This document shows positions 1 through 64,000 of a stretch of 64,000 nt of DNA, piece by piece. Each line of letters begins with the position of its first letter. Positions within the stretch are counted from its first letter, which is position 1. The translations under genes were made by a program, and so were the position numbers. A model generated the notes under the pieces. It saw nothing but the letters and a program-made list of their open reading frames with translations. It made no database searches and was not told the origin of the DNA. The DNA is from Pseudomonas nicosulfuronedens (GTDB lineage Bacteria; Pseudomonadota; Gammaproteobacteria; Pseudomonadales; Pseudomonadaceae): assembly GCF_005877905.1 (NCBI RefSeq), contig NZ_SWDV01000016.1, forward strand, positions 62,001 to 126,000. Reading direction: 5' to 3'.

Positions 1-607
1 GCGCAGCCTTGGGCGCTTCAGCAGGACGACAGGCGTCGTTGTCGGTGCTCGGCAGGCTGGCAGCCACGGCAGCGACACCGTCGACCTTGTCCGGCGCCTC
101 GGCAGCCAGGCGCAGCGCCATCTGCCCGCCATTGGAGTAGCCAGTGACGAACACTCGCTCCGGGTCGACGCCGCGCTCGCGCCGCAGGCTGTCGATCATC
201 AGCGAGAGAAAGCCGACATCGTCGATGTTCAGGCGCCGCGCGCTGTAGGAAGCGGCCCGCCGACAGTCGTTCCAGTGCCCTTCGAAACCATCGGGATACA
301 GCACCAGGAAGCCATCACGGTCGGCCAGCGCGTCGAAGCGATAGCCGCTGTCGCGGCGCATGCGCTCGCCGTTACTCTGCGAGCTGTGCAGCACCACCAG
401 TAGCGCCGGGCGCTCTGCCAGTTTCTGCGGCACGTAAAGGACATAACTGCGGCGCCGTTCGCCCTGGCGCACCGAAGCATCCTCGCTGCTGCCGGTCAGC
501 GCCGGTCGCGACTTCAGTTCACCGGGCACGTACCACCAACCGCCCACCAGCAGCGCCAACACCAGCAGCGCGATGAGTGCCTGCACGATCCGCATCGCCA
601 CCCGCAT
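1..607 (-). CDS. PHB-depolymerase/feruloyl-esterase-like secreted hydrolase (partial, C-terminus off window)
   Basis: About 202 N-terminal residues are visible; the gene runs off the left edge. It begins with a signal peptide or membrane anchor (residues about 6-25, a Leu/Ala/Val-rich stretch ending near GGWWYVP). An alpha/beta-hydrolase core follows, with LLVVLHSSQSNG near the oxyanion-hole region and a nucleophile elbow GYSNGG (G-x-S-x-G, Ser near residue 158). This arrangement fits the LpqC / esterase-PHB family, which hydrolyses polyester or aryl-ester substrates outside the cytoplasm. The start at 607 is preferred because AAGGAG lies 8 nt upstream; an in-frame ATG at 595 has no comparable site. 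The catalytic Asp and His lie outside the window, so activity cannot be confirmed. Substrate is unknown. Confidence 0.75.
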   Translation of the reverse strand, partial: MRVAMRIVQALIALLVLALLVGGWWYVPGELKSRPALTGSSEDASVRQGERRRSYVLYVPQKLAERPALLVVLHSSQSNGERMRRDSGYRFDALADRDGFLVLYPDGFEGHWNDCRRAASYSARRLNIDDVGFLSLMIDSLRRERGVDPERVFVTGYSNGGQMALRLAAEAPDKVDGVAAVAASLPSTDNDACRPAEAPKAA

Positions 608-771
608 ACCGCCTCTCCTTGCCCGCCTGGCGGGCCTTGCGAGTCCCGGCCGTCTTCTGAGGCAATCGAGCGGGGGCAATTGTCCTGGGGCAGCCCCTCG
701 CCCGCCCGTCCATGGCAAACTCTAGCCGTTGACTCCAACGTCATAGTGTTTGGTAACCAAGGACTCCGAAA

Positions 772-1170
772 ATGTTCCGAAGCTCTGCCCTGATGGCCGC
801 CGTTTTCGCCTTCGGCTGTGCAAGCCCGCTGTTTGCCGCCGATGCCGCCAAGCAACCGCTGACCGGCTGCGCCGCCAAGCGCGCCGCCATCGAAACCCAG
901 CTCGAACAAGCCAAGGCGCAAGGCAACGGCAACCGCGTCGCCGGCCTGCAAACTGCCCTGGAGAAGGTGAAAACCTATTGCACCGACGCCAGCCTCACGC
1001 AGGAGCGCAAGCAGAACGTGCTGGAGGCGGAGAAGGAAGTCGCCCAGCGCGAGAAGGACCTGCGCAAGGCAATGAGCAAGGGTGACGCGGAGAAGATCGA
1101 GAAGCGCAAGGACAAGCTGGCCGAAGCTCGCACCGAACTGGAACAGGCCAAGCGCGAGCTGGAGGAGTAA
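772..1170 (+). CDS. DUF1090-family periplasmic coiled-coil protein
   Basis: 132 aa. The signal peptide ends at about ...PLFAADA (residue 23). The mature part is short, highly charged and predicted almost entirely helical, with long Glu/Lys/Arg heptad-like stretches (ERKQNVLEAEKEVAQREKD and AEKIEKRKDKLAEARTELE). Two cysteines (GCAAK and YCTDA) could form a disulfide. Length and layout match the DUF1090 (YqjC-like) family of periplasmic proteins, whose role is not established. AAGGA is 8-10 nt upstream of the ATG. It appears monocistronic and ends 10 nt before a REP-like inverted repeat. I infer periplasmic location from the leader only. Confidence 0.8.
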   Translation: MFRSSALMAAVFAFGCASPLFAADAAKQPLTGCAAKRAAIETQLEQAKAQGNGNRVAGLQTALEKVKTYCTDASLTQERKQNVLEAEKEVAQREKDLRKAMSKGDAEKIEKRKDKLAEARTELEQAKRELEE

Positions 1171-1180
1171 GCGTATCGCT

Positions 1181-1253
1181 GTAGGAGCGGATCTTATCCG
1201 CGATCCGACTGACAGCTCGGTCTGAGCGCTGCGCGGATAAGATCCGCTCCTAC
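1181..1253. repeat. REP-like inverted repeat (variant arm)
   Basis: A perfect 22-bp inverted repeat: arm GTAGGAGCGGATCTTATC... at 1181-1202 and its complement at 1232-1253, separated by 29 nt. It lies between the convergent DUF1090 and cytochrome c' genes, so it may also act as a bidirectional transcript end. The outer GTAGGAGCG is shared with the other REP elements in this window; the inner sequence differs. Confidence 0.85.
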
Positions 1254-1263
1254 AAAAGCGCGC

Positions 1264-1731
1264 TTAGAGCGCGCGGAATTTCTTGTGGCAGGCTTCGCAG
1301 GCATCTTCCACCGCGGCGAAGTCCTTGCGCACACCCTCGGGAGTCGGCGCAGCATTGCGGGTGTTCTCGCCCAGCGTGCCGACGGCCTGCTCGAAGGTCT
1401 TGGCGTCGGCCTGGAACTCCAGCTGACGCTGCCAGATTTCCGCCTTGGCGCGGGTGTCGTCGCTTTCTACCTGGTCCGCCGGCGGCTGGGTGGTGGGGAA
1501 GTACTGCCAGGGCTTGTCGGCCAGCTCGCCGAGCTTGGTCGAGTTCGCGCGGAACTTGTCCGCATCGAAGGGGATGCGTCCGCGCAGCATGCCACCCATG
1601 TCTTCGCTGGTCTTGAGCATCTCCTTGAACACCGCCTGGCGCTTGTATTCCGGTGAGTTCGGGTCCTGGCGATGGCAGCCGGCGAGCGCGGTGCCGGCGA
1701 GCAGCAGAACGAGCAGGGTCTTCAACTTCAT
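1264..1731 (-). CDS. Cytochrome c' (class II c-type cytochrome), probable lipoprotein
   Basis: 155 aa. The N-terminal leader ends in a lipobox-like LAGC (Cys about residue 18), so it may be anchored to a membrane rather than freely soluble. The rest is a helical domain with the heme-binding CxxCH motif (CEACHKKF) only a few residues from the C-terminus. That position is diagnostic of class II cytochromes c', four-helix-bundle heme proteins that bind NO or CO or transfer electrons. Length agrees with the family (about 130-150 residues mature). The gene is convergent with the DUF1090 gene across a REP element. I cannot say whether it acts in NO tolerance or electron transfer. Confidence 0.85.
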   Translation of the reverse strand: MKLKTLLVLLLAGTALAGCHRQDPNSPEYKRQAVFKEMLKTSEDMGGMLRGRIPFDADKFRANSTKLGELADKPWQYFPTTQPPADQVESDDTRAKAEIWQRQLEFQADAKTFEQAVGTLGENTRNAAPTPEGVRKDFAAVEDACEACHKKFRAL

Positions 1732-1875
1732 GGGGGACTCTTGTAGGACGGCTGGACACGGAAGCGCCGGATTATCCGCCCCGATCCCCGAATGATCCAG
1801 ACCGGCCGCCCGCCGCTGCGGCCATCCGCCGCAGCACCGTGCCTTTCGTTCAGCTGCCGTTCAGGTGCGCTCAGG

Positions 1876-2262
1876 TCAGGCCGAGACGACGAAGATCGCG
1901 ATGATCAGCGCCATGCCGGCAAACCACACCAGCGAGCGCAGCAGCGCCAGGTCGGCGATGTAGAAGATCAGGTAGAGCAGCCGGCTGGTGACCCAGGCGA
2001 TGGCCAGGCGGTCGATGGTGGCGGGTTCGGCATTGTTCACCACGTAAGCGATGATCGCTGCCGCGGCGAACGCCGGGGTCACCTCGAAGCTGTTCATCTG
2101 GAAGGCATTGGCGCGCTTGCGGTAGCCCTCCAGGGTGGCGAGGAAGGTACGCGGGTCGTGGTTCTGCCGGGGACCGAAACCGCCGCCGGTGAACTTGGCG
2201 ATGCTGGTGCCGACGTAGGGCAGGAAGATCGCGATCAGGACGCACCAGAAGGCAATGGGCAT
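1876..2262 (-). CDS. MAPEG-family integral membrane protein
   Basis: 128 aa with four hydrophobic segments (about residues 3-22, 58-76, 86-103 and 108-127). A polar loop after the first segment carries NHDPRTFLATLEGYRKRANAF, the sort of Arg/Asn-rich region seen in MAPEG proteins (membrane-associated proteins in eicosanoid and glutathione metabolism). Bacterial members of this size are common in Pseudomonas; most have no known substrate and only some have glutathione-transferase activity. It ends 144 nt after the cytochrome c' start on the same strand, so separate transcription is likely. Confidence 0.8.
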   Translation of the reverse strand: MPIAFWCVLIAIFLPYVGTSIAKFTGGGFGPRQNHDPRTFLATLEGYRKRANAFQMNSFEVTPAFAAAAIIAYVVNNAEPATIDRLAIAWVTSRLLYLIFYIADLALLRSLVWFAGMALIIAIFVVSA

Positions 2263-2362
2263 GGAGGAGTCTCGTCGAGGGGGAAAGCGCGCAGCTTAGA
2301 TCAAGGCTGCACACCGCGTCCTTGACCGGCTTGGCGGCTTGCCCCGTAGCCGGGGCCAATCC

Positions 2363-3193
2363 TCAGAGCTTCATCACCAGCATGCCCGCCAGTACCAGGC
2401 TGCAAGCAGCCAGGCGCGGCAGGCCGAAGGGTTCCTTGAGGAAGCGCATGCCGAACAGCACCACCAGCAACACGCTGGTTTCGCGCAACGCGGCGGCCTC
2501 GGCGATGGAGCCCAGTTGCATGGCCCAGAGCACCAACCCATAGCTGAGCAGCACGCAGAAGCCAACACTCAGACCCAGCTTCCAGTCATTGATCCAGAAC
2601 TTGGCGAAGGCCCGCGTCCGCCCGAACAGCGCCACCAGCGGGAACGGCAAGCCGGACAGCAGCGAGAGCCAGACCAGATAATCCAGCGGCTTGGGCCAGA
2701 GCTTCAGCGCGTTGCCGTCGGTCCAGGTGTAGCTGCCGATGCACAGGCCCATCAGCAGCACGGTGGGATAGGCGATCCACGGCAGCTTCGAACCGCCGCC
2801 GCCCTTGAGCAGGAACAGCATGCCGACCGGGATCAGCAGGATGCCGAGAATCTGCTTGTCCGTCAGGTGCTCGCCGCCGAAGGTCAGGGTCAGCGCCAAG
2901 ACCACCAAGGGCGACAGGCCGCGCATCAGCGGGTAGACCAACCCGAGGTCGCCAACCTTGTAGGCCTGGATCAGCAGCACCCGGTAGACCAGCTGCAGCG
3001 ACACGGCGGCCAGCAGCCAGGGCCAGACGGCGGCGGGAGGAATCTCGATCCAGGGCAGCACGACCAGCGCAGCGGCCAGGCCGACCATGTCCATGCAGGC
3101 GACCACCAGCAGGCGGTCGTTGCTGAATTTGACGAGGGTGTTCCAGGTGGCGTGCAGCAGGGCGGCCAGCAGCACCAGGGTAGTGGCGAGCAC
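2363..3193 (-). CDS. EamA/DMT-superfamily transporter
   Basis: 276 aa with about ten hydrophobic segments and an internal duplication typical of EamA permeases (each half about 130 residues). The second repeat ends in the usual short helix (LRETSVLLVVLFGMRFLKEPFGLPRLAA...). EamA proteins export amino acids, nucleosides or other metabolites from the inner membrane; no residue pattern here tells which. Translation appears to begin at GTG 3193, preceded by AGGAG nine bases upstream; I see no better in-frame ATG. It is divergent from lemA, with about 146 bp between the starts. Confidence 0.8.
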   Translation of the reverse strand: MLATTLVLLAALLHATWNTLVKFSNDRLLVVACMDMVGLAAALVVLPWIEIPPAAVWPWLLAAVSLQLVYRVLLIQAYKVGDLGLVYPLMRGLSPLVVLALTLTFGGEHLTDKQILGILLIPVGMLFLLKGGGGSKLPWIAYPTVLLMGLCIGSYTWTDGNALKLWPKPLDYLVWLSLLSGLPFPLVALFGRTRAFAKFWINDWKLGLSVGFCVLLSYGLVLWAMQLGSIAEAAALRETSVLLVVLFGMRFLKEPFGLPRLAACSLVLAGMLVMKL

Positions 3194-3339
3194 GAAAACG
3201 AACTCCTGGTATAGACCAGTCCAATTCTACCCCGAGCGCCCCCACTGCCGGCAAGCACCGAGTGTTTAGGACATTTCCATCTGACTGATCAGCCAGAACT
3301 GGCCTAGACTGGGCCTTTTCGCCTGCACGAGCACCTGCC

Positions 3340-3954
3340 ATGCCACGCCTGATCAAGTTCCTGACTGCTTATATCCTCGTCACCCTGCTCTCCGGTTGCG
3401 GCTACAACGCCATGCAGTCCGGCGACGAAGGGGTGAAGGCCGCCTGGTCGGAAGTGCTCAACCAGTACCAGCGGCGCGCCGACCTGATTCCCAACCTGGT
3501 CAGCACCGTGAAGGGCTACGCTGCCCATGAGGCCAGCGTGCTGACCCAGGTGACCGAGGCACGCGCCAAGGTCGGCAGCACCACCATCAACGCCGACCAG
3601 TTGGACGATCCGGAAGCGATGCAGCGCTTCCAGCAGGCCCAGGGCCAGCTCAGCTCGGCGCTGTCGCGCCTGCTGGTGGTCTCCGAAAACTACCCGCAGC
3701 TCAAGGCTGACGGCCTGTTCAAGGACCTGCTGACCCAGCTCGAAGGCACCGAGAACCGCATCACCGTCGCCCGTGGCCGCTACGTGAAGGCCGTGCAGGA
3801 GTACAACGTGATGATTCGCCAGTTCCCGCAGGTGATCACCGCGAAGATCTTCGGCTACAAGCCCAAGGCCAACTTCAGCGTCGAGAACGAAGCCGCCATT
3901 TCCACCGCGCCTAAAGTGGACTTCGGCAACGCGCCGGCGCAGCCCGCGCAATGA
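3340..3954 (+). CDS. lemA: LemA-family lipoprotein
   Basis: 204 aa. The leader has a lipobox (LLSGC, Cys about 20), followed by the LemA domain with its recognisable RRADLIPNLVSTVKGYAAHE and a long helical core ending in FPQVITAKIFGYKPKANF. LemA proteins have a short N-terminal membrane anchor and a helical extracytoplasmic domain; their function is not settled. The stop codon overlaps the start of the downstream TPM gene (ATGA at 3951-3954), so the two are translationally coupled. LemA next to a YgcG/TPM protein is a widespread conserved pair, which suggests a joint envelope role (inference). Confidence 0.88.
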   Translation: MPRLIKFLTAYILVTLLSGCGYNAMQSGDEGVKAAWSEVLNQYQRRADLIPNLVSTVKGYAAHEASVLTQVTEARAKVGSTTINADQLDDPEAMQRFQQAQGQLSSALSRLLVVSENYPQLKADGLFKDLLTQLEGTENRITVARGRYVKAVQEYNVMIRQFPQVITAKIFGYKPKANFSVENEAAISTAPKVDFGNAPAQPAQ

Positions 3955-4934
3955 CCCTGCCGCGCTGGCTGCTGGCCGCCCTGCTGCTGTGCTGGGCGGC
4001 CCTGCTGCAAGCCGCGCCGGTCGCCATCCCGCCGCTCAGCGCCCGCGTCACCGACCTCACCCAGACCCTCGATGCGGGCCAGCGCGCGCAGCTGGAAAGC
4101 CAGCTCGCCGGCCTGGAGCAGCGCAAGGGCGCGCAGCTGGCCGTGCTGCTGGTTCCCAGCACCGGCGAGGACAGCATCGAGGACTACGCGGTACGCGCTT
4201 TCGAGCAGTGGAAGCTGGGCCGCAAGGGCGTAGATGACGGCGTGCTGCTGGTGGTCGCCAAGAACGACCGTACCCTGCGTATCGAGGTCGGCTACGGGCT
4301 GGAAGGCACCATCACCGACGTGCAGGCCGGACGGATCATCCGCGAGCAGATCGTTCCCTCCTTCCAGAAAGGCGACTTCCCCGGCGGCATCCAGGCCGGC
4401 GTGAACAGCCTGATCGCACTGATCGAGCCGCCGGTCAACGCTGCCACTCCGGACAGTCCCGACGACGAGCTGCCGCGCACCGGCCCGGCGGAGAACTACA
4501 GCGACACCTACTCGAACCAGAACGCCAGCAGCGTCGAGGAAATCCCGCCCACCCGCCTGGCTGCGATGCTTGGCCTGCTGATCGGTGTGCCACTACTGGG
4601 CATGCTGCTGCCGATGTCCTGGATGCGCCAGCGCAGCATGGGCCGTTACCTGCTGTGCAGCGCGGTAGTAGGCGCCGCAGCCTCCGGCGTATTGCTGTTG
4701 AGCGAAGCAAACCCCGCGGCGCTGCAACAACAGATGATCGGCGCCTTTTCGATCCCGCTGGTGCTGTACATCTTCTTCCTGCCGCCGATGTGGCTGACCA
4801 TGGGCGTGCTGCAACTGCTGATGAGCATCCTCAGCTCCATCGGCCGGGGTGGTCGTGGTGGCGGTGGAGGGGGTGGCGGCTTTCGTGGTGGCGGTGGCTC
4901 CAGCGGCGGCGGCGGTGCCTCCGGCCGCTGGTAA
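3951..4934 (+). CDS. YgcG/TPM-domain membrane protein with Gly-rich tail
   Basis: 327 aa. A signal peptide (cleavage near LLQAAP) is followed by a TPM domain (about residues 25-165; LARVTD-like entry, then GVDDGVLLVVAKNDRTLRIEVGYGLEG). The domain is known from photosystem-repair and phosphatase-like proteins. Two hydrophobic spans follow (about 203-222 and 262-290), then a 30-residue Gly/Ser-rich tail ending GRW. The tail is encoded by an almost pure ggtggc tract. It overlaps lemA by four bases. The gene ends 13 nt from the convergent ABC ATPase gene. Function is unknown; related tails are common in the family. Confidence 0.82.
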   Translation: MTLPRWLLAALLLCWAALLQAAPVAIPPLSARVTDLTQTLDAGQRAQLESQLAGLEQRKGAQLAVLLVPSTGEDSIEDYAVRAFEQWKLGRKGVDDGVLLVVAKNDRTLRIEVGYGLEGTITDVQAGRIIREQIVPSFQKGDFPGGIQAGVNSLIALIEPPVNAATPDSPDDELPRTGPAENYSDTYSNQNASSVEEIPPTRLAAMLGLLIGVPLLGMLLPMSWMRQRSMGRYLLCSAVVGAAASGVLLLSEANPAALQQQMIGAFSIPLVLYIFFLPPMWLTMGVLQLLMSILSSIGRGGRGGGGGGGGFRGGGGSSGGGGASGRW

Positions 4935-4947
4935 CTCCCGCTGAGAA

Positions 4948-5724
4948 TTACAGGGCGGCGACGCCCTGTTCTTCCTCGCGGATCGAGCGCAGCACCTGGC
5001 GCTGCAGCTCGATGAACTCGGCGCTGGCGGCCATGTCCTCGTGGCGCGGGCGGCCGAGCTTTACGTCGAAGGTGGTCTTGATCCGCCCCGGCCCCAGGCC
5101 CATCACCACGATGCGGTCGGACAGGTAGACCGCCTCTTCCACGTCGTGGGTGACGAACATCACCGTCAGTCGATGGGTTTCCCAGATGCGCGTCAGCAGT
5201 TCCTGCATCTGGTGGCGGGTCATGGCGTCCAGCGCACCGAAAGGCTCGTCCATCAGCAGGATCTTCGGCCGGTAGGACAGCGCGCGGGCAATCGCCACGC
5301 GCTGCTTCATCCCGCCGGACAGTTCGTTCGGATAAGCCTCGGCGAATTTCGTCAGCTTCACCAGCTCCAGGTGCTCGTCGGCGATCTCGCGGCATTGTGC
5401 GCGGGACAGGCCGGCGGCCTTGAGCGCGAACTCGACGTTCTGCCGCGCCGTGAGCCAGGGCAACAAGGTATAGGACTGGAACACCACCCCACGGTCCAGG
5501 CCCGGCCCGGTGATCGGTACGCCGTCGACCCGCACGCTGCCACTGTCGAACTCCTCCAGGCCGGCAGCGATGGACAGCAGCGTGCTCTTGCCGCAGCCCG
5601 AAGTGCCGACGATGGAGACGAACTCGTTGTCCGCCAGGGTCAGGTCGATGTTGCGCAGCACCTCGCGGCGCTCCTTGCCGACCGCGAAGCTCTTGTTCAG
5701 GCCGGTGATTTCCAAGGTCGCCAT
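4948..5724 (-). CDS. ABC transporter ATPase, NitT/TauT type
   Basis: 258 aa. Walker A GTSGCGKST (about residues 41-49), Q-loop VFQSYTLLPW, signature LSGGMKQR, Walker B ILLMDEPFGALD and the H-loop THDVEEA are all intact. The LLPW after the Q-loop and the GLGPGRI segment are typical of the nitrate/taurine/sulfonate/bicarbonate importer subfamily. The start is set at ATG 5724, one base overlapping the permease stop (TGATG); a longer open frame upstream is only a read-through into the permease gene. It is the last gene of the operon: binding protein, permease, ATPase. Confidence 0.9.
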   Translation of the reverse strand: MATLEITGLNKSFAVGKERREVLRNIDLTLADNEFVSIVGTSGCGKSTLLSIAAGLEEFDSGSVRVDGVPITGPGLDRGVVFQSYTLLPWLTARQNVEFALKAAGLSRAQCREIADEHLELVKLTKFAEAYPNELSGGMKQRVAIARALSYRPKILLMDEPFGALDAMTRHQMQELLTRIWETHRLTVMFVTHDVEEAVYLSDRIVVMGLGPGRIKTTFDVKLGRPRHEDMAASAEFIELQRQVLRSIREEEQGVAAL

Positions 5725-6530
5725 CAGCTGCGCCTCCGGTTGTAACGGAACAGGACCTTCTCGCCGGCACGCATGGCCTGGTCGGTGACCAGCCCGAGGA
5801 AGCCGAGCAGGAGGATGTAGCCGATGATGGTGTCGGTCTGGAAGAAGCGCTGGGACACGGTGATGCGGTAGCCCAGGCCCGAGGTCGCGGCCACCAGCTC
5901 GGCCAGTACCAGCCAGGTCCAGGCCCAGCCAAGACTGATCCGCAGCGCATCCCAGATGCCCGGCAACGCGCTGGGCAGGACGATCTTCAGGAGAATGCGG
6001 CGATCCGGCATGCCGAGCGTTCGGCCGAGGCCGACGAAATCCGCCGGCACGCGCTTGATCGCGTCCATCACCATCAGCACCTGCTGGAAAAAGGTACCGA
6101 TCCAGATAATGAGGAATTTCTGGAAGTCGCTGGTGCCGGCCCAGAGGATGGTCAGCGGGACGAAGGCGACTACCGGCATATAGCGCACGAAGTCCACCAG
6201 CGGCTCGGTCGCGGCCTTCCAGAAGCCGTAGCAACCGGCGAACACGCCGATCACGATGGACATCGCCGAGGACACCACAAAGGCCACGGCGATGCGGTAC
6301 ACGCTGACCTTCAGGTCCGACCACAAGGTACCGTCGGCGGCCAGCTTGAGCATGCGTGCCCAGACGTCGCCGGGCGCGGGAAGGAAGATTTTCGGTACCG
6401 CGCCGCTCGCCCCGGCCAGCCACCAGAGCAGCGCCAGCAGGACGAACACGGCGCCGCCGATGAGCAGGAAATGGCGCTGCGCGATCGGCTTGCCGATGGT
6501 GAACAGCGGGTTGGATTTGCGGGCTTTCAT
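5724..6530 (-). CDS. ABC transporter permease, NitT/TauT type
   Basis: 268 aa inner-membrane permease with about six to seven hydrophobic segments. The EAA-like coupling loop is GLGRTLGMPDRRILLKIVLPSALPGIWDALRISLGWAW (about residues 163-200), the hallmark of this subfamily. It sits between the binding-protein gene (68 nt upstream) and the ATPase gene, which it overlaps by one base. The ligand cannot be inferred from the permease; sulfonate, taurine, nitrate and pyrimidine-precursor importers all look like this. Confidence 0.9.
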   Translation of the reverse strand: MKARKSNPLFTIGKPIAQRHFLLIGGAVFVLLALLWWLAGASGAVPKIFLPAPGDVWARMLKLAADGTLWSDLKVSVYRIAVAFVVSSAMSIVIGVFAGCYGFWKAATEPLVDFVRYMPVVAFVPLTILWAGTSDFQKFLIIWIGTFFQQVLMVMDAIKRVPADFVGLGRTLGMPDRRILLKIVLPSALPGIWDALRISLGWAWTWLVLAELVAATSGLGYRITVSQRFFQTDTIIGYILLLGFLGLVTDQAMRAGEKVLFRYNRRRS

Positions 6531-6597
6531 GTCGGGCTCGTCGAACGGAGAAAGACGCGGGCCGGCTCAGGGCCGGCGCGCGGGGTGTATCAGAGGA

Positions 6598-7605
6598 TCA
6601 GAGTGCCTCGACGAAACGCGCGTCGATGGCCTGCGCCGGGGTGACCGGCTGCTGCAGGATGCCGGCTTCGCTGGCGGCCTTCTGGATGTGCTCGAACGAG
6701 CCTTTCTGGAAGGCGCCCTTCAGCTCGGCCTGGTTTTCTTTCACCGAGTAGAAGTGCACGCCGTCGAAGGCGCTGGTCAGCTCGGACTCGTCGGCCCCCA
6801 CACCCTTGGCGATGGCGGCGCGACCTTCGGCGCCCTTCTCGTTGTAGTGCTTCAGACCGGCTTCCCAGCTCTTGATCAGCGCCAGCACCTGGCCGGGACG
6901 CTCCTTCAGCACTTCGTCGCGGACCACGAATACGTCGCTGATGATGCCCGGATCATCCGAGCCCTTGTACAGCAGGTTGACCTTGGGGTTCTGCTGCTTG
7001 GCGGCGGACAGGTAAGGCTCGTAGGTCACCGCGGCCGGCACTTGCCCGGCGATCAGCGCGCTGCCGGCGTTGGCGGCGGGCATCGGCACCGGCTGCACGT
7101 CGGCGATGGTCAGACCAGCCTTGCGCAGGGCGCTGTGCAGGAGGATGTCGCTGGTGGTGCCTTCTTCATAGGCAACCTGCTTGCCCTTGAGGTCGGTCAG
7201 GGTCTTGATCGACGGGTCGACGATCAGCGCGTCGGCGCTGGTGCTCTGGTCCAGCAGCAGGACGATCTTCACCGGCAGGCCGGCGGCGACCATGGCCATG
7301 GCAGTGTGGGTGGCGAGGTTGCCGCCATCGATCTGACCGCTGGCCAGGGCGGCGTTCATGTCCTTGTCTTCGGTGAAGTTGACCAGCTCGACCTGCTCCA
7401 GGCCATTGGCCTTGAAGGCGCCGGCCTGTTCGGCGACGTACCACTGGCCGTAGCCCAGCCAGGGCTGCATGCCCATCTTGAAGGTGCCGGCCTCGGGCTT
7501 GGTGTCAGCCTTGATCGCGGCGGCGTGCGCGGCGCCGGCCAGCAGCAGGCTGGCGCAGGTGGCCACGGCCAGTTGGCGCAGTGCGGATGCGAAGGTGGTG
7601 TGCAT
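6598..7605 (-). CDS. ABC transporter substrate-binding protein, NitT/TauT type
   Basis: 335 aa. A signal peptide ends at AAHAA (residue about 29). The mature part is an NMT1/SsuA-like fold beginning FKMGMQPWLGYGQWYVAEQAG, with the typical DGGNLATHTAMAM segment lining the ligand cleft. The start is ATG 7605 rather than an upstream in-frame ATG at 7737, because only from 7605 does a normal leader follow, with GGGGAG upstream. It is the first gene of the importer operon. No desulfonation or assimilation enzyme lies beside it, so the substrate is open. Confidence 0.88.
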   Translation of the reverse strand: MHTTFASALRQLAVATCASLLLAGAAHAAAIKADTKPEAGTFKMGMQPWLGYGQWYVAEQAGAFKANGLEQVELVNFTEDKDMNAALASGQIDGGNLATHTAMAMVAAGLPVKIVLLLDQSTSADALIVDPSIKTLTDLKGKQVAYEEGTTSDILLHSALRKAGLTIADVQPVPMPAANAGSALIAGQVPAAVTYEPYLSAAKQQNPKVNLLYKGSDDPGIISDVFVVRDEVLKERPGQVLALIKSWEAGLKHYNEKGAEGRAAIAKGVGADESELTSAFDGVHFYSVKENQAELKGAFQKGSFEHIQKAASEAGILQQPVTPAQAIDARFVEAL

Positions 7606-7688
7606 GGTCTCTCCCCGGTCATTGTTTTGCAGCTGCATTCCTGGCGAATGAAGCGCTGCTGGATCGGCGGGGAGCTTGCGTCGGCCCA

Positions 7689-7707
7689 TGCCCGCCGTGG
7701 GCGGGCA
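7689..7707. other. 8-bp perfect hairpin in the importer leader region
   Basis: TGCCCGCC-GTG-GGCGGGCA is a perfect palindromic hairpin between the thioesterase gene end (7801) and the importer start (7605), without a T-run on the minus strand. It could be the thioesterase transcript end or part of a 5' leader; I cannot decide. Confidence 0.4.
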
Positions 7708-7800
7708 AAGGCTCACATTCAATCGACGCAAATGCAAAGGTTTTCGCCGCGGATCGGCTTGGCTCCGGGCACGCTGGCAATCACCCTGGCGAATCAGCCA

Positions 7801-8208
7801 TCAGGGCTGGGGAATGGCGTCGTCCTTGAACTGATCCTTGATGTAGAGGATCTCGGTGCGACCATGCGGTGCCGGCTGACCGTCCGGGCCGATGTTGACG
7901 AAGACCATCTTGTCGACCGTGAGAATGCTCTTGCGGGTGATCTTGTTGCGCACTTCGCAGCTCAGGGTGATCGAGGTGCGACCGAACTCGGTGGCGGTAA
8001 TGCCCAGTTCGATGATGTCGCCCTGGCGCGCGGAGCTGACGAAGTTGATCTCGGAGATGAACTTGGTGACCACACGCTGGTTGCCCAGCTGGACGATGGC
8101 GTAGATCGCCGCTTCTTCGTCGATCCACTTCAGAAGGCTACCGCCGAACAGGGTACCGTTCGGGTTGAGGTCTTCAGGCTTGACCCATTTGCGGGTATGG
8201 AAATTCAT
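7801..8208 (-). CDS. YciA-type hotdog acyl-CoA thioesterase
   Basis: 135 aa hotdog-fold protein. The motif LNPNGTLFGGSLLKWIDEEAA (about residues 13-33) matches the YciA/acyl-CoA hydrolase group, in which the Asp/Glu of the central helix is catalytic. The protein would hydrolyse acyl-CoA to free acid and CoA in the cytoplasm. The start at 8208 has GAAGGAG 6-7 nt upstream; the longer frame from 8265 has no such site. It lies on the same strand as the gcdR-like regulator and next to glutaryl-CoA genes. A link to CoA-ester balance is plausible but not shown. Confidence 0.85.
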   Translation of the reverse strand: MNFHTRKWVKPEDLNPNGTLFGGSLLKWIDEEAAIYAIVQLGNQRVVTKFISEINFVSSARQGDIIELGITATEFGRTSITLSCEVRNKITRKSILTVDKMVFVNIGPDGQPAPHGRTEILYIKDQFKDDAIPQP

Positions 8209-8313
8209 GAAAGCTCCTTCTTGGGAGGTTGCGCCTCGTGAGCGCGATGACGGGGAAAGCCCCACCGGCTATGCAAGTCTGGCTCGGACTGCCGCTGCCC
8301 ACCCTGCCCTGGC

Positions 8314-9222
8314 TCAGCCAAGGCCAGCTTCGGCGCGGTATCGCGCGGCTTCATCCACCAGCCAGTCGCGGAAGGCTCCCAGGGTCGCCGATTCCACCTT
8401 GCGTTCGGGAATCATCAGGTAATAGGCATTTTCGCTCAAATAGGCATGTTGCATCGGCACGATCAGCCTGCCGTCGGCCAGCTCCTGCTGGATCAGCATC
8501 GGCGGGATCAGTGCCACCCCCATGCCATGCATGGCCGCCTGGGCGAGCATGGAGAACAGCTCGTAGCGCGTACCGCTCATGTCGTGCGCCACACTCATGC
8601 CCAGCGAGCCGAACCACTGGCGCCAGGCGTAGGGTCGGGTGGTCTGTTGCATCAGCGGCAGCTCGGCGATCTGCGCGGCCGACAGCTCCCGGCGGCCGCC
8701 CAGCAGCTCGGGGCTGCAAACCGGCACCGGGTTCTCGTGCATGAGGAAGTTGGCCACCGTGCCGGACCAAACCCCATCGCCAAAATACAGCGCGGCGTCG
8801 AATTCGGTGTCGGCGAAGAGGAAGGGCCGGGTGCGGTTGGTCAGGTTGACCGTCACTTCCGGGTGAAGGCGCTTGAAGTCCTTCAGCCGCGGCAGCAGCC
8901 ACTGGGTCGCGAAGGTCGGCACCACCGCCAGCTCCAGCGTGCCGCCACCCTGCTGGCCCATCACCGCCAGGGTGTCGCGCTCCACGGCGTCCAGCCGTTG
9001 AGCGACGCGACGGCTGTAGTTGAGCCCCGCTTCGGTCAGCTTCACCCCGCGCCGCGAGCGGCGAAACAGCTCGACGCCGAGGAACTCCTCCAGCGTGGCG
9101 ATCTGCCGGCAGATCGCGCTCTGGGTCAGCGACAGCTCGTCGGCGGCCTTGGTGAAGCTTTCGTGGCGGGCCGCCGATTCGAAGGCGACCAGCGCCGCGG
9201 TGGTCGGTATCTTGCGTCGCAT
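8314..9222 (-). CDS. gcdR: LysR-family regulator, GcdR-like
   Basis: 302 aa. An N-terminal winged helix-turn-helix (about residues 8-65; LVAFESAARHESFTKAADELSLTQSAICRQIATLEEFLG) is followed by a periplasmic-binding-like effector domain of the GcvA type (TLELAVVPTFATQWLLPRL). It is transcribed away from gcdH, with 229 bp between the two starts. In Pseudomonas the LysR regulator in this position (GcdR) activates gcdH in response to glutarate, and I assign it on that context. A LysR target site would be expected in 9223-9451, but I cannot pinpoint one. Confidence 0.8.
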   Translation of the reverse strand: MRRKIPTTAALVAFESAARHESFTKAADELSLTQSAICRQIATLEEFLGVELFRRSRRGVKLTEAGLNYSRRVAQRLDAVERDTLAVMGQQGGGTLELAVVPTFATQWLLPRLKDFKRLHPEVTVNLTNRTRPFLFADTEFDAALYFGDGVWSGTVANFLMHENPVPVCSPELLGGRRELSAAQIAELPLMQQTTRPYAWRQWFGSLGMSVAHDMSGTRYELFSMLAQAAMHGMGVALIPPMLIQQELADGRLIVPMQHAYLSENAYYLMIPERKVESATLGAFRDWLVDEAARYRAEAGLG

Positions 9223-9451
9223 CGAATGCCTCTTCGGAATATCGTGATGCGCAGAATTCGCCAGGAACGCCTGATATAGAGGCCATTCATGCGGAGAAAT
9301 GCGTCAAATCCACAATTACGGAGTGACAAAATAGCACAACAGCGTGCGAATTAGTCGGTTGCCCGGCTTCCCGACGGCTGACTAGGATGGCCCACACCGA
9401 GCCCGCCTAGACTTGTGCGGGTCATTCACTGTCTGCGTTAGAGGTTTCTCC

Positions 9452-10633
9452 ATGGCGACCAAAGCAAGCTTCAACTGGGAAGATCCGCTGCTGCTGGATC
9501 AGCAACTCACCGAAGAAGAGCGCATGGTGCGTGACAGCGCCCAGCAGTTCGCCCAGGACAAGCTGGCCCCGCGCGTGCTGGAAGCCTTCCGCCATGAGCA
9601 GACCGACCCGGCGATCTTCCGCGAGATGGGCGAAACCGGCCTGCTCGGCGCCACCATCCCCGAACAATACGGCGGCAGCGGCCTGAACTACGTGTGCTAC
9701 GGCCTGATCGCCCGTGAAGTCGAGCGCATCGACTCCGGCTACCGCTCGATGATGAGCGTGCAGTCCTCCCTGGTGATGGTGCCGATCAACGAATTCGGCA
9801 ACGAAGCCACCAAGCAGAAGTACCTGCCGAGACTGGCCAGCGGCGAATACATCGGCTGCTTCGGCCTGACCGAGCCGGACCACGGCTCCGACCCGGGCTC
9901 GATGATCACCCGCGCCAAGAAAGTCGACGGCGGCTACCGCCTGACCGGCGCCAAGATGTGGATCACCAACAGCCCGATCGCCGACGTTTTCGTGGTCTGG
10001 GCCAAGGATGACGAAGGCCAGATCCGCGGCTTCGTCCTCGAAAAAGGCTGGGAAGGCCTGTCCGCCCCGGCGATCCACGGCAAGGTCGGCCTGCGCGCCT
10101 CGATCACCGGCGAGATCGTGATGAACAACGTGTTCTGCCCGGAAGAAAACGCCTTCCCCGACGTGCGCGGCCTGCGTGGTCCGTTCACCTGCCTGAACTC
10201 CGCTCGCTACGGCATTTCCTGGGGTGCCCTGGGTGCCGCCGAAGCCTGCTGGCACACCGCTCGCCAGTACACCCTGGACCGCAAGCAGTTCGGCCGCCCG
10301 CTGGCTGCCAACCAGCTGATCCAGAAGAAGCTGGCTGACATGCAGACCGACATCACCCTCGCCCTGCAAGGCTGCCTGCGCCTGGGCCGGATGAAGGACG
10401 AAGGCACCGCCGCCGTCGAAATCACCTCGATCATGAAGCGCAACAGCTGCGGCAAGGCCCTGGACATCGCCCGCCTGGCCCGCGACATGCTCGGCGGCAA
10501 CGGCATCTCCGACGAGTTCGGCGTGGCCCGCCACCTGGTCAACCTGGAAGTGGTGAACACCTACGAAGGTACCCACGACGTCCACGCGCTGATCCTCGGT
10601 CGCGCCCAGACCGGCATCCAGGCGTTCTTCTAA
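9452..10633 (+). CDS. gcdH: Glutaryl-CoA dehydrogenase
   Basis: 393 aa acyl-CoA dehydrogenase. It oxidises and decarboxylates glutaryl-CoA to crotonyl-CoA, passing electrons to ETF; this is the end of lysine, hydroxylysine and glutarate breakdown. The sequence shows the FAD/substrate segments [16 protein letters not shown] and [15 protein letters not shown], and [16 protein letters not shown] near the C-terminus, where the first Glu is the catalytic base in GCDH. The start [19 protein letters not shown] at 9452 is typical of bacterial GCDH; the in-frame ATG at 9413 lies in the untranslated leader. The CoA-transferase gene follows 135 nt downstream. Confidence 0.95.
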
Positions 10634-10684
10634 GCGCCTCGCGTCGGCCCGCTCCCACTGGAGGGCAGGTCGGCGCCCGTTTTA

Positions 10685-10700
10685 CCTCTCGCCCGAGAGG
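10685..10700. other. Small perfect hairpin between gcdH and the CoA-transferase gene
   Basis: CCTCTCG-CC-CGAGAGG, a 7-bp stem with a two-base spacer, lies 52 nt after gcdH and 68 nt before the CoA-transferase start. There is no T-run, so it is not a standard terminator; it may adjust relative expression of the two genes. Confidence 0.35.
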
Positions 10701-10768
10701 CCCCGGGGAGGACCGTGGAGTCCCCGCACCGCGTCCTCCCCGCCCCTATTCAAGCTGCAGGTGATTGC

Positions 10769-11992
10769 ATGTCCGGCGCCCTTTCGCACATCCGTGTCCT
10801 CGACCTCTCCCGCGTTCTCGCCGGCCCCTGGGCTGGGCAGATCCTCGCCGACCTCGGCGCGGAAGTGATCAAGATCGAGCGTCCCGGCAGCGGCGACGAC
10901 ACCCGCGCCTGGGGCCCGCCATTCCTCAAGGACAGCGATGGCCGCGACACCAGCGAAGCGGCGTATTACCTGTCGGCGAACCGCAACAAGAAGTCCCTGA
11001 CCATCGACTTCACCCAGCCCGAAGGCCAGCGCCTGGTGCGCGAGCTCGCCGCCAAGGCCGACATCGTGCTGGAGAACTTCAAGGTCGGCGGCCTGAAAGC
11101 CTATGGCCTGGACTACGAGTCGCTGAAAGCACTCAACCCGAAGCTGATCTACTGCTCGATCACCGGCTTCGGCCAGTTCGGCCCCTACGCCAAGCGCGCC
11201 GGTTACGACTTCATGATCCAGGGCCTGGGCGGCCTGATGAGCCTGACCGGGCGCTCCGACGCCGAGGAAGGCGCCGGCCCGGTGAAGGTCGGCGTGGCGC
11301 TGACCGACATCCTCACCGGCCTGTACTCCTCCACCGCGATCCTCGCCGCCCTCGCCCACCGCGATGTCAGCGGCATCGGCCAGCACATCGACATGGCGCT
11401 GCTGGACGTGCAGGTCGCCTGCCTGGCCAACCAGACCCTGAACTACCTGACCACCGGCAACCCGCCGCGTCGCCTGGGCAATGCGCACCCGAACATCGTG
11501 CCGTACCAGGACTTCCCGACCGCCGATGGCGATTTCATCCTCACCGTCGGCAACGACGGCCAGTTCCGCAAGTTCGCCGAACTGGCGGGCCACCCGGAGT
11601 GGGCCACCGATGAGCGCTTCTCGACGAACAAGGCGCGCGTGGCGCACCGCGAGGTGCTGATCCCGCTGATCCGCCAGTCCACCGTGATGCGCACCACCGC
11701 CGAGTGGATCGCCGTACTGGAACAAGCCAGCGTGCCCTGCGGCCCGATCAACGACCTGGCACAGGTGTTCGCCGACCCGCAGGTGATCGCCCGCGGCCTG
11801 CGCGTGGACCTGCCGCACCCGCTGGCCGGTAGTGTGCCGCAGGTGGCCAGCCCGATCCGCCTGTCCGAGACGCCCGTGGAATACCGCAACGCCCCGCCGA
11901 CCCTCGGCCAGCACACGCAGGAAATCCTCGAAGGCGTGCTGGGGCTGGACCTGGCGGCCATCGGTAAGCTGCGTGAAGGCGGCGTGATCTAA
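10769..11992 (+). CDS. Class III (CaiB/BaiF) CoA-transferase, probable succinyl-CoA:glutarate CoA-transferase
   Basis: 407 aa. The N-terminus IRVLDLSRVLAGPWAGQILADLGAEVIKIERPGSGD is a textbook class III CoA-transferase signature. YDFMIQGLGGLMSLTGR and GVALTDILTGLYS carry the central part, where the catalytic Asp sits in this family. The enzyme would move CoA from succinyl-CoA to glutarate, making the substrate of GcdH encoded just upstream. The substrate is inferred from that adjacency and from the human SUGCT analogue. ATG 10769 is chosen because the family N-terminus starts there; the longer frame from 10715 has no support. Confidence 0.88.
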   Translation: MSGALSHIRVLDLSRVLAGPWAGQILADLGAEVIKIERPGSGDDTRAWGPPFLKDSDGRDTSEAAYYLSANRNKKSLTIDFTQPEGQRLVRELAAKADIVLENFKVGGLKAYGLDYESLKALNPKLIYCSITGFGQFGPYAKRAGYDFMIQGLGGLMSLTGRSDAEEGAGPVKVGVALTDILTGLYSSTAILAALAHRDVSGIGQHIDMALLDVQVACLANQTLNYLTTGNPPRRLGNAHPNIVPYQDFPTADGDFILTVGNDGQFRKFAELAGHPEWATDERFSTNKARVAHREVLIPLIRQSTVMRTTAEWIAVLEQASVPCGPINDLAQVFADPQVIARGLRVDLPHPLAGSVPQVASPIRLSETPVEYRNAPPTLGQHTQEILEGVLGLDLAAIGKLREGGVI

Positions 11993-12047
11993 ACCTCCTG
12001 ACAACCGGCACCCGTGCCCTGCGGGTGCACGACGATCCCCGAAACGA

Positions 12048-12085
12048 CGCCCGCGCCAGGGTTTTCACGGCCCCTGGCGCGGGCG
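12048..12085 (+). terminator. Strong hairpin, possible terminator after the glutarate operon
   Basis: A 14-bp perfect stem (CGCCCGCGCCAGGG at 12048-12061 with its complement at 12072-12085) and a 10-nt loop, 56 nt after the CoA-transferase stop. No clear T-run follows, so intrinsic termination is uncertain. It separates the glutarate operon from the ahcY leader. Confidence 0.5.
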
Positions 12086-12161
12086 CGGCGGGGTTCCGGG
12101 TCGCGATGTGCCGCGCGAACGCGACCAAAAGCCTTTGGCTTGTCATGCGCCATGGCTATAA

Positions 12162-13736
<1,575 letters not shown>

Positions 13737-13742
13737 TGTACC

Positions 13743-13772
13743 AGAGGGCAGACGAGCAATCGTCTGCCCTCT
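13743..13772 (+). terminator. Hairpin after ahcY
   Basis: AGAGGGCAGACG (13743-13754), 6-nt loop, CGTCTGCCCTCT (13761-13772): a perfect 12-bp stem 6 nt after the ahcY stop. The following sequence is only weakly T-rich (ctcttcgcc), so termination may be partial; the hydrolase gene starts 18 nt later. Confidence 0.6.
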
Positions 13773-13789
13773 TCGCCATCTGGTGCCCC

Positions 13790-14320
13790 ATGGATCTGCA
13801 GGACAGCTACAACCAGGCCTGGCTCTTCGCCGCCGGCGCTCACGCCGGGCAGACGCTGACCGCCTCGACACTGCCCTATGCGGTCCACCTGGCGATGGTG
13901 GCCAATGAAGTGATGGCGGCCGACCGCGAAGCGCCCATCGAGCGCCTGGCGGAAACCGTCCAGATCGCCCTGCTGCACGACGTGCTCGAAGACACCCCGG
14001 TGCCCTTCGAGGAACTGCAGACGCGTTTCGGCGAGTTCGTCGCCGAGGGCGCACAGTGCCTGAGCAAGGTGGTGAATGGCGAGAAGCTGCCATTCGACAT
14101 CTACCTCGAAAGGCTGGCGACCGGCGCGCCGCAGTATGCGATCGTCAAGCTGTGCGACCGGATCACCAACCTGCAGCCGCCACCCTCGACCTGGGCGCGG
14201 AGCAAGATTGCCCAATACCATGTTCAGTCGCAGCGCATCCTGGCCGTCCTCGGCCATGCGCACGAGCCCAGCGCCGAGCGACTGCGCACGAAGATAGACC
14301 ACTACCGCCGTTACTTCTGA
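13790..14320 (+). CDS. SpoT/MESH1-like HD-domain small alarmone hydrolase
   Basis: 176 aa, a stand-alone HD domain resembling the hydrolase part of SpoT and the metazoan MESH1. The metal-binding set is present: HAGQT near residue 20, PYAVHL, LLHDVLEDTP with the HD pair (about residues 64-65), and VKLCDRITNL supplying the distal Asp. No synthetase, TGS or ACT domain is attached. Relatives hydrolyse (p)ppGpp-type alarmones or NADPH; which applies here is unknown. The start is taken at ATG 13790 because ahcY ends only 54 nt before and its terminator hairpin covers earlier candidates. It sits between ahcY and metF. Confidence 0.8.
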   Translation: MDLQDSYNQAWLFAAGAHAGQTLTASTLPYAVHLAMVANEVMAADREAPIERLAETVQIALLHDVLEDTPVPFEELQTRFGEFVAEGAQCLSKVVNGEKLPFDIYLERLATGAPQYAIVKLCDRITNLQPPPSTWARSKIAQYHVQSQRILAVLGHAHEPSAERLRTKIDHYRRYF

Positions 14321-14374
14321 AGTCGACGGCACATGCCGGCAGCCACGCAATGACGCGGCGCCGAAGGAACGACC

Positions 14375-15223
14375 ATGAGTCAGAAAGAACGCCGTTTCAG
14401 CTTCGAGTTCTTCCCCGCCAAGACCGAAGCCGGCCATGAAAAACTGCTGGCCACTGCGAGCCAGCTGGCCGCGAAAAAGCCCGACTTCTTCTCCTGCACC
14501 TACGGTGCCGGCGGCTCCACTCGCGACCGCACCCTGACCACCGTGCTGCAACTGGATGGCGAAGTGAAGGTGCCGACCGCACCGCACCTGTCCTGCGTCG
14601 GCGACACCAAGCCCGAGCTGCGCGCCCTGCTGGCCCACTACAAGGACGCCGGGATCCGTCGCATCGTCGCACTGCGCGGCGACCTGCCCTCGGGCATGGG
14701 CATGGCCAGCGGCGAGCTGCGCTACGCCAACGAACTGGTGGAATTCATCCGCGCCGAAACCGGCGACCACTTCCACATCGAAGTTGCCGCCTATCCGGAA
14801 GTTCACCCGCAAGCGCGCAATTTCGAGGATGATTTGGCGAATTTCGTGCGCAAGGTCAAAGCCGGCGCCGACTCTGCCATCACACAATACTTCTTCAACG
14901 CCGACAGCTACTTCCATTTTGTCGAGCGTGCGGAGAAACTTGGTGTCAGCATTCCGGTCGTACCGGGTATCATGCCGATCACCAACTACACCAAACTGGC
15001 CCGCTTCTCCGACGCCTGTGGCGCGGAAATCCCCCGCTGGATTCGCAAGCAGCTGGAAGCCTACGGCGACGACATCGCCAGCATCCAGGCCTTTGGTGAG
15101 CAGGTCATCACCGACATGTGCGAACGTCTCCTCGAAGGCGGCGCACCCGGTCTGCATTTCTACACCCTGAACCAGGCTGAACCCAGCCTGGCGCTCTGGA
15201 ACAACCTCAAGCTCCCCCGCTGA
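14375..15223 (+). CDS. metF: 5,10-methylenetetrahydrofolate reductase
   Basis: 282 aa FAD-dependent TIM-barrel enzyme that reduces methylene-THF to methyl-THF, the methyl donor for homocysteine remethylation. Diagnostic segments are FSFEFFPAKT (residues 8-17), FFSCTYGAGGSTRDRT, ALRGDLP and FFNADSYFHFVERA. Length is close to the E. coli enzyme (296). AAGGA lies 6-10 nt upstream of the ATG. Together with ahcY 1 kb upstream it serves the activated-methyl cycle. Confidence 0.96.
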   Translation: MSQKERRFSFEFFPAKTEAGHEKLLATASQLAAKKPDFFSCTYGAGGSTRDRTLTTVLQLDGEVKVPTAPHLSCVGDTKPELRALLAHYKDAGIRRIVALRGDLPSGMGMASGELRYANELVEFIRAETGDHFHIEVAAYPEVHPQARNFEDDLANFVRKVKAGADSAITQYFFNADSYFHFVERAEKLGVSIPVVPGIMPITNYTKLARFSDACGAEIPRWIRKQLEAYGDDIASIQAFGEQVITDMCERLLEGGAPGLHFYTLNQAEPSLALWNNLKLPR

Positions 15224-15377
15224 GGATCATTGCTCCGGGCTTACCGTCCGCGATCCCGGCCAGCGCAACGCCGGCGTATCGTGGACGGGGTGCTTCCAGC
15301 CATCGGCTGAGCGCTCGCCCCGAGCTTGAAATCACGCGCCCTCGAGCCGGCAGGTCGCCGGCCTACAGGAACCCCGC

Positions 15378-17447
15378 ATGTCCTTTACTTCCCTCGGTCT
15401 CTCCGAGGCCCTGGCTGGCGCCGTTGAAGCTGCCGGCTACGCGCGCCCCACTCCCGTCCAGGAACGCGCCATCCCCGCAGTACTGCAAGGCCGCGACCTC
15501 ATGGTTGCCGCCCAGACCGGCACCGGCAAGACCGGCGGCTTCGCCCTCCCGGTGCTCGAACGCCTGTTCCCCGAAGGCCACCCGGACCGCGAACACCGCC
15601 ACGGCCCGCGCCAGGCCCGCGTCCTGGTACTGACGCCGACCCGTGAGCTGGCTGCCCAGGTGCATGACAGCTTCAAGGTCTACGCCCGTGACCTGCCCCT
15701 CAAGAGCGCCTGCATCTTCGGCGGCGTCGGCATGAATCCGCAGGTTCAGGCGATGTCCAAGGGCGTCGATGTCCTGGTCGCCTGCCCCGGCCGCCTGCTC
15801 GACCTGATCGGTCAGGGCAGCGTCGATCTGTCCCGTGTGGAAATCCTCGTCCTCGACGAAGCCGACCGCATGCTCGACATGGGCTTCATCCACGATGTGA
15901 AGAAGGTCCTCGCCAAGCTGCCGGCCAAGCGCCAGAACCTGTTGTTCTCGGCGACCTTCTCCAAAGACATCATCGACCTCACCAACAAGCTCCTGCACAA
16001 CCCGGAGCGCATCGAGGTCACCCCACCGAACACCACCGTCGAGCGCATCGAACAACGCGTGTTCCGCATTCCGTCCGTACAGAAACGTGCCCTGCTGGCA
16101 CACCTGGTGACCATGGGCGCCTGGGAGCAGGTGCTGGTGTTCACCCGTACCAAGCACGGCGCCAACCGCCTGGCCGAGTACCTGACCAAGCACGGCCTGC
16201 CGGCTGCCGCGATCCATGGCAACAAGAGCCAGAACGCGCGCACCAAGGCCCTGGCCGACTTCAAGGCCAACGACGTACGCATCCTGGTCGCCACCGACAT
16301 CGCTGCCCGCGGCCTGGACATCGACCAGTTGCCCCACGTGGTCAACTACGAGCTGCCCAACGTCGAGGAAGACTACGTCCACCGCATCGGCCGTACCGGC
16401 CGCGCCGGCCGCACCGGTGAAGCCATCTCGCTGGTGGCGCCGGACGAAGACAAGCTGCTCAAGGCCATCGAGCGCCTCACCAAGCAGCGCATCCCTGATG
16501 GCGACATGCAGGGCTTCGACCCCGACGCCGTGCTGCCGGAAGTCCAGCTGCCCGAACCGAAGGAGGCCCCCCAGCGCCAACCGCGCAAGGACAAGGCCAA
16601 GCGTGGCGAGCGCAAGGACCGCAACAAGGACAAGCCGCAGCAGGCCCAGGGCGAAGAACAACTGAACACTGCGCCCGCCGCAGAAGGCGAAACAGCCGAG
16701 GGCGACAAGCCCGCTGGCAAGCGCCGCCGCCGTGGCGGTCGCGGCAAGAAGAAGGGCGACGGCCAGGGCGGCGACGCTCAACCCAATGCCAATGCCAACG
16801 CCCAGCCGCGTGAGCCCCGCCAACCGCGCCAGCCCCGCCAGCAAGAACAGCAGGGCCAGGGCCGTCAGCAGCAGGGCAAACCGGCTCGCGCACCGAAGGC
16901 CGACGGCAACCGCGATCCGGAAGAATTCCTCGACGACGACTTCGACAACTTCGGCAACCGCGCCGACTACGTCAGCCCATTCCCGGACAAGGACCAGCAG
17001 CGCGGCCAGCGCCGCCGTGGCGGCCAGGGTCAAGGTCAGGGCCAGAACCAGGGCCAGGGCCAACCGCGCGCTCGCGGCCAGGGTGGTCAGGGCGGCGGCC
17101 AAGGTCAGGGGCAAGGTCAGAATCGCGGCCAGGGTCAAGGTCAGGGCCGAGCCGCCAAGAAGCCTAACGGCGGCGGTCGCCCCCAGGGCCAAGGCCAGGG
17201 TGGCAACGGCCAGGGCAAGCAAGGCCAGCGCAAACGCGGTGGCAAGGCGCCGGCTTCGCGGATGAACGACGCCCCGCTGCGCGAGCCGAGCGAGTACGGC
17301 GCTGCCAAGCCGACCCGTCAGCCGGTGGTGATCAACAAGCGCGATCTGGTCCGCACCGACCGCTTCCCGACGCCGGAGCAGCTGGAAGAGCTGGAGCCGC
17401 GCCGCAAGACCGAGCGTCCCGCGCTGCTGACCCGCAACCGCGAGTGA
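15378..17447 (+). CDS. rhlE2: DEAD-box RNA helicase RhlE2-like, with long disordered tail
   Basis: 689 aa. The helicase core spans about residues 1-380, with Q-motif ([12 protein letters not shown]), motif I AQTGTGKT, Ia [30 protein letters not shown] and [10 protein letters not shown]. The remaining 300 residues are a low-complexity, basic tail rich in Gly, Gln, Arg and Lys (many GQGQ/GGQGQ units at about 545-610), expected to be disordered and to bind RNA. Genomic context (next to metF) matches P. aeruginosa RhlE2, which is linked to RNA decay. The tail encodes strongly repetitive DNA at about 17,020-17,230. Confidence 0.9.
17020..17230 (+). repeat. Degenerate short-unit repeats coding the GQ-rich tail
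   Basis: Many copies of ggycargg-type units (cagggtcaaggtcagggc and relatives) are spaced irregularly inside the rhlE2 reading frame. Unit lengths keep the frame and encode Gly-Gln. The tract is slippage-prone but in frame here. Confidence 0.7.
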
Positions 17448-17457
17448 TGCTGTAGAA

Positions 17458-17486
17458 GAAACCGCCCTCCGGGGCGGTTTCTTTTT
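17458..17486 (+). terminator. Rho-independent terminator of rhlE2
   Basis: GAAACCGCCC (17458-17467), TCCG loop, GGGCGGTTTC (17472-17481), followed by TTTTT. A canonical terminator 10 nt after the stop codon. Confidence 0.92.
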
Positions 17487-17531
17487 GCCCGGCAATTGTG
17501 GGGCTCCCTGGATACTGGAAGGCTTTTCGCC

Positions 17532-17595
17532 GGAGCGAGCTTGTTCGCGAACTGAGTCCGCTGCGGAGCTTTTTCGCGAGCAAGCTCGCTCCTAC
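17532..17595. repeat. REP element (GTAGGAGCGAGC family), imperfect
   Basis: Inverted arms GGAGCGAGCTTGTTCGCGAA and TTCGCGAGCAAGCTCGCTCC flank a short spacer; one arm has one mismatch (TTGTTCG for TTGCTCG). It lies between the rhlE2 terminator and the terminator of the convergent amino-acid ABC operon. Confidence 0.85.
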
Positions 17596-17626
17596 AAGCG
17601 CCGCCCCTCGCCCACCGAACAAGCAC

Positions 17627-17649
17627 AAAAAAGCCGCCCGAAGGCGGCT
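17627..17649 (-). terminator. Rho-independent terminator of the amino-acid ABC operon
   Basis: On the minus strand: AGCCGCC-TTCG-GGCGGCT followed by a run of six T (the AAAAAA at 17627-17632), 21 nt after the ATPase stop codon. Confidence 0.88.
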
Positions 17650-17669
17650 GTTTCACAACTGCATGAATC

Positions 17670-18404
17670 TCACAGCACCTGCCGCAGGAAGCTCTGCGCA
17701 CGCGCGTCCTTGGGCTGGGCGAAGAATTCCGCCGGGGCGGCGTCTTCCAGCAGCTTGCCGTGATCGAAGAACAGCACGCGGTCGGCCACTTCACGGGCGA
17801 AGCCCATTTCGTGGGTTACGCAAACCATGGTCATACCTTCCACGGCCAGGGTCTTCATCACGTCCAGCACCTCGCCGACCATTTCCGGGTCGAGCGCCGA
17901 GGTGGGCTCGTCGAACAGCATCACCTTCGGCTCCATGCACAACGCACGGGCGATCGCGACGCGCTGCTGCTGGCCGCCAGAGAGGCGCGACGGGTACTCA
18001 TTGGCCTTCTGGCCGATGCCGACCTTCTCCAGCAACGCACGGGCCTTGGCCTCGCGCTCGGCTTTGCCGCGCTTGCGCACGACTTTCTGCGCCAGGCACA
18101 GGTTCTCCAGCACGGTCATGTGCGGGAACAGGTTGAAGTGCTGGAACACCATACCGACTTCGCGGCGATAGGCGTTGATATCAGTCTTCGGGTTGGCGAG
18201 GTCGACGCCGTCGATGCTCACCGAGCCCGAGTCGAACTCTTCCAGGCCGTTCAGGCAGCGCAGGAAGGTGGACTTGCCCGAGCCGGACGGGCCGATTACC
18301 ACCACCACTTCGCCCTTGGCCACGCCAGTGGTGACATCGTCCACCGCGCGCACCAGCAACCCGGGCGTCTCATAGGTTTTGCACAGGTTACGGACTTCAA
18401 TCAC
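17670..18404 (-). CDS. Polar amino-acid ABC transporter ATPase
   Basis: 244 aa, GlnQ/HisP type. Walker [10 protein letters not shown] (about residues 38-46), Q-loop [16 protein letters not shown], signature LSGGQQQR, Walker [15 protein letters not shown] and H-loop THEMGFA. The HFNLFPH string and the MVGEVLDVM region are characteristic of polar amino-acid importers. It overlaps the permease gene by 8 nt and is the last gene of a three-gene operon (binding protein, permease, ATPase). The ligand is not determined. Confidence 0.93.
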
Positions 18405-19359
18405 TTTGGCCGAGCCTCCGCTCCAGGCGCCCCGCCAGGTGGGACAGTGGCAGGTTGATCACGAGATAGAGCGCGGCGACGCAGAACCAGATCTCGAAAG
18501 TGGAGAACGAGGTGGTGATCGCCTCGCGGCCGCTCTTGGTCAGTTCGGTGATGGCGATCACCGAGACCAGTGAGGTGTCCTTGACCAGGCTGATGAACTG
18601 CCCGGCCAACGGCGGCAACACGCGCTTGAAGGCCTGCGGCAGGATCACATGGCGCATCGACTGCGCGGCGTTCAGGCCCAGGGAACGCGCGGCCTCGTCC
18701 TGGCCACGGGCGATGGACTGCACGCCAGCCCGAACGATCTCGGCCACGTAGGCACCGGTGAACAGCGCCAGCGCCGCCACCCCGGCGAACTCGCGGGAGA
18801 GGTTCAGCACGGTACCGATGAAGAAGTAGAAGATGAAGATCTGCACCAGCAACGGCGTACCCCGCACCAGCTCGACGTAGAGGGTCGAAAGGTCGTGCAG
18901 GGTCGGGTTCTTCGACAGGCGGCAGAGACCGGTGAACAGGCCGATGAACAGGCCTAGCGCACCGGAGACGAAGGAGATCCACACCGTGGTCCACAGCCCC
19001 CAGGCCAGCGGCCCGGCGGCCCAGTGGCGGGTCGCGCCGACGACATCGCCCTCGGCGACATCGTCGTTCTCGGAGAACTGCAGGCTGTCGGCGGCCACGG
19101 TCAGCACTTGCTGCTTGCCGTCCTCATCCACCAGCGTGACGCGAGCGTTGTCGCCCTGATCCTCTATCTTCTCTACCCGCGAAATACTGTCCGCGCGCAG
19201 GGGTTCTTCAGCCTGGTAGGCGAAGTACTGCGGGACGCGGTTCCAGCGCCACTCGTAGGAAATCAGCGAGGTGGAGTACCAGAGGGCCAGGCCGATCAAC
19301 AGCAGGATCAGTCCGGTCAGCCCGTGCCAGGGCCAGGTTGCGCGTTTCGTTCTAGCCAC
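18397..19359 (-). CDS. Polar amino-acid ABC permease with periplasmic insertion
   Basis: 320 aa HisM/GlnP-type permease. Unlike the usual 220-250 aa form it has a polar segment of about 75 residues (about 35-110) between the first membrane helix and the permease core, predicted periplasmic. The core starts [20 protein letters not shown] and carries [11 protein letters not shown] and the EAA-like loop [31 protein letters not shown]. It overlaps the ATPase gene by 8 nt and follows the binding-protein gene by 73 nt, across a hairpin. Confidence 0.9.
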
Positions 19360-19382
19360 GAATCTCTACCGTGAAAATGCGA

Positions 19383-19407
19383 ACGCGCAGGCCTGAGGCC
19401 TGCGCGT
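19383..19407. other. Hairpin between binding-protein and permease genes
   Basis: ACGCGCAGGCC-TGA-GGCCTGCGCGT, a perfect 11-bp stem in the 73-nt spacer, with no T-run on the minus strand. Such hairpins often protect the upstream binding-protein mRNA and lower expression of the membrane components (inference). Confidence 0.6.
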
Positions 19408-19432
19408 CGGGTCAACCAGCGTCAGACGTGGA

Positions 19433-20230
19433 TTATTCCATGTCCTTCAGCCAATCGGTGCTCTTGAACCACTTGTCATGCAGACGATCGTAGGTGCCGT
19501 CTTCACGAATCTGCTTGAGGAAGTTGTTGATGAAGTTGATCGAGTCGTAGTCGCCCTTCTTCAGGCCGAAGGCCAGCGGCTCGTAGGTAAACGGCTGGTC
19601 CAGGTGCACCAGCTTGCCAGCGCCGAACTTGCTCACACCAACGACGTTGTAGGGCGAGTCGTAGATGAAGGCGTCGGCCTTGCCGTTGACCACGTCCATG
19701 ACCGCTTCGGGCTCGTTGTCGAAGCCGTGGTACTGGGCCTTGGACAGCTGCTTCTTGGCGACGAATTCGCCGGTGGTGCCGATCTTGGAGGTGATGCGGT
19801 ACTTCGCGTCGTTCAGGTCCTTGTAGGACTTGATCTCGCCTTGCAGTTCCTTGCGGATCAGCAGGGTCTGGCCCACCACGATGAAGGGATCGGAGAAGTT
19901 CAGGCGCAGGTTGCGTTCCTGGGTCAAGGTCATGCCCGAGCCGATCATGTCGAACTTGTCGGTGAGCAGCGCCGGGATGATGCCGTCGTAGGCGGTGGAA
20001 ACCAGCTCCAGCTTGACGTTCATGGACTTGGCCATGGCCTTGAGCAGGTCCACTTCGAAACCGACGATCTGACCGCGCTTGTTGGTCATCTCGAACGGCA
20101 TGTAGGTCGGGTCCATGCCCACGCGCAGGGTGCTGCGCTTGGCCGCTTCATCGATGGCGCCGGCCTGAGCCGCGCTCACGCTGACCAGGGCGCAGACGCC
20201 CATCACCAGCGATGCCAGGTACTTTTTCAT
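19433..20230 (-). CDS. Polar amino-acid ABC substrate-binding protein
   Basis: 265 aa periplasmic protein of the SBP_bac_3 family. Signal peptide MKKYLASLVMGVCALVSVSA with cleavage near AQAG. The ligand fold starts RSTLRVGMDPTYMPFEM and includes VGFEVDLLKAMAK and FDMIGSGMTLTQERN, typical of polar amino-acid receptors. ATG 20230 is chosen because the leader starts there and GGGAG lies upstream; the frame from 20248 adds an unlikely MLGSLG. First gene of the operon; no assimilation enzyme adjacent. Confidence 0.9.
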   Translation of the reverse strand: MKKYLASLVMGVCALVSVSAAQAGAIDEAAKRSTLRVGMDPTYMPFEMTNKRGQIVGFEVDLLKAMAKSMNVKLELVSTAYDGIIPALLTDKFDMIGSGMTLTQERNLRLNFSDPFIVVGQTLLIRKELQGEIKSYKDLNDAKYRITSKIGTTGEFVAKKQLSKAQYHGFDNEPEAVMDVVNGKADAFIYDSPYNVVGVSKFGAGKLVHLDQPFTYEPLAFGLKKGDYDSINFINNFLKQIREDGTYDRLHDKWFKSTDWLKDME

Positions 20231-20464
20231 CCCCAAACTCCCAAGCAAATGAAAGAACTTGTTGTTTTTTCCAGCGATCGAGCCGGGCGCGCCAAGGCAT
20301 GCCGGGCGCAGAAGGGTGCGAAGCGTACCCCATGCGGCGGATATCTCAATCTTTTCTGGATAGCTGGCGCAGGGTACCAGCAGCGGAGCGAGGGGAAAAC
20401 AGGGGAAACCGGCGAGTCGCCCTCACCCCGCTCTTCACAGGAGCAGGATGAGAGCGACGCGGCA

Positions 20465-23038
20465 TCAGGACTGCGCGGCGGGCAAGGCCATCGCGCCCTG
20501 CTCCGCGACCGGCGTCAGAGGGACGGCTGGGGCATGGGCGTCAGCCTGCAGCGAGTGGCGCCACGGCCCAATCCATTGCTCCTTCTCGCCCTGCCAGAGC
20601 GCCAGGTGCAGGCGCGACAGCGCCACCGGATCGCTCAGCAGCGCCAGGCGACGGTTGCCATCGAGCTGCTCGGGGCCGGCTTCCAGCGCCTTCTCGACCA
20701 GCGCGGTGCGAGTCGCCTCGATGGCCGCGGACTGGCCGTGACGGGCGGTGCCCATGGCGCAAGCCAAAGCGTTCAGCACCGGGTCGACAGCAGAACGAAC
20801 GAAGCCATCCTTCAACGCTTGCCAGCGGTTCTGGTAGGTGTACTCGTCGGTGGCACGCAGCTCGCGCGGAGTGTCGTATTCCTCGGGAATGAGGAACAGC
20901 TTCTCGTCGCGCGAGGCCAGGCCCAGCTTGACCCGGCTGCTGATCACCGAAACCGGGATCGAAAGCATCAGCGCGCCGACGATGGGCGACAGCCACCACA
21001 GGAAACGCGGGTTCAGCCATGCCACCAGCAGTGCCCAGCACAGGCCCAGCAGGGTCTGCAGACCGTGGCGACGAATCGCTTCGCTCCACGGGGTGTCGTC
21101 GTCGTCACGCTGCGGCGACTTCCACTGCGCTTCCCAGCCGAGGAACGCGGCCAGTACGAAGCGGGTGTGGAAGAGCATGCGCACCGGGGCAAGCAGCACG
21201 GAGAAGAACATCTCCAGCAGCATGCTCATCGTCACTTTGATCACGCCGCCGTAACCCTTCGCGCCCTTGGCCCAGATCAGCATGACGCTGAGCAGCTTGG
21301 GCAGGAACAGCAGGGTCAGGGTGGTGGAGAACAGCGCGATGGCCTTCTCCGGGTGCCACTGCGGCCAGATCGGGAACAGCTGGCGCGGCTCCAGGAAGTA
21401 CTGCGGCTCCATCAACTGGTGTACCGCCAGCAGCGCGGTGGACAGCACCAGGAAGAAGAACCACAGCGGCGCCGACAGGTACGACATCACGCCGGTCAGG
21501 AACACCGCGCGGTGCACCGGGTGCATGCCCTTGACCAGGAACAGGCGGAAGTTCATCAGGTTGCCGTGGCACCAGCGGCGGTCGCGCTTGAGCTCGTCCA
21601 GCAGGTTGGGCGGCAATTCTTCGTAGCTGCCTTCCAGGTCATAGGCGATCCACACACCCCAGCCGGCACGACGCATCAGCGCGGCTTCGACGAAGTCGTG
21701 GGAGAGGATCGCGCCAGCGAAGGAGCCCTTGCCCGGCAGCGGTGCCAGGGCGCAGTGCTCGATGAAGGGTTTCACCCGGATTATCGCGTTGTGGCCCCAG
21801 TAATGGGATTCGCCCAGCTGCCAGAAGTGCAGGCCGGCGGTGAACAGCGGGCCGTAGACGCGGGTGGCGAACTGCTGCATGCGCGCATAGAGGGTGTCCA
21901 TGCCCGACGCCTTGGGCGCGGTCTGGATGATACCGGCCTCGGGATTGGCCTCCATCAGGCGCACCAGCTTGGTCAGGCAGTCGCCGCTCATCACGCTGTC
22001 GGCGTCCATGACGACCATGTACTTGTACTGGCCACCCCAGCGACGGCAGAAGTCATCGATGTTGCCGCTCTTGCGCTTCACCCGGCGCCGACGGCGGCGG
22101 TAGAAGATGCGACCGAAGCCCAGGGCTTCCTTGCACAGCTCGATCCAGGCCTTTTCTTCGGCCATGGCGATGTCGGGCTGGTTGGTGTCGCTGAGCACGA
22201 AGAAGTCGAAGCGATCCAGCTCACCGCTGGCCGCCACCGACTCGTAGGTCGCCCGCAGGCCGGCAAAGACGCGCGGAACGTCCTCGTTGCAGATCGGCAT
22301 GACGATGGCGGTACGCGCATCGGCGGCAATCGGCTCGCTGCCCGCGCTGCTGCCGGAGATGCGGTAGCGGTCGCGGCCGGTGAGCAGTTCCCAGAAGCCC
22401 ATCAGGGCAGTCCAGAAACCGGCCGACACCCAGCAGAAGAGAATGGCGAAGAGCGCCAGCACGCCGAACTGAATGGCATAGGGCAGCACCTGCTCCAGAG
22501 TCTGCAGCCAGGTCTGGCGATTGATCTCTTCAAGGTCGACGAAAGCCCAGCCCTGGTAGGGCAGGATGCCTTTCATGTAGTAGGTGGCGACGCTGGTCTG
22601 GCCGAGCATGAGCAGGACCAGAATGAACCGGCGTAGCGAGCCGACCCGCTGCCAGCGTGCCTTGGGCAGGTCACGGGCAGGTTTGGCCGGGTTGCTGCGA
22701 CCGGTCAGCCGGCGCCAGCCGCGCATGATCGGATTGGTACGCCAGGGCTCGGGAATCACCTTGGTACGCTGGATCGGCGGCGCAGCCTTGAGGTAGGTGC
22801 GGCCGTTATCGTCCATGCCCAGCATCTGGGCATCGTCCAGGTCCTGCCCATAGCCGTGGCGCAGACGCGCACCGACCGAAGCCAGCGCAGCGTCTTCTCC
22901 CTGGACATCGCCAGCGAGCTGCTCATGCAGCTCGCTGAAGGAACCGGCCTGGGCCAGCCGCTCCCGCTCCTGCGCCGAAAGGGGCAGGTGCGCGAGGTAG
23001 TCGGCCACCGGCGCGGTGGTAGCGGTGGAATTATTCAT
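20465..23038 (-). CDS. opgH: Osmoregulated periplasmic glucan glucosyltransferase OpgH
   Basis: 857 aa inner-membrane processive glycosyltransferase family 2 enzyme. It polymerises glucose from UDP-glucose into the beta-1,2-linked glucan backbone and moves it to the periplasm. The catalytic part shows [34 protein letters not shown] (DxD) and, further on, [11 protein letters not shown] as the acceptor (Q/R)xxRW motif. Several transmembrane segments flank it (about 140-160, 193-220 and 510-690). ATG 23038 is used because opgG ends at 23031, an 8-nt overlap that implies coupling; 23083 would overlap further without a ribosome site. Confidence 0.95.
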
Positions 23039-24599
23039 CGGCAGGCAGCTGGTAGCTCCAGGTTTCGGAAATGGTCTGGCCACCGTTCACCAGGGCGGCG
23101 CGCATTTCCGTCGGCTTCTTCGGATCCTTGACCTTGATCCGCAGGGTCAGACGCCAGCCCTTGGTCACTGCGTTATAGCGCAGGGCGTTTTCCTTCACCT
23201 CGGCGTTGTCGTCGGTGCTCACCTGGGTGCTCACCGGCGCATCGGCCGCCAACGCCTTCAGGGTCGGACCGACGAAGTCGACGACCAGAGCAACGCTGCC
23301 ATCAGGCTGGCGGATCAGGTTCTTCTGCTTCACGTCACCGACCGAACGCAGGGTCTGCATGACCCAGGCATTCTTCGCGTCGTGCAGGGCTTCCTCGTCC
23401 TTGGTCCAGCGCATGCGGTAAGCGAAGTCCAGCGGCTCGCCGGCTTCCGGGCGTTTCTCCGGGTTCCAGAAGGCCACGATGTTGTCGTTGGTTTCGTCCG
23501 GGGTCGGGATTTCCACCAGCTCGACGGTACCCTTGCCCCAATCGCCCTGCGGCTCGACCCAGGCGGACGGACGCAGGTCATAGCGGTCGTCCAGGTCTTC
23601 GTAGCGGGAGAACTCGCGACCGCGCTGCAGCAGGCCGAAACCTTTCGGGTTCTCGACGCTGTAGGCGCTGACGGACAGGTGTTTCGGGTTGTTCAGCGGA
23701 CGCCAGATCCACTCGTCGTTGCCAGCGTGGATCTGCAGGCCGGTGGAGTCGTGCAGTTCCGGACGGAAGTTGTGCTCCGGCGACGGCTGGTTGGAGCCGA
23801 ACAGGAACATGCTGGTCAGCGGTGCCAGGCCCAGCTTGCTCACCTTGTCGCGCAGGAACACGCGAGCCTTCACGTCGACCACGGTGTCGTTGCCCGGACG
23901 GATGGTGAAGCGGTACGCGCCGGTCGCACGGGGCGAATCCAGCAGCGCAAAGATCACCAGGTGCTTGTCCTTGGCCTTGGGCTTCTCGATCCAGAACTCG
24001 CGGAAGCGCGGGAATTCCTCACCCGACGGCAGCGCGGTGTCCAGCGCCAGGCCGCGTGCGGACAGGCCCCACCACTGGTCCTTGCCGATGATGCGGAAGT
24101 AGCTCGCCCCCAGGAAGGTGGCGATCTCGTCCTGCTTGTCGGGGGAGTTGATCGGGTACAGCAGGCGGAAGCCGGCGTAGCCCAGATCCTTGGTGGCATT
24201 GGCGTCAAACTTCAGGGAACCGAAGTCGAAACGGGAGGGATCGTACTTGATCTCCTTGACGTCGGTCGCCGTGACTTCGTTGATCTTCACCGGGGTGTCG
24301 AAGTGCATGCCCTGGTGATAGAAGCTGATCTTGAAGGGGGTCTTCTCGTCGGCCCAGTAGGCCTTCTCGTTACGGAAGCGAATCTGCTGGTAATCGGCGA
24401 ACTTCATTTCGCTGAATTCCGATGGCAGGTTGCTCGTCGGTGCGCTGTACTTCTCAGCAGCCAGCGCCTTGGCCTTTTCGCCAACGTCGTCGAGATTGAA
24501 GGCCCAGGCATGGGTAGCGCTCAACGCCAACAGGGCGGAGCCGACCAGTCCGCGAAGGATTTGGCGCGAAAGCGGTTGTTGAACGGAACGGAAAATCAC
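23031..24599 (-). CDS. opgG: Periplasmic glucan biosynthesis protein OpgG
   Basis: 522 aa. A leader (about residues 10-33, ending THAWAF) exports it to the periplasm, where OpgG acts on nascent osmoregulated glucan. The sequence reads through the MdoG/OpgG family: [22 protein letters not shown]-like [18 protein letters not shown], and [27 protein letters not shown]. Translation probably begins at GTG 24599, with AGGGGGA upstream. It is the first gene of the opgGH operon and overlaps opgH by 8 nt. About 200 bp upstream (24,600-24,800) is non-coding and likely holds the promoter. Confidence 0.95.
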
Positions 24600-24800
24600 G
24601 AGTCCCCCTCGTCCGTGAACACAAAACGATTAAAGCCAGCAAAGGCGATGCCAATTTGCCGGCGATTGAATTCCGACCCCGGTGAGCCTGAATGATTCCC
24701 CGATTCTTTCCACGGGTACTTCGGGCTCCCGGAGGCGCATTGTTCTAAGTGCATAAGCCCTAACCATCATCCCACGGCGATATGACAAGCTGCCGCGCGT

Positions 24801-25238
24801 TCAAGCCTCCAGTAGAAAGGTCACCGGGCCGTCGTTGACCAGGTGGACCTGCATGTTGGCGCCAAAACGGCCAGTGGCGACCAGCGGATGACGCTCTCGC
24901 GCCTGCTCCACGAGTAGATCGAACAACGCGGCGCCCTTTTCAGGTGGCGCCGCGCTGGAAAAGCTCGGTCGCAGCCCTTTTCGGGTATCCGCGGCCAGGG
25001 TGAACTGCGAGACCAGCAGCAGACCGCCGCCGACATCGCTCAATGAAAGGTTCATTTTACCTTCATCGTCGCCAAACACTCGATAGTTAAGCAGCTTGTG
25101 CAACAAACGGTTCACGGAGGTCTCATCATCCTGCGGCTCGACGCCGACCAGGGCCAACAGTCCGTGATCGATGGCACCGACGATTTCCCCATCGACCTCG
25201 ACACGGGCGCCGCGCACCCGCTGGATCAGACCCTTCAT
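24801..25238 (-). CDS. dtd: D-aminoacyl-tRNA deacylase
   Basis: 145 aa. It removes D-amino acids wrongly attached to tRNA. The two active-site motifs of DTD are clear: [12 protein letters not shown] (about residues 74-85, the SQ-TL part) and the C-terminal NDGPVTF (about 135-141). Full family length. It starts within the pip stop (ATGA overlap), so the two genes form an operon. Confidence 0.96.
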
Positions 25239-26206
25239 TCAGCCTCCGGCGGGAGGTTCAGCAGGCGCCGGCCGATCTCGTTGGTGGCGCGCACGAGAGC
25301 ATCGGTGATGCCCGGCTCACCGGCGACGTGACCGGCGTCGCGGACGATCTGCAACTCGCTGTTGGGCCAGGCCTTGTGCAGTGCCCAGGCATTGTCCAGC
25401 GGGCAGACCACGTCGTAGCGGCCGTGAACGATCACTCCCGGCAGGTGGGCGATCTTGTGCATGTCGCGCAGCAACTGGTCGGGCTCGAGGAAGCCGTCGT
25501 TGACGAAATAGTGATTCTCGATGCGCGCGATGGACAGCGAGCGGTGCGGGTCGGCGAAGCGCTCGACCACCGCCGGATTCGGACGCAACGTAGCGGTGCG
25601 GCCTTCCCAGGTGGACCAGGCGCGGGCGGCGTGCATCTGGGCGATCTGGTCCGGGCCGGTCAGGCGGCGATGGAAGGCATGCAGCAGGTCGTCGTGCTCG
25701 TCGGCAGGAATCGGCGCCAGGTAGTCCTCCCAGTAGTCGGGGAACAGGCGGCTCGCACCCTCCTGGTAGAACCAGCGAATTTCCTGCGGGCGGCAGAGGA
25801 AGATGCCGCGCACGATCAGCGCCAGCACACGCTCGGGATGGGCCTGGGCGTAGGCCAGCGACAGCGTTGAGCCCCAGGAGCCACCGAACAGCACCCACTT
25901 GTCGATGCCCAGGTGCTCGCGAATGCGCTCGATATCCTGCACCAGGTGCCAGGTGGTGTTGTTCTCCAGACTTGCGTAGGGCGTGGAGCGGCCACACCCG
26001 CGCTGGTCGAAGGTGACGATGCGGTAGATATTGGGATCGAAGAAGCGCCGCGACATGGCATCACAACCGGAGCCCGGGCCGCCATGGATGAACAGAACCG
26101 GTAGTCCGTCGGGCGTCCCGCTCTCGTCCACATAGAGGACGTGCGGCGCTTCGACGGCCAGTTCATGGCGCGCATAAGGCTTGATTTCCGGATACAAAGT
26201 TTGCAT
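25235..26206 (-). CDS. pip: Proline iminopeptidase
   Basis: 323 aa alpha/beta hydrolase of peptidase family S33 that removes N-terminal proline from peptides in the cytoplasm. HGGPGSG (oxyanion region, about residue 42), the nucleophile elbow [13 protein letters not shown] (Ser about 110), the Asp in [12 protein letters not shown] and the His in AGHVAGEPG complete the triad. [16 protein letters not shown] is the family start and has AGGAG 9 nt upstream; the open frame from 26458 lacks both. dtd follows with a 4-bp overlap. Confidence 0.95.
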
Positions 26207-26385
26207 GGCTCGCTCCTGGATCAGTGCGTACGGTCGCTCCCGGACCAGTAACCATCCTAGGGCCTGTCGCCACCTTATAGAAAGTCGCGTTGCCGCAGCG
26301 CGACTTCCATCGAAAGTCTTCGGCCCCCACGGTGTCGGGCATGATACTCGGGCCAGCGAAAAACCCATAAGGGAGTTAGTGAGCC

Positions 26386-26814
26386 ATGCCACGGAAGTTG
26401 TTTCTTTCTCTGTTCCTGATGCTGTTCGCTCTGAGCGGCTGCGGCCGCGACGACCCACGCGCGCAACTGGACGCCGCCGTCAAGCAATTGCAGGACAACC
26501 TCGAAGCCAAGAATAGCGGGGCCGTGATCGATCAGCTGGCCGGCGATTTCCGCGCCAACGGCGAATTCGATCGCGACTGGGCCAAGCGCACCATGACGCT
26601 GATGTTCCTGCGCCACCAGCAGGTCAAGGTGATCCTGCTCAGCAGCGAGAGCCGGATCGATCCGACCTACACCAACCGCGGCCAGACCGACGCGCAGGTC
26701 GCCCTCACCGGCGCCGAGAACCTCATCCCCGACAGCGCCGGGCATTACTCCGTGAGGCTGGAGTGGTGGCGCGACGGCTCCGAGTGGAAACTGGCGAGGC
26801 TCGACTGGCAATGA
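26386..26814 (+). CDS. Small lipoprotein of unknown function (NTF2-like fold possible)
   Basis: 142 aa. The leader has a lipobox LSGC (Cys about 19). The mature part begins with a helix (ARAQLDAAVKQLQDNLEAKNSGAVIDQLAGDFRANG) and ends in alternating strands (GHYSVRLEWWRDGSEWKLARLDWQ), the helix-then-curved-sheet order of SnoaL/NTF2-like proteins. I do not recognise a named family. It is divergent from pip (179 bp apart) and overlaps the next gene (ATGA at 26811-26814). Confidence 0.75.
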   Translation: MPRKLFLSLFLMLFALSGCGRDDPRAQLDAAVKQLQDNLEAKNSGAVIDQLAGDFRANGEFDRDWAKRTMTLMFLRHQQVKVILLSSESRIDPTYTNRGQTDAQVALTGAENLIPDSAGHYSVRLEWWRDGSEWKLARLDWQ

Positions 26815-27287
26815 AGACGCCCCTGCAACACCGCATCCGCGCCGCCGGCCTGCTGCTGCGCAACGACGAAATCCTGCTGGTGCGTCACGAGGTCGCCGGC
26901 GCTGTGTACTGGATTCCGCCGGGTGGCGGCTTCGAGTCGGACAAGGACGATTCCACCCGCGACACGGTGCGCCGCGAGTGCAGGGAGGAAACCGGGCTGG
27001 CAGTGGAAGTCGGCCCGCTGGTCTACGTGCGCGAGTTCGCCGAGCCGGTGGCCGGGCGCTTCCACATGGAGCTGTTCTACCGTGTCGACACCTGGGATGG
27101 CCGCGTCAGCCTGGACAACCTGCGCGGCCTGGGCGGCGACGAATTCGATATCCGCGAGGTCGCCTGGATACCCCGCCAGGAACTGCCGCGCCTGCCTTCC
27201 TACTACCCCGCCGAATTGCTCGACGACGTCTGGGAACGCCTGGCCGAGGCACAGCCACTGATCCGCCACCTCGGCCTGCAACGCTAG
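26811..27287 (+). CDS. Nudix hydrolase
   Basis: 158 aa. The Nudix box runs GGGFESDKDDSTRDTVRREC followed by REETGL (about residues 43-68). The REXXEETG core is intact, but the loop between the first Glu and the RE pair is two residues longer than the common form. The family hydrolyses nucleoside diphosphate derivatives; the substrate is unknown. It overlaps the lipoprotein gene by four bases and ends only 5 nt from the convergent dguC stop. Confidence 0.85.
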   Translation: MKTPLQHRIRAAGLLLRNDEILLVRHEVAGAVYWIPPGGGFESDKDDSTRDTVRRECREETGLAVEVGPLVYVREFAEPVAGRFHMELFYRVDTWDGRVSLDNLRGLGGDEFDIREVAWIPRQELPRLPSYYPAELLDDVWERLAEAQPLIRHLGLQR

Positions 27288-27292
27288 CGGCG

Positions 27293-28192
27293 TTACTGCA
27301 CCGGCTCGCTGGTGGGTTTGGCGATGATCGCCTGCAACTCGGCGGTCATGGGGAACTCCAGGTTGAGATTCTTCGGCGGAATAGGCTGCTCGAACCAGCG
27401 CTGGTAGATACCCTTGATCTCGCCCGAGGCGTAGAGATCGGCCAGGGTCTGGTTGACCAAGGCAAGGAACTGCGGATCGTCGCGGCGCACCATGCAGGCG
27501 TAGATCTCCCGCGACTGCGGCTCGCCCACCACCACCCACTGGTGCGGGTCGCGGGCCTTGGCCTTCTCGCCGTAGAGCAGCGCGTCATCCATGTAGAAGG
27601 CCACCGCTCGACCGGATTGCAGCATGAGGAAGGCTTCGCCGTGGTCCTTGGCACTGACCACGTTCATGCCCAGCTTGTGCTCGGCGTTGTAAGCCTTGAG
27701 GTAGCGTTCGTTGGTGGTGCCGGCGGTGGTCACCACGTTCTTGCCCTTGAGGTCGGGGAAACCCTGGATGCCACTGTCCTTGGCGGTCAGCAGTTGACCC
27801 TTCACGTAGATGAAGCCGTAGGAAAAGGCGACCTGCTTCAATCGCTCGGCGGTGACACCAGTGGAGCCGCATTCCAGATCGACCGTGCCGTTCTGCACCA
27901 GCGGGATACGTGTCTGCGAAGTCACCAGGTTGTACTTCACCGTCAGGTCCGGCTTGTCGAGCTTCTGCCTGATGCGCTCGACCACCTTGCCGGCCAGGTC
28001 CACCGAGTAGCCCATCGGCTGGCCACTGTTGTCGCCCAGGTAGGAGAAAGGCACGGAAGCGTCGCGATAACCCAGGGTTATCGTGCCTCGATCGGCGACC
28101 TTCTTCAGCGTGCCATCCAGTGCCTCATTCGCCTGCGCCAGCGCGCAGACCAGGCTGGACGCCGCCAGCATTCCCAGTACGAGTCGTTTCAT
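27293..28192 (-). CDS. dguC: Periplasmic amino-acid-binding protein of the D-glutamate locus
   Basis: 299 aa SBP_bac_3-family receptor. Signal peptide MKRLVLGMLAASSLVCALAQA; core GTITLGYRDASVPFSYLG and VDLECGSTGVTAERLKQVAFS, resembling glutamate/aspartate receptors. It is the distal gene of the dguA-dguB-dguC cluster. In P. aeruginosa the corresponding cluster is required for D-glutamate use and is controlled by DguR. ATG 28192 is preferred over the longer frame (28318), which would run into the RidA gene and lacks a leader. No cognate permease is encoded here. Confidence 0.82.
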   Translation of the reverse strand: MKRLVLGMLAASSLVCALAQANEALDGTLKKVADRGTITLGYRDASVPFSYLGDNSGQPMGYSVDLAGKVVERIRQKLDKPDLTVKYNLVTSQTRIPLVQNGTVDLECGSTGVTAERLKQVAFSYGFIYVKGQLLTAKDSGIQGFPDLKGKNVVTTAGTTNERYLKAYNAEHKLGMNVVSAKDHGEAFLMLQSGRAVAFYMDDALLYGEKAKARDPHQWVVVGEPQSREIYACMVRRDDPQFLALVNQTLADLYASGEIKGIYQRWFEQPIPPKNLNLEFPMTAELQAIIAKPTSEPVQ

Positions 28193-28230
28193 GGGTTCGA
28201 TCCCTCTTGTTGTTATGGGTCGGTTGAAAT

Positions 28231-28581
28231 TCAGGGCCGCGCGGCGATGACGGTGATTTCTACCCGCACGGACGGCCGCGCCAGCAACGCCTGCACCGTG
28301 GTGCGGGTCGGTGCGCAACCTTCGGGCAGCCAGGCGGACCAGATGCCGTTCATGGCCTCGAAATCAGTGGCGATGTCTTTCAGGTAGATCGTCGCGCTGA
28401 GCATGTTGGCCTTGTCGGTGCCGGCTTCGGCCAACAATGCGTCGATCTTCGCCAGTACTTCGCGAGTCTGGCCCTGGATGTCGGTGGCCTGACCGGGCAC
28501 CTGCCCGGAGAGGAACACCAGCGAGCCGTAGACCATAGCGCCGGAGAGGCGGTCATTGGTGGCGATGCGGGTAAGTTGCAT
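28231..28581 (-). CDS. dguB: RidA-family imine/enamine deaminase
   Basis: 116 aa trimeric RidA-like protein. It shows SGQVPG, the region around MLSATIYLKD, the conserved Arg in CAPTRTTVQALLARP, and the C-terminal VEITVIA. RidA members hydrolyse reactive 2-imino acids released by amino-acid oxidation. Between a D-amino-acid dehydrogenase and a binding-protein gene, it would clear 2-iminoglutarate (inference). 24 nt separate it from dguA and 38 nt from dguC. Confidence 0.9.
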   Translation of the reverse strand: MQLTRIATNDRLSGAMVYGSLVFLSGQVPGQATDIQGQTREVLAKIDALLAEAGTDKANMLSATIYLKDIATDFEAMNGIWSAWLPEGCAPTRTTVQALLARPSVRVEITVIAARP

Positions 28582-28605
28582 GGTGAGTCTCCTGATCCAA
28601 TGAAA

Positions 28606-29850
28606 TCAGCCGGCGAGCCGTTCGGGCGTGAGGCCGCTGGTGTCGATATCCGGGCGGCGGCCGGCGATCTGCGCGGCGATCAGTTGCGCACTGCCGCAGG
28701 CCAGGGTGAAACCAAGCGCGCCGTGCCCGAGATTCAGCCACAGCCCGCGCGGGCCGCAGGCGCCTACCAGCGGCACGCCCGTGGGCGTCGCCGGGCGCAT
28801 GCCGGCCCATTCGATGGCGGCGTCGTAGTCGCAGGCGTCGGGCAGCGTATCCATCGCTTGCTGGCGGATCAGCGCCAGCCGTTTGGGCTCCAGGCGCGGG
28901 TCGAAGCCGACGATATCGACCATGGCGGCAATGCGCAGGCGCTCGCCGATGCGCGCGTAGACCACCTTGCGGTCGTAGTCCGTCAGGCTCACGTCCGGCG
29001 CGTGGTCACCGGCACGGATCGGCGCCGTCAGGCTGTAACCCTTGAGCGGATAGAGCGGCAGACGCGGCCCGCCCGGCAGTAGCGCGGCGCTGCGGTAGCC
29101 GGCGGCGAGGACGACGTGATCGGCTTCGAAACTCTGGCCGCCCGCCTCTACGCCGGCCACGGCAGCGTTGCGCAGAATCAGCTTCGACGCCGGATGCCCA
29201 TAGACGAGGCGGCAACGGCCGGACGCCTGGAGCTGCTCGACCAGTCGCTGGCAGAACAGGAAGCAATCGGCGACCTCTTCGTCCGGCGTATGGATGCCAC
29301 CAACAAAGGGCGCGCGCTCAAGCGCCAGGTCCAGCTCACGGCACTGCTGCGCCGACAACACGAATTGCGCGGCAGGATCGGACAGGTTCTGCCGTGCACT
29401 GCGGAAGCTGCCTTCGTCGCGGAAGGCCACCAGCTTGCCGTTGCGCCGCCAGTCGAAACCGTCCAGCCCCTCTTCGCGCCACTGCGCCAGCGTGTGCTGG
29501 CTGAACAACGCAAGACGCAGCAGATGCCGGGCATTGGCCTGGTTCACCGAACGCCGGCAGGCGAGCGTGAAATCCAGCAGCCAGCGCCACTGCGCCGGAT
29601 CCAGGCGCGGGCGCAGACGCAACGGCGAGTCCCCGCGCAGCAGCCAGCCCAACGCCTGCTGCGGTACGCCGGCATCGGCCAGCGGCGCGACATAGCGGTA
29701 GGACAGTTGGCCGCCGTTGGCGAAGCTGGTTTCCAGCCCGGCTTGATCCCGCGCCTCCAGCACGGTGACGTCGAAGCCTTCGAGGACCAGCGCATGGGCC
29801 GTGCTCAGCCCGACCACCCCCGCGCCGATAATGCAAACCCGCTGTGCCAT
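28606..29850 (-). CDS. dguA: FAD-dependent D-amino-acid (D-glutamate) dehydrogenase
   Basis: 414 aa DadA-type flavoprotein. The dinucleotide motif VCIIGAGVVGLSTAHAL (residues 5-21) opens the protein. ETSFANGGQLSY matches the DadA substrate/FAD region, and LWLNLGHGALGFTLACGSAQLIA is the usual C-terminal FAD contact. It would oxidise D-glutamate to 2-oxoglutarate through an imine, passing electrons to the respiratory chain. The assignment to D-Glu rests on the dgu neighbourhood. An in-frame ATG at 29868 is possible; neither start has a strong ribosome site. The gene is divergent from dguR. Confidence 0.88.
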   Translation of the reverse strand: MAQRVCIIGAGVVGLSTAHALVLEGFDVTVLEARDQAGLETSFANGGQLSYRYVAPLADAGVPQQALGWLLRGDSPLRLRPRLDPAQWRWLLDFTLACRRSVNQANARHLLRLALFSQHTLAQWREEGLDGFDWRRNGKLVAFRDEGSFRSARQNLSDPAAQFVLSAQQCRELDLALERAPFVGGIHTPDEEVADCFLFCQRLVEQLQASGRCRLVYGHPASKLILRNAAVAGVEAGGQSFEADHVVLAAGYRSAALLPGGPRLPLYPLKGYSLTAPIRAGDHAPDVSLTDYDRKVVYARIGERLRIAAMVDIVGFDPRLEPKRLALIRQQAMDTLPDACDYDAAIEWAGMRPATPTGVPLVGACGPRGLWLNLGHGALGFTLACGSAQLIAAQIAGRRPDIDTSGLTPERLAG

Positions 29851-29934
29851 TGCCGTCTCACTGCCCATCGATTCCAGGCCTCGACCTTAGGGCCGGATGA
29901 CAGGCGGCGAACAATGAATAAACATGGGCAACCC

Positions 29935-29949
29935 ATAACCTTGCGTTAT
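29935..29949. promoter_or_regulatory. Candidate LysR operator between dguA and dguR
   Basis: ATAAC-CTTGC-GTTAT is a perfect 5+5+5 dyad with a T-N11-A type core, 34 bp before the dguR start and 85 bp before dguA. Position and form suit LysR-type auto- and cross-regulation; no experimental support is visible. Confidence 0.6.
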
Positions 29950-29982
29950 ACGCGTACGTTATTCACCCAAGGGGAAGCGCTC

Positions 29983-30894
29983 ATGCGCCTGCGCCATATC
30001 GAAGTGTTCCAGGCCATCCGCGAGACCGGCTCGGTCAGCGGCGCCGCGCAATTGCTGCATGTCTCCCAGCCGGCGGTGACCAAGGTGCTGCAGCACGCCG
30101 AGCAGCAACTGGGCTTCCCGCTGTTCCTGCGCGTGCGCGGCAAATTGCAGGCGACGCCCGAGGCGCTGGAGCTGGAGCGCGAAGTGGCGAAGGTCACGGA
30201 AAGTCTGCAAGGCGTCCGGCGCCTCGCGCAGAGCCTGCGCGGCCAGCCGGAGAACCGCCTGCGCGTGGGCGCCACACCGGCGATGGCACTGTCGCTGCTA
30301 CCGCCAGTGATCCGCGAATGGACCGACCGCTACCCGCAGAGCAGTTGCGAACTGGCGACCCAGCACTCGCGCGAATTGATCCAGAACCTGCTGATGCGCG
30401 AGCTGGATCTGGCGCTGACCCTGCAGCAGACCGACCATCCCGGCCTGCGCTCGCAGCCCATTGCCAGCGGCCCGCTGGTGGCCCTGGCGCCGCGCGGCCA
30501 CTGGCCGGAAGGCCGTTTGGGTAAGGCGCTGACACTGGACGAGCTGGCGGGCGAACCCATGATTGGCCTGTCCACTTCCGACCCCCTTTCGGCACGCCTG
30601 GAAGGCCATCTGGCGAATATCGAGCCGCCACCACGCGTGCGGATCGCGGTGCAGACCTACGCCCTGGCGCGCACGCTGGTGGAAGCCGGAACGGGATTGG
30701 CGTTGGTTGATCCTTTCACCGCGCTGGGCGCCGACGAGCGCCTGACCGTGCAGCGCACCCTGTCCCCCACCGTGAAGGTAACGCTCTACGCCCTCACCCG
30801 CGCCGACGAAACGCCGCCGCATACCCAGGCGCTGCTGCTGGAGATGTTGGTGCGGCACGCTGAGAAACAACTGGCGCAGCATCGCTTCGAATAA
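29983..30894 (+). CDS. dguR: LysR-family regulator of the D-glutamate genes
   Basis: 303 aa. The winged helix occupies residues about 3-60 (HIEVFQAIRETGSVSGAAQLLHVSQPAVTKVLQHAEQQLG); a LysR effector domain follows. It is transcribed divergently from dguA, the arrangement of DguR in P. aeruginosa, an activator responding to D-glutamate. The start ATG 29983 is preceded by GGGGAAG at 29971-29977; the open frame extending far upstream is antisense to dguA and rejected. Confidence 0.85.
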   Translation: MRLRHIEVFQAIRETGSVSGAAQLLHVSQPAVTKVLQHAEQQLGFPLFLRVRGKLQATPEALELEREVAKVTESLQGVRRLAQSLRGQPENRLRVGATPAMALSLLPPVIREWTDRYPQSSCELATQHSRELIQNLLMRELDLALTLQQTDHPGLRSQPIASGPLVALAPRGHWPEGRLGKALTLDELAGEPMIGLSTSDPLSARLEGHLANIEPPPRVRIAVQTYALARTLVEAGTGLALVDPFTALGADERLTVQRTLSPTVKVTLYALTRADETPPHTQALLLEMLVRHAEKQLAQHRFE

Positions 30895-30924
30895 AAGACA
30901 GCCCCCTGCCGAACCAGGGCAGCG

Positions 30925-30971
30925 CCGCCGGGATGCGTGGTCCGGCGGAGCCGCGCCGACAGTCCCGGCGC
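30925..30971. other. Paired GC-rich hairpins between convergent dguR and hutG
   Basis: CCGCCGG...CCGGCGG (30925-30948) and GCGCCG...CGGCGC (30953-30971) lie in the 97-nt convergent spacer. Neither has a T-run. They may block read-through in both directions. Confidence 0.4.
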
Positions 30972-30991
30972 GACAGGAAGCTGCGTAAAAC

Positions 30992-31795
30992 TCAGCGGCC
31001 GTAGCGCTCGCGGCCCCAGGCGATGAAGGTTTCCAGCATTCCGCGGAGCACCTGGGCGGTCGGTGCGGCGAGGTCTTCGCGGTAACCGAAGGGCGCCTGC
31101 TCATCCATGTAGTTGCACTGTGCGAGTTCCAACTGCACCGCGTGCACGTTGTCCTGCGGCTGGCCGTAGTGGCGGGTGATGTGCCCGCCCTTGAAGCGGC
31201 CGTTGAGGATGTGCCTGTAGGCCGGTGCGCCGGCACACACCGCGACCAATCGCTCGGCCAACTCTGCATCGCAGCTCGCGCCGCTGTTGGTGCCGATGTT
31301 GAAGTCCGGCAGCTTGCCGTCGAACAGGTGCGGGATCACCGAGGCGATCGAGTGGGCATCCCACAGCAACGCGTAACCGAACTCGGCCTTCAGGCGCGCC
31401 AGTTCGTCGGTGAGGGTCTGGTGGTAAGGCGTCCAGACTTCGGCGAGGTAACGCGCGCGCTCTTCGGCGGAAGGCGTCTGGCCGTCCTTGAACAGCGGGC
31501 GGCCGTCGAACAGGGTGTCCGGGTAGAGGCCGGTGGTGGCGGTGCTGTACAGCGGCTTGTCGTCGGCCGGGCGGTTGAGGTCGATGACGTAGCGCGAGTA
31601 GCCGGCGGCCAGGGTACTGGCGCCCAGTTCCTCAGCGAAACTGTAGAGCTGCGGGATGTGCCAGTCGGTGTCGGCCAGCTCGCGGGCCTCGTCCACCAGG
31701 CCATTTTCCACGGCCGGGGTCATGCGAGTGCCGGGGTGCGGCATGCTGATCAGCAGGGGCACGCGGCCGCGTTTGAATTCGAGAACGTTGTCCAT
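30992..31795 (-). CDS. hutG: N-formylglutamate deformylase
   Basis: 267 aa zinc hydrolase producing L-glutamate and formate from N-formylglutamate, the last step of the five-enzyme histidine pathway. SMPHPGTRMTP near the N-terminus, DLNRPADDKPLY, and LLWDAHSIASVIPHLFDGKLPDFNIGTN are HutG hallmarks. It is the last gene of the leftward hut operon and is separated from hutI by 112 nt containing a REP element, which could weaken its expression relative to upstream genes. Confidence 0.95.
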   Translation of the reverse strand: MDNVLEFKRGRVPLLISMPHPGTRMTPAVENGLVDEARELADTDWHIPQLYSFAEELGASTLAAGYSRYVIDLNRPADDKPLYSTATTGLYPDTLFDGRPLFKDGQTPSAEERARYLAEVWTPYHQTLTDELARLKAEFGYALLWDAHSIASVIPHLFDGKLPDFNIGTNSGASCDAELAERLVAVCAGAPAYRHILNGRFKGGHITRHYGQPQDNVHAVQLELAQCNYMDEQAPFGYREDLAAPTAQVLRGMLETFIAWGRERYGR

Positions 31796-31830
31796 GGGGT
31801 GCTAGCTCCAGTACGGGCGAGAACGAACCT

Positions 31831-31897
31831 GTAGGAGCGAGCTTGCTCGCGAACCCAACTCCGCAGCGGGGCTGTTCGCGAGCAAGCTCGCTCCTAC
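31831..31897. repeat. REP element between hutI and hutG
   Basis: GTAGGAGCGAGCTTGCTCGC arm at 31831 and its complement ending ...CTCGCTCCTAC at 31897 with a short spacer. It lies within the hut operon, between co-directional genes. Confidence 0.92.
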
Positions 31898-31907
31898 GAA
31901 AAGCAGC

Positions 31908-33104
31908 TCATAGTTCTTCGCCGTGACGAATGATGCGCTTGGGCAGGTCGCCGCCGAGCCAATAGGCGAGTTCAGCGGGGCGCTGGATGTCCCAGGCGAT
32001 AAAGTCGGCGACCTTGCCCGCTTCCAGGCTGCCGTGGCTGTCGGCCATGCCCAGCGCCCGCGCGGCGTTGAGGGTGACGCCGGCCAGCGCTTCTTCCGGG
32101 GTCAGGCGGAATGCCGTGCAGGCCATGTTCAGCATCAGCCGCAGCGACAACGCGGGCGAGGTGCCGGGGTTGAGGTCGCTGGCGATGGCGATGTTCACGC
32201 CGTGCTTGCGCAGGGCGTCCATCGGCGGCAGCTGGGTTTCGCGCAGGACGAAGAAGGCGCCCGGCAACAGCACGGCAACGGTGCCGGCTTCGGCCATGGC
32301 GATGGCGTCGCTCTCGTCCATGAATTCCAGGTGGTCGGCGGACAGCGCACCATACCGCGCGGCGAGGCTGGAGCCATGCAGCGAAGACAATTGCTCGGCG
32401 TGCAGTTTGACCGGCAGCCCCAGACGCTGGGCGGTCTGGAATACCCGCTCGACCTGCGCCGGGGAAAACGCCAGGTGCTCGCAGAAGGCATCCACAGCGT
32501 CCACCAGACCTTCCTCGGCCAGGGCAGGGAGGATGTGGTGGCAGACCCGCTCGATGTACTCGTCGGCGCGGCCGGCATACTCCGGCGGCAAGGCGTGAGC
32601 GGACAGGCAGGTGGTGCGTACCGTCACCGGCAGCTCCTGTTCCAGCCGGCGGGCCACGCGCAGCATGCGCCGCTCGCTGTCCAGGTCCAGGCCATAGCCG
32701 GATTTCACCTCCAGCACGGTCACGCCATCGGCCAGCAGTGGGCGGGCACGCTTGATGGCGCTGGCCAGCAGCTCCTCCTCGCTGGCTTCGCGGGTGGCGC
32801 GCACGGTGCTGGCGATACCGCCACCGGCCGCGGCGATCTCGGCATAGCTGACGCCGTTCAGGCGCTGCTCGAACTCACCGCTGCGGTCGCCACCGAACAC
32901 CAGGTGGGTGTGGCAGTCGATGAAGCCGGGCGTGACCCAGGCGCCGCCCAGGTCGGTACTCTGCAGCGGGCGCTCGGGCAATTCGGAGCGCGGGCCGATC
33001 CAGACGATGCGTTCGCCCTCGGTGATGATCGCGGCATCCTCGATGATCGAGTAGCGCCCCGCCTTCATCGTGGCGGCATGGCAGTGCTGCCAGAGGTGTT
33101 TCAT
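31908..33104 (-). CDS. hutI: Imidazolonepropionase
   Basis: 398 aa amidohydrolase that opens 4-imidazolone-5-propionate to N-formimidoyl-L-glutamate. The metal site [19 protein letters not shown] (about residues 63-81), [20 protein letters not shown] and [18 protein letters not shown] are typical. Full length. Its start overlaps the stop of the hutH-like gene upstream (ATGA at 33101-33104). Confidence 0.96.
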
Positions 33105-34633
33105 TGCAGCCTCCCGATACTCGCGCCGACGCTTTGCAGCGCAGCGCGGTCATCCAGCAGCGCGGCGGCGCGGGCGATGTCCGGCGCCAGCCAGCGGTCG
33201 CTGTCGTAGGCCGGCACGCGCTCGCGCAGCAGGCTCCAGGCACAGTCGGTGCCGGCACCGAAACGCTGCGGCTTGAGGAATTCGAAGGCCTGGGCGGCCA
33301 GCAGGTATTCGATGGCGAGGATCTGCGTGACGTTGCCAACCACCTTGCCCAGCTTCAGCGCGGCACTGGTGCCCAGGCTCAGGTGATCTTCCTGCAGGCC
33401 GGAGGTGACGAAGTTGTCCACCACCGCCGGTTGGGCCAGCTGGCGGTTCTCGCCGGCCAGGGAGGCGGCGACGTACTGCACGATCATCATCCCGGAATTA
33501 ACGCCCGGCTGGCTGACCAGGAAGGCCGGCAGGCCACTGACCAGCGGATTGATCAGACGATCCAGGCGGCGCTCGGCAACGCCACCCAGCTCGGCCACGG
33601 CAATCGCCAGCAGGTCGGCGGCCATGGCCACGGACTCGCCGTGGGGGTTGGCCTGGGAGACCACGCGGTAGTCGTCCGGCGTACCCAGCACCAGCGGGTT
33701 GTCGGTGGCGGAATTGAGTTCGGTCTCGATCTGCTTCGCCGCGTGCTCCAGCTGGTCACGGCAGGCGCCGTGGATTTGCGGCATGGAGCGGATGCTCAGC
33801 GCGTCCTGGGTCCGGATGCCCTTGCTGGCGGCGATGACTTCACTGCCCTCGAGCAGCGCACGCAGGTTGGCACCGACTTTCTGCATGCCCGGATGCGGCT
33901 TGAGCGCGATGATCTCGGCGTCGAACGCGTCGATCTGCCCGCGCAGGGCTTCGAAGCTCATGGCACCGATGACGTCGGCCCATTGCGAGAGGCGCGTTGC
34001 GTCGTCGAGGGCGAGGCAGCTCAGGCCAGTCATGCATGGCGTGCCGTTGACCAGGCAGAGCCCGTCCTTGGCACCCAGCTGCACCGGTTCCAGGCCTTCG
34101 GCGGCCAGGGCCTGGAAGGCCGGAACGACTTCGCCGCGGTAGCTCACTTCACCGATGCCCAGCAGCGCCACGCCGACGTGGGCCATGTGGGTCAGGTAAC
34201 CGACCGAACCCTGCGACGGCACGCGCGGGGTGATGCCGTGGTTGAGCAGCGCGACCAGCGCTTCGACCACACGGCGATGCAGGCCGGACTTGCCGTGGCT
34301 GTAGTTGGTGATGGCCGCGCAAATAATCGCGCGGGTCTGCTCGTCCTTCAGCGGCTCGCCGACGCCACAGGCATGGCTGAGCAGGGTATTGCGCGACAGC
34401 TGCGCCAGTTGCTCGCCCTGCAGCACCACGTTGCACAGCGCGCCCAGCCCGGTGTTGATGCCATAGGCGCGCTCTCCCCGGCTGACGATGCGCTCGACGA
34501 TCCCTCGGGCGTTGTCGATGCGCGCCCAGGCCGCCGGCGCCAGTTGCAGGTGCGCGCCATGGCGAGCCACCGCGACCAGGTCCTGCCAGCGCAGCGGGCC
34601 GTTGTCGAGGGTGATGGTGGAAGAGGACGACAT
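33101..34633 (-). CDS. HutH-like ammonia-lyase paralogue lacking the MIO-forming triad
   Basis: 510 aa, collinear with histidase over its whole length ([35 protein letters not shown] and LQEDHLS are kept). At residues 142-150, however, it reads [11 protein letters not shown], where the intact HutH of this window reads [14 protein letters not shown]. The Ala-Ser-Gly that cyclises to the catalytic MIO group is deleted in frame. Further active-site changes are ALSIR for PYSLR and ANPHGES for GNFHAEP. It should not deaminate histidine by the known mechanism. The frame is intact and translationally coupled to hutI (4-bp overlap), with AGGAG before ATG 34633, so it is not decaying visibly. A nonfunctional second hutH copy is known in the P. 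fluorescens SBW25 hut locus. Confidence 0.9.
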
Positions 34634-34682
34634 GCAGAACTCCTGTAGGCAGGGAAGCCCCCTTCCCCGCCGGTGAATGGCT

Positions 34683-35498
34683 TTAGATCGCGGCGACGCG
34701 GCGCTGGACGAAGCGGTCGACGTATTCGTCGGCGGGCTTGTGCAGGATGTCGGTGGGCGCACCGACCTGGATCAGCTGGCCGTCCTTGAGGATGGCGATG
34801 CGGTTGCCGATGCGCACCGCTTCATCGAGGTCATGGGTGATGAAGACGATGGTCTTGTGCAGGGTCTTCTGCAGCTCCAGCAGCTGGTCCTGCATGTCCG
34901 CGCGGATCAGCGGGTCGAGGGCGCTGAAGGCTTCGTCCATGAGGATGATGTCGGTATCCGCGGCCAGTGCGCGGGCCAGACCAACCCTTTGCCGCATGCC
35001 GCCGGAGAGCTGGTGCGGGTAGGACTTCTCGTAGCCCTTCAGGCCCACGGTGGCGATCCAGTGCAGCGCGCGCTCCTGACACAGCGCCTTGCTCTCGCCA
35101 CGAATCTTCAGGCCGTAGGCGACGTTGTCGAGCACGCTCTTGTGCGGCAGCAGACCGAAGCTCTGGAACACCATGCTGATCTTGCGCCGACGGAAGTTCT
35201 CCAGCGCGGCAGCGTCGTAGGCGAGGACGTCCTCGCCGTCCACCAGGATCTGCCCGCTGGTGGGGTCGATCAGGCGGTTGAAGTGGCGCACCAGGGTCGA
35301 CTTGCCGGAACCGGAGAGGCCCATGATGACAAAGATCTCCCCCGCCTCGATGGACAGCGAGAGGTCGTTCACCCCGACCACGCAATCGGTGGCGGCCAGT
35401 ACCTCGGCCTTGCTCTTGCCCTGGCGGATCATCGCCAGGGCCGCATCGGCCTTGGCGCCGAAGATCTTGTAGACGTTCTTGACCTGGATCTTGCTCAT
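34683..35498 (-). CDS. hutV: Histidine-type ABC transporter ATPase (ProV/OpuA class)
   Basis: 271 aa. It has the long N-terminal extension of the glycine-betaine ATPases (IQVKNVYKIFGAKADAALAMIRQGKSKAEV), Walker A GLSGSGKST, signature LSGGMRQR, Walker B IILMDEAFSALDPLIR and the H-loop THDLDEA. No CBS domains follow. It overlaps hutW by four bases and lies upstream of the hutH paralogue. Its place in the hut operon indicates histidine (or related) uptake. Confidence 0.9.
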   Translation of the reverse strand: MSKIQVKNVYKIFGAKADAALAMIRQGKSKAEVLAATDCVVGVNDLSLSIEAGEIFVIMGLSGSGKSTLVRHFNRLIDPTSGQILVDGEDVLAYDAAALENFRRRKISMVFQSFGLLPHKSVLDNVAYGLKIRGESKALCQERALHWIATVGLKGYEKSYPHQLSGGMRQRVGLARALAADTDIILMDEAFSALDPLIRADMQDQLLELQKTLHKTIVFITHDLDEAVRIGNRIAILKDGQLIQVGAPTDILHKPADEYVDRFVQRRVAAI

Positions 35499-36349
35499 TT
35501 GCTGGCCTCATGGTGGCGCGAGCGGCCGTAAGCCTGGGTGATGCGGTCGATGACCACGGCGAGGATGACGATGGCGAGACCCGCCTCCAGGCCCTTGCCG
35601 ACGTTGAGCGTCTGGATGCCTACCAGCACATCCTCGCCCAGCCCACGGGCGCCGATCATCGAAGCGATCACCACCATCGACAGGGCCATCATGGTGGTCT
35701 GGTTGATGCCGGCCATGATGCTCGGTAGCGCCAGCGGCAGCTGCACACCGAACAGCTGCTGGCGGCGGTTGGCGCCGAAGGCGGTGATGGCTTCCATCAC
35801 CTCGCGGTCGACCTGGCGAATGCCCAGGTCGGTGAGGCGGATCAGCGGCGGCGCGGCGTAGATCACGGTGGCGAAGATCGCCGGCACCTTGCCCAGGCCG
35901 AACAGCATCAGCACCGGAATCAGGTACACGAAGCTGGGCATGGTCTGCATGATGTCCAGCAGCGGCAGCAACACGGCGCGGAAGCGGTCGCTGCGCGCGG
36001 CGACGATGCCCAGCGGGATGCCGATCAGCACCGAGATGATCGTGGCGACCATCATCAGCGCCAGGGTCTGCATCAGCTTGTCCCACAGCCCCACGGCGCC
36101 CACCAGGAACAGCAACCCGACGATCACCACGGTCGGCAGGATGCGCCGCGTGGCGTGCCAGGCGATGCCCGCGACGATGGCCAGCATCAGCCACCAGGGC
36201 GTGGCTCGCAGCACGCTCTCCAGGTTGACGATGGCCCACAGCAGGGTGTCGGAGATGTGGCGGAACACGTCGCCGTAATTGGTAACCAGGGCATCGACCC
36301 AACCGTTGACCCAGTCGGCGATGGAGAAGGTGAAGCGTTCGGGAAACAT
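35495..36349 (-). CDS. hutW: Histidine-type ABC transporter permease (ProW/OpuA class)
   Basis: 284 aa with six or more hydrophobic spans. The coupling loop is AITAFGANRRQQLFGVQLPLALPSIMAGINQTTMMALSMVVIASMIGARGLGEDV, a signature of quaternary-amine/betaine-type permeases. It overlaps the ATPase gene (ATGA) and lies 65 nt downstream of hutX, across a strong hairpin. Confidence 0.92.
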   Translation of the reverse strand: MFPERFTFSIADWVNGWVDALVTNYGDVFRHISDTLLWAIVNLESVLRATPWWLMLAIVAGIAWHATRRILPTVVIVGLLFLVGAVGLWDKLMQTLALMMVATIISVLIGIPLGIVAARSDRFRAVLLPLLDIMQTMPSFVYLIPVLMLFGLGKVPAIFATVIYAAPPLIRLTDLGIRQVDREVMEAITAFGANRRQQLFGVQLPLALPSIMAGINQTTMMALSMVVIASMIGARGLGEDVLVGIQTLNVGKGLEAGLAIVILAVVIDRITQAYGRSRHHEASK

Positions 36350-36377
36350 GGCACGTACTCGTCAGGAGTGGGCATCA

Positions 36378-36403
36378 CCGGAAGGAGCCGAGGCTCCTTC
36401 CGG
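36378..36403. other. Strong hairpin between hutX and hutW
   Basis: CCGGAAGGAGCC-GA-GGCTCCTTCCGG, a 12-bp perfect stem, occupies the spacer. No T-run follows on the minus strand. It is probably an mRNA-stabilising element giving more binding protein than permease (inference). Confidence 0.65.
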
Positions 36404-36414
36404 GTTTGGCGGCG

Positions 36415-37380
36415 TCAGAGCGCGGCCTGGACCTTCTTCGCAGCGTCCTCGCTGACCCAGGTGGTCCACACTTCCGGGTGTTCCTTGAGGAAGGCCTTGG
36501 CCAGTTGCTCGGAGGTCAGTTTCTCCTTGGCCATCTTCGCCAGGTTCTGGTTCAGCAGGTCGATGGGCAGGTTGACCTTCTCCAGCACGGCGACCAGTTC
36601 CGGGGCCTGGTCATGGAAGGCCCTGGACAGGCCGACCTGGATCTTCACGTCCTTGTTCACGCCCGGCTCCTCCAGCTTCACCAGGTCGGCCTGGCCCATC
36701 AGCGGCGTCGGCGACCAGTAGTAGAAGAGAATAGGCTCCTTGCGCTTGTAGCTCGACAGCACGGCGGCATCCAGGGCCGGGCCGGTGCCGGGGCGGAAGT
36801 TGGTGTATTTGTCCTCGAGGCCGTACTTCTTCAGCATCTCGGAGTTTTCCAGCTCGCAGGTCCAACCGGCCGGGCAGTTGTAGAAACGGCCCTTGCCCGG
36901 CTCTTCCGGATCGCGGAAGACTTCGGAGTACTGGGCAAGGTCGGTCACGGCCTTGAGGTTCGGCGCCTTGGCTTCGATGTTGCGCGCCTTGTCGCCCTCG
37001 ATCACGAAGCGCGGGACGTACCAGCCCTCGGTGGCGCCGACGATGGGGGCGCCCACGCCGACCACCTTGTTCGCGGCGGCGGCCTTGTTCCAGGCGTCGC
37101 TGCGGCCGATCCATTCCTCACTGAAGATCTGGATGTCGTTGTTCGCCAGCGCCTGCTCCATGGTGATGGAGTTGCCCGGCAGGCTGTCGGTTTCGCAGCC
37201 GTAGCCGTTCTTCAGGATGATCTGCATGAGGTCGGTGAGCAGCATGCCGCTCTCCCAGTTCAGCCCGGCGAATTTCACCGGCTTGCCACTCTCGCACCAG
37301 CCGGCGGCCTGGGCCGAGGTGCCGGCCAGCAGGCCGGCGGACAGGAACAGGCCCAGCAGCGTCTTCTTGGTGTTGTTCAT
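36415..37380 (-). CDS. hutX: Histidine-type ABC substrate-binding protein (ProX/OpuAC class)
   Basis: 321 aa. Signal peptide ends near AQAAGWCESG. The mature protein has the OpuAC fold with VKFAGLNWESGML, the four-Cys pattern (CES, YGCETD, YNCPAGWTC) and WSPTPLMGQADLVKLEEP near the ligand pocket. It is the first gene of the transporter sub-cluster in the hut operon. A paralogue is encoded at 41,182-42,198. Confidence 0.9.
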   Translation of the reverse strand: MNNTKKTLLGLFLSAGLLAGTSAQAAGWCESGKPVKFAGLNWESGMLLTDLMQIILKNGYGCETDSLPGNSITMEQALANNDIQIFSEEWIGRSDAWNKAAAANKVVGVGAPIVGATEGWYVPRFVIEGDKARNIEAKAPNLKAVTDLAQYSEVFRDPEEPGKGRFYNCPAGWTCELENSEMLKKYGLEDKYTNFRPGTGPALDAAVLSSYKRKEPILFYYWSPTPLMGQADLVKLEEPGVNKDVKIQVGLSRAFHDQAPELVAVLEKVNLPIDLLNQNLAKMAKEKLTSEQLAKAFLKEHPEVWTTWVSEDAAKKVQAAL

Positions 37381-37459
37381 CTGATGCTCCTAAACGTGAA
37401 TGAGGTTGGGCAGTGCAAGGGCCGTGCGTGCTTGTGGCCGCGCGGCCGGGCCGGTCTGT

Positions 37460-38872
37460 TCAGGTGCGGGCCGGCAGGATCAGCCGGTCCGGTACTGCCC
37501 GCGTGACGCGACGGGCGACCAGGTAATAGAGAACGGCCGGAACCACGAGGCCGATGATCCAGGAGATATCCACGCCACCCAGGGCGTCCACCAGCGGGCC
37601 GGTGTAGAACTTGGTGGAGATGAAGGGCAGCTGCACCAGCACGCCGATCACGTAGACGCTGATGCCGGGGATGTTCCAGCGACCGTAGCGGCCATCGGGG
37701 TCGGCCAGCGCCGGCACGTCGTAGTGCTCGCGAGTGATGCAGTAGTAGTCCACCAGGTTGACCGCGCTCCACGGGGTGAAGAAGGCCAGCAGGAAGAGGA
37801 TGAAGGACTTGAACGCGCCGAGGAACGAATGCTGGCCGAGCAGCGCGATCAGGGTCGCGGCGCCGACGATCAGCAGGACGAACACCAGGCGCTGCGCGCG
37901 GCTCACTTCCAGGTGGCCACGGAAGCCACTGATCACGGTGGCGATGCACATGAAGCTGCCGTAGGAGTTCAGCGTCGAGATGGTGATCTTGCCGAAGGCG
38001 ATGCTGAAGTACAGCAGCGCAGCGACAGCGCCACTGCCGCTCAGGCCGACGATGTAGGCCACTTCATGGCCGGCGAACTGCCCGTTGGCTCCGGCTGCTG
38101 CGAACACGCCGAAGATCATCGCCACTTGCGCGCCGATCACCGAGCCTGCGCCCACGGCGAGGAAGGTTTTCACCGAGGAAGTCTTGCTCGGCAGGTAGCG
38201 CGAGTAGTCCGCGACATACGGCCCGAAGGCGATCTGCCAGGAGGCGGCCAGGGACACCGCGAGCAGGAAGCTGCTCCAGCTGAAATGGCGAATCTGCAGC
38301 AGCGCGCTGACGTCGGTCTGGTTCATCAAGCGGCTGAACAGGTAGACGAAGGCGATCACCCCGATGACGCTGGCAATGCGGCCGATGACGTGGATCACCC
38401 GGTAGCCGAGCACGGTCACCAGCACGATGACGCTGGCAAACATCAGGATGCCGACGCTGTCGCTGACGCCAAACAGCTGGCCCAGCGCCTGACCGGAAAG
38501 CACGGTGCCAGTGGCGGTGAAGCCCAGGTACATCAGGCACACCAGCACGATCGGAATGGCCGCGCCGTAGACGCCGAACTGCACGCGGCTGGAGATCATC
38601 TGTGGCAAGCCGAGCTTCGGCCCTTGGGCGGCGTGCAGCGCCATCACGCCACCGCCGAGCAGTTGGCCGATGAGCAGGCCGATCAGCGACCAGAACACAT
38701 CGCCGCCCAGCACCACGGCGAGGGCGCCGGTGACGATGGCAGTGATCTGCAGGTTGGCGCCCAGCCACAGGGTGAACTGGCTGTAGAGCTTGCCGTGGCG
38801 CTCGGCCTCGGGAATGTAGTTGATCGAACGCACTTCGATCAGGGGTTTGGAGCTATCACTGGCCTGGGACAT
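37460..38872 (-). CDS. NCS1-family (cytosine/purine/allantoin-type) permease, candidate urocanate transporter
   Basis: 470 aa with about twelve hydrophobic spans; the YIPEAERHGKLYSQFTLWLGANLQI start and the NLVDYYCITREHYDVPAL segment identify the NCS1 family. It is located directly after hutU, where Pseudomonas hut loci encode a urocanate-specific transporter, so urocanate is the likely substrate. ATG 38872 begins MSQASDSSKPLIEVRSINYI; the frame from 39013 adds an Arg-rich stretch with no support. Hydantoin or cytosine transport cannot be ruled out from sequence. Confidence 0.82.
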   Translation of the reverse strand: MSQASDSSKPLIEVRSINYIPEAERHGKLYSQFTLWLGANLQITAIVTGALAVVLGGDVFWSLIGLLIGQLLGGGVMALHAAQGPKLGLPQMISSRVQFGVYGAAIPIVLVCLMYLGFTATGTVLSGQALGQLFGVSDSVGILMFASVIVLVTVLGYRVIHVIGRIASVIGVIAFVYLFSRLMNQTDVSALLQIRHFSWSSFLLAVSLAASWQIAFGPYVADYSRYLPSKTSSVKTFLAVGAGSVIGAQVAMIFGVFAAAGANGQFAGHEVAYIVGLSGSGAVAALLYFSIAFGKITISTLNSYGSFMCIATVISGFRGHLEVSRAQRLVFVLLIVGAATLIALLGQHSFLGAFKSFILFLLAFFTPWSAVNLVDYYCITREHYDVPALADPDGRYGRWNIPGISVYVIGVLVQLPFISTKFYTGPLVDALGGVDISWIIGLVVPAVLYYLVARRVTRAVPDRLILPART

Positions 38873-39051
38873 CGTTATTGTTCTCCCGAAGGGATTTCTT
38901 GTCTGTCGATGCACTGCTGCTTCACGGACCAGGCCGCCGCACCACGCCGTGCGGCGGCCCTCTCCCTGGTCCTGGTTCGCTACCCGCGATGGATTGCCCG
39001 TCGTAGGGCGCATAACGCGCCAGCGTTATCCGCCCTACGTGCGGCGCCCCC

Positions 39052-40719
<1,668 letters not shown>

Positions 40720-40813
40720 GGAAGGCTCCTTCGCTTGCTCGGATCGTTAAGCCGGTTAGGGCTCTGGCGGTTCGGTGGACGGCTGCGAGGGGCTCGAAAC
40801 CGTCATGTCTATG

Positions 40814-40827
40814 CTTGTATGTACAAG
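40814..40827. promoter_or_regulatory. HutC operator at the hutU promoter
   Basis: CTTGTA-TG-TACAAG, a near-perfect palindrome matching the known HutC (GntR) site CTTGTATATACAAG. It covers the predicted transcription start of the sigma-54 promoter on the minus strand, so HutC binding would block initiation until urocanate releases it. Confidence 0.88.
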
Positions 40828-40832
40828 TATAA

Positions 40833-40847
40833 GCAAAGCAAAGGCCA
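40833..40847 (-). promoter_or_regulatory. Sigma-54 promoter of the hutU operon
   Basis: On the minus strand TGGCCTTTGCTTTGC: GG and GC at the correct 10-nt spacing for the -24/-12 element (consensus TGGCACR-N4-TTGC). A start is expected near 40,822, inside the HutC palindrome. This agrees with published sigma-54/CbrB control of hutU-hutG in P. fluorescens. Confidence 0.8.
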
Positions 40848-41092
40848 ACCTTGCCCTGCGGAGCCTTTCGCCCACCAAGACGAACAATCAACCAATTGAT
40901 TTATAAGAATAAAAAGCGAAAAATCGGGAAGCTTTAGCGACTGACAAAAACTGCCGTCTGAAAGACAAGCGCACCAGAAGAAGGCTTACGTGCACCGTTT
41001 CGTTGCGTTCGGTAACACCGCTCGCTACCAAGGAACACAGGTTGTATAGACAAGCCATTTCCGAGCAGGGAATGGAGGTCGGCAACGGCGAT

Positions 41093-41164
41093 GTTCGCGA
41101 GCAAGCTGGCTCCTACAGGGCAGGCGCCGATAGGCTCTTCGTAGGAGCGAGCTTGCTCGCGAAC
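41093..41164. repeat. REP pair in outward orientation
   Basis: GTTCGCGAGCAAGCTGGCTC...CTAC (41093-41116) is followed by GTAGGAGCGAGCTTGCTCGC...AAC (41141-41164). The two arms face opposite to all other copies in the window (CTAC...GTAGG inside, GTTCGCG outside). One arm has a G for C mismatch. Confidence 0.88.
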
Positions 41165-41181
41165 CCATCCGAACGCCGCGC

Positions 41182-42198
41182 CTACTTCAACGCCGCATCA
41201 ATCTTCCCTGCCGCTTCCGCCGTCACCCACTTCGACCAAAGCTCCCGGTGCTCACGGAAGAACTTCGCCCGCACATCCGCCACGTCCCGGTGGTGTTCGG
41301 CCATATTCGCCAGCAGCGCGTTGAACATCGGCAATGGCAGCTCGACCCTCTCGAATACCTGCACCAGTGCCGGTGCCTTGTCGTGGAAGTCGCGGGACAC
41401 GCCGATGCTGATCTTCGCCGGCAACGAGCGCGAACCCTTCGGACTGGGATTGTTCGGATCGGTCAGCGTCTTCCAGGCCTCCTCATTGAAGGGAGGCTCT
41501 TCCAGCTGCACCAGCTTGAAGCGCCCCAGCAGCGGCGTCGGCGCCCAGTAATAGAAGAGCACCGGCCGGCCCTGGGCGATGGCCGAGCTGATCGCCGCGT
41601 CCAGCGCAGGGCCGGCGCCGGTGCGGAAGTTCACGTAGCTGTCCGTCAGGCCGTAGGCCTTGAGCTTCTGCGTGTTGACGATCTCGCAGGTCCAGCCGGT
41701 GGGGCAGTTGTAGAACCGGCCCTTGTCCGGCTCCTCGTCATCCTTGAACAGCGCCTTGTATTCAGGCAGGTCGCTGACGGACTTCAGTCCCGGCGCGGAG
41801 GCCTTGATGCCGCGCTTGGCGTCGCCGTGCACCACGTAGTCAGGCACCCACCAGCCTTCACTGGCGCCCTTGACCGTCTCGCCCACGGAGAACACCTGGC
41901 CGGCCTTCTCCGCCTGCTGCCAGACGGTGCTGCGCCCGGCCCACTGTTCGCCGGTGACCTGGATGTCGTTCTGCTTCAGCGCGTTTTCCATGGTCACGGT
42001 GTTACCCGGCACCGCATCGGTCTGACAGCCGTAGCCTTTCTCCAGGATGAAGCGCAGCACCTCGGTGGTGAACATGCCGCTCTCCCAGTTCAGCCCGGCG
42101 AACACCACGGTTTTCGGGTAAGGGCAGCCAGCGGCGAGGGTCTGGGCGCACAGCCCGAAGGCCAGCAACAGGGCGAACAGGCAACGGATGGCAGGCAT
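41182..42198 (-). CDS. Second ProX/OpuAC-class binding protein of the hut region
   Basis: 338 aa. The signal peptide ends at QTLAAGCPYP. It is closely similar along its whole length to the hutX product (VFAGLNWESGM, EKGYGCQTDAVPGNTVTMENAL, GRFYNCPTGWTCE, FYYWAPTPLLGRFKLVQLEEP) but has an extra roughly 20-residue loop near residues 245-270 (FNEEAWKTLTDPNNPSPKGS). No ATPase or permease accompanies it, so it probably feeds HutVW with a different ligand (inference). It is divergent from the functional hutH, with 234 bp between starts. Confidence 0.88.
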   Translation of the reverse strand: MPAIRCLFALLLAFGLCAQTLAAGCPYPKTVVFAGLNWESGMFTTEVLRFILEKGYGCQTDAVPGNTVTMENALKQNDIQVTGEQWAGRSTVWQQAEKAGQVFSVGETVKGASEGWWVPDYVVHGDAKRGIKASAPGLKSVSDLPEYKALFKDDEEPDKGRFYNCPTGWTCEIVNTQKLKAYGLTDSYVNFRTGAGPALDAAISSAIAQGRPVLFYYWAPTPLLGRFKLVQLEEPPFNEEAWKTLTDPNNPSPKGSRSLPAKISIGVSRDFHDKAPALVQVFERVELPLPMFNALLANMAEHHRDVADVRAKFFREHRELWSKWVTAEAAGKIDAALK

Positions 42199-42358
42199 TG
42201 GGCGGCTCCGGGCGCGTCGGTGTCCCTTAGGGTTTAGCCGTCGATCCGCGATTTGCCCACGACCATCGGACTGGAAATGCCACCGGCGGTGACATTCACT
42301 CTCCCCTGAATCACTTCACAGCCATGCTGACGACGCACATACGGGCCCTGGCGCGCCA

Positions 42359-42374
42359 TGGCACAGCGATTGCT
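42359..42374 (+). promoter_or_regulatory. Sigma-54 promoter of hutH
   Basis: TGGCACAGCGATTGCT is a perfect match to TGGCACR-N4-TTGCW. The transcription start would be about 42,385, leaving a leader of about 48 nt before ATG 42433. Confidence 0.9.
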
Positions 42375-42377
42375 ATA

Positions 42378-42391
42378 CCTGTATATACAGG
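42378..42391. promoter_or_regulatory. HutC operator at the hutH promoter
   Basis: CCTGTATATACAGG is a perfect 14-bp palindrome with the TGTATATACA core of HutC sites. It covers the predicted sigma-54 start exactly as at hutU. Confidence 0.88.
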
Positions 42392-42432
42392 AACGATCCA
42401 CGGTAACACTTCACCGAATCCAGGATGCCGCC

Positions 42433-43962
42433 ATGCCCGAAACCCTGCTCCTGACGCCCGGCCAGTTCGACCTCGACCAGCTGCGCGCCATCTACCAGCA
42501 CCAACCCGACCTGCAGCTCGCCGACGAATGCCGCGAAGCCATCCTGCGCAGCGCGCAGACGGTCAGCCAGATCATCGCCGACCAGCGCACCGTCTACGGC
42601 ATCAACACCGGCTTCGGCCTGCTGGCGCGCACCTCCATCGCCGAGGACCAGCTCGCTACCCTGCAGCGCAACCTGATCCTCTCCCACTGCACCGGCACCG
42701 GCCCGCTGCTGGACGATTCCAGCGTCGCGCTGATCATGGCGTTGAAGATCGGTTCCCTGGCGCGCGGCTTCTCCGGCGTCGGATTGCCGGTGATCGAGAC
42801 GCTGCTCAAGCTGTACCGGGCGCGGGTCTACCCTTGCATCCCGTCCCAGGGTTCGGTGGGCGCTTCGGGCGACCTGGCGCCGCTGGCGCATATGTCCTCG
42901 ATCCTGCTCGGCGTTGGCCAGGTTCGCCATGAAGGGCGCATCCTCGAAGCCACCGAAGGCCTTACTCTCGCCGGCGCCGAGCCGCTGGTGCTCGGCCCCA
43001 AGGAAGGCCTGGCGCTGATCAATGGCACCCAGGTATCCACCGCGCTGGCCCTGCGCGGGCTGTTCGCGGCGGAGAAGCTGTTCGTCTCTGCCGTGGTGGC
43101 GGGCAGCCTGACGGTAGAAGCGCTCAAAGGCTCGTTCGTCCCCTTCGATGCACGTATCCAGGAAGTGCGCGGCCAGCCGGGGCAGATCGCCGTCGCCGCG
43201 CTGTACCGCGAGCTGCTGCACGACAGTCCGATCAACCAGTCGCACATCGACTGCAAGCGCGTGCAGGACCCTTACTCGCTGCGCTGCCAACCACAGGTGA
43301 TGGGCGCGTGCCTGGATCATCTGCGCTTCGCCGCCGGGGTTTTCCTGCGCGAGGCCAATGCCGTTTCCGACAACCCGCTGGTGTTCAGCGCTGACGGCGA
43401 CGTTCTGTCAGGCGGTAACTTCCACGCCGAGCCGGTGGCGATGGCCTCCGATGTGCTGGCGCTGGCGATTTCGGAAATTGGCGCGCTGTCCGAGCGACGC
43501 ATCGCCCAGTTGGTGGACCCGGCGATGTCCGGGCTGCCGGCGTTCCTGGTCAAGGAGGGCGGGCTGAACTCCGGCTTCATGATCGCCCAGGTCACTTCGG
43601 CGGCGCTGGCCTCGGAGAACAAGACCTGGGCGCACCCGGCCTCGGTGGACAGCCTGCCCACCTCGGCCAACCAGGAAGACCACGTGTCCATGGCCACCTT
43701 CGCCGCCCGCCGCCTGCAGGACATGGCCGGCAACAGTGCCGGCGTGGTCGCCATCGAACTGCTGGCCGCCGCACAGGGCGTGGACTTCCATGCGCCGCTG
43801 CAAAGCTCGCCGCAGCTGCAGGAAGTCCGCACGCTGATCCGCAGCCAGGTGCCGCATTATGAGCAGGACCGCTACTTCGCGCCGGACATCGCCGCTGCGC
43901 GGGCGTGGGTGGAGGATGGAGTGATGAGCCGCTGGATCGGTTACGCGCGGCTTTACGACTGA
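42433..43962 (+). CDS. hutH: Histidine ammonia-lyase (functional histidase)
   Basis: 509 aa. It deaminates histidine to urocanate, the first step. The MIO-forming Ala-Ser-Gly is present ([14 protein letters not shown], triad at residues 144-146), as are [50 protein letters not shown] and [12 protein letters not shown] 42433 is chosen because the family N-terminus begins there and the frame from 42358 would read through the operator. It is monocistronic and opposite in direction to the rest of the catabolic operon. Confidence 0.97.
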
Positions 43963-43991
43963 CGCGGCAACCAGGGCTGTCCGGCTTACCC

Positions 43992-44074
43992 GTAGGATGG
44001 GTGGAGCGAAGCGATACCCATGCGGATCGCCGCAGAGTGATTGATGGGTATCGCTTCGCTCCACGCCATCCTAC
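43992..44074. repeat. Inverted repeat, GTAGGATGG family
   Basis: GTAGGATGGGTGGAGCGAAG...CGATACCCAT pairs with ATGGGTATCG...CTTCGCTCCACGCCATCCTAC, with a short spacer. It lies between hutH and the convergent hutD. The same family recurs at 47,028. Confidence 0.9.
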
Positions 44075-44080
44075 AAACGA

Positions 44081-44105
44081 AAAGGGCGCCTCAAGGGCGC
44101 CCTTT
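44081..44105. terminator. Bidirectional hairpin terminator between hutH and hutD
   Basis: AAAGGGCGCC-TCAAG-GGCGCCCTTT, a 10-bp stem. On the minus strand it is followed by TTCGTTTG, a weak T-rich end suitable for hutD; on the plus strand the tail is short. Confidence 0.75.
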
Positions 44106-44109
44106 CCAT

Positions 44110-44700
44110 TCAACGCGGATCGAGTTCGATCACGCAGATATCCGTCTTGCCCGCTGCTGACAGCCGCCACTCATGCAGCGCACCATCGCCCTCAGCGAGC
44201 AGCGTGTCATGCAGCCCCAGTAGACCGGCAGCTTCATCATCGTGGCTGACATGGACACCCTCCCCCGCACTGAACAGCAGCACCGTTGAAGCGCTGCTGA
44301 AGAAGTGCGCCGCACCGTCCAGCTTCAACCACTGCAGCCGCGCCCGGTAACGAGCCGGCGAATAGATCAGGTTGAAATCGCGGATCGCCCCGCCCAGCAA
44401 CGTGCAGTCCACCGCGCTGGCGCCATCGAAGGCGAAGGCGTCGAGCGCGCGCAGGTCGCGGGAGTCGGTACCATCCACCTTCAGTTGCATGCCTTCGCCT
44501 TCCAGCACGCTGATGATGCGCTGGTAGCCGGTAAACGCGGAGAACGGCCCCGGCGCACCAACGTCTGCGATGGACACGCGCCAGCCGAAACCTTCCAGGC
44601 CATCGCCGGCATCGCGGACGATCTCGCGGGTAGTGCCCGCGCCATTCTTCCAGGGCATCGCCGGGTAGTCGGCAGCGCGCAGCAATCGCAGATCGGTCAT
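44110..44700 (-). CDS. hutD: HutD-family protein
   Basis: 196 aa cupin-like (bicupin) protein. PAMPWKNGAGTTREIVRD (about residues 13-30) and FSAFTGYQRIISVLEGEGMQL are HutD landmarks. HutD has been reported in P. fluorescens to limit hut activity independently of HutC; its ligand is not established. It overlaps hutC by four bases (ATGA at 44697-44700), and ATG 44700 is therefore preferred over the upstream in-frame ATG 44805, which lies inside hutC. Confidence 0.92.
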   Translation of the reverse strand: MTDLRLLRAADYPAMPWKNGAGTTREIVRDAGDGLEGFGWRVSIADVGAPGPFSAFTGYQRIISVLEGEGMQLKVDGTDSRDLRALDAFAFDGASAVDCTLLGGAIRDFNLIYSPARYRARLQWLKLDGAAHFFSSASTVLLFSAGEGVHVSHDDEAAGLLGLHDTLLAEGDGALHEWRLSAAGKTDICVIELDPR

Positions 44701-45464
44701 GAACTGAAACGTCCTTCCAGGCGGTAGCGCGAGCCCGGATAGAGCAGGCGCGCGCTGGTCACGGTATTGCGTCCCGACCAGGTGCGCCGACGGATCAGCA
44801 GGCACGGCTCATGGCGGTCGACAGACAGCAGCTTGCATTCCTCGGGACTGGGCAGCACCGCCTCGACCACGTGCTCGCCCTCGCTCAGTGGCGCGACCTG
44901 GGTGAGGTAGGCGAACGGCGTCTGCCCGGTGAAATCCTGCTTCAGGTAGTCCGGTGCCACGGCGGCATTCACATAGCGGTCTTCGATCTGCACCGGAATA
45001 TCGTTCTCGTAGTGCACGATCACCGAGTGGAAGATGCGCTGACCTTCGCGCACGTCCAGCGCCAACGCTCGCTCGGCACTGGCCAGTTCTTCGATCAGGC
45101 TGACCACCACCAGGTGATGCTTGTGGCCGCGGGCGGTGATTTCCTCGGCGATGTTCTGCACCTGGAACAACGCGGACTGGCCCTTGGGCTCGGCAACAAA
45201 GGTACCCACGCCCTGCATGCGCACCAGCAGGCCGTCGGCGGTCAGCTCGCGCAGCGCGCGGTTGATGGTCATGCGGCTGACGCCCAGCTCGTCGACCAAC
45301 TCCGCTTCGGAGGGCACGCGATGGTGCGGCGGCCAGGTGCCGGACTGGATCTGCTGGATGATCAGTTGCTTGACGCGGGCGTACAACGGCGCGGGAATTT
45401 CCCCCATCTGCGCGGCGAGCGACGAACCCTCGGCGGGCGAGGTAGGCGTGGGCGATGCGGGCAC
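44697..45464 (-). CDS. hutC: HutC, GntR-family repressor of histidine utilisation
   Basis: 255 aa. The N-terminal GntR winged helix (about residues 24-90; VPSEAELVDELGVSRMTINRALRELTADGLLVRMQGVGTF) is followed by a UTRA ligand domain that binds urocanate. The start is put at GTG 45464, with AAGGAG six bases upstream. An ATG-initiated frame from 45545 adds 27 residues but has no ribosome site. It is translationally coupled to hutD and divergent from hutF, with 190 bp between the starts. Confidence 0.93.
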   Translation of the reverse strand: MPASPTPTSPAEGSSLAAQMGEIPAPLYARVKQLIIQQIQSGTWPPHHRVPSEAELVDELGVSRMTINRALRELTADGLLVRMQGVGTFVAEPKGQSALFQVQNIAEEITARGHKHHLVVVSLIEELASAERALALDVREGQRIFHSVIVHYENDIPVQIEDRYVNAAVAPDYLKQDFTGQTPFAYLTQVAPLSEGEHVVEAVLPSPEECKLLSVDRHEPCLLIRRRTWSGRNTVTSARLLYPGSRYRLEGRFSS

Positions 45465-45601
45465 GGGAAACTCCTTGTCTGGGCGACGGTGGACGAAGGC
45501 CTGGGTCTGACTCCGGCATGTACCGGATTCGACCGGTGCATACAAGTCCTGTAGCGACCGTCGGGTGCCTGGCAGTTTACGGTCTCGGCAAACGTCTGTA
45601 T

Positions 45602-45613
45602 ATGTATATACAA
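45602..45613. promoter_or_regulatory. HutC operator upstream of hutF
   Basis: ATGTATATACAA: the core TGTATATACA of the HutC palindrome, 42 bp before the hutF start. Overlapping half-sites (CTGTATATG) extend it to the left. A sigma-70-like promoter (TTTACG-N17-TATATG, 45,576-45,604) is possible at the same place. Confidence 0.75.
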
Positions 45614-45654
45614 ATTCCCCGCCTATTTAACAAGAACCCTGCGAGGGCCCCAGC

Positions 45655-47019
45655 ATGTCCGTCCTGTTCGCCGAATCCGCCCTGCTGCCCTCCGGCTGGG
45701 CGCGCAATGTCCGCTTCGAGATCGATGCCGACGGCCTGTTCACCGCGATCACCCCGGATGCCAGTGCAGAAGGTGCGGAGCGCGTTGCCGGCCCGCTGCT
45801 GGCGGGCATGCCGAACCTGCATTCGCACGCCTTCCAGCGCGCCATGGCGGGCCTGGCGGAAGTCGCCGGCAACCCCAACGACAGCTTCTGGACCTGGCGC
45901 GACCTGATGTACCGCCTGGTCGGCCGCCTCTCGCCCGAGCAAGTCGGGGTAATCGCCCGCCAGCTGTACATCGAGATGCTCAAGGCCGGTTACACCGGCG
46001 TCGCCGAATTCCACTACGTGCACCACGACGTCGACGGCCAGCCGTACGCCAATCCGGCGGAACTGGCCCTGCGCGTCAGCCAGGCGGCGACGGACGCCGG
46101 CATCGGCCTGACCCTGCTGCCGGTGCTCTACTCCCACGCCAGCTTCGGCGGCCAGGCACCCAGCGAGGGCCAGCGTCGCTTCATCAACAGCACCGAAAAC
46201 TATCTGAAGCTGATCGACGGCCTGCGTGCGCACCTGGCGACGCAGCCGCAGCAGAGCCTCGGCCTGTGCTTCCACTCCCTGCGCGCAGTGACACCACAGC
46301 AGATCGCCGAGGTGCTGGGCGCCGACACCAGCGGCTGCCCGGTGCACATCCACATCGCCGAGCAGCAGAAGGAAGTCGATGACTGCCTCGCCTGGAGCGG
46401 CCGGCGCCCGCTGCAGTGGTTGTACGAGAACGTCGCCGTGGACGAGCGCTGGTGCCTGGTCCACGCCACCCATGCCGAAGCCGACGAAGTCACCGCCATG
46501 GCCCGCAGTGGCGCGGTGGCCGGCCTGTGCCTGACCACCGAGGCGAACCTGGGTGACGGCATCTTCCCGGCAGTAGATTACCTGGCCCAGCACGGCCGCT
46601 TCGGCATCGGCTCGGACAGCCACGTTTCGCTCAGCGTGGTGGAAGAACTGCGCTGGCTGGAATACGGCCAGCGCCTGCGCGACCAGCGTCGCAACCGTCT
46701 CTATGGACAGGACCAGCCCATGGTCGGCCGCACCCTGTTCGACGCGGCGTTGTCCGGCGGTGCCCAGGCCCTTGGCCAACCCACCGGCGAACTGGCGGTG
46801 GGCAAGCGCGCTGACCTGCTGGTGCTCGACGGCGGCGACCCTTACCTGCAGACCGCCCGTGGTGACGCCATCCTCAACCGCTGGCTGTTCGCCGGTGGCG
46901 ATCGCCAGGTGCGCGAAGTGATGGTTGCCGGACAGTGGCGGGTGCGCGGCGGCCGGCATGCGCTCGAAGAACAGAGCGCCCGCGAGTTCGCCAGCGTGCT
47001 GCGCGAATTGCTGGACTGA
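45655..47019 (+). CDS. hutF: Formimidoylglutamate deiminase
   Basis: 454 aa amidohydrolase that converts N-formimidoyl-L-glutamate to N-formylglutamate and ammonia; its presence defines the five-step pathway ending with HutG. Metal motifs NLHSHAFQRAM (about residues 54-64), VHIHIAEQQKEVDDCL, LVHATH and IGSDSHVSLS are intact. Separate transcription unit divergent from hutCD and with its own HutC site. Confidence 0.96.
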   Translation: MSVLFAESALLPSGWARNVRFEIDADGLFTAITPDASAEGAERVAGPLLAGMPNLHSHAFQRAMAGLAEVAGNPNDSFWTWRDLMYRLVGRLSPEQVGVIARQLYIEMLKAGYTGVAEFHYVHHDVDGQPYANPAELALRVSQAATDAGIGLTLLPVLYSHASFGGQAPSEGQRRFINSTENYLKLIDGLRAHLATQPQQSLGLCFHSLRAVTPQQIAEVLGADTSGCPVHIHIAEQQKEVDDCLAWSGRRPLQWLYENVAVDERWCLVHATHAEADEVTAMARSGAVAGLCLTTEANLGDGIFPAVDYLAQHGRFGIGSDSHVSLSVVEELRWLEYGQRLRDQRRNRLYGQDQPMVGRTLFDAALSGGAQALGQPTGELAVGKRADLLVLDGGDPYLQTARGDAILNRWLFAGGDRQVREVMVAGQWRVRGGRHALEEQSAREFASVLRELLD

Positions 47020-47027
47020 TTGCCTTT

Positions 47028-47109
47028 GTAGGATGGCGTGGAGCGCAGCGATACCCATCGATCCGGGCGCAGATACAGCATGGGTATCGCTGCGCTCCAC
47101 CCATCCTAC
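47028..47109. repeat. Inverted repeat, GTAGGATGG family
   Basis: GTAGGATGGCGTGGAGCGC...GATACCCAT and ATGGGTATCGCTGCGCTCC...CATCCTAC, directly after hutF. It differs from the 43,992 copy by a few paired changes that preserve base pairing, e.g. GCGCAGCG versus GCGAAGCG. Confidence 0.9.
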
Positions 47110-47127
47110 GAGCCAGGGACCACACCT

Positions 47128-47194
47128 GTAGGAGCGAGCTTGCTCGCGAACGATCTCCACAGCGGGGCTGGTTCGCGAGCAAGCTCGCTCCTAC
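47128..47194. repeat. REP element (GTAGGAGCGAGC family)
   Basis: Standard inward-facing copy: GTAGGAGCGAGCTTGCTCGC at 47128 and its complement ending at 47194. It is 18 bp from the other repeat family, so the two kinds are clustered. Confidence 0.92.
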
Positions 47195-47235
47195 GAAAAC
47201 CCGCGCCGGTCATACCGCGCGAGATGGCCGCAATG

Positions 47236-47261
47236 AAAAAACGCCCCGAGGGGCGTTTTTT
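47236..47261. terminator. Bidirectional terminator between hutF and the lipocalin gene
   Basis: AAAAAACGCCC-CGAG-GGGCGTTTTTT gives a T-run on either strand: a near-ideal bidirectional rho-independent terminator for two convergent genes. It partly overlaps the lipocalin stop region. Confidence 0.9.
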
Positions 47262-47815
47262 CATTGGGTCGCCGAACTGGAGTCGGCTGCGCGCCAGATC
47301 AGGTCATCCGTCTGGTAACCCCGCGCATGGGCCAGCCCCAGCAGCTTCTGCCGCGTCGTATCCGGCACCACCGGCTGGCGCGACAGCAGCCAGAGGTATT
47401 CGCGGTCGGGGTTGCCGACCAGCGCGGTCTGGTAGTCGTCGTCGACGTAGAGCACCCAGTAGTCACCCTTGGCGATCTCGGGGAAGAGTTTCGTGAAGGT
47501 GTTGTCGAAGCGCACCCAGAGCTTGTCGGTGCGGCCCGGCACCTGAGCCTCGGCGCGGCCAGTGGCCTGGTCCCAGTCGCCATCGCTGGTCAGGCAGCGG
47601 TTGGTCACCGCGATGCTGGCATCGTCCTGCAGGCGGTAGTGGGCTTCGGATTGCGTGCACTGGCGCTGGAAGAACATCGGCTTGCGCGCCAGCTCGTACC
47701 AGGTGCCCATGTAGCGCTTGAGGTCGACCTGCACGGTCTGCGGCGGCTGCTGGGTAGAGCCCGCACAACCGCTCAGTGCAACGAGGCAGGCCAGCCAGAT
47801 CATGGATCGATGCAT
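47261..47815 (-). CDS. blc: Outer-membrane lipocalin lipoprotein
   Basis: 184 aa. Lipobox LSGC (Cys about 17), then the lipocalin motif RYMGTWYELARKP (GxW, about residues 35-47). RAEAQVPGRTDKLWVRF and GDYWVLYVDDDYQTALVGNPDREYLWLLSR form the barrel strands of Blc-type lipocalins, which bind fatty acids or lysophospholipids. The ribosome site AAGGAGG is strong. It is downstream of the next small lipoprotein gene (36 nt), possibly one operon. Confidence 0.92.
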   Translation of the reverse strand: MHRSMIWLACLVALSGCAGSTQQPPQTVQVDLKRYMGTWYELARKPMFFQRQCTQSEAHYRLQDDASIAVTNRCLTSDGDWDQATGRAEAQVPGRTDKLWVRFDNTFTKLFPEIAKGDYWVLYVDDDYQTALVGNPDREYLWLLSRQPVVPDTTRQKLLGLAHARGYQTDDLIWRAADSSSATQ

Positions 47816-47851
47816 TCGCTCCTCCTTGGCTGCCTGCCCTGCCCGGGCGGG

Positions 47852-48106
47852 TTACTTCAGGCCCTGGGCGGAGAACAGCAGCACTTTGTCGCCGGCGTAC
47901 TGGATGCTGATGAAGGCCTTGTCGTCACCCCAGGTGCAGCTGGAAACGCCCAGAGCTCCGGAGCATTCGGCAGGCTTGCCGAGCAGGTCCTCGACTTCGG
48001 CCTTGGTCATGCCGGTTTTGATCTTGGAATAGTTCTCCTGGTTCACTTTGCTGCAAGCGGCCAGGACGACACAGAACGCGACGAGCGCGAGGCGGCGGAA
48101 GGACAT
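47852..48106 (-). CDS. Small BamE/SmpA-like lipoprotein
   Basis: 84 aa. The leader ends in LAAC (lipobox), then KVNQENYSKIKTGMTKAEVEDLLGKPAECSGALG, which is the helix-helix start of the BamE/SmpA/DUF3862 fold, ending in short strands (CTWGDDKAFISIQYAGDKVLLFSAQGL). Role unknown. ATG 48106 has GGAG 10 nt upstream; an ATG 12 nt earlier overlaps that site and is rejected. Confidence 0.8.
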   Translation of the reverse strand: MSFRRLALVAFCVVLAACSKVNQENYSKIKTGMTKAEVEDLLGKPAECSGALGVSSCTWGDDKAFISIQYAGDKVLLFSAQGLK

Positions 48107-48179
48107 CGACAACTCCATTGTTTTGGGGGCAGGCCAACAAGCTTGGCACAGGGCGACCGATTCGGCCGCCGGGTTGGAG

Positions 48180-48785
48180 TCAGAAACGTGAGCCAGGTTC
48201 CGTGAGGAACTGCGCTTCTTCAGCCGTGGACTGGCGGCCGAGGATGGCGTTGCGGTGAGGGAAACGGCCGAAGCGGTCGATCACCACCTGGTGCTTGCGT
48301 GCGTAGGCGAGGTAACCGGCGAAAAGCACCTTCTCGCTCTCGCTGGATTCGGCCTGCAACGCTTCGTACAGGCGTACCGCCTCATCCTGGCTGGCCAGGT
48401 CTTCGGCGTGCTCCAGCACGATGTAGACGAACACTCGCTCGATGCGCGGCAACTGGCGGTCGAAACCCGCTTCCAGGCCCTGGCGCACCAGTTGCTGGGC
48501 GCGGGCGTCGCCGGCATAGGCGCGCGGATTGTCGCGAAAGACCATGCGCGGCAGCTGGTCCAGCAGCAGGATCAGCGCCAGCCAGCTCTGCGGCTCGCGC
48601 TCCCACTCCTGCAGACCGCCGTCCAGGGCCTGGCGCACCAGGCCGCCGAAACGGTTTTCCGAGTCCACGTCCTGGCAGCCGCTCTTGCCGAACCACAGCG
48701 CGTTGCGCTGGGCGGCGACTTCATTGGCATCCAGCGCAGTGCCGAACCACCAGTCGAGCAGGGTCTGCCAGGGCGCGGTGCTCAT
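48180..48785 (-). CDS. DUF924-family protein
   Basis: 201 aa, all-helical TPR-like protein. LLDWWFGTALDANEVAAQRNALWFGK near the N-terminus, LILLLDQLPRMVFRDNPRAYAGDARA (about 70-95) and RFGRFPHRNAILGRQST near the end are the DUF924 hallmarks. Function unknown. The start overlaps the fbp stop by one base (TGATG), so the two are co-translated; whether it relates to gluconeogenesis is open. Confidence 0.88.
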   Translation of the reverse strand: MSTAPWQTLLDWWFGTALDANEVAAQRNALWFGKSGCQDVDSENRFGGLVRQALDGGLQEWEREPQSWLALILLLDQLPRMVFRDNPRAYAGDARAQQLVRQGLEAGFDRQLPRIERVFVYIVLEHAEDLASQDEAVRLYEALQAESSESEKVLFAGYLAYARKHQVVIDRFGRFPHRNAILGRQSTAEEAQFLTEPGSRF

Positions 48786-49798
48786 CAGCCTTCCTGGTGG
48801 TAGGCGGTGGCGCGCTCGACTTCTTCCTTCGAGCCCAGGAACACCGCGACGCGCTGGTGCAGGCTGTCGGGCTGGATGTCGAGGATGCGCTGGCGGCCGT
48901 TGGTGGCGGCGCCGCCGGCCTGCTCGATGATGAAGGACATCGGGTTGGCTTCGTACATCAGGCGCAGCTTGCCGGGCTTCTCCGGCTCGCGGGAATCACG
49001 CGGGTACATGAACACGCCGCCGCGGGTCAGGATGCGGTGCACGTCGGCCACCATGGAGGCGATCCAGCGCATGTTGTAGTTCTTGCCCAGCGGGCCTTCC
49101 TTGCCGGCCAGCAGCTCGTCGACGTAGCGCTTCACCGGGGCTTCCCAGTGGCGCTGGTTGGACATGTTGATGGCGAATTCGGCGGTGCTGGTCGGCACGG
49201 TGATGTTGTCGTGGGTCATCACGAAGCTGCCCAGCTCGCGGTCCAGGGTGAAGCCTTTCACGCCGTTGCCCAGGGTCAGGATCAGCATGGTCTGCGGGCC
49301 GTAGATGGCGTAGCCGGCGGCGACCTGGGTAGTGCCCTTCTGCAGGAAGGCCTCTTCACGCAGGCTGTCGTTCTGGCTCAGGTATTCCTGTGGGCAGCGC
49401 AGCACGGAGAAGATGGTGCCGACCGAGACGTTGACGTCGATGTTGGAGGAGCCATCCAGCGGGTCGAAGACCAGCAGGTAGGCGCCCTTGGGGTACTTGC
49501 CCGGAATCTGGTAGGGGTGGTCCATTTCCTCGGAGGCCATGCCGGCCAGGTTACCGGCCCACTCGTTGGCTTCCAGGAGGATTTCGTTGGACAGGACGTC
49601 GAGCTTCTTCTGCACCTCGCCCTGCACGTTCTCGGTTTCCATGCTGCCGAGCACGCCACCCAGCGCACCCTTGGACACGGCGTGGCTGATTTCCTTGCAC
49701 GCGCGGGCCACCACTTCCACGAGGTGACGCAGGTCGGCCGGGGTGTTGTGACTGCGGGTCTGCTCGATCAGGTAGCGGCTCAGGGTAACGCGGGACAT
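48785..49798 (-). CDS. fbp: Fructose-1,6-bisphosphatase class I
   Basis: 337 aa. Hydrolyses fructose 1,6-bisphosphate in gluconeogenesis, essential for growth on acids such as those from histidine and glutarate. [25 protein letters not shown] (about residues 108-132) is the metal/phosphate motif, and [33 protein letters not shown] the C-terminal substrate region. Length matches FBPase I. Coupled to the DUF924 gene. Confidence 0.97.
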
Positions 49799-49965
49799 GG
49801 AAGACTCCAGGGGAGAAGATAAAAATCAGGGCGCATTCTAGCGTGGAAACGACCGCGATGCCTCCTTGCGCAGAGGCACGCAGAATGCTTGGAGCCCGCC
49901 GCGCACGGGCAGTTCCCCAGAGGCGATCGGCACCGCGACCTTCGGCCGCGTGGCGAGCGGTACGC

Positions 49966-50009
49966 TGAAAAGAAAGCGGGGTGACGGCCGCAACCGCCCG
50001 TCACCCCGC
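49966..50009 (-). terminator. Terminator of estA
   Basis: On the minus strand a 12-bp stem (GCGGGGTGACGG at 49976-49987 with 49998-50009) followed by TTTCTTTTC. It lies 18 nt past the estA stop. Confidence 0.8.
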
Positions 50010-50027
50010 CGCGCTCACCTCAGGCGG

Positions 50028-51935
50028 TCAGAAGTCCAGGCTCAACGCCAGGTTCACCCCTTGCGCCAGGTCGTCGCTGCTGCGGTGCGCGCTGTAGCCG
50101 CCGCGCAGCGACAGCTCCGGGGTCAGCTTCTGGGCGAAGCCGATGGTGGCGCGCTGCAGATGGCTCTGCGGGGTGTAGCCCTGCAGGCTGAAACCGATGT
50201 CCGGCAGGCTGGTGAAGTTCATCCCGACATTCTGGGTGTCGTCGGCGTATTCGCGCTCCACGGCAACCTCGCCGAACAGCTGGGTTTCCTGGGAGAGGTC
50301 CAGCTTGCCCTGCAGGCCGGCACCGAGGCGACGGGAGTAGCGGTCCTGCTCGTCATAGGCCAGCGCGGTGGAACGGCCGCTGCCCTCTTCGTAGCTGTCC
50401 ACTTTCACCCGCGCCCAGTCGGCACTGACGAATGGCGACAGGTGCCAGTTTTCGCCGCCCTGGGCGATGTCGTACCCCAAGCGACCGCTGAAGGCCAGCA
50501 GGCTGCCGTCGGTATCGGCCTTCTCCTCCACTTCGTGGTTGATGATGGTGAACTTGCGGTTCGCCTCATCGAAGTCGAGCTTGCCGCCGGTCACGGAGGC
50601 GTCAGCCCACCAGCGATTCTGCTGGAACTGGACGAACAGGCTGCCCAGGTAGCTGTTGAGCTTGTAGTCGGAGTCGTCGGAGCCAAGCTCCAGCTTCTGC
50701 CGGTAGAAGCCCAGCGAGCCGCCGACGCGCCAGGCGTCATCCAGGCGATAGCTGGTGCCCAGGGTCAGGTTGGCGCCGTAGCCGTCGCCATCGGCCGCGC
50801 TGTCCTGGTCGTCGTAGTCCAGGTGCTGCGCCCCACCGGTGACGAAACCGCGCCACTGGTTGACGCCCTGCCAGTTCTCCCAGTCCGCCAACCACTGGCT
50901 GCGCAGCTGGTCCTGGTAGGCGTTGTAGGTGCCCAGGGCCATCTCCGGCAGCATGGTCGCTTCCCACGGGGCGGAGAGCACCGAGTAGGCGTAGTCGGCG
51001 ATCAACGTCTGGCCGGCGATAGTCGGGTGCACGCCGTCGTTGAAGATCAGCTTGGTCGGGTCGGGGTTGGTGCCGTGGCGGCCATACACCGCGTTCTCGG
51101 TGCAGCTGTTGCCGCTGAAGCAGGTGCCGACGAGGTTCTGGTCGGTCGCCAGGCCATAGGCGCCCGGGTTGGCCAGTACTTCCTTGAACATCGCCGGGAT
51201 GTTGAGCGGGATGACGTTGGCGTCGGAGGCGGCCAGCTGACTGACCAGTTCCTCGTTGAAGATGCCCGACAGCTGGGTGCCGAAGGATTCCAGCGCGGTG
51301 CCGTTGGTGGCCGGGGTCTGGCCGAGGTCGGGCAGCAGCCAGACCATGATGTAGCGCGCACCGGCGTCGTGCAGCGCATCCACGCTATCCACCAGGCGGC
51401 CTGCTGCAGCTCGGGCGGTCGGGTCGTTGGTGATGCGCAGCTGGAGGAAGTCGTTGCCACCACCGGTGAGGTAGTACAGCGCATTCGGATCAGCGCGGTT
51501 GTTCACCAGATAGCCGTCACGGGTGCGGCTGGTGGAGCCGGAAGTGACCACCGAGCCACCGGCAGCGGTGATCGAGTCGTAGATCTGGTCGGTACGGTAG
51601 CCACCGACCGCCCAGTTGTTGCCGTCCACGGTGCCGGGGACCAGCGAGGTTGAGGGGTTCAGGTCGGCGCCATTGATGCCCAGCTTGCCGCCGAGAATCA
51701 TCGGTGCGGTGGGGCCGAAGATCTCGCCGCTGCCGTCCAGATAGGTCGGACCGACACGGTTGGTGAAGCGGGTACTGGCACCAGCGGGGCCGCCGGCATC
51801 GGCGAACTGGCCGGAATCGCTCAGGCTGTCGCCGAAGACGACCAGGGTGGAATACGGCGAAGGGGCTGCGGAGGCCTGCGCGGCAATGGCCAACGCGCAC
51901 GCAGCCGCCAGCGGGGTGAGCGCCTTTCTGATCAT
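50028..51935 (-). CDS. estA: Outer-membrane autotransporter esterase EstA (GDSL)
   Basis: 635 aa. Signal peptide (cleavage near ASAAPS), then a GDSL passenger with FGDSLSDSG (Ser 37 of the precursor), a block III GGGND and block V NDGVHPTIAG (Asp and His). The last roughly 270 residues form the 12-stranded beta-barrel translocator, ending in the obligatory terminal Phe (LALSLDF). EstA is exposed on the cell surface, and in P. aeruginosa affects rhamnolipid production and motility. ATG 51935 has GGAG seven bases upstream. Confidence 0.95.
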   Translation of the reverse strand: MIRKALTPLAAACALAIAAQASAAPSPYSTLVVFGDSLSDSGQFADAGGPAGASTRFTNRVGPTYLDGSGEIFGPTAPMILGGKLGINGADLNPSTSLVPGTVDGNNWAVGGYRTDQIYDSITAAGGSVVTSGSTSRTRDGYLVNNRADPNALYYLTGGGNDFLQLRITNDPTARAAAGRLVDSVDALHDAGARYIMVWLLPDLGQTPATNGTALESFGTQLSGIFNEELVSQLAASDANVIPLNIPAMFKEVLANPGAYGLATDQNLVGTCFSGNSCTENAVYGRHGTNPDPTKLIFNDGVHPTIAGQTLIADYAYSVLSAPWEATMLPEMALGTYNAYQDQLRSQWLADWENWQGVNQWRGFVTGGAQHLDYDDQDSAADGDGYGANLTLGTSYRLDDAWRVGGSLGFYRQKLELGSDDSDYKLNSYLGSLFVQFQQNRWWADASVTGGKLDFDEANRKFTIINHEVEEKADTDGSLLAFSGRLGYDIAQGGENWHLSPFVSADWARVKVDSYEEGSGRSTALAYDEQDRYSRRLGAGLQGKLDLSQETQLFGEVAVEREYADDTQNVGMNFTSLPDIGFSLQGYTPQSHLQRATIGFAQKLTPELSLRGGYSAHRSSDDLAQGVNLALSLDF

Positions 51936-52036
51936 TCTGCTACTCCATGCTTTGTTGTTATTCGGTAATCAGAACAACCCAGACAGTATCAGAATTTCTA
52001 CAGGCGACACCCCTATCTTGGGGCGATCCGCGCCGA

Positions 52037-53401
52037 TCAGCTCGCCTGGCGGTTGCTCCGCAGCAGGCTCAGCGCCATCAGCGCGAGCAGGCCGACGCCC
52101 GCCAGCAGCAGCGCCCACAGGCCATAGCGCTTCCAGTGGGTATCGGCTTTCGCGACATCGGCAGGCAGTGGTGTCGCCGGCGCCTGCAGAGCGCCCTTGA
52201 GCCGCGCCTCGCCCATGTTCGCCAGGCGCTTGGGCTCGTAGCCGGGCACCAGGGTGGTCAGCGGCAGGCTGCCATCGGTGATCGATCCACTGCCCACCGC
52301 CAGTTCGTAGGGCTCACCGCCGCGTGCAAGGAACACCAGTTCGCTGGCGCGAACGCCCACGCTCAGGTGCGCCGTCGAACCCCCGAGGCCGCCGCCGCGC
52401 GCATCCACCTGCAGACGCAGCTGGCCCAGGGTGGTGCCGGGCAATGCCAGCTCCTCCTGGGTGATTTCACCACCCTGACCCGGCAGGCGGTACAGCACGC
52501 CGCGCGCCAACGGCGACCACTGCACATTGCCGTCGTGGCGGCCGGAGATCACCACCGGAGCCAACGTGTTGTCCTGTTGCAACGAAATCCGCACGCGCTC
52601 CACCGGTAGCGCCAGCGGCAGGCTCCAGCTGAAGTCGCCATTATTGTCGACCTTGGCCGCCAGGGGTTCGGACCAGAGCATCGGTACCGGGCCGCTACTG
52701 CTGCGGCTGCCGCTGAGCGTGGCGCCGACCAGTTGCGCGGCCTGCTCCGGCGACTCCCACCACAGGCGCAGGTAGCGCGCCGTCTCGCCGGGCAGCGCTA
52801 TGTCGTTCTGCTCGATGCGCTGGCCGTTGAAATCCAGCCGGGCCAATTGCCCTTCGCCCAGGGAGCGCCAGTGCTCCAGGTCATCGCTGGCTTCGATGCG
52901 CAGGCGCTGGAAGCCGTCGCTGTCCGCCGTCCAGTCCAGCTGCAGGCGGTCCAGCGGCAAGTCGCCGGAGCCGGTTTCCAGCAGCCACCCGCGCAGCACC
53001 TGGGTCTTGTCCTGCGCGGGCGCGTTCGGGGTGATTTCCAGGATGGTGCCGGTGGTGCTGCGGACGATCTTCAGGTTGTCGCCGGCCGCGCTGCCAGAGG
53101 CACCCCGCAGCGGGAAGATGCGCGCCTGCACTTCGCTGCGCACCTCTTTCTCGCTGGCTGCGCTGGTGCGCAAGCTGTAGGGCAGCGCCTCGCCTTCGGC
53201 GTTGAAGATGCGTACGTCGCGCAGGTCGCCATGGCGGGCGGCGAACAGGACCTCGATGGGCAATTGTACGCGGTACCACGGCCCCTGGCCGGAAAGCTCC
53301 AGCGGCACGCGATGGGCGAAGTCCGCCGGAGTGGGTGCGGCACTGGCGTGATTGCCCAGCAGGCAGGCACCGGCGAGCAGGAAGAGGGTATTGAGCTTCA
53401 T
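52037..53401 (-). CDS. DUF3999-family envelope protein
   Basis: 454 aa. Signal peptide (ends near NHASAAP), a large beta-rich extracytoplasmic region made of discoidin/F5-8-like segments (for example LPGETARYLRLWWESPEQAAQLVGATLSG), then one C-terminal membrane helix (about 432-450; YGLWALLLAGVGLLALMALSLL) and a short basic tail (RSNRQAS). No known function. Its start overlaps the stop of the DUF2339 gene (ATGA), and the two families are often found as neighbours, suggesting one inner-membrane complex (inference). Confidence 0.85.
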   Translation of the reverse strand: MKLNTLFLLAGACLLGNHASAAPTPADFAHRVPLELSGQGPWYRVQLPIEVLFAARHGDLRDVRIFNAEGEALPYSLRTSAASEKEVRSEVQARIFPLRGASGSAAGDNLKIVRSTTGTILEITPNAPAQDKTQVLRGWLLETGSGDLPLDRLQLDWTADSDGFQRLRIEASDDLEHWRSLGEGQLARLDFNGQRIEQNDIALPGETARYLRLWWESPEQAAQLVGATLSGSRSSSGPVPMLWSEPLAAKVDNNGDFSWSLPLALPVERVRISLQQDNTLAPVVISGRHDGNVQWSPLARGVLYRLPGQGGEITQEELALPGTTLGQLRLQVDARGGGLGGSTAHLSVGVRASELVFLARGGEPYELAVGSGSITDGSLPLTTLVPGYEPKRLANMGEARLKGALQAPATPLPADVAKADTHWKRYGLWALLLAGVGLLALMALSLLRSNRQAS

Positions 53402-56400
53402 GCGGAGGGGAGCTCCTGTTGCGGTTGCTCATCAGGCTGTGGCCGGCGCGGCGGCAGCGGTGCGAAGTAGCCGACGATCAGCATCAGCACGCCGACGCCG
53501 ATGAAGGAAATGATGCATTCCAGGCTGCCACCACTGGCGCGATCGACGAGGAACAGCTTGATCACCACGACCACCAGCAGCACTGCCCCGACCAGCCAGA
53601 AGTCGCGGCGACCGCGCAGGTGCCCGGCGATCATCAGGCCCAGCGCGATCAGCGCCCAGACGATGGACAACCCGGCCTGTACCAGCATGGACTGGCTCAG
53701 GGAATCGAACTCGAACGGCACGCCGCCCCAATGGTGCGCGGTGCGGCACACCGCCATGGTCAGCAGGGCGAACAGCGAAGCGCCCAGCACCGCCTGCACC
53801 GGCAGGCGCAGGGTCGACTCGGCAACGCCCAGTTGCGGCAGGCCCAGGCGCGTCCACTGGAAGATCGCCGCGAGCACGATGAGCATGCCCAGCTCCAGCG
53901 GGTTCACCAACGGCAGGTACGGCAGCGGGTCGGCCGCGCCGTTGCTGAACAGATTGACCAGCCAGAACCAGCCCAGCAGCGCCAGGGCCACCGGGACGGC
54001 AGCGATCGCGCGGTACTCGCGCTCGAAGGCCGCCACCGGCCACGGCAGACGCGCCATGCCCCCCATGAGGATCAGGAACAGGCTCGGCACCAGCGCCCAG
54101 CCCAGCCAGCGCCAGGCGTTGTAATGCTCGGCCAGGGCGAAGAACAGGTAGCGCAGCTCCAACGCCAGCACGCCGAGGATCAGCCAGCAACCCAGTACAT
54201 GGGCCACCTGTGCAGCGCGGTGCGGCAGCAAGGCGTCAAGTCGGCGCAGGGTGAAGAAGTGCACCGCGAACACCGCCAGCCAGCCGAGCCAGCCCAGTTC
54301 TGCCAGCGGGTGATAGCCCAGGCTCCAGGCACTGGCCAGCGCCACCAGCGACACCGGCACCAATGCCAGGCACAGCAGTGCCAACGCGCGCCACTGCTCG
54401 CGGCGCGCCAGCAGCGACCAGAGGCCGACGCTGACCGCCGCCACCAGCAGCGCCACATGTTCACGCATCTCGCCGGGTACGAAGCGGGCGATTTCCCAGA
54501 CAGCGGTCAGCGCCCACCAGCCCGCGCCCCACACCAGCAGCAATTGCGACAGTTGCTCCAGCCCAAGGCCGCCCAGCGCCAGGTTGCGCTCGCGCTCGCT
54601 GGCGCGGTGCAGGCGCCAGGCGCCGACCAGCGCAGCCAGCGCCAGCACTGCCGGGGTCCAGAAGCCCATGTGCGCCAGCGGTTTCAGGCCCTCGCTGGGC
54701 AGGTCGCCGAACAGTGCCGCGCCACCGAAGAGGAAGGCGCCCGCGCCGATAACCTGCAGCACCAGACCGAAGACGAAGGCCGCGCGTTGCTGCAACTGCA
54801 GGCTCAGCCAGAGGATCAGCAACCCACTGCCAGCCCAGACAGCGGCGGCGGTCTGCCAGCGCAGCACGAAGAGCACGGCGAGGTTGATGAAGGCCAGGCC
54901 CAGTAGCAGGACCACGCTCAGGCCGAGCATCAGCCGGCGGTCGTCGCGCACCATCGAATCCCGCGCGGCGATCAGCATGGCGGCGATCAGCGCCAGCCCG
55001 ATCAACGATGCCGTCACCAGCCCGCGCCAACCCGAGCCGAGCACACCACCACCCTCCTGTGCGCCGTGCAGATGCAGGAGGAACACCGCACCGCCCAGCA
55101 GTTGCACCGCAAAGGTGCAGGCCAGGAAGGTGCGCGAACGCAGGCGCAGCGCGGCGAACAGGGTCGCCAGCCCGGCTACGGCCCAGGACATGGCCGTGCC
55201 GTCCGCGCCCATCAGCAGAGGGGCGATCAGGTAGAGAAACGTCAGACCGAAGGCCGCCAGCACCGGGCGAGCGTTCGGCTCCCAGCTGCGCAAGGTCTGC
55301 GGAGCGGCAATGCGCAGGCTCCAGAAGCTGAACAGCAGCGCCACGCCGAGCATCAGTGCGCCCAGTGGCGCGCCGTCGAGCAGCGTCAGCGACAGCGGGT
55401 TCACTTCCAGGCCGGCAAGGAAGGCCAGCGCCGCGCCCACTTGCAGCAACAAGGCAAAGATCCGAGCCAGCGGCCGCTGTTGACGCAAGCCGAGCCAGAA
55501 GATGCCGGCACCTTCCACGGCCCAGGCGGCTGAGGTCCAGCGCGCATCGAGGCCCAGAGGGATCGCCAGCGTGCCGAATACCACGCCCAGCGCCAGGCAA
55601 GTTTCCACCAGCAGCAGCGCGCGACCGGCGGTGCGCCCGGCTAGCAGGCGGGCGAGCACCATGTAGAACAGACCCAGCGCCAGGGCGCTGAACGCCGCGC
55701 CGAACTCCAGGTGCTGGATGATCCCGTATTGCAGGCCGAAACCCACCAGCGGCGTGCCGAACAGCACGGTGCCGTCGACGTAGTCGGTCTGCCGCGCCGA
55801 CCAGCGCAGCAGCGCCTCGCGGGAATTATCGTCCGGCGCCCCGGCTGCCTCGCGCAGGCGGCGGCGGGCGAACAGCAGGCCGATGGCGACGTAGGTGAGG
55901 AAGAACAGGATCAGGAACGGCTCGGTCGTGGCGAAAAGCTCCGGCTGGTACGAACGCAGCCCCCAGGCCAGGCCGATGCCGAAGGTACCGAAGAAGCCGA
56001 TCAGGTTGAGCATCCGCCAGGCCTTGAACCAGGCGATGGCGAAAATACCGGCATTGAGCAGGGCGAAGTAGCTGAACAGCGCGACATGGCTGCCACCGCC
56101 GGTGGACGCCAGGATCGGCGCGGCGAAACCGCCCAGCGCAGCGGCAGCGGCAAGACCCACTGCGTCCTGCAGGATGGCGAGAATCGCCGAGAACAGGGTG
56201 ACCGCCACCAGCAGCACGAAACCGGCCTTCGGGTCGATCAGCACCTCGCCATGGTTCATCGCCGGATACAGCTTGATGCTGGCGAACACCGTCAGGTAGA
56301 GCACGGCGACGCCGGTGCCCTGGAGGATCAGCGCATAGGCCGGGCGCCGCTGACGCAGCCACCAGCCGAGCCCGAGCAGTGCCAGCGCGGCAGCGGCGGT

Positions 56401-57114
56401 GCCGAGGTACGGCCCTTGCGGCGGCATGGTCATGCCTTCGGTGGCATAGCGCAGCAGGAAGGCCAGGCCGAGGAACAGCAGCACCACACCGACGCGAAGC
56501 ACCGTGTTGCCGCCCAGCAACCAGTCGCGGGCGGCGCCGAAGGCACGGTCGAACAAGGATGGAACGGGCGGAGCCGGCGGCAGCGGAGGTGCAGCAGGAG
56601 CCGGCTGTGGCTGAGCCTCTGGCTCCTCGACGCGGGCCTGGGCAGCCGGCCTTTCCATCGGCTCGAGCACCAGGTCGGACCACTCGATGGGCGCTTCCAC
56701 CCGCGCAGCGGCCGCCGGGGCCGGCGCCAGTTCGTCGGTGGGCAGCTCGATGTTCCACTCCAGCTCTGTGGCAGCGGGTTCGCTGACGGGTACGTCGACC
56801 TCGACCTCGGGCTCGGTCGGGGCAACCGGCATTTCCGGCGCGACAGTCTCGACGCTGACCGGTGGAGGCGTCTGCCCGACCGGGCCACGCTCCACCTGCA
56901 GCAACCGCTCATACAGGGCCTTGGTGCCCTGGTCGAAGCGTTCGCCGAAGGTCTTCAGCTCACTGCGAAGGCTGGCGTTCTCCCGTTGCAGGCTGTGCAG
57001 CGCGAAGGTCTGCCCCAGCGCGAGGCCGACCACTGCGCCCAATACCGCCCCGGTGATCGACTCGCCTGCAGCGGCGCCGATGACCAGGCCGACCAGCATG
57101 AAAATCCATTGCAT
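53398..57114 (-). CDS. DUF2339-family giant membrane protein
   Basis: 1238 aa. After an initial hydrophobic segment (MQWIFMLVGLVIGAAAGE) comes a short coiled coil (HSLQRENASLRSELKTFGERFDQGTKALYERLLQ), an acidic Pro/Glu-rich linker (about residues 60-180), then about 1000 residues composed almost wholly of hydrophobic spans, probably 25 or more, with small Trp/Arg loops (LGGNTVLRVGVVLLFLGLAFLLRYATE is the conserved entry). No catalytic motif is visible. The start is ATG 57114, with AAGGA upstream; frames further upstream run into non-coding sequence. Coupled to the DUF3999 gene. Function unknown. Confidence 0.88.
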   Translation of the reverse strand: MQWIFMLVGLVIGAAAGESITGAVLGAVVGLALGQTFALHSLQRENASLRSELKTFGERFDQGTKALYERLLQVERGPVGQTPPPVSVETVAPEMPVAPTEPEVEVDVPVSEPAATELEWNIELPTDELAPAPAAAARVEAPIEWSDLVLEPMERPAAQARVEEPEAQPQPAPAAPPLPPAPPVPSLFDRAFGAARDWLLGGNTVLRVGVVLLFLGLAFLLRYATEGMTMPPQGPYLGTAAAALALLGLGWWLRQRRPAYALILQGTGVAVLYLTVFASIKLYPAMNHGEVLIDPKAGFVLLVAVTLFSAILAILQDAVGLAAAAALGGFAAPILASTGGGSHVALFSYFALLNAGIFAIAWFKAWRMLNLIGFFGTFGIGLAWGLRSYQPELFATTEPFLILFFLTYVAIGLLFARRRLREAAGAPDDNSREALLRWSARQTDYVDGTVLFGTPLVGFGLQYGIIQHLEFGAAFSALALGLFYMVLARLLAGRTAGRALLLVETCLALGVVFGTLAIPLGLDARWTSAAWAVEGAGIFWLGLRQQRPLARIFALLLQVGAALAFLAGLEVNPLSLTLLDGAPLGALMLGVALLFSFWSLRIAAPQTLRSWEPNARPVLAAFGLTFLYLIAPLLMGADGTAMSWAVAGLATLFAALRLRSRTFLACTFAVQLLGGAVFLLHLHGAQEGGGVLGSGWRGLVTASLIGLALIAAMLIAARDSMVRDDRRLMLGLSVVLLLGLAFINLAVLFVLRWQTAAAVWAGSGLLILWLSLQLQQRAAFVFGLVLQVIGAGAFLFGGAALFGDLPSEGLKPLAHMGFWTPAVLALAALVGAWRLHRASERERNLALGGLGLEQLSQLLLVWGAGWWALTAVWEIARFVPGEMREHVALLVAAVSVGLWSLLARREQWRALALLCLALVPVSLVALASAWSLGYHPLAELGWLGWLAVFAVHFFTLRRLDALLPHRAAQVAHVLGCWLILGVLALELRYLFFALAEHYNAWRWLGWALVPSLFLILMGGMARLPWPVAAFEREYRAIAAVPVALALLGWFWLVNLFSNGAADPLPYLPLVNPLELGMLIVLAAIFQWTRLGLPQLGVAESTLRLPVQAVLGASLFALLTMAVCRTAHHWGGVPFEFDSLSQSMLVQAGLSIVWALIALGLMIAGHLRGRRDFWLVGAVLLVVVVIKLFLVDRASGGSLECIISFIGVGVLMLIVGYFAPLPPRRPQPDEQPQQELPSA

Positions 57115-57298
57115 GCTTTCGAATCCTTGAGGTTCTGTGCGAATCCATCCCGACCCGGGCGGCAACGCCCGGGAAGCTGAGTATATCGGCCTGGCTCCCT
57201 GGCCTGCGTCCACTAACGCTCAGCTTCGAGTACTCTGACGTCGCGAAGTTGCCTCGTAGCCACGCCTCACTGAAATTTCAAAGACGAGGGTGCCTTTC

Positions 57299-57375
57299 GT
57301 AAGAGCGAGCTTGCTCGCAAACCGCCCCGCTTCAATGCCACCGGAGAATCCGTTCGCGAGCAAGCTCGCTCCTAC
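57299..57375. repeat. REP element upstream of DUF2339/typA spacer
   Basis: GTAAGAGCGAGCTTGCTCGC...AAAC (one base off the consensus GTAGGAG) pairs with GTTCGCGAGC...CTCCTAC. It lies between the DUF2339 start and the typA terminator. Confidence 0.85.
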
Positions 57376-57405
57376 AGATCCAGTGAAGCTACCTGGAAGA
57401 CGGGC

Positions 57406-57436
57406 AAAAAAAAGCCGGGCAGATGCCCGGCTTTTC
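57406..57436 (-). terminator. Terminator of typA
   Basis: AAAGCCGGGC-AGAT-GCCCGGCTTT with an eight-base A-run on the left (T-run on the minus strand), 17 nt after the typA stop. Confidence 0.9.
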
Positions 57437-57452
57437 CTTGTTACCCGTCGAA

Positions 57453-59273
57453 TCAGACCTTGGCGCGTTCGTAGCGCTTGCGGTCGTTCTCGTTGAGCAT
57501 TTTCTTGCGCAGACGGATCGACTTCGGCGTCACTTCCACCAGCTCGTCATCGGCGATGAATTCCAGCGCCTGCTCCAGAGTGAAGCGGATCGGCGGAACC
57601 AGGGCAATGACTTCGTCCTTGCCCGAAGCGCGCATGTTGTCGAGCTTCTTGCCTTTGGTGGGGTTGATCACCAGGTCGTTGTCGCGGCTGTTGATGCCGG
57701 CCAGCTGGCCTTCGTAGATCTCGTCGCCTGGGCCGAGGAACAGCTTGCCGCGGCTTTGCAGGGTTTCCAGCGAGTAGGTCAGCGCGGTGCCGGTGGCCAT
57801 GGAGACCAGTACGCCGTTCTGACGGTTGGTCACTTCGCCGGCCTTGATCGGGCCGTAGTGGCTGAAGGTCGAGGTCAGGATGCCGGTGCCCGAGGTCAGG
57901 GTCAGGAAGTTGTTACGGAAGCCGATCAGGCCACGCGCCGGGATGGTGTACTCCAGGCGCACGCGGCCCTTGCCGTCGGGGATCATGTTGGTCAGATCGC
58001 CCTTGCGCAGGCCCATCTGCTCCATCACCGAGCCCTGGTGCTGCTCTTCGATGTCGATGGTGACGTTCTCGTACGGCTCCTGCTTCTCGCCTTCGGCGGT
58101 CTCGATGATGACCACTTCCGGACGGCCTACGGCCAGCTCGAAGCCTTCACGGCGCATGGTTTCGATCAGTACCGAGAGGTGCAGTTCGCCACGGCCGGAA
58201 ACCTTGAATTTCTCTGGGGAGTCGCCTTGCTCGACGCGCAGGGCCACGTTGTGCAGCAGTTCCTTGTCCAGACGGTCCTTGATGTTGCGGCTGGTGACGA
58301 ACTTGCCTTCTTTACCGGCGAACGGCGAGTCGTTGACCTGGAAGGTCATGCTCACGGTCGGCTGGTCGACGGTCAGCGGCGGGCGCGCTTCGACGTTCTG
58401 CGGGTCGCACAGGGTGTCGGAGATGTACAGCTCGTCCATGCCCGAGACGCAGACGATGTCGCCGGCTTCGGCTTCGGCGACTTCGACGCGCTGCAGGCCC
58501 GAGTGACCCATGATCTTCAGGATGCGGCCGTTGCGCTTGGTGCCGTCGTCGCTGATGGCCACGACCGGGGTGTTGGTCTTGACCTTGCCGCGGGCGATAC
58601 GGCCGATGCCGATCACGCCGAGGAAGCTGTTGTAGTCCAGCTGGGAAATCTGCATCTGGAACGGGCCGTCGACGTCGACTTTCGGCGCCGGGACGTGGTC
58701 GATGATCGCCTGGAACAGCGCGTCCATGTTGTCGTCCATCTTCTCGTGGTCCATGCCGGCGATGCCGTTCAGGGCACTGGCGTAGACGATCGGGAAGTCC
58801 AGCTGCTCGTCGGTGGCGCCGAGGTTGTCGAACAGGTCGAAGATCTGGTCGATGACCCAGTCAGGACGCGCGCCCGGACGGTCGATCTTGTTCACTACGA
58901 CGATCGGGCGCAGGCCGGCCTTGAAGGCCTTCTGGGTGACGAAACGGGTCTGCGGCATGGGGCCGTCCTGGGCGTCGACCACCAGCAGTACGGAGTCGAC
59001 CATGGACATCACGCGCTCAACCTCGCCACCGAAGTCGGCGTGGCCGGGGGTGTCGACGATGTTGATGCTGTAGTCATTCCATTTCAGGGCGGTGTTCTTC
59101 GCCAGAATGGTAATGCCACGCTCTTTTTCCTGGTCGTTGGAGTCCATCACGCGCTCGTTTTCCGCTTCTTTGCGGTCGAGGGTGCCGGACAGGCGCAGGA
59201 GCTTGTCTACGAGGGTGGTCTTGCCATGGTCGACGTGGGCGATGATGGCGATGTTGCGCAGTTTTTCGATCAC
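57453..59273 (-). CDS. typA: Ribosome-associated GTPase TypA/BipA
   Basis: 606 aa translation-factor GTPase. G1 [10 protein letters not shown] (about residues 11-20), G2 EKERGITI, G3 DTPGH and G4 NKID are intact. EF-G-like domains and the BipA-specific C-terminus ([19 protein letters not shown]) follow. It aids ribosome assembly and stress adaptation, and in P. aeruginosa biofilm and antibiotic tolerance. Translation appears to start at GTG 59273 ([14 protein letters not shown]), the family N-terminus; the ribosome site is weak. Confidence 0.97.
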
Positions 59274-59443
59274 AGTGTCAGTCTCGATAGTGAATCTTCG
59301 GCTGCCGTTTTCGGCAGCGGGGGCCGGGCCGTGGCGCGGCGGTGCAAAAGGTCAGGGCGTGAGCCTACGCACCGAATGTGTCGGGAGGTCGGTGGCGGAT
59401 ACTGCCGCCGAACAGTCCGGGCTGGCGGCGTTGGTCCGCGCCT

Positions 59444-60898
59444 TTATTGCGGACGGTAAACACGCACATTGGTGTGCCCTTCGTTGACCAGGTGGTGGGC
59501 GTGCAGGCGACTCATCACGCCCTTGTCGCAATACAGGAGGTACTGGCGGTTGGGGTCCAGTTCCTTGAACTTGCTGTTGATCGCGTAGAACGGCATGGCC
59601 AGGACTTCGATGCCCTCGATGGCCAGCGGTTCATCTTCCTGGGCATCCGGGTGACGGATGTCCACCACGATCTGGCCGGCCAGCACTTCGCCGACCATTT
59701 CCACCGACAGGTCCTTGCCCAGCTCATCGATCACGCGATCGACAGTCATCTGGGTGGAACGCTCCAGGGCGCGGTCGAGCACCGCCATGTCGAACTTGGT
59801 TTCTTCGTGGTCGACGCGGTACGGCTTGGCCTGGGTGGTCGGGTTCACCGAAATCACACCGCAATATTCTGGCATGTGCTTGGCGAACTCGGCGGTGCCG
59901 ATCTTCGTCGCCGTGTCGATGATGTCCTGCTTGTGGCTGACGATCAGCGGGCGCAGCACCAGGGTGTCGGTCACCCGGTCGATCACCGAGAGGTTCGGCA
60001 GGGTCTGGCTGGACACCTGGGAAATCGCCTCGCCGGTCACCAGCGCGTCGATCTCCAGGCGCTCAGCCACTCGACTGGCGGCGCGCAGCATCATGCGCTT
60101 CAAGGTCACGCCCATGTAGCTGTCGTCGACCTTGGTGAGAATCTCGCCGACCACTTCCTCGAAGGGCACGCTGACGAACAGCACGCGCTGGGAGCTGCCG
60201 TACTTCTTCCACAGGTAGTGCGCGACTTCCATCACGCCCAGTTCGTGGGCACGGCCGCCGAGGTTGAAGAACACGAAGTGACTGATCATGCCGCGGCGCA
60301 TCATCTGGTAGGCCGCCACGGTGGAGTCGAAGCCGCCGGACATCAGCACCAGCACCTGCTCCAGCGCGCCCAGCGGGTAGCCGCCCAGGCCATCGTGCTG
60401 GGCGTGGATCACGTAGAGGCGGTCGTGGCGGATTTCCACGCGCACTTCCACTTCCGGGTTCTTCAGCGAGACGCCCGCCGCGCCGCAGTGCTGGCGCAGG
60501 CCGCCACCGACGTAACGCTCCACATCTATAGAGGTGAAAGGGTGCTTGCCGGCGCGCTTGCAGCGCATGGAGAAGACCTTGCCCTGCAGCTTGTCGCCGA
60601 AGTGGGCCTTGCACTTCTCGAGGATGTCGTCGAAATCGCCCAGCGGGTATTCGTGCACTTCCAGGAAGTGGCCGATGCCCGGCGTGCAGGTCAGGCGCTC
60701 GATCATCTCGCGCAGGACTTTCGGGTCGGCGACCCTGGTCTCGACCTCAAGGTTGTCCCACTCGCCCTCGACCAGCAGCTCGGGGTCGAGATCGCGGAGC
60801 ACCGTGCGAATGTTCTTCGCCAGCTGGCGGATGAAGCGCTTGCGCACCGGCCGGCTCTTGATGGTGATTTCCTGGAAGACCTTGACGATGAGTTTCAT
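59444..60898 (-). CDS. thiI: tRNA 4-thiouridine synthetase / thiazole sulfur carrier ThiI
   Basis: 484 aa, the full-length form with three parts: N-terminal ferredoxin-like and THUMP domain (about 1-165), PP-loop ATP pyrophosphatase with [10 protein letters not shown] (about 183-192), and a C-terminal rhodanese domain with the sulfur-carrying Cys in [11 protein letters not shown]. It makes s4U8 in tRNA and supplies sulfur for thiamine. ATG 60898 is used because [19 protein letters not shown] is the family start. It is divergent from glnA. Confidence 0.96.
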
Positions 60899-60994
60899 GC
60901 GGATCGGGCGATTGCCATGGGACTGAAAAAAAGGGGCGGAATTATATCCGAAATTGCTCAAGACTTGAGCAGAAATCGGAGACTTTCTTTTTGG

Positions 60995-61055
60995 TGCACC
61001 AAAATGGACTTATGCACCATGGCGGAGCACCAAAGCAGTGCACTATTTCCGTGCA
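60995..61055 (+). promoter_or_regulatory. Three NtrC-type sites upstream of glnA
   Basis: TGCACCAAAATGGACTT (60995-61011), TGCACCATGGCGGAGCA (61013-61029) and TGCACTATTTCCGTGCA (61039-61055) resemble the NtrC consensus TGCACC-N5-GGTGCA. The second has a single mismatch, the first is a strong left half only, and the third has two changes. They are 60-120 bp upstream of the sigma-54 element, a normal enhancer distance. Confidence 0.82.
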
Positions 61056-61114
61056 ATTATCCATAGCACACGCCAGAGCCCGTGATTTCAGGGGCCCTGC
61101 CCATTTACGGGCAC

Positions 61115-61130
61115 TGGCACGCAACTTGCT
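61115..61130 (+). promoter_or_regulatory. Sigma-54 promoter of glnA
   Basis: TGGCACGCAACTTGCT matches TGGCACR-N4-TTGCW exactly. Transcription would begin near 61,141, about 90 nt before the glnA start. A second, sigma-70 promoter cannot be excluded. Confidence 0.93.
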
Positions 61131-61229
61131 CTCTTGTGAGGCAGGTTGCCCTGGCGGAGTATTCCGGCCGGCATCACCCGATACTGGGGCACAGAAAGCT
61201 CCCAGCTCTAATCCCTCCTGGAGGACAGC

Positions 61230-62639
61230 ATGTCGTACAAGTCGCAACAACTGATCAAAGATCATGACGTGAAGTGGGTTGACCTGCGCTTCACCGATAC
61301 CAAAGGCAAGCAGCAGCACGTCACCATGCCCGCCCGCGATGCGCTGGACGACGAGTTCTTCGAAGCCGGCAAGATGTTCGATGGTTCCTCCATCGAAGGC
61401 TGGAAGGGCATCGAAGCCTCCGACATGATCCTGCTGCCGGACGACAGCACCGCCGTGCTCGACCCGTTCACCGAAGAGCCGACCCTGATCATCGTTTGCG
61501 ACATCATCGAGCCGAGCACCATGCAAGGCTACGAGCGCGACCCGCGCAACATCGCCAAGCGCGCCGAGGAATACCTGAAGTCCACCGGTATCGGTGACAC
61601 CGTATTCGTCGGCCCGGAGCCGGAGTTCTTCATCTTCGACGAAGTGAAGTTCAAGTCCGACATCTCCGGCTCGATGTTCAAGATCTTCTCCGAGCAGGCT
61701 TCCTGGAACACCGACGCTGACATCGAGACCGGCAACAAAGGCCACCGTCCGGGCGTCAAGGGCGGCTACTTCCCGGTACCGCCGGTCGACCACGACCACG
61801 AAATCCGTACCGCCATGTGCAACGCCATGGAAGAAATGGGCCTGGTCATCGAAGTTCACCACCACGAAGTGGCGACTGCCGGCCAGAACGAAATCGGCGT
61901 GAAGTTCAACACCCTGGTTGCCAAGGCTGACGAAGTTCAGACCCTGAAGTACTGCATCCACAACGTGGCCGACGCCTACGGCAAGACCGTGACCTTCATG
62001 CCGAAGCCGCTGTACGGCGACAACGGCTCGGGCATGCACGTTCACATGTCCATCTCCAAGGATGGCAAGAACACCTTCGCTGGCGAAGGCTATGCCGGCC
62101 TGTCCGACACCGCCCTGTACTTCATCGGCGGCATCATCAAGCACGGCAAGGCCCTGAACGGCTTCACCAACCCGGCCACCAACTCCTACAAGCGTCTGGT
62201 TCCGGGCTTCGAAGCCCCGGTCATGCTGGCCTACTCGGCCCGCAACCGTTCCGCCTCGATCCGTATCCCGTACGTTTCCAGCCCGAAAGCCCGCCGCATC
62301 GAAGCGCGCTTCCCGGACCCGGCTGCCAACCCCTACCTGTGCTTCGCCGCACTGCTGATGGCGGGCCTGGACGGCATCCAGAACAAGATCCACCCCGGCG
62401 ATGCCGCCGACAAGAACCTGTACGACCTGCCGCCGGAAGAGGCGAAGGAAATCCCGCAGGTTTGCGGCAGCCTGAAAGAAGCGCTGGAAGAACTCGACAA
62501 GGGCCGTGCGTTCCTGACCAAGGGCGGCGTGTTCACCGACGAGTTCATCGATGCCTACATCGAGCTGAAGTCGGAAGAAGAAATCAAGGTGCGCACCTTC
62601 GTGCACCCGCTGGAATACGACCTGTACTACAGCGTCTGA
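61230..62639 (+). CDS. glnA: Glutamine synthetase type I
   Basis: 469 aa dodecameric enzyme that makes glutamine from glutamate, ammonia and [28 protein letters not shown], the metal ligands in [13 protein letters not shown] (here [17 protein letters not shown]), SGMHVHMS and NRSASIRIP are all present. [10 protein letters not shown] holds the Tyr that is adenylylated in the GS-I-beta class. GGAGG lies upstream of ATG. Expression is predicted to follow nitrogen limitation through NtrC/sigma-54. Confidence 0.98.
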
Positions 62640-62670
62640 TCCACGAATACCTATAAATAGCGACACCATT

Positions 62671-62696
62671 AAGGCCTCCTTCGGGAGGCCTTTTTT
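62671..62696 (+). terminator. Terminator of glnA
   Basis: AAGGCCTCC-TTCG-GGAGGCCTT followed by a T-run, 31 nt after the stop codon. Canonical rho-independent terminator. Confidence 0.93.
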
Positions 62697-62753
62697 ATGG
62701 GCTGGAGAAAACCGCCGGCACCTGTATCTGTGCCTATGCCTGCGTCTGCGCCT

Positions 62754-62830
62754 GTAGGAGCGAGCTTGCTCGCGAACCGCACAGCACTGGAGTCACCGGA
62801 TAACGCATTCGCGAGCAAGCTCGCTCCTAC
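62754..62830. repeat. REP element between glnA and the mechanosensitive channel gene
   Basis: GTAGGAGCGAGCTTGCTCGC at 62754 and its complement ending ...GCTCCTAC at 62830. Immediately left (62,720-62,753) is a run of imperfect 6-bp units (CCTGTATCTGTGCCTATG...) that looks like a microsatellite-type remnant. Confidence 0.9.
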
Positions 62831-62845
62831 AACGGAAGGCCGGAT

Positions 62846-64000
62846 TCAGATCCCGCCGTCGACCGGCGCGCCGTGCTCCTCGTCATCCTCGCGGCGCGAT
62901 TTGCGCAGGCGCGAGAGCTGCACATTCAGGCGTGGCATGGAGAGCTCCAGCCCGGCCTTGTCGAGCTTCTGCCGCAGGCGCAGGTTGAAGGCGCGCTGCA
63001 CTTCCCACTGGCGGATCGGCGCGGTCTTGAAGCGGAAGCGCAGGATCGCCTGGCCGGCATCGAAGCTCTCGATACCCTGGATTTCCAGCGGCGACCAGAT
63101 GGCGCGGTTGATGGTGCGGTCGCCGCGCAACTCGCCGGAGACCTCCTTGACCAGCGCCAGCGCGTCGTCGATGGGCATGCTCGCCGGCACCGGCCAGCGG
63201 AACATCGCGTAGCCGAACTGCCGCGAGTAGTTCTTGATGCTCTTGATCTCGCTGAACGGGATGGTGTGCACCACACCATCCAGGTCGCGCAGGCGCACGG
63301 TGCGGATGGTCAGGCCCTCCACCGTCCCCAGGTGGCCGCCGACATCCACGTAGTCGTCGATGGACAGCGAGTCCTCGATGATGATGAACAGGCCGGTGAT
63401 CAGGTCCGCCACCAGCGATTGCGCACCGAAACCGATGGCCAGACCGATGACACCGGCACCGGCGAGCAGCGGCGTGACGTTCATGCCCATGTTGGCCAGG
63501 GCGACGATCAGCGCAATCACCGCGATGGTCACGAACAGCACGTTGCGGATCAGCGGCAGCATGGTCAGCGCGCGGGCGTTGGCGCTCTTCTTGCCGCCCA
63601 GGCCGAGGCTGTGCTGTACCGCGGTATCAGTGAGAATCCAGACCAACCAGGCGACCAGCAGGGTGGTGCCGAAGCTGAACAGCTTGAGGCTGATCTGCGA
63701 GCCGTCGCCTTCGGCGAAACGCACCAGCGACATGCCCCAGACGCGCAGGCCGATCTCCAGGAAGAACAGCAGGCTGGCGATGTGCAGCAGCGTGTAGCCG
63801 AAGCTCTGCAACTGCTCGATGTACGGCGCATGGCGACGTGCACCGCGTCGGGCCGAGCGTTGATGGGCACGGCGGATCAGGCCATTGACGGTCATCGCGA
63901 CCACCGCCACGACAGCACAGACCAGCGCGCGACGCAGGGCGTAGCTGCTGTCGCCAGCCGTGACGATGGTGGCGAACAGCGAGATGCCCACCAGCACCAG
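62846..64000 (-). CDS. MscS-family mechanosensitive channel (N-terminus off window)
   Basis: At least 384 residues; the frame stays open to the right edge, so the start is outside (a GTG at 63997 is only an internal codon as far as one can tell). After four hydrophobic spans comes the pore helix and MscS core (TPLLAGAGVIGLAIGFGAQSLVADLITGLFIIIEDSLSIDDYVDVGGHLGTVEGLTIRTVRLRDLDG), then the beta and alpha/beta cytosolic domain. It would release osmolytes on hypo-osmotic shock. The extra N-terminal helices suggest the large YbiO/YnaI-type subclass. Confidence 0.88.
   Translation of the reverse strand: MVLVGISLFATIVTAGDSSYALRRALVCAVVAVVAMTVNGLIRRAHQRSARRGARRHAPYIEQLQSFGYTLLHIASLLFFLEIGLRVWGMSLVRFAEGDGSQISLKLFSFGTTLLVAWLVWILTDTAVQHSLGLGGKKSANARALTMLPLIRNVLFVTIAVIALIVALANMGMNVTPLLAGAGVIGLAIGFGAQSLVADLITGLFIIIEDSLSIDDYVDVGGHLGTVEGLTIRTVRLRDLDGVVHTIPFSEIKSIKNYSRQFGYAMFRWPVPASMPIDDALALVKEVSGELRGDRTINRAIWSPLEIQGIESFDAGQAILRFRFKTAPIRQWEVQRAFNLRLRQKLDKAGLELSMPRLNVQLSRLRKSRREDDEEHGAPVDGGI

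Follow-up and report, generated by a model that had tools for sequence, protein, structure and literature searches.

A MIO-less HutH paralogue in the hut operon of Pseudomonas nicosulfuronedens is a predicted hercynine trimethylamine-lyase

Related lyases and the second hutH of Pseudomonas

Ergothionase has the HAL fold but lacks MIO, and it releases trimethylamine from the histidine betaine ergothioneine, as described in PMC13405746; the premise of the initial annotation of the present locus, that this fold needs MIO for catalysis, is therefore not general. The Treponema denticola enzyme (6s7j/6s7q) resembles the MIO-less lyase described here in its HAL fold without a MIO triad, in a Leu at the position of Tyr280, in an Ala for Gly before F329 and in the retention of E414. 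The two proteins differ at the triad site, which reads SSIGEGD in ergothionase and GSVGY in the MIO-less lyase. They also differ in that ergothionase has Ser for N195 and keeps F329, whereas the MIO-less lyase keeps N195 and has lost F329. The histidase HutH shares with the MIO-less lyase whole-chain homology, most active-site residues and a place in the hut operon. In contrast to HutH, the MIO-less lyase has no Ala-Ser-Gly, has Leu for Tyr280 and mostly Pro or Ala for Phe329, and has a linked importer. The AAD-type lyases of Rhizobium ruizarguesonis (L057) and Salinicola corii (L174) are similar to it in fold, in an altered triad, in Leu at Tyr280 and in an adjoining OpuAC-type binding protein, but they carry a GS[IL]GAAD motif and group with ergothionase in a 108-row tree.

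In P. fluorescens SBW25, the hutH1 gene lies in the same module, with hutTu and hutXWV; in PMC8871633 it is called a histidase, is not needed for growth on histidine, and belongs to a module also reported for P. aeruginosa. The same paper describes HutTu as a urocanate transporter. Judged by gene order, the MIO-less lyase is probably this dispensable hutH1. A literature search on hercynine, lyase, trimethylamine and urocanate, which covered open-licence PMC articles, found no paper, and such work may be in print elsewhere. We predict, with a probability of roughly 60%, that the product of 33101-34633 is a MIO-independent hercynine (histidine-betaine) trimethylamine-lyase that yields urocanate.

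The hut locus and the missing MIO triad

The window, a 64,000-nucleotide stretch of the P. nicosulfuronedens genome, contains a minus-strand hut operon in the order hutU, NCS1 permease, hutX, hutW, hutV, MIO-less lyase, hutI and hutG. The gaps along it are 38, 79, 65, -4, 49, -4 and 112 bp, the first of which depends on an uncertain permease start. Canonical hutH is divergent from this operon and adjoins a second OpuAC-type binding protein. The features of the locus are as follows.

30992..31795, minus strand: hutG, N-formylglutamate deformylase (model match)
31908..33104, minus strand: hutI, imidazolonepropionase (model match); its start and the lyase stop share 4 bp
33101..34633, minus strand: MIO-less HutH paralogue (hutH1-like), 510 aa, predicted hercynine trimethylamine-lyase (PF00221 match, motif alignment)
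34196..34198, minus strand: Tyr146 codon, at the place of the HutH MIO Ala-Ser-Gly(-Asp) (alignment; Tyr in 74/74 MIO-less rows)
34683..35498, minus strand: hutV, ABC importer ATPase; 49 bp separate it from the MIO-less lyase downstream
35495..36349, minus strand: hutW, ABC importer permease, choline/ProW-like but below the cut-offs of those models
36415..37380, minus strand: hutX, OpuAC-type binding protein; its Trp90/173/222 are aligned with Trp65/140/188 of E. coli ProX
37460..39013, minus strand: NCS1-family permease in the HutTu position, start codon uncertain
39052..40719, minus strand: hutU, true urocanate hydratase, 1037.5 bits to the hutU model
41182..42198, minus strand: second OpuAC-type binding protein; shares the three Trp of HutX
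42433..43962, plus strand: canonical hutH with the Ala-Ser-Gly triad, 41% identity to the MIO-less protein
44110..44805, minus strand: hutD-like; Ves-family model match, below its cut-off
44697..45545, minus strand: hutC-like repressor, so called for its similarity to the hutC annotated in L050
45655..47019, plus strand: hutF-like formimidoylglutamate deiminase, so called for its similarity to the deiminase annotated in L050

The reading frame at 33101-34633 encodes 510 residues with no internal stops, and the motif stretch comprises residues 142-152. The alignment confirmed the in-frame loss of the Ala-Ser-Gly triad claimed in the initial annotation: the site reads GSVG-Y in the MIO-less paralogue and GSVG-ASG-D in HutH, a net three codons missing relative to the intact HutH of the window, and the codon of Tyr146 lies at 34198-34196. 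The further active-site changes it had listed, ALSIR for PYSLR and ANPHGES for GNFHAEP, are both real, and its description of a full-length frame with normal codon use and coupling to hutI also held (GC3 0.87, as in hutI and hutH; 4 bp stop/start overlap). The 41% identity to the window HutH indicates an old paralogue and no recent deletion. A sequencing error was ruled out, since the same gap and motif, in frames free of internal stops, were found in 27/27 Pseudomonadaceae orthologues (window included).

PF00221 (Lyase_aromatic) matched the MIO-less protein over its full length with 559.7 bits, and two NCBIfam histidase models matched above cut-off. The score of 549.9 bits on the NCBIfam hutH model, whose cut-off is 539.15, indicates that automatic annotation does not check the triad. 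Whole-chain comparison gave 346.7 bits with histidases and 219.1 bits with ergothionase, which we count against the hercynine reading, as we do the opposite states of F329 and N195 in ergothionase and the MIO-less lyase.

Active-site residues were compared in an alignment of 189 rows (112 MIO-type, 74 GSxGY and 3 others), in which near-copies remain and the window protein appears twice; the HAL residue numbers are those that we take to apply to its positions. GSxGY was present in all 74 rows so classed. The residues Y53, H83, Q277, R283 and E414 were kept in 74/74 MIO-less rows, and N195 in 73/74. At Tyr280, within QD-x-Y-S-x-R, Leu was found in 74/74 MIO-less rows and Tyr in 112/112 MIO-type rows; Leu also occupies this position in ergothionase 6s7j and in 2 AAD-type rows. 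Phe329 was likewise invariant among the MIO-type rows (112/112) and was replaced in the MIO-less rows by Pro (60), Ala (12), Cys (1) or Gly (1). The predicted structure of the MIO-less protein had a mean pLDDT of 91.6, with 76 at residues 141-150 and 64 and 57 for 401-420.

A search of relatives recovered orthologues at 73-100% identity in 27 of 143 genomes, the own genome included, and the next matches reached at most 44%. A TGA in the L029 orthologue is its normal stop. The lyase was present in 20 of 25 genomes of the genus sample. Aligning hutH paralogues at the triad and estimating dN/dS were checks proposed with the initial annotation; the gap and motif proved common to all 27 orthologues, and the median pairwise dN/dS was 0.27 (15 sequences, 105 pairs), not near 1, with no scatter of frameshifts, so that decay is not indicated. 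In genes of such high GC content, pairwise dS may come out too low. The comparators were 0.257 for hutI and 0.105 for hutU; the value of 0.37 for HutH combines two types of HutH and is not a clean standard of comparison. The MIO-less lyase is under purifying selection.

In a wider sample, 22 of 398 genomes drawn from the phylum had a match at E <=1e-120, a cut that may miss divergent members such as the one in Klebsiella. Members on plasmid records were found in Erwinia (72% identity), Rhizobium (52%), Roseateles (50%), Priestia megaterium (47%) and Klebsiella (43%), none of them with the triad. In a collection of named genomes, the 80 matches listed comprised 28 MIO-less proteins by motif and 52 of MIO type. 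Among these matches, the MIO-less members included those of P. aeruginosa PA7, P. fluorescens C2, P. syringae pv. cilantro, Serratia rubidaea, Salinicola corii, Polaromonas sp. P2-4 and Paenibacillus eucommiae.

Linked importers, downstream enzymes and phylogeny

Genes upstream of the lyases were surveyed in the 160 of 187 rows with enough upstream sequence, and collapse of near-copies left 36 MIO-less, 56 MIO-type and 2 AAD-type representatives. An importer gene within 1.5 kb upstream on the same strand was found in 31/36 MIO-less versus 1/56 MIO-type representatives; the importer references came partly from MIO-less loci, which favours detection there, and MIO-type genes may have other transporters. 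The lone MIO-type match was an oligopeptide-transporter ATPase (L055). The importers of the MIO-less representatives were ProU-type (16), polar-amino-acid-type (12), BCCT (2) and OpuC-type (1), so that quaternary-ammonium importer families accounted for 19/36 representatives, window included. Inspection of the Klebsiella plasmid, which the importer rule missed, revealed an OpuC-type OsmV-OpuBB-OpuBB-OpuCC set in the lyase operon, directly before the lyase, a further case of a quaternary-ammonium importer. The order in Paenibacillus eucommiae is OpuC-type importer, lyase, hutU, hutI and hutG-like, and in S. corii and G189 a BCCT carrier (PF02028, 400 and 391 bits) lies between hutU and the lyase.

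The importer beside the lyase in Pseudomonas is HutXWV. Of the 143 genomes, 25 have HutW at >=90% identity, and every one of these belongs to the 27 that carry the MIO-less lyase. In the remaining two of the 27 (G016, G029), polar-amino-acid-type importers adjoin the lyase, and in G016 the lyase and its own importer are separate from the hut locus. HutW copies of lower identity (80-84%) were also found in genomes that lack the MIO-less lyase. Alignment with E. coli ProX (1r9l) placed HutX Trp90, Trp173 and Trp222 on ProX Trp65, Trp140 and Trp188, which we take to form the betaine cage. These residues were conserved in 42, 41 and 41 of 42 HutX-like rows, a set in which near-copies remain and the window HutX appears twice, and all three are also kept in the second binding protein of the window (41182-42198).

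Several observations at these loci were counted against the hercynine reading. The polar-amino-acid-type importer of 12/36 representatives is by itself no sign of a quaternary substrate, a SolA-type amine oxidase follows the lyase in Roseateles and G242, and no recognised importer was found at the lyase loci of L077 and L087. The Priestia locus has MFS transporters, and L106 has what by eye appears to be a peptide-type ABC system. PMC9732360 reports that the OpuC-type protein EgtUC binds ergothioneine ~10,000-fold tighter than hercynine, so the importer family does not settle the ligand as hercynine or ergothioneine. HutXWV is described as a histidine transporter in PMC8871633, and this points to an importer whose substrate is different or less narrowly defined.

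The HutU proteins of the window and of four MIO-less loci (L099, L174, L053, L052) scored at least 991 bits on the hutU model (cut-off 375) and fell below the cut-offs for thiourocanate and S-methyl-thiourocanate hydratases. Ergothionase yields thiourocanate, and its dedicated hydratase was above cut-off in 0/22 genomes with the MIO-less lyase in a genome-wide search that covered the thiourocanate type. A true HutU together with the lack of a thiourocanate hydratase suggests that the lyase product is most likely urocanate and that the substrate would be a histidine changed in its amine, not its ring. The gene content of the window and the four loci thus supports a product that is most likely fed to a true urocanate hydratase.

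Two genomes, those of P. eucommiae and S. corii, combine the lyase with hutU and hutI, and neither assembly yielded a canonical HutH. The lyase is the sole HAL-family match in the assembly of P. eucommiae (10.3 Mb, of unstated completeness); in that of S. corii (G432, completeness 100) the matches were the MIO-less lyase, the AAD-type lyase and one further lyase, presumably of the aryl-polyene type from its 14-residue motif. These results indicated that the lyase need not be a partner of HutH. In Polaromonas sp. P2-4, canonical hutH is in pieces and the MIO-less lyase is intact, and in the other G- and L-handle genomes of the same HAL-family check a better HutH match was usually present. A search of the own genome for EgtD gave no match, suggesting that hercynine would come from outside the cell's own synthesis.

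In the 108-row tree, the 36 MIO-less representatives formed one clade (SH-aLRT 95) and the ergothionase and AAD-type rows a separate group (support 99); the Klebsiella and ergothionase rows were long-branched. In a 77-row tree with the trait columns masked, the MIO-less rows did not form one clade (2 changes), but one clade was not rejected (AU 0.52), nor was a joint clade of MIO-less and ergothionase-like rows (AU 0.62). Without masking, the same 77 rows gave a branch (support 78) that has both groups on the same side, and after removal of the three longest-branched rows the joint clade was again not rejected (AU 0.80). A loss of MIO independent of ergothionase was therefore dropped as a conclusion, since the 108-row tree separates the groups and the 77-row tests do not reject one clade. 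MIO may have been lost once, shared with ergothionase, or twice.

Predicted function and alternative readings

MIO reacts with the lone pair of an amine and makes a poor leaving group a good one; MIO is of no use for the elimination of trimethylamine, since a quaternary ammonium lacks such a lone pair and is a good leaving group by itself. From the importer, the MIO-free lyase and the hut enzymes we infer the substrate and the elimination as follows. HutXWV would import L-hercynine (histidine betaine, Na,Na,Na-trimethylhistidine), the MIO-less lyase of the HAL/PAL superfamily would eliminate trimethylamine from it to give urocanate, and HutU, HutI, HutF and HutG would convert urocanate to glutamate. 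The invariant Tyr146 and the loss of Phe329 may make room for, and contact, the trimethylammonium group. The earlier view that retention of an intact MIO-less lyase implies another job is borne out by the dN/dS of 0.27 and by internal stops in 0/27 orthologues. Of the three roles it put forward, a MIO-independent activity agrees best with the data. A purely ligand-binding role does not sit well with the conserved catalytic residues and the importer-lyase-hutU operons, and obligate mixed tetramers with HutH do not agree with lyases that accompany hutU and hutI in the two genomes where canonical HutH was not found.

The protein might instead be a MIO-free lyase for another N-substituted histidine (e.g. 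mono- or dimethylated, or otherwise N-alkylated), or be promiscuous. The 12/36 polar-amino-acid-type importers and the SolA-type oxidases at two loci are in keeping with such a substrate, but the OpuC-, ProU- and BCCT-type importers of other lineages and the three cage-like Trp of HutX are not, and we regard this reading as unlikely although it deserves consideration. An ergothionase, converting ergothioneine to thiourocanate and trimethylamine, would explain the shared fold, the loss of MIO, the common Leu at Tyr280 and the joint clade that the 77-row tests did not reject. The gap differs, however, with GSVGY against SSIGEGD, the ergothionase-like rows group apart in the 108-row tree, and the five HutU proteins are far above the hutU cut-off and below those of the thio-hydratases. 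Ergothioneine is an unlikely main substrate because of the missing thiourocanate hydratase, and we consider an ergothionase activity similarly unlikely. As that hydratase, the defining feature of the pathway, was not found, the MIO-less lyase was not filed as an ergothionase; it was not filed as a histidase because the triad is absent.

The readings without a new substrate are less probable still. An inactive pseudoenzyme, whether a binder of urocanate or histidine or a partner in mixed tetramers with HutH, would account for the lost MIO and for the fact that 27/27 lyase-bearing Pseudomonadaceae genomes also encode a homologue whose identity (40-44%) is that of canonical HutH. It is nevertheless improbable given the retained catalytic residues and the G016 lyase beside its own importer, and an obligate partner subunit of HutH was rejected on the two genomes where canonical HutH was not found. 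A histidase that acts on histidine without MIO would agree with the two NCBIfam histidase models and with the description of HutXWV as a histidine transporter (PMC8871633). Those cut-offs are blind to the triad, however, and a P. aeruginosa PAO1 hutH mutant grew poorly on histidine (PMC12772324) although the species has the lyase gene (strain PA7), making this reading very improbable. PMC12772324 also reports poor growth on histidine or urocanate for a PAO1 'hutG (PA5093)' mutant. A decaying HutH copy, to which the lost triad and the dispensability of hutH1 on histidine (PMC8871633) might point, is practically negligible and was rejected on open frames and dN/dS, and GSxGY is common from Pseudomonas to Priestia. 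Gene order suggests that PA5093 may in truth be the MIO-less lyase; if so, either a polar effect is needed or the hercynine reading is weakened.

The hercynine lyase may be part of a wider, unrecognised bacterial route for histidine betaine, a proposal to which we give even odds. In this route, importers of at least three families (ProU-, OpuC- and BCCT-type) would each be paired with one MIO-free lyase whose product enters the hut pathway, also in genomes that lack a histidase. The lost MIO combined with a change of Tyr280 to Leu would then be the general signature of a switch in leaving group from ammonia to trimethylamine, made once (shared with ergothionase) or twice. If this is true, many genes annotated hutH would be misnamed trimethylamine-lyases, and a simple motif, GSxGY plus QDxLS, could serve to re-annotate the hutH entries of databases. 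The lyases would constitute an additional predicted microbial source of trimethylamine and, with MIO present or absent in the same fold and sorted by leaving group, a natural experiment on the purpose of MIO. Hercynine lyase would be a side entrance to histidine degradation, and it would assign a role to HutXWV and to the 'dispensable second histidase', a recognised peculiarity of this model operon in Pseudomonas.

HutH homologues and the naming of PA5093

Further HAL-family genes were noted in Polaromonas and, outside the window, in the genome of the window itself:
G526:C1:3802210-3803680, canonical hutH of Polaromonas sp. P2-4, in pieces
G000:C16:9705-11051 (locus L003), third HAL homologue of the P. 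nicosulfuronedens genome, triad intact ([14 protein letters not shown])

The Polaromonas genome with the broken canonical hutH carries an intact MIO-less lyase. By gene order, PA5093 of PAO1, which carries an ammonia-lyase annotation, would presumably equal the MIO-less gene. PA5093 is called hutG in PMC12772324.

A second OpuAC-type binding protein

A lone second binding protein adjoins hutH in the window:
41182-42198, OpuAC-type binding protein

The three Trp of HutX are also found in this protein, whose counterpart is present in part of the Pseudomonas hut loci compared and missing from others.

Neighbours of HAL-family genes and AAD-type lyases

The following neighbours were identified in other genomes:
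L054:8992-15288 (Acetoanaerobium noterae), MIO-type HutH, then a divergent HutU-like protein (681 aa) and an OpuC-type importer
L051:10501-11646 (Roseateles) and L082 near 10728 (genome G242), SolA-like flavoprotein amine oxidase, immediately after the MIO-less lyase
L174:12996-18700 (Salinicola corii) and L057:5992-8499 (Rhizobium ruizarguesonis), GS[IL]GAAD lyase with a glycine-betaine-type binding protein

An OpuC-type importer also adjoins the Salinicola GS[IL]GAAD lyase. The GS[IL]GAAD lyases, a second MIO-altered type, were placed with ergothionase in the tree, and another histidine-like betaine may be their substrate.
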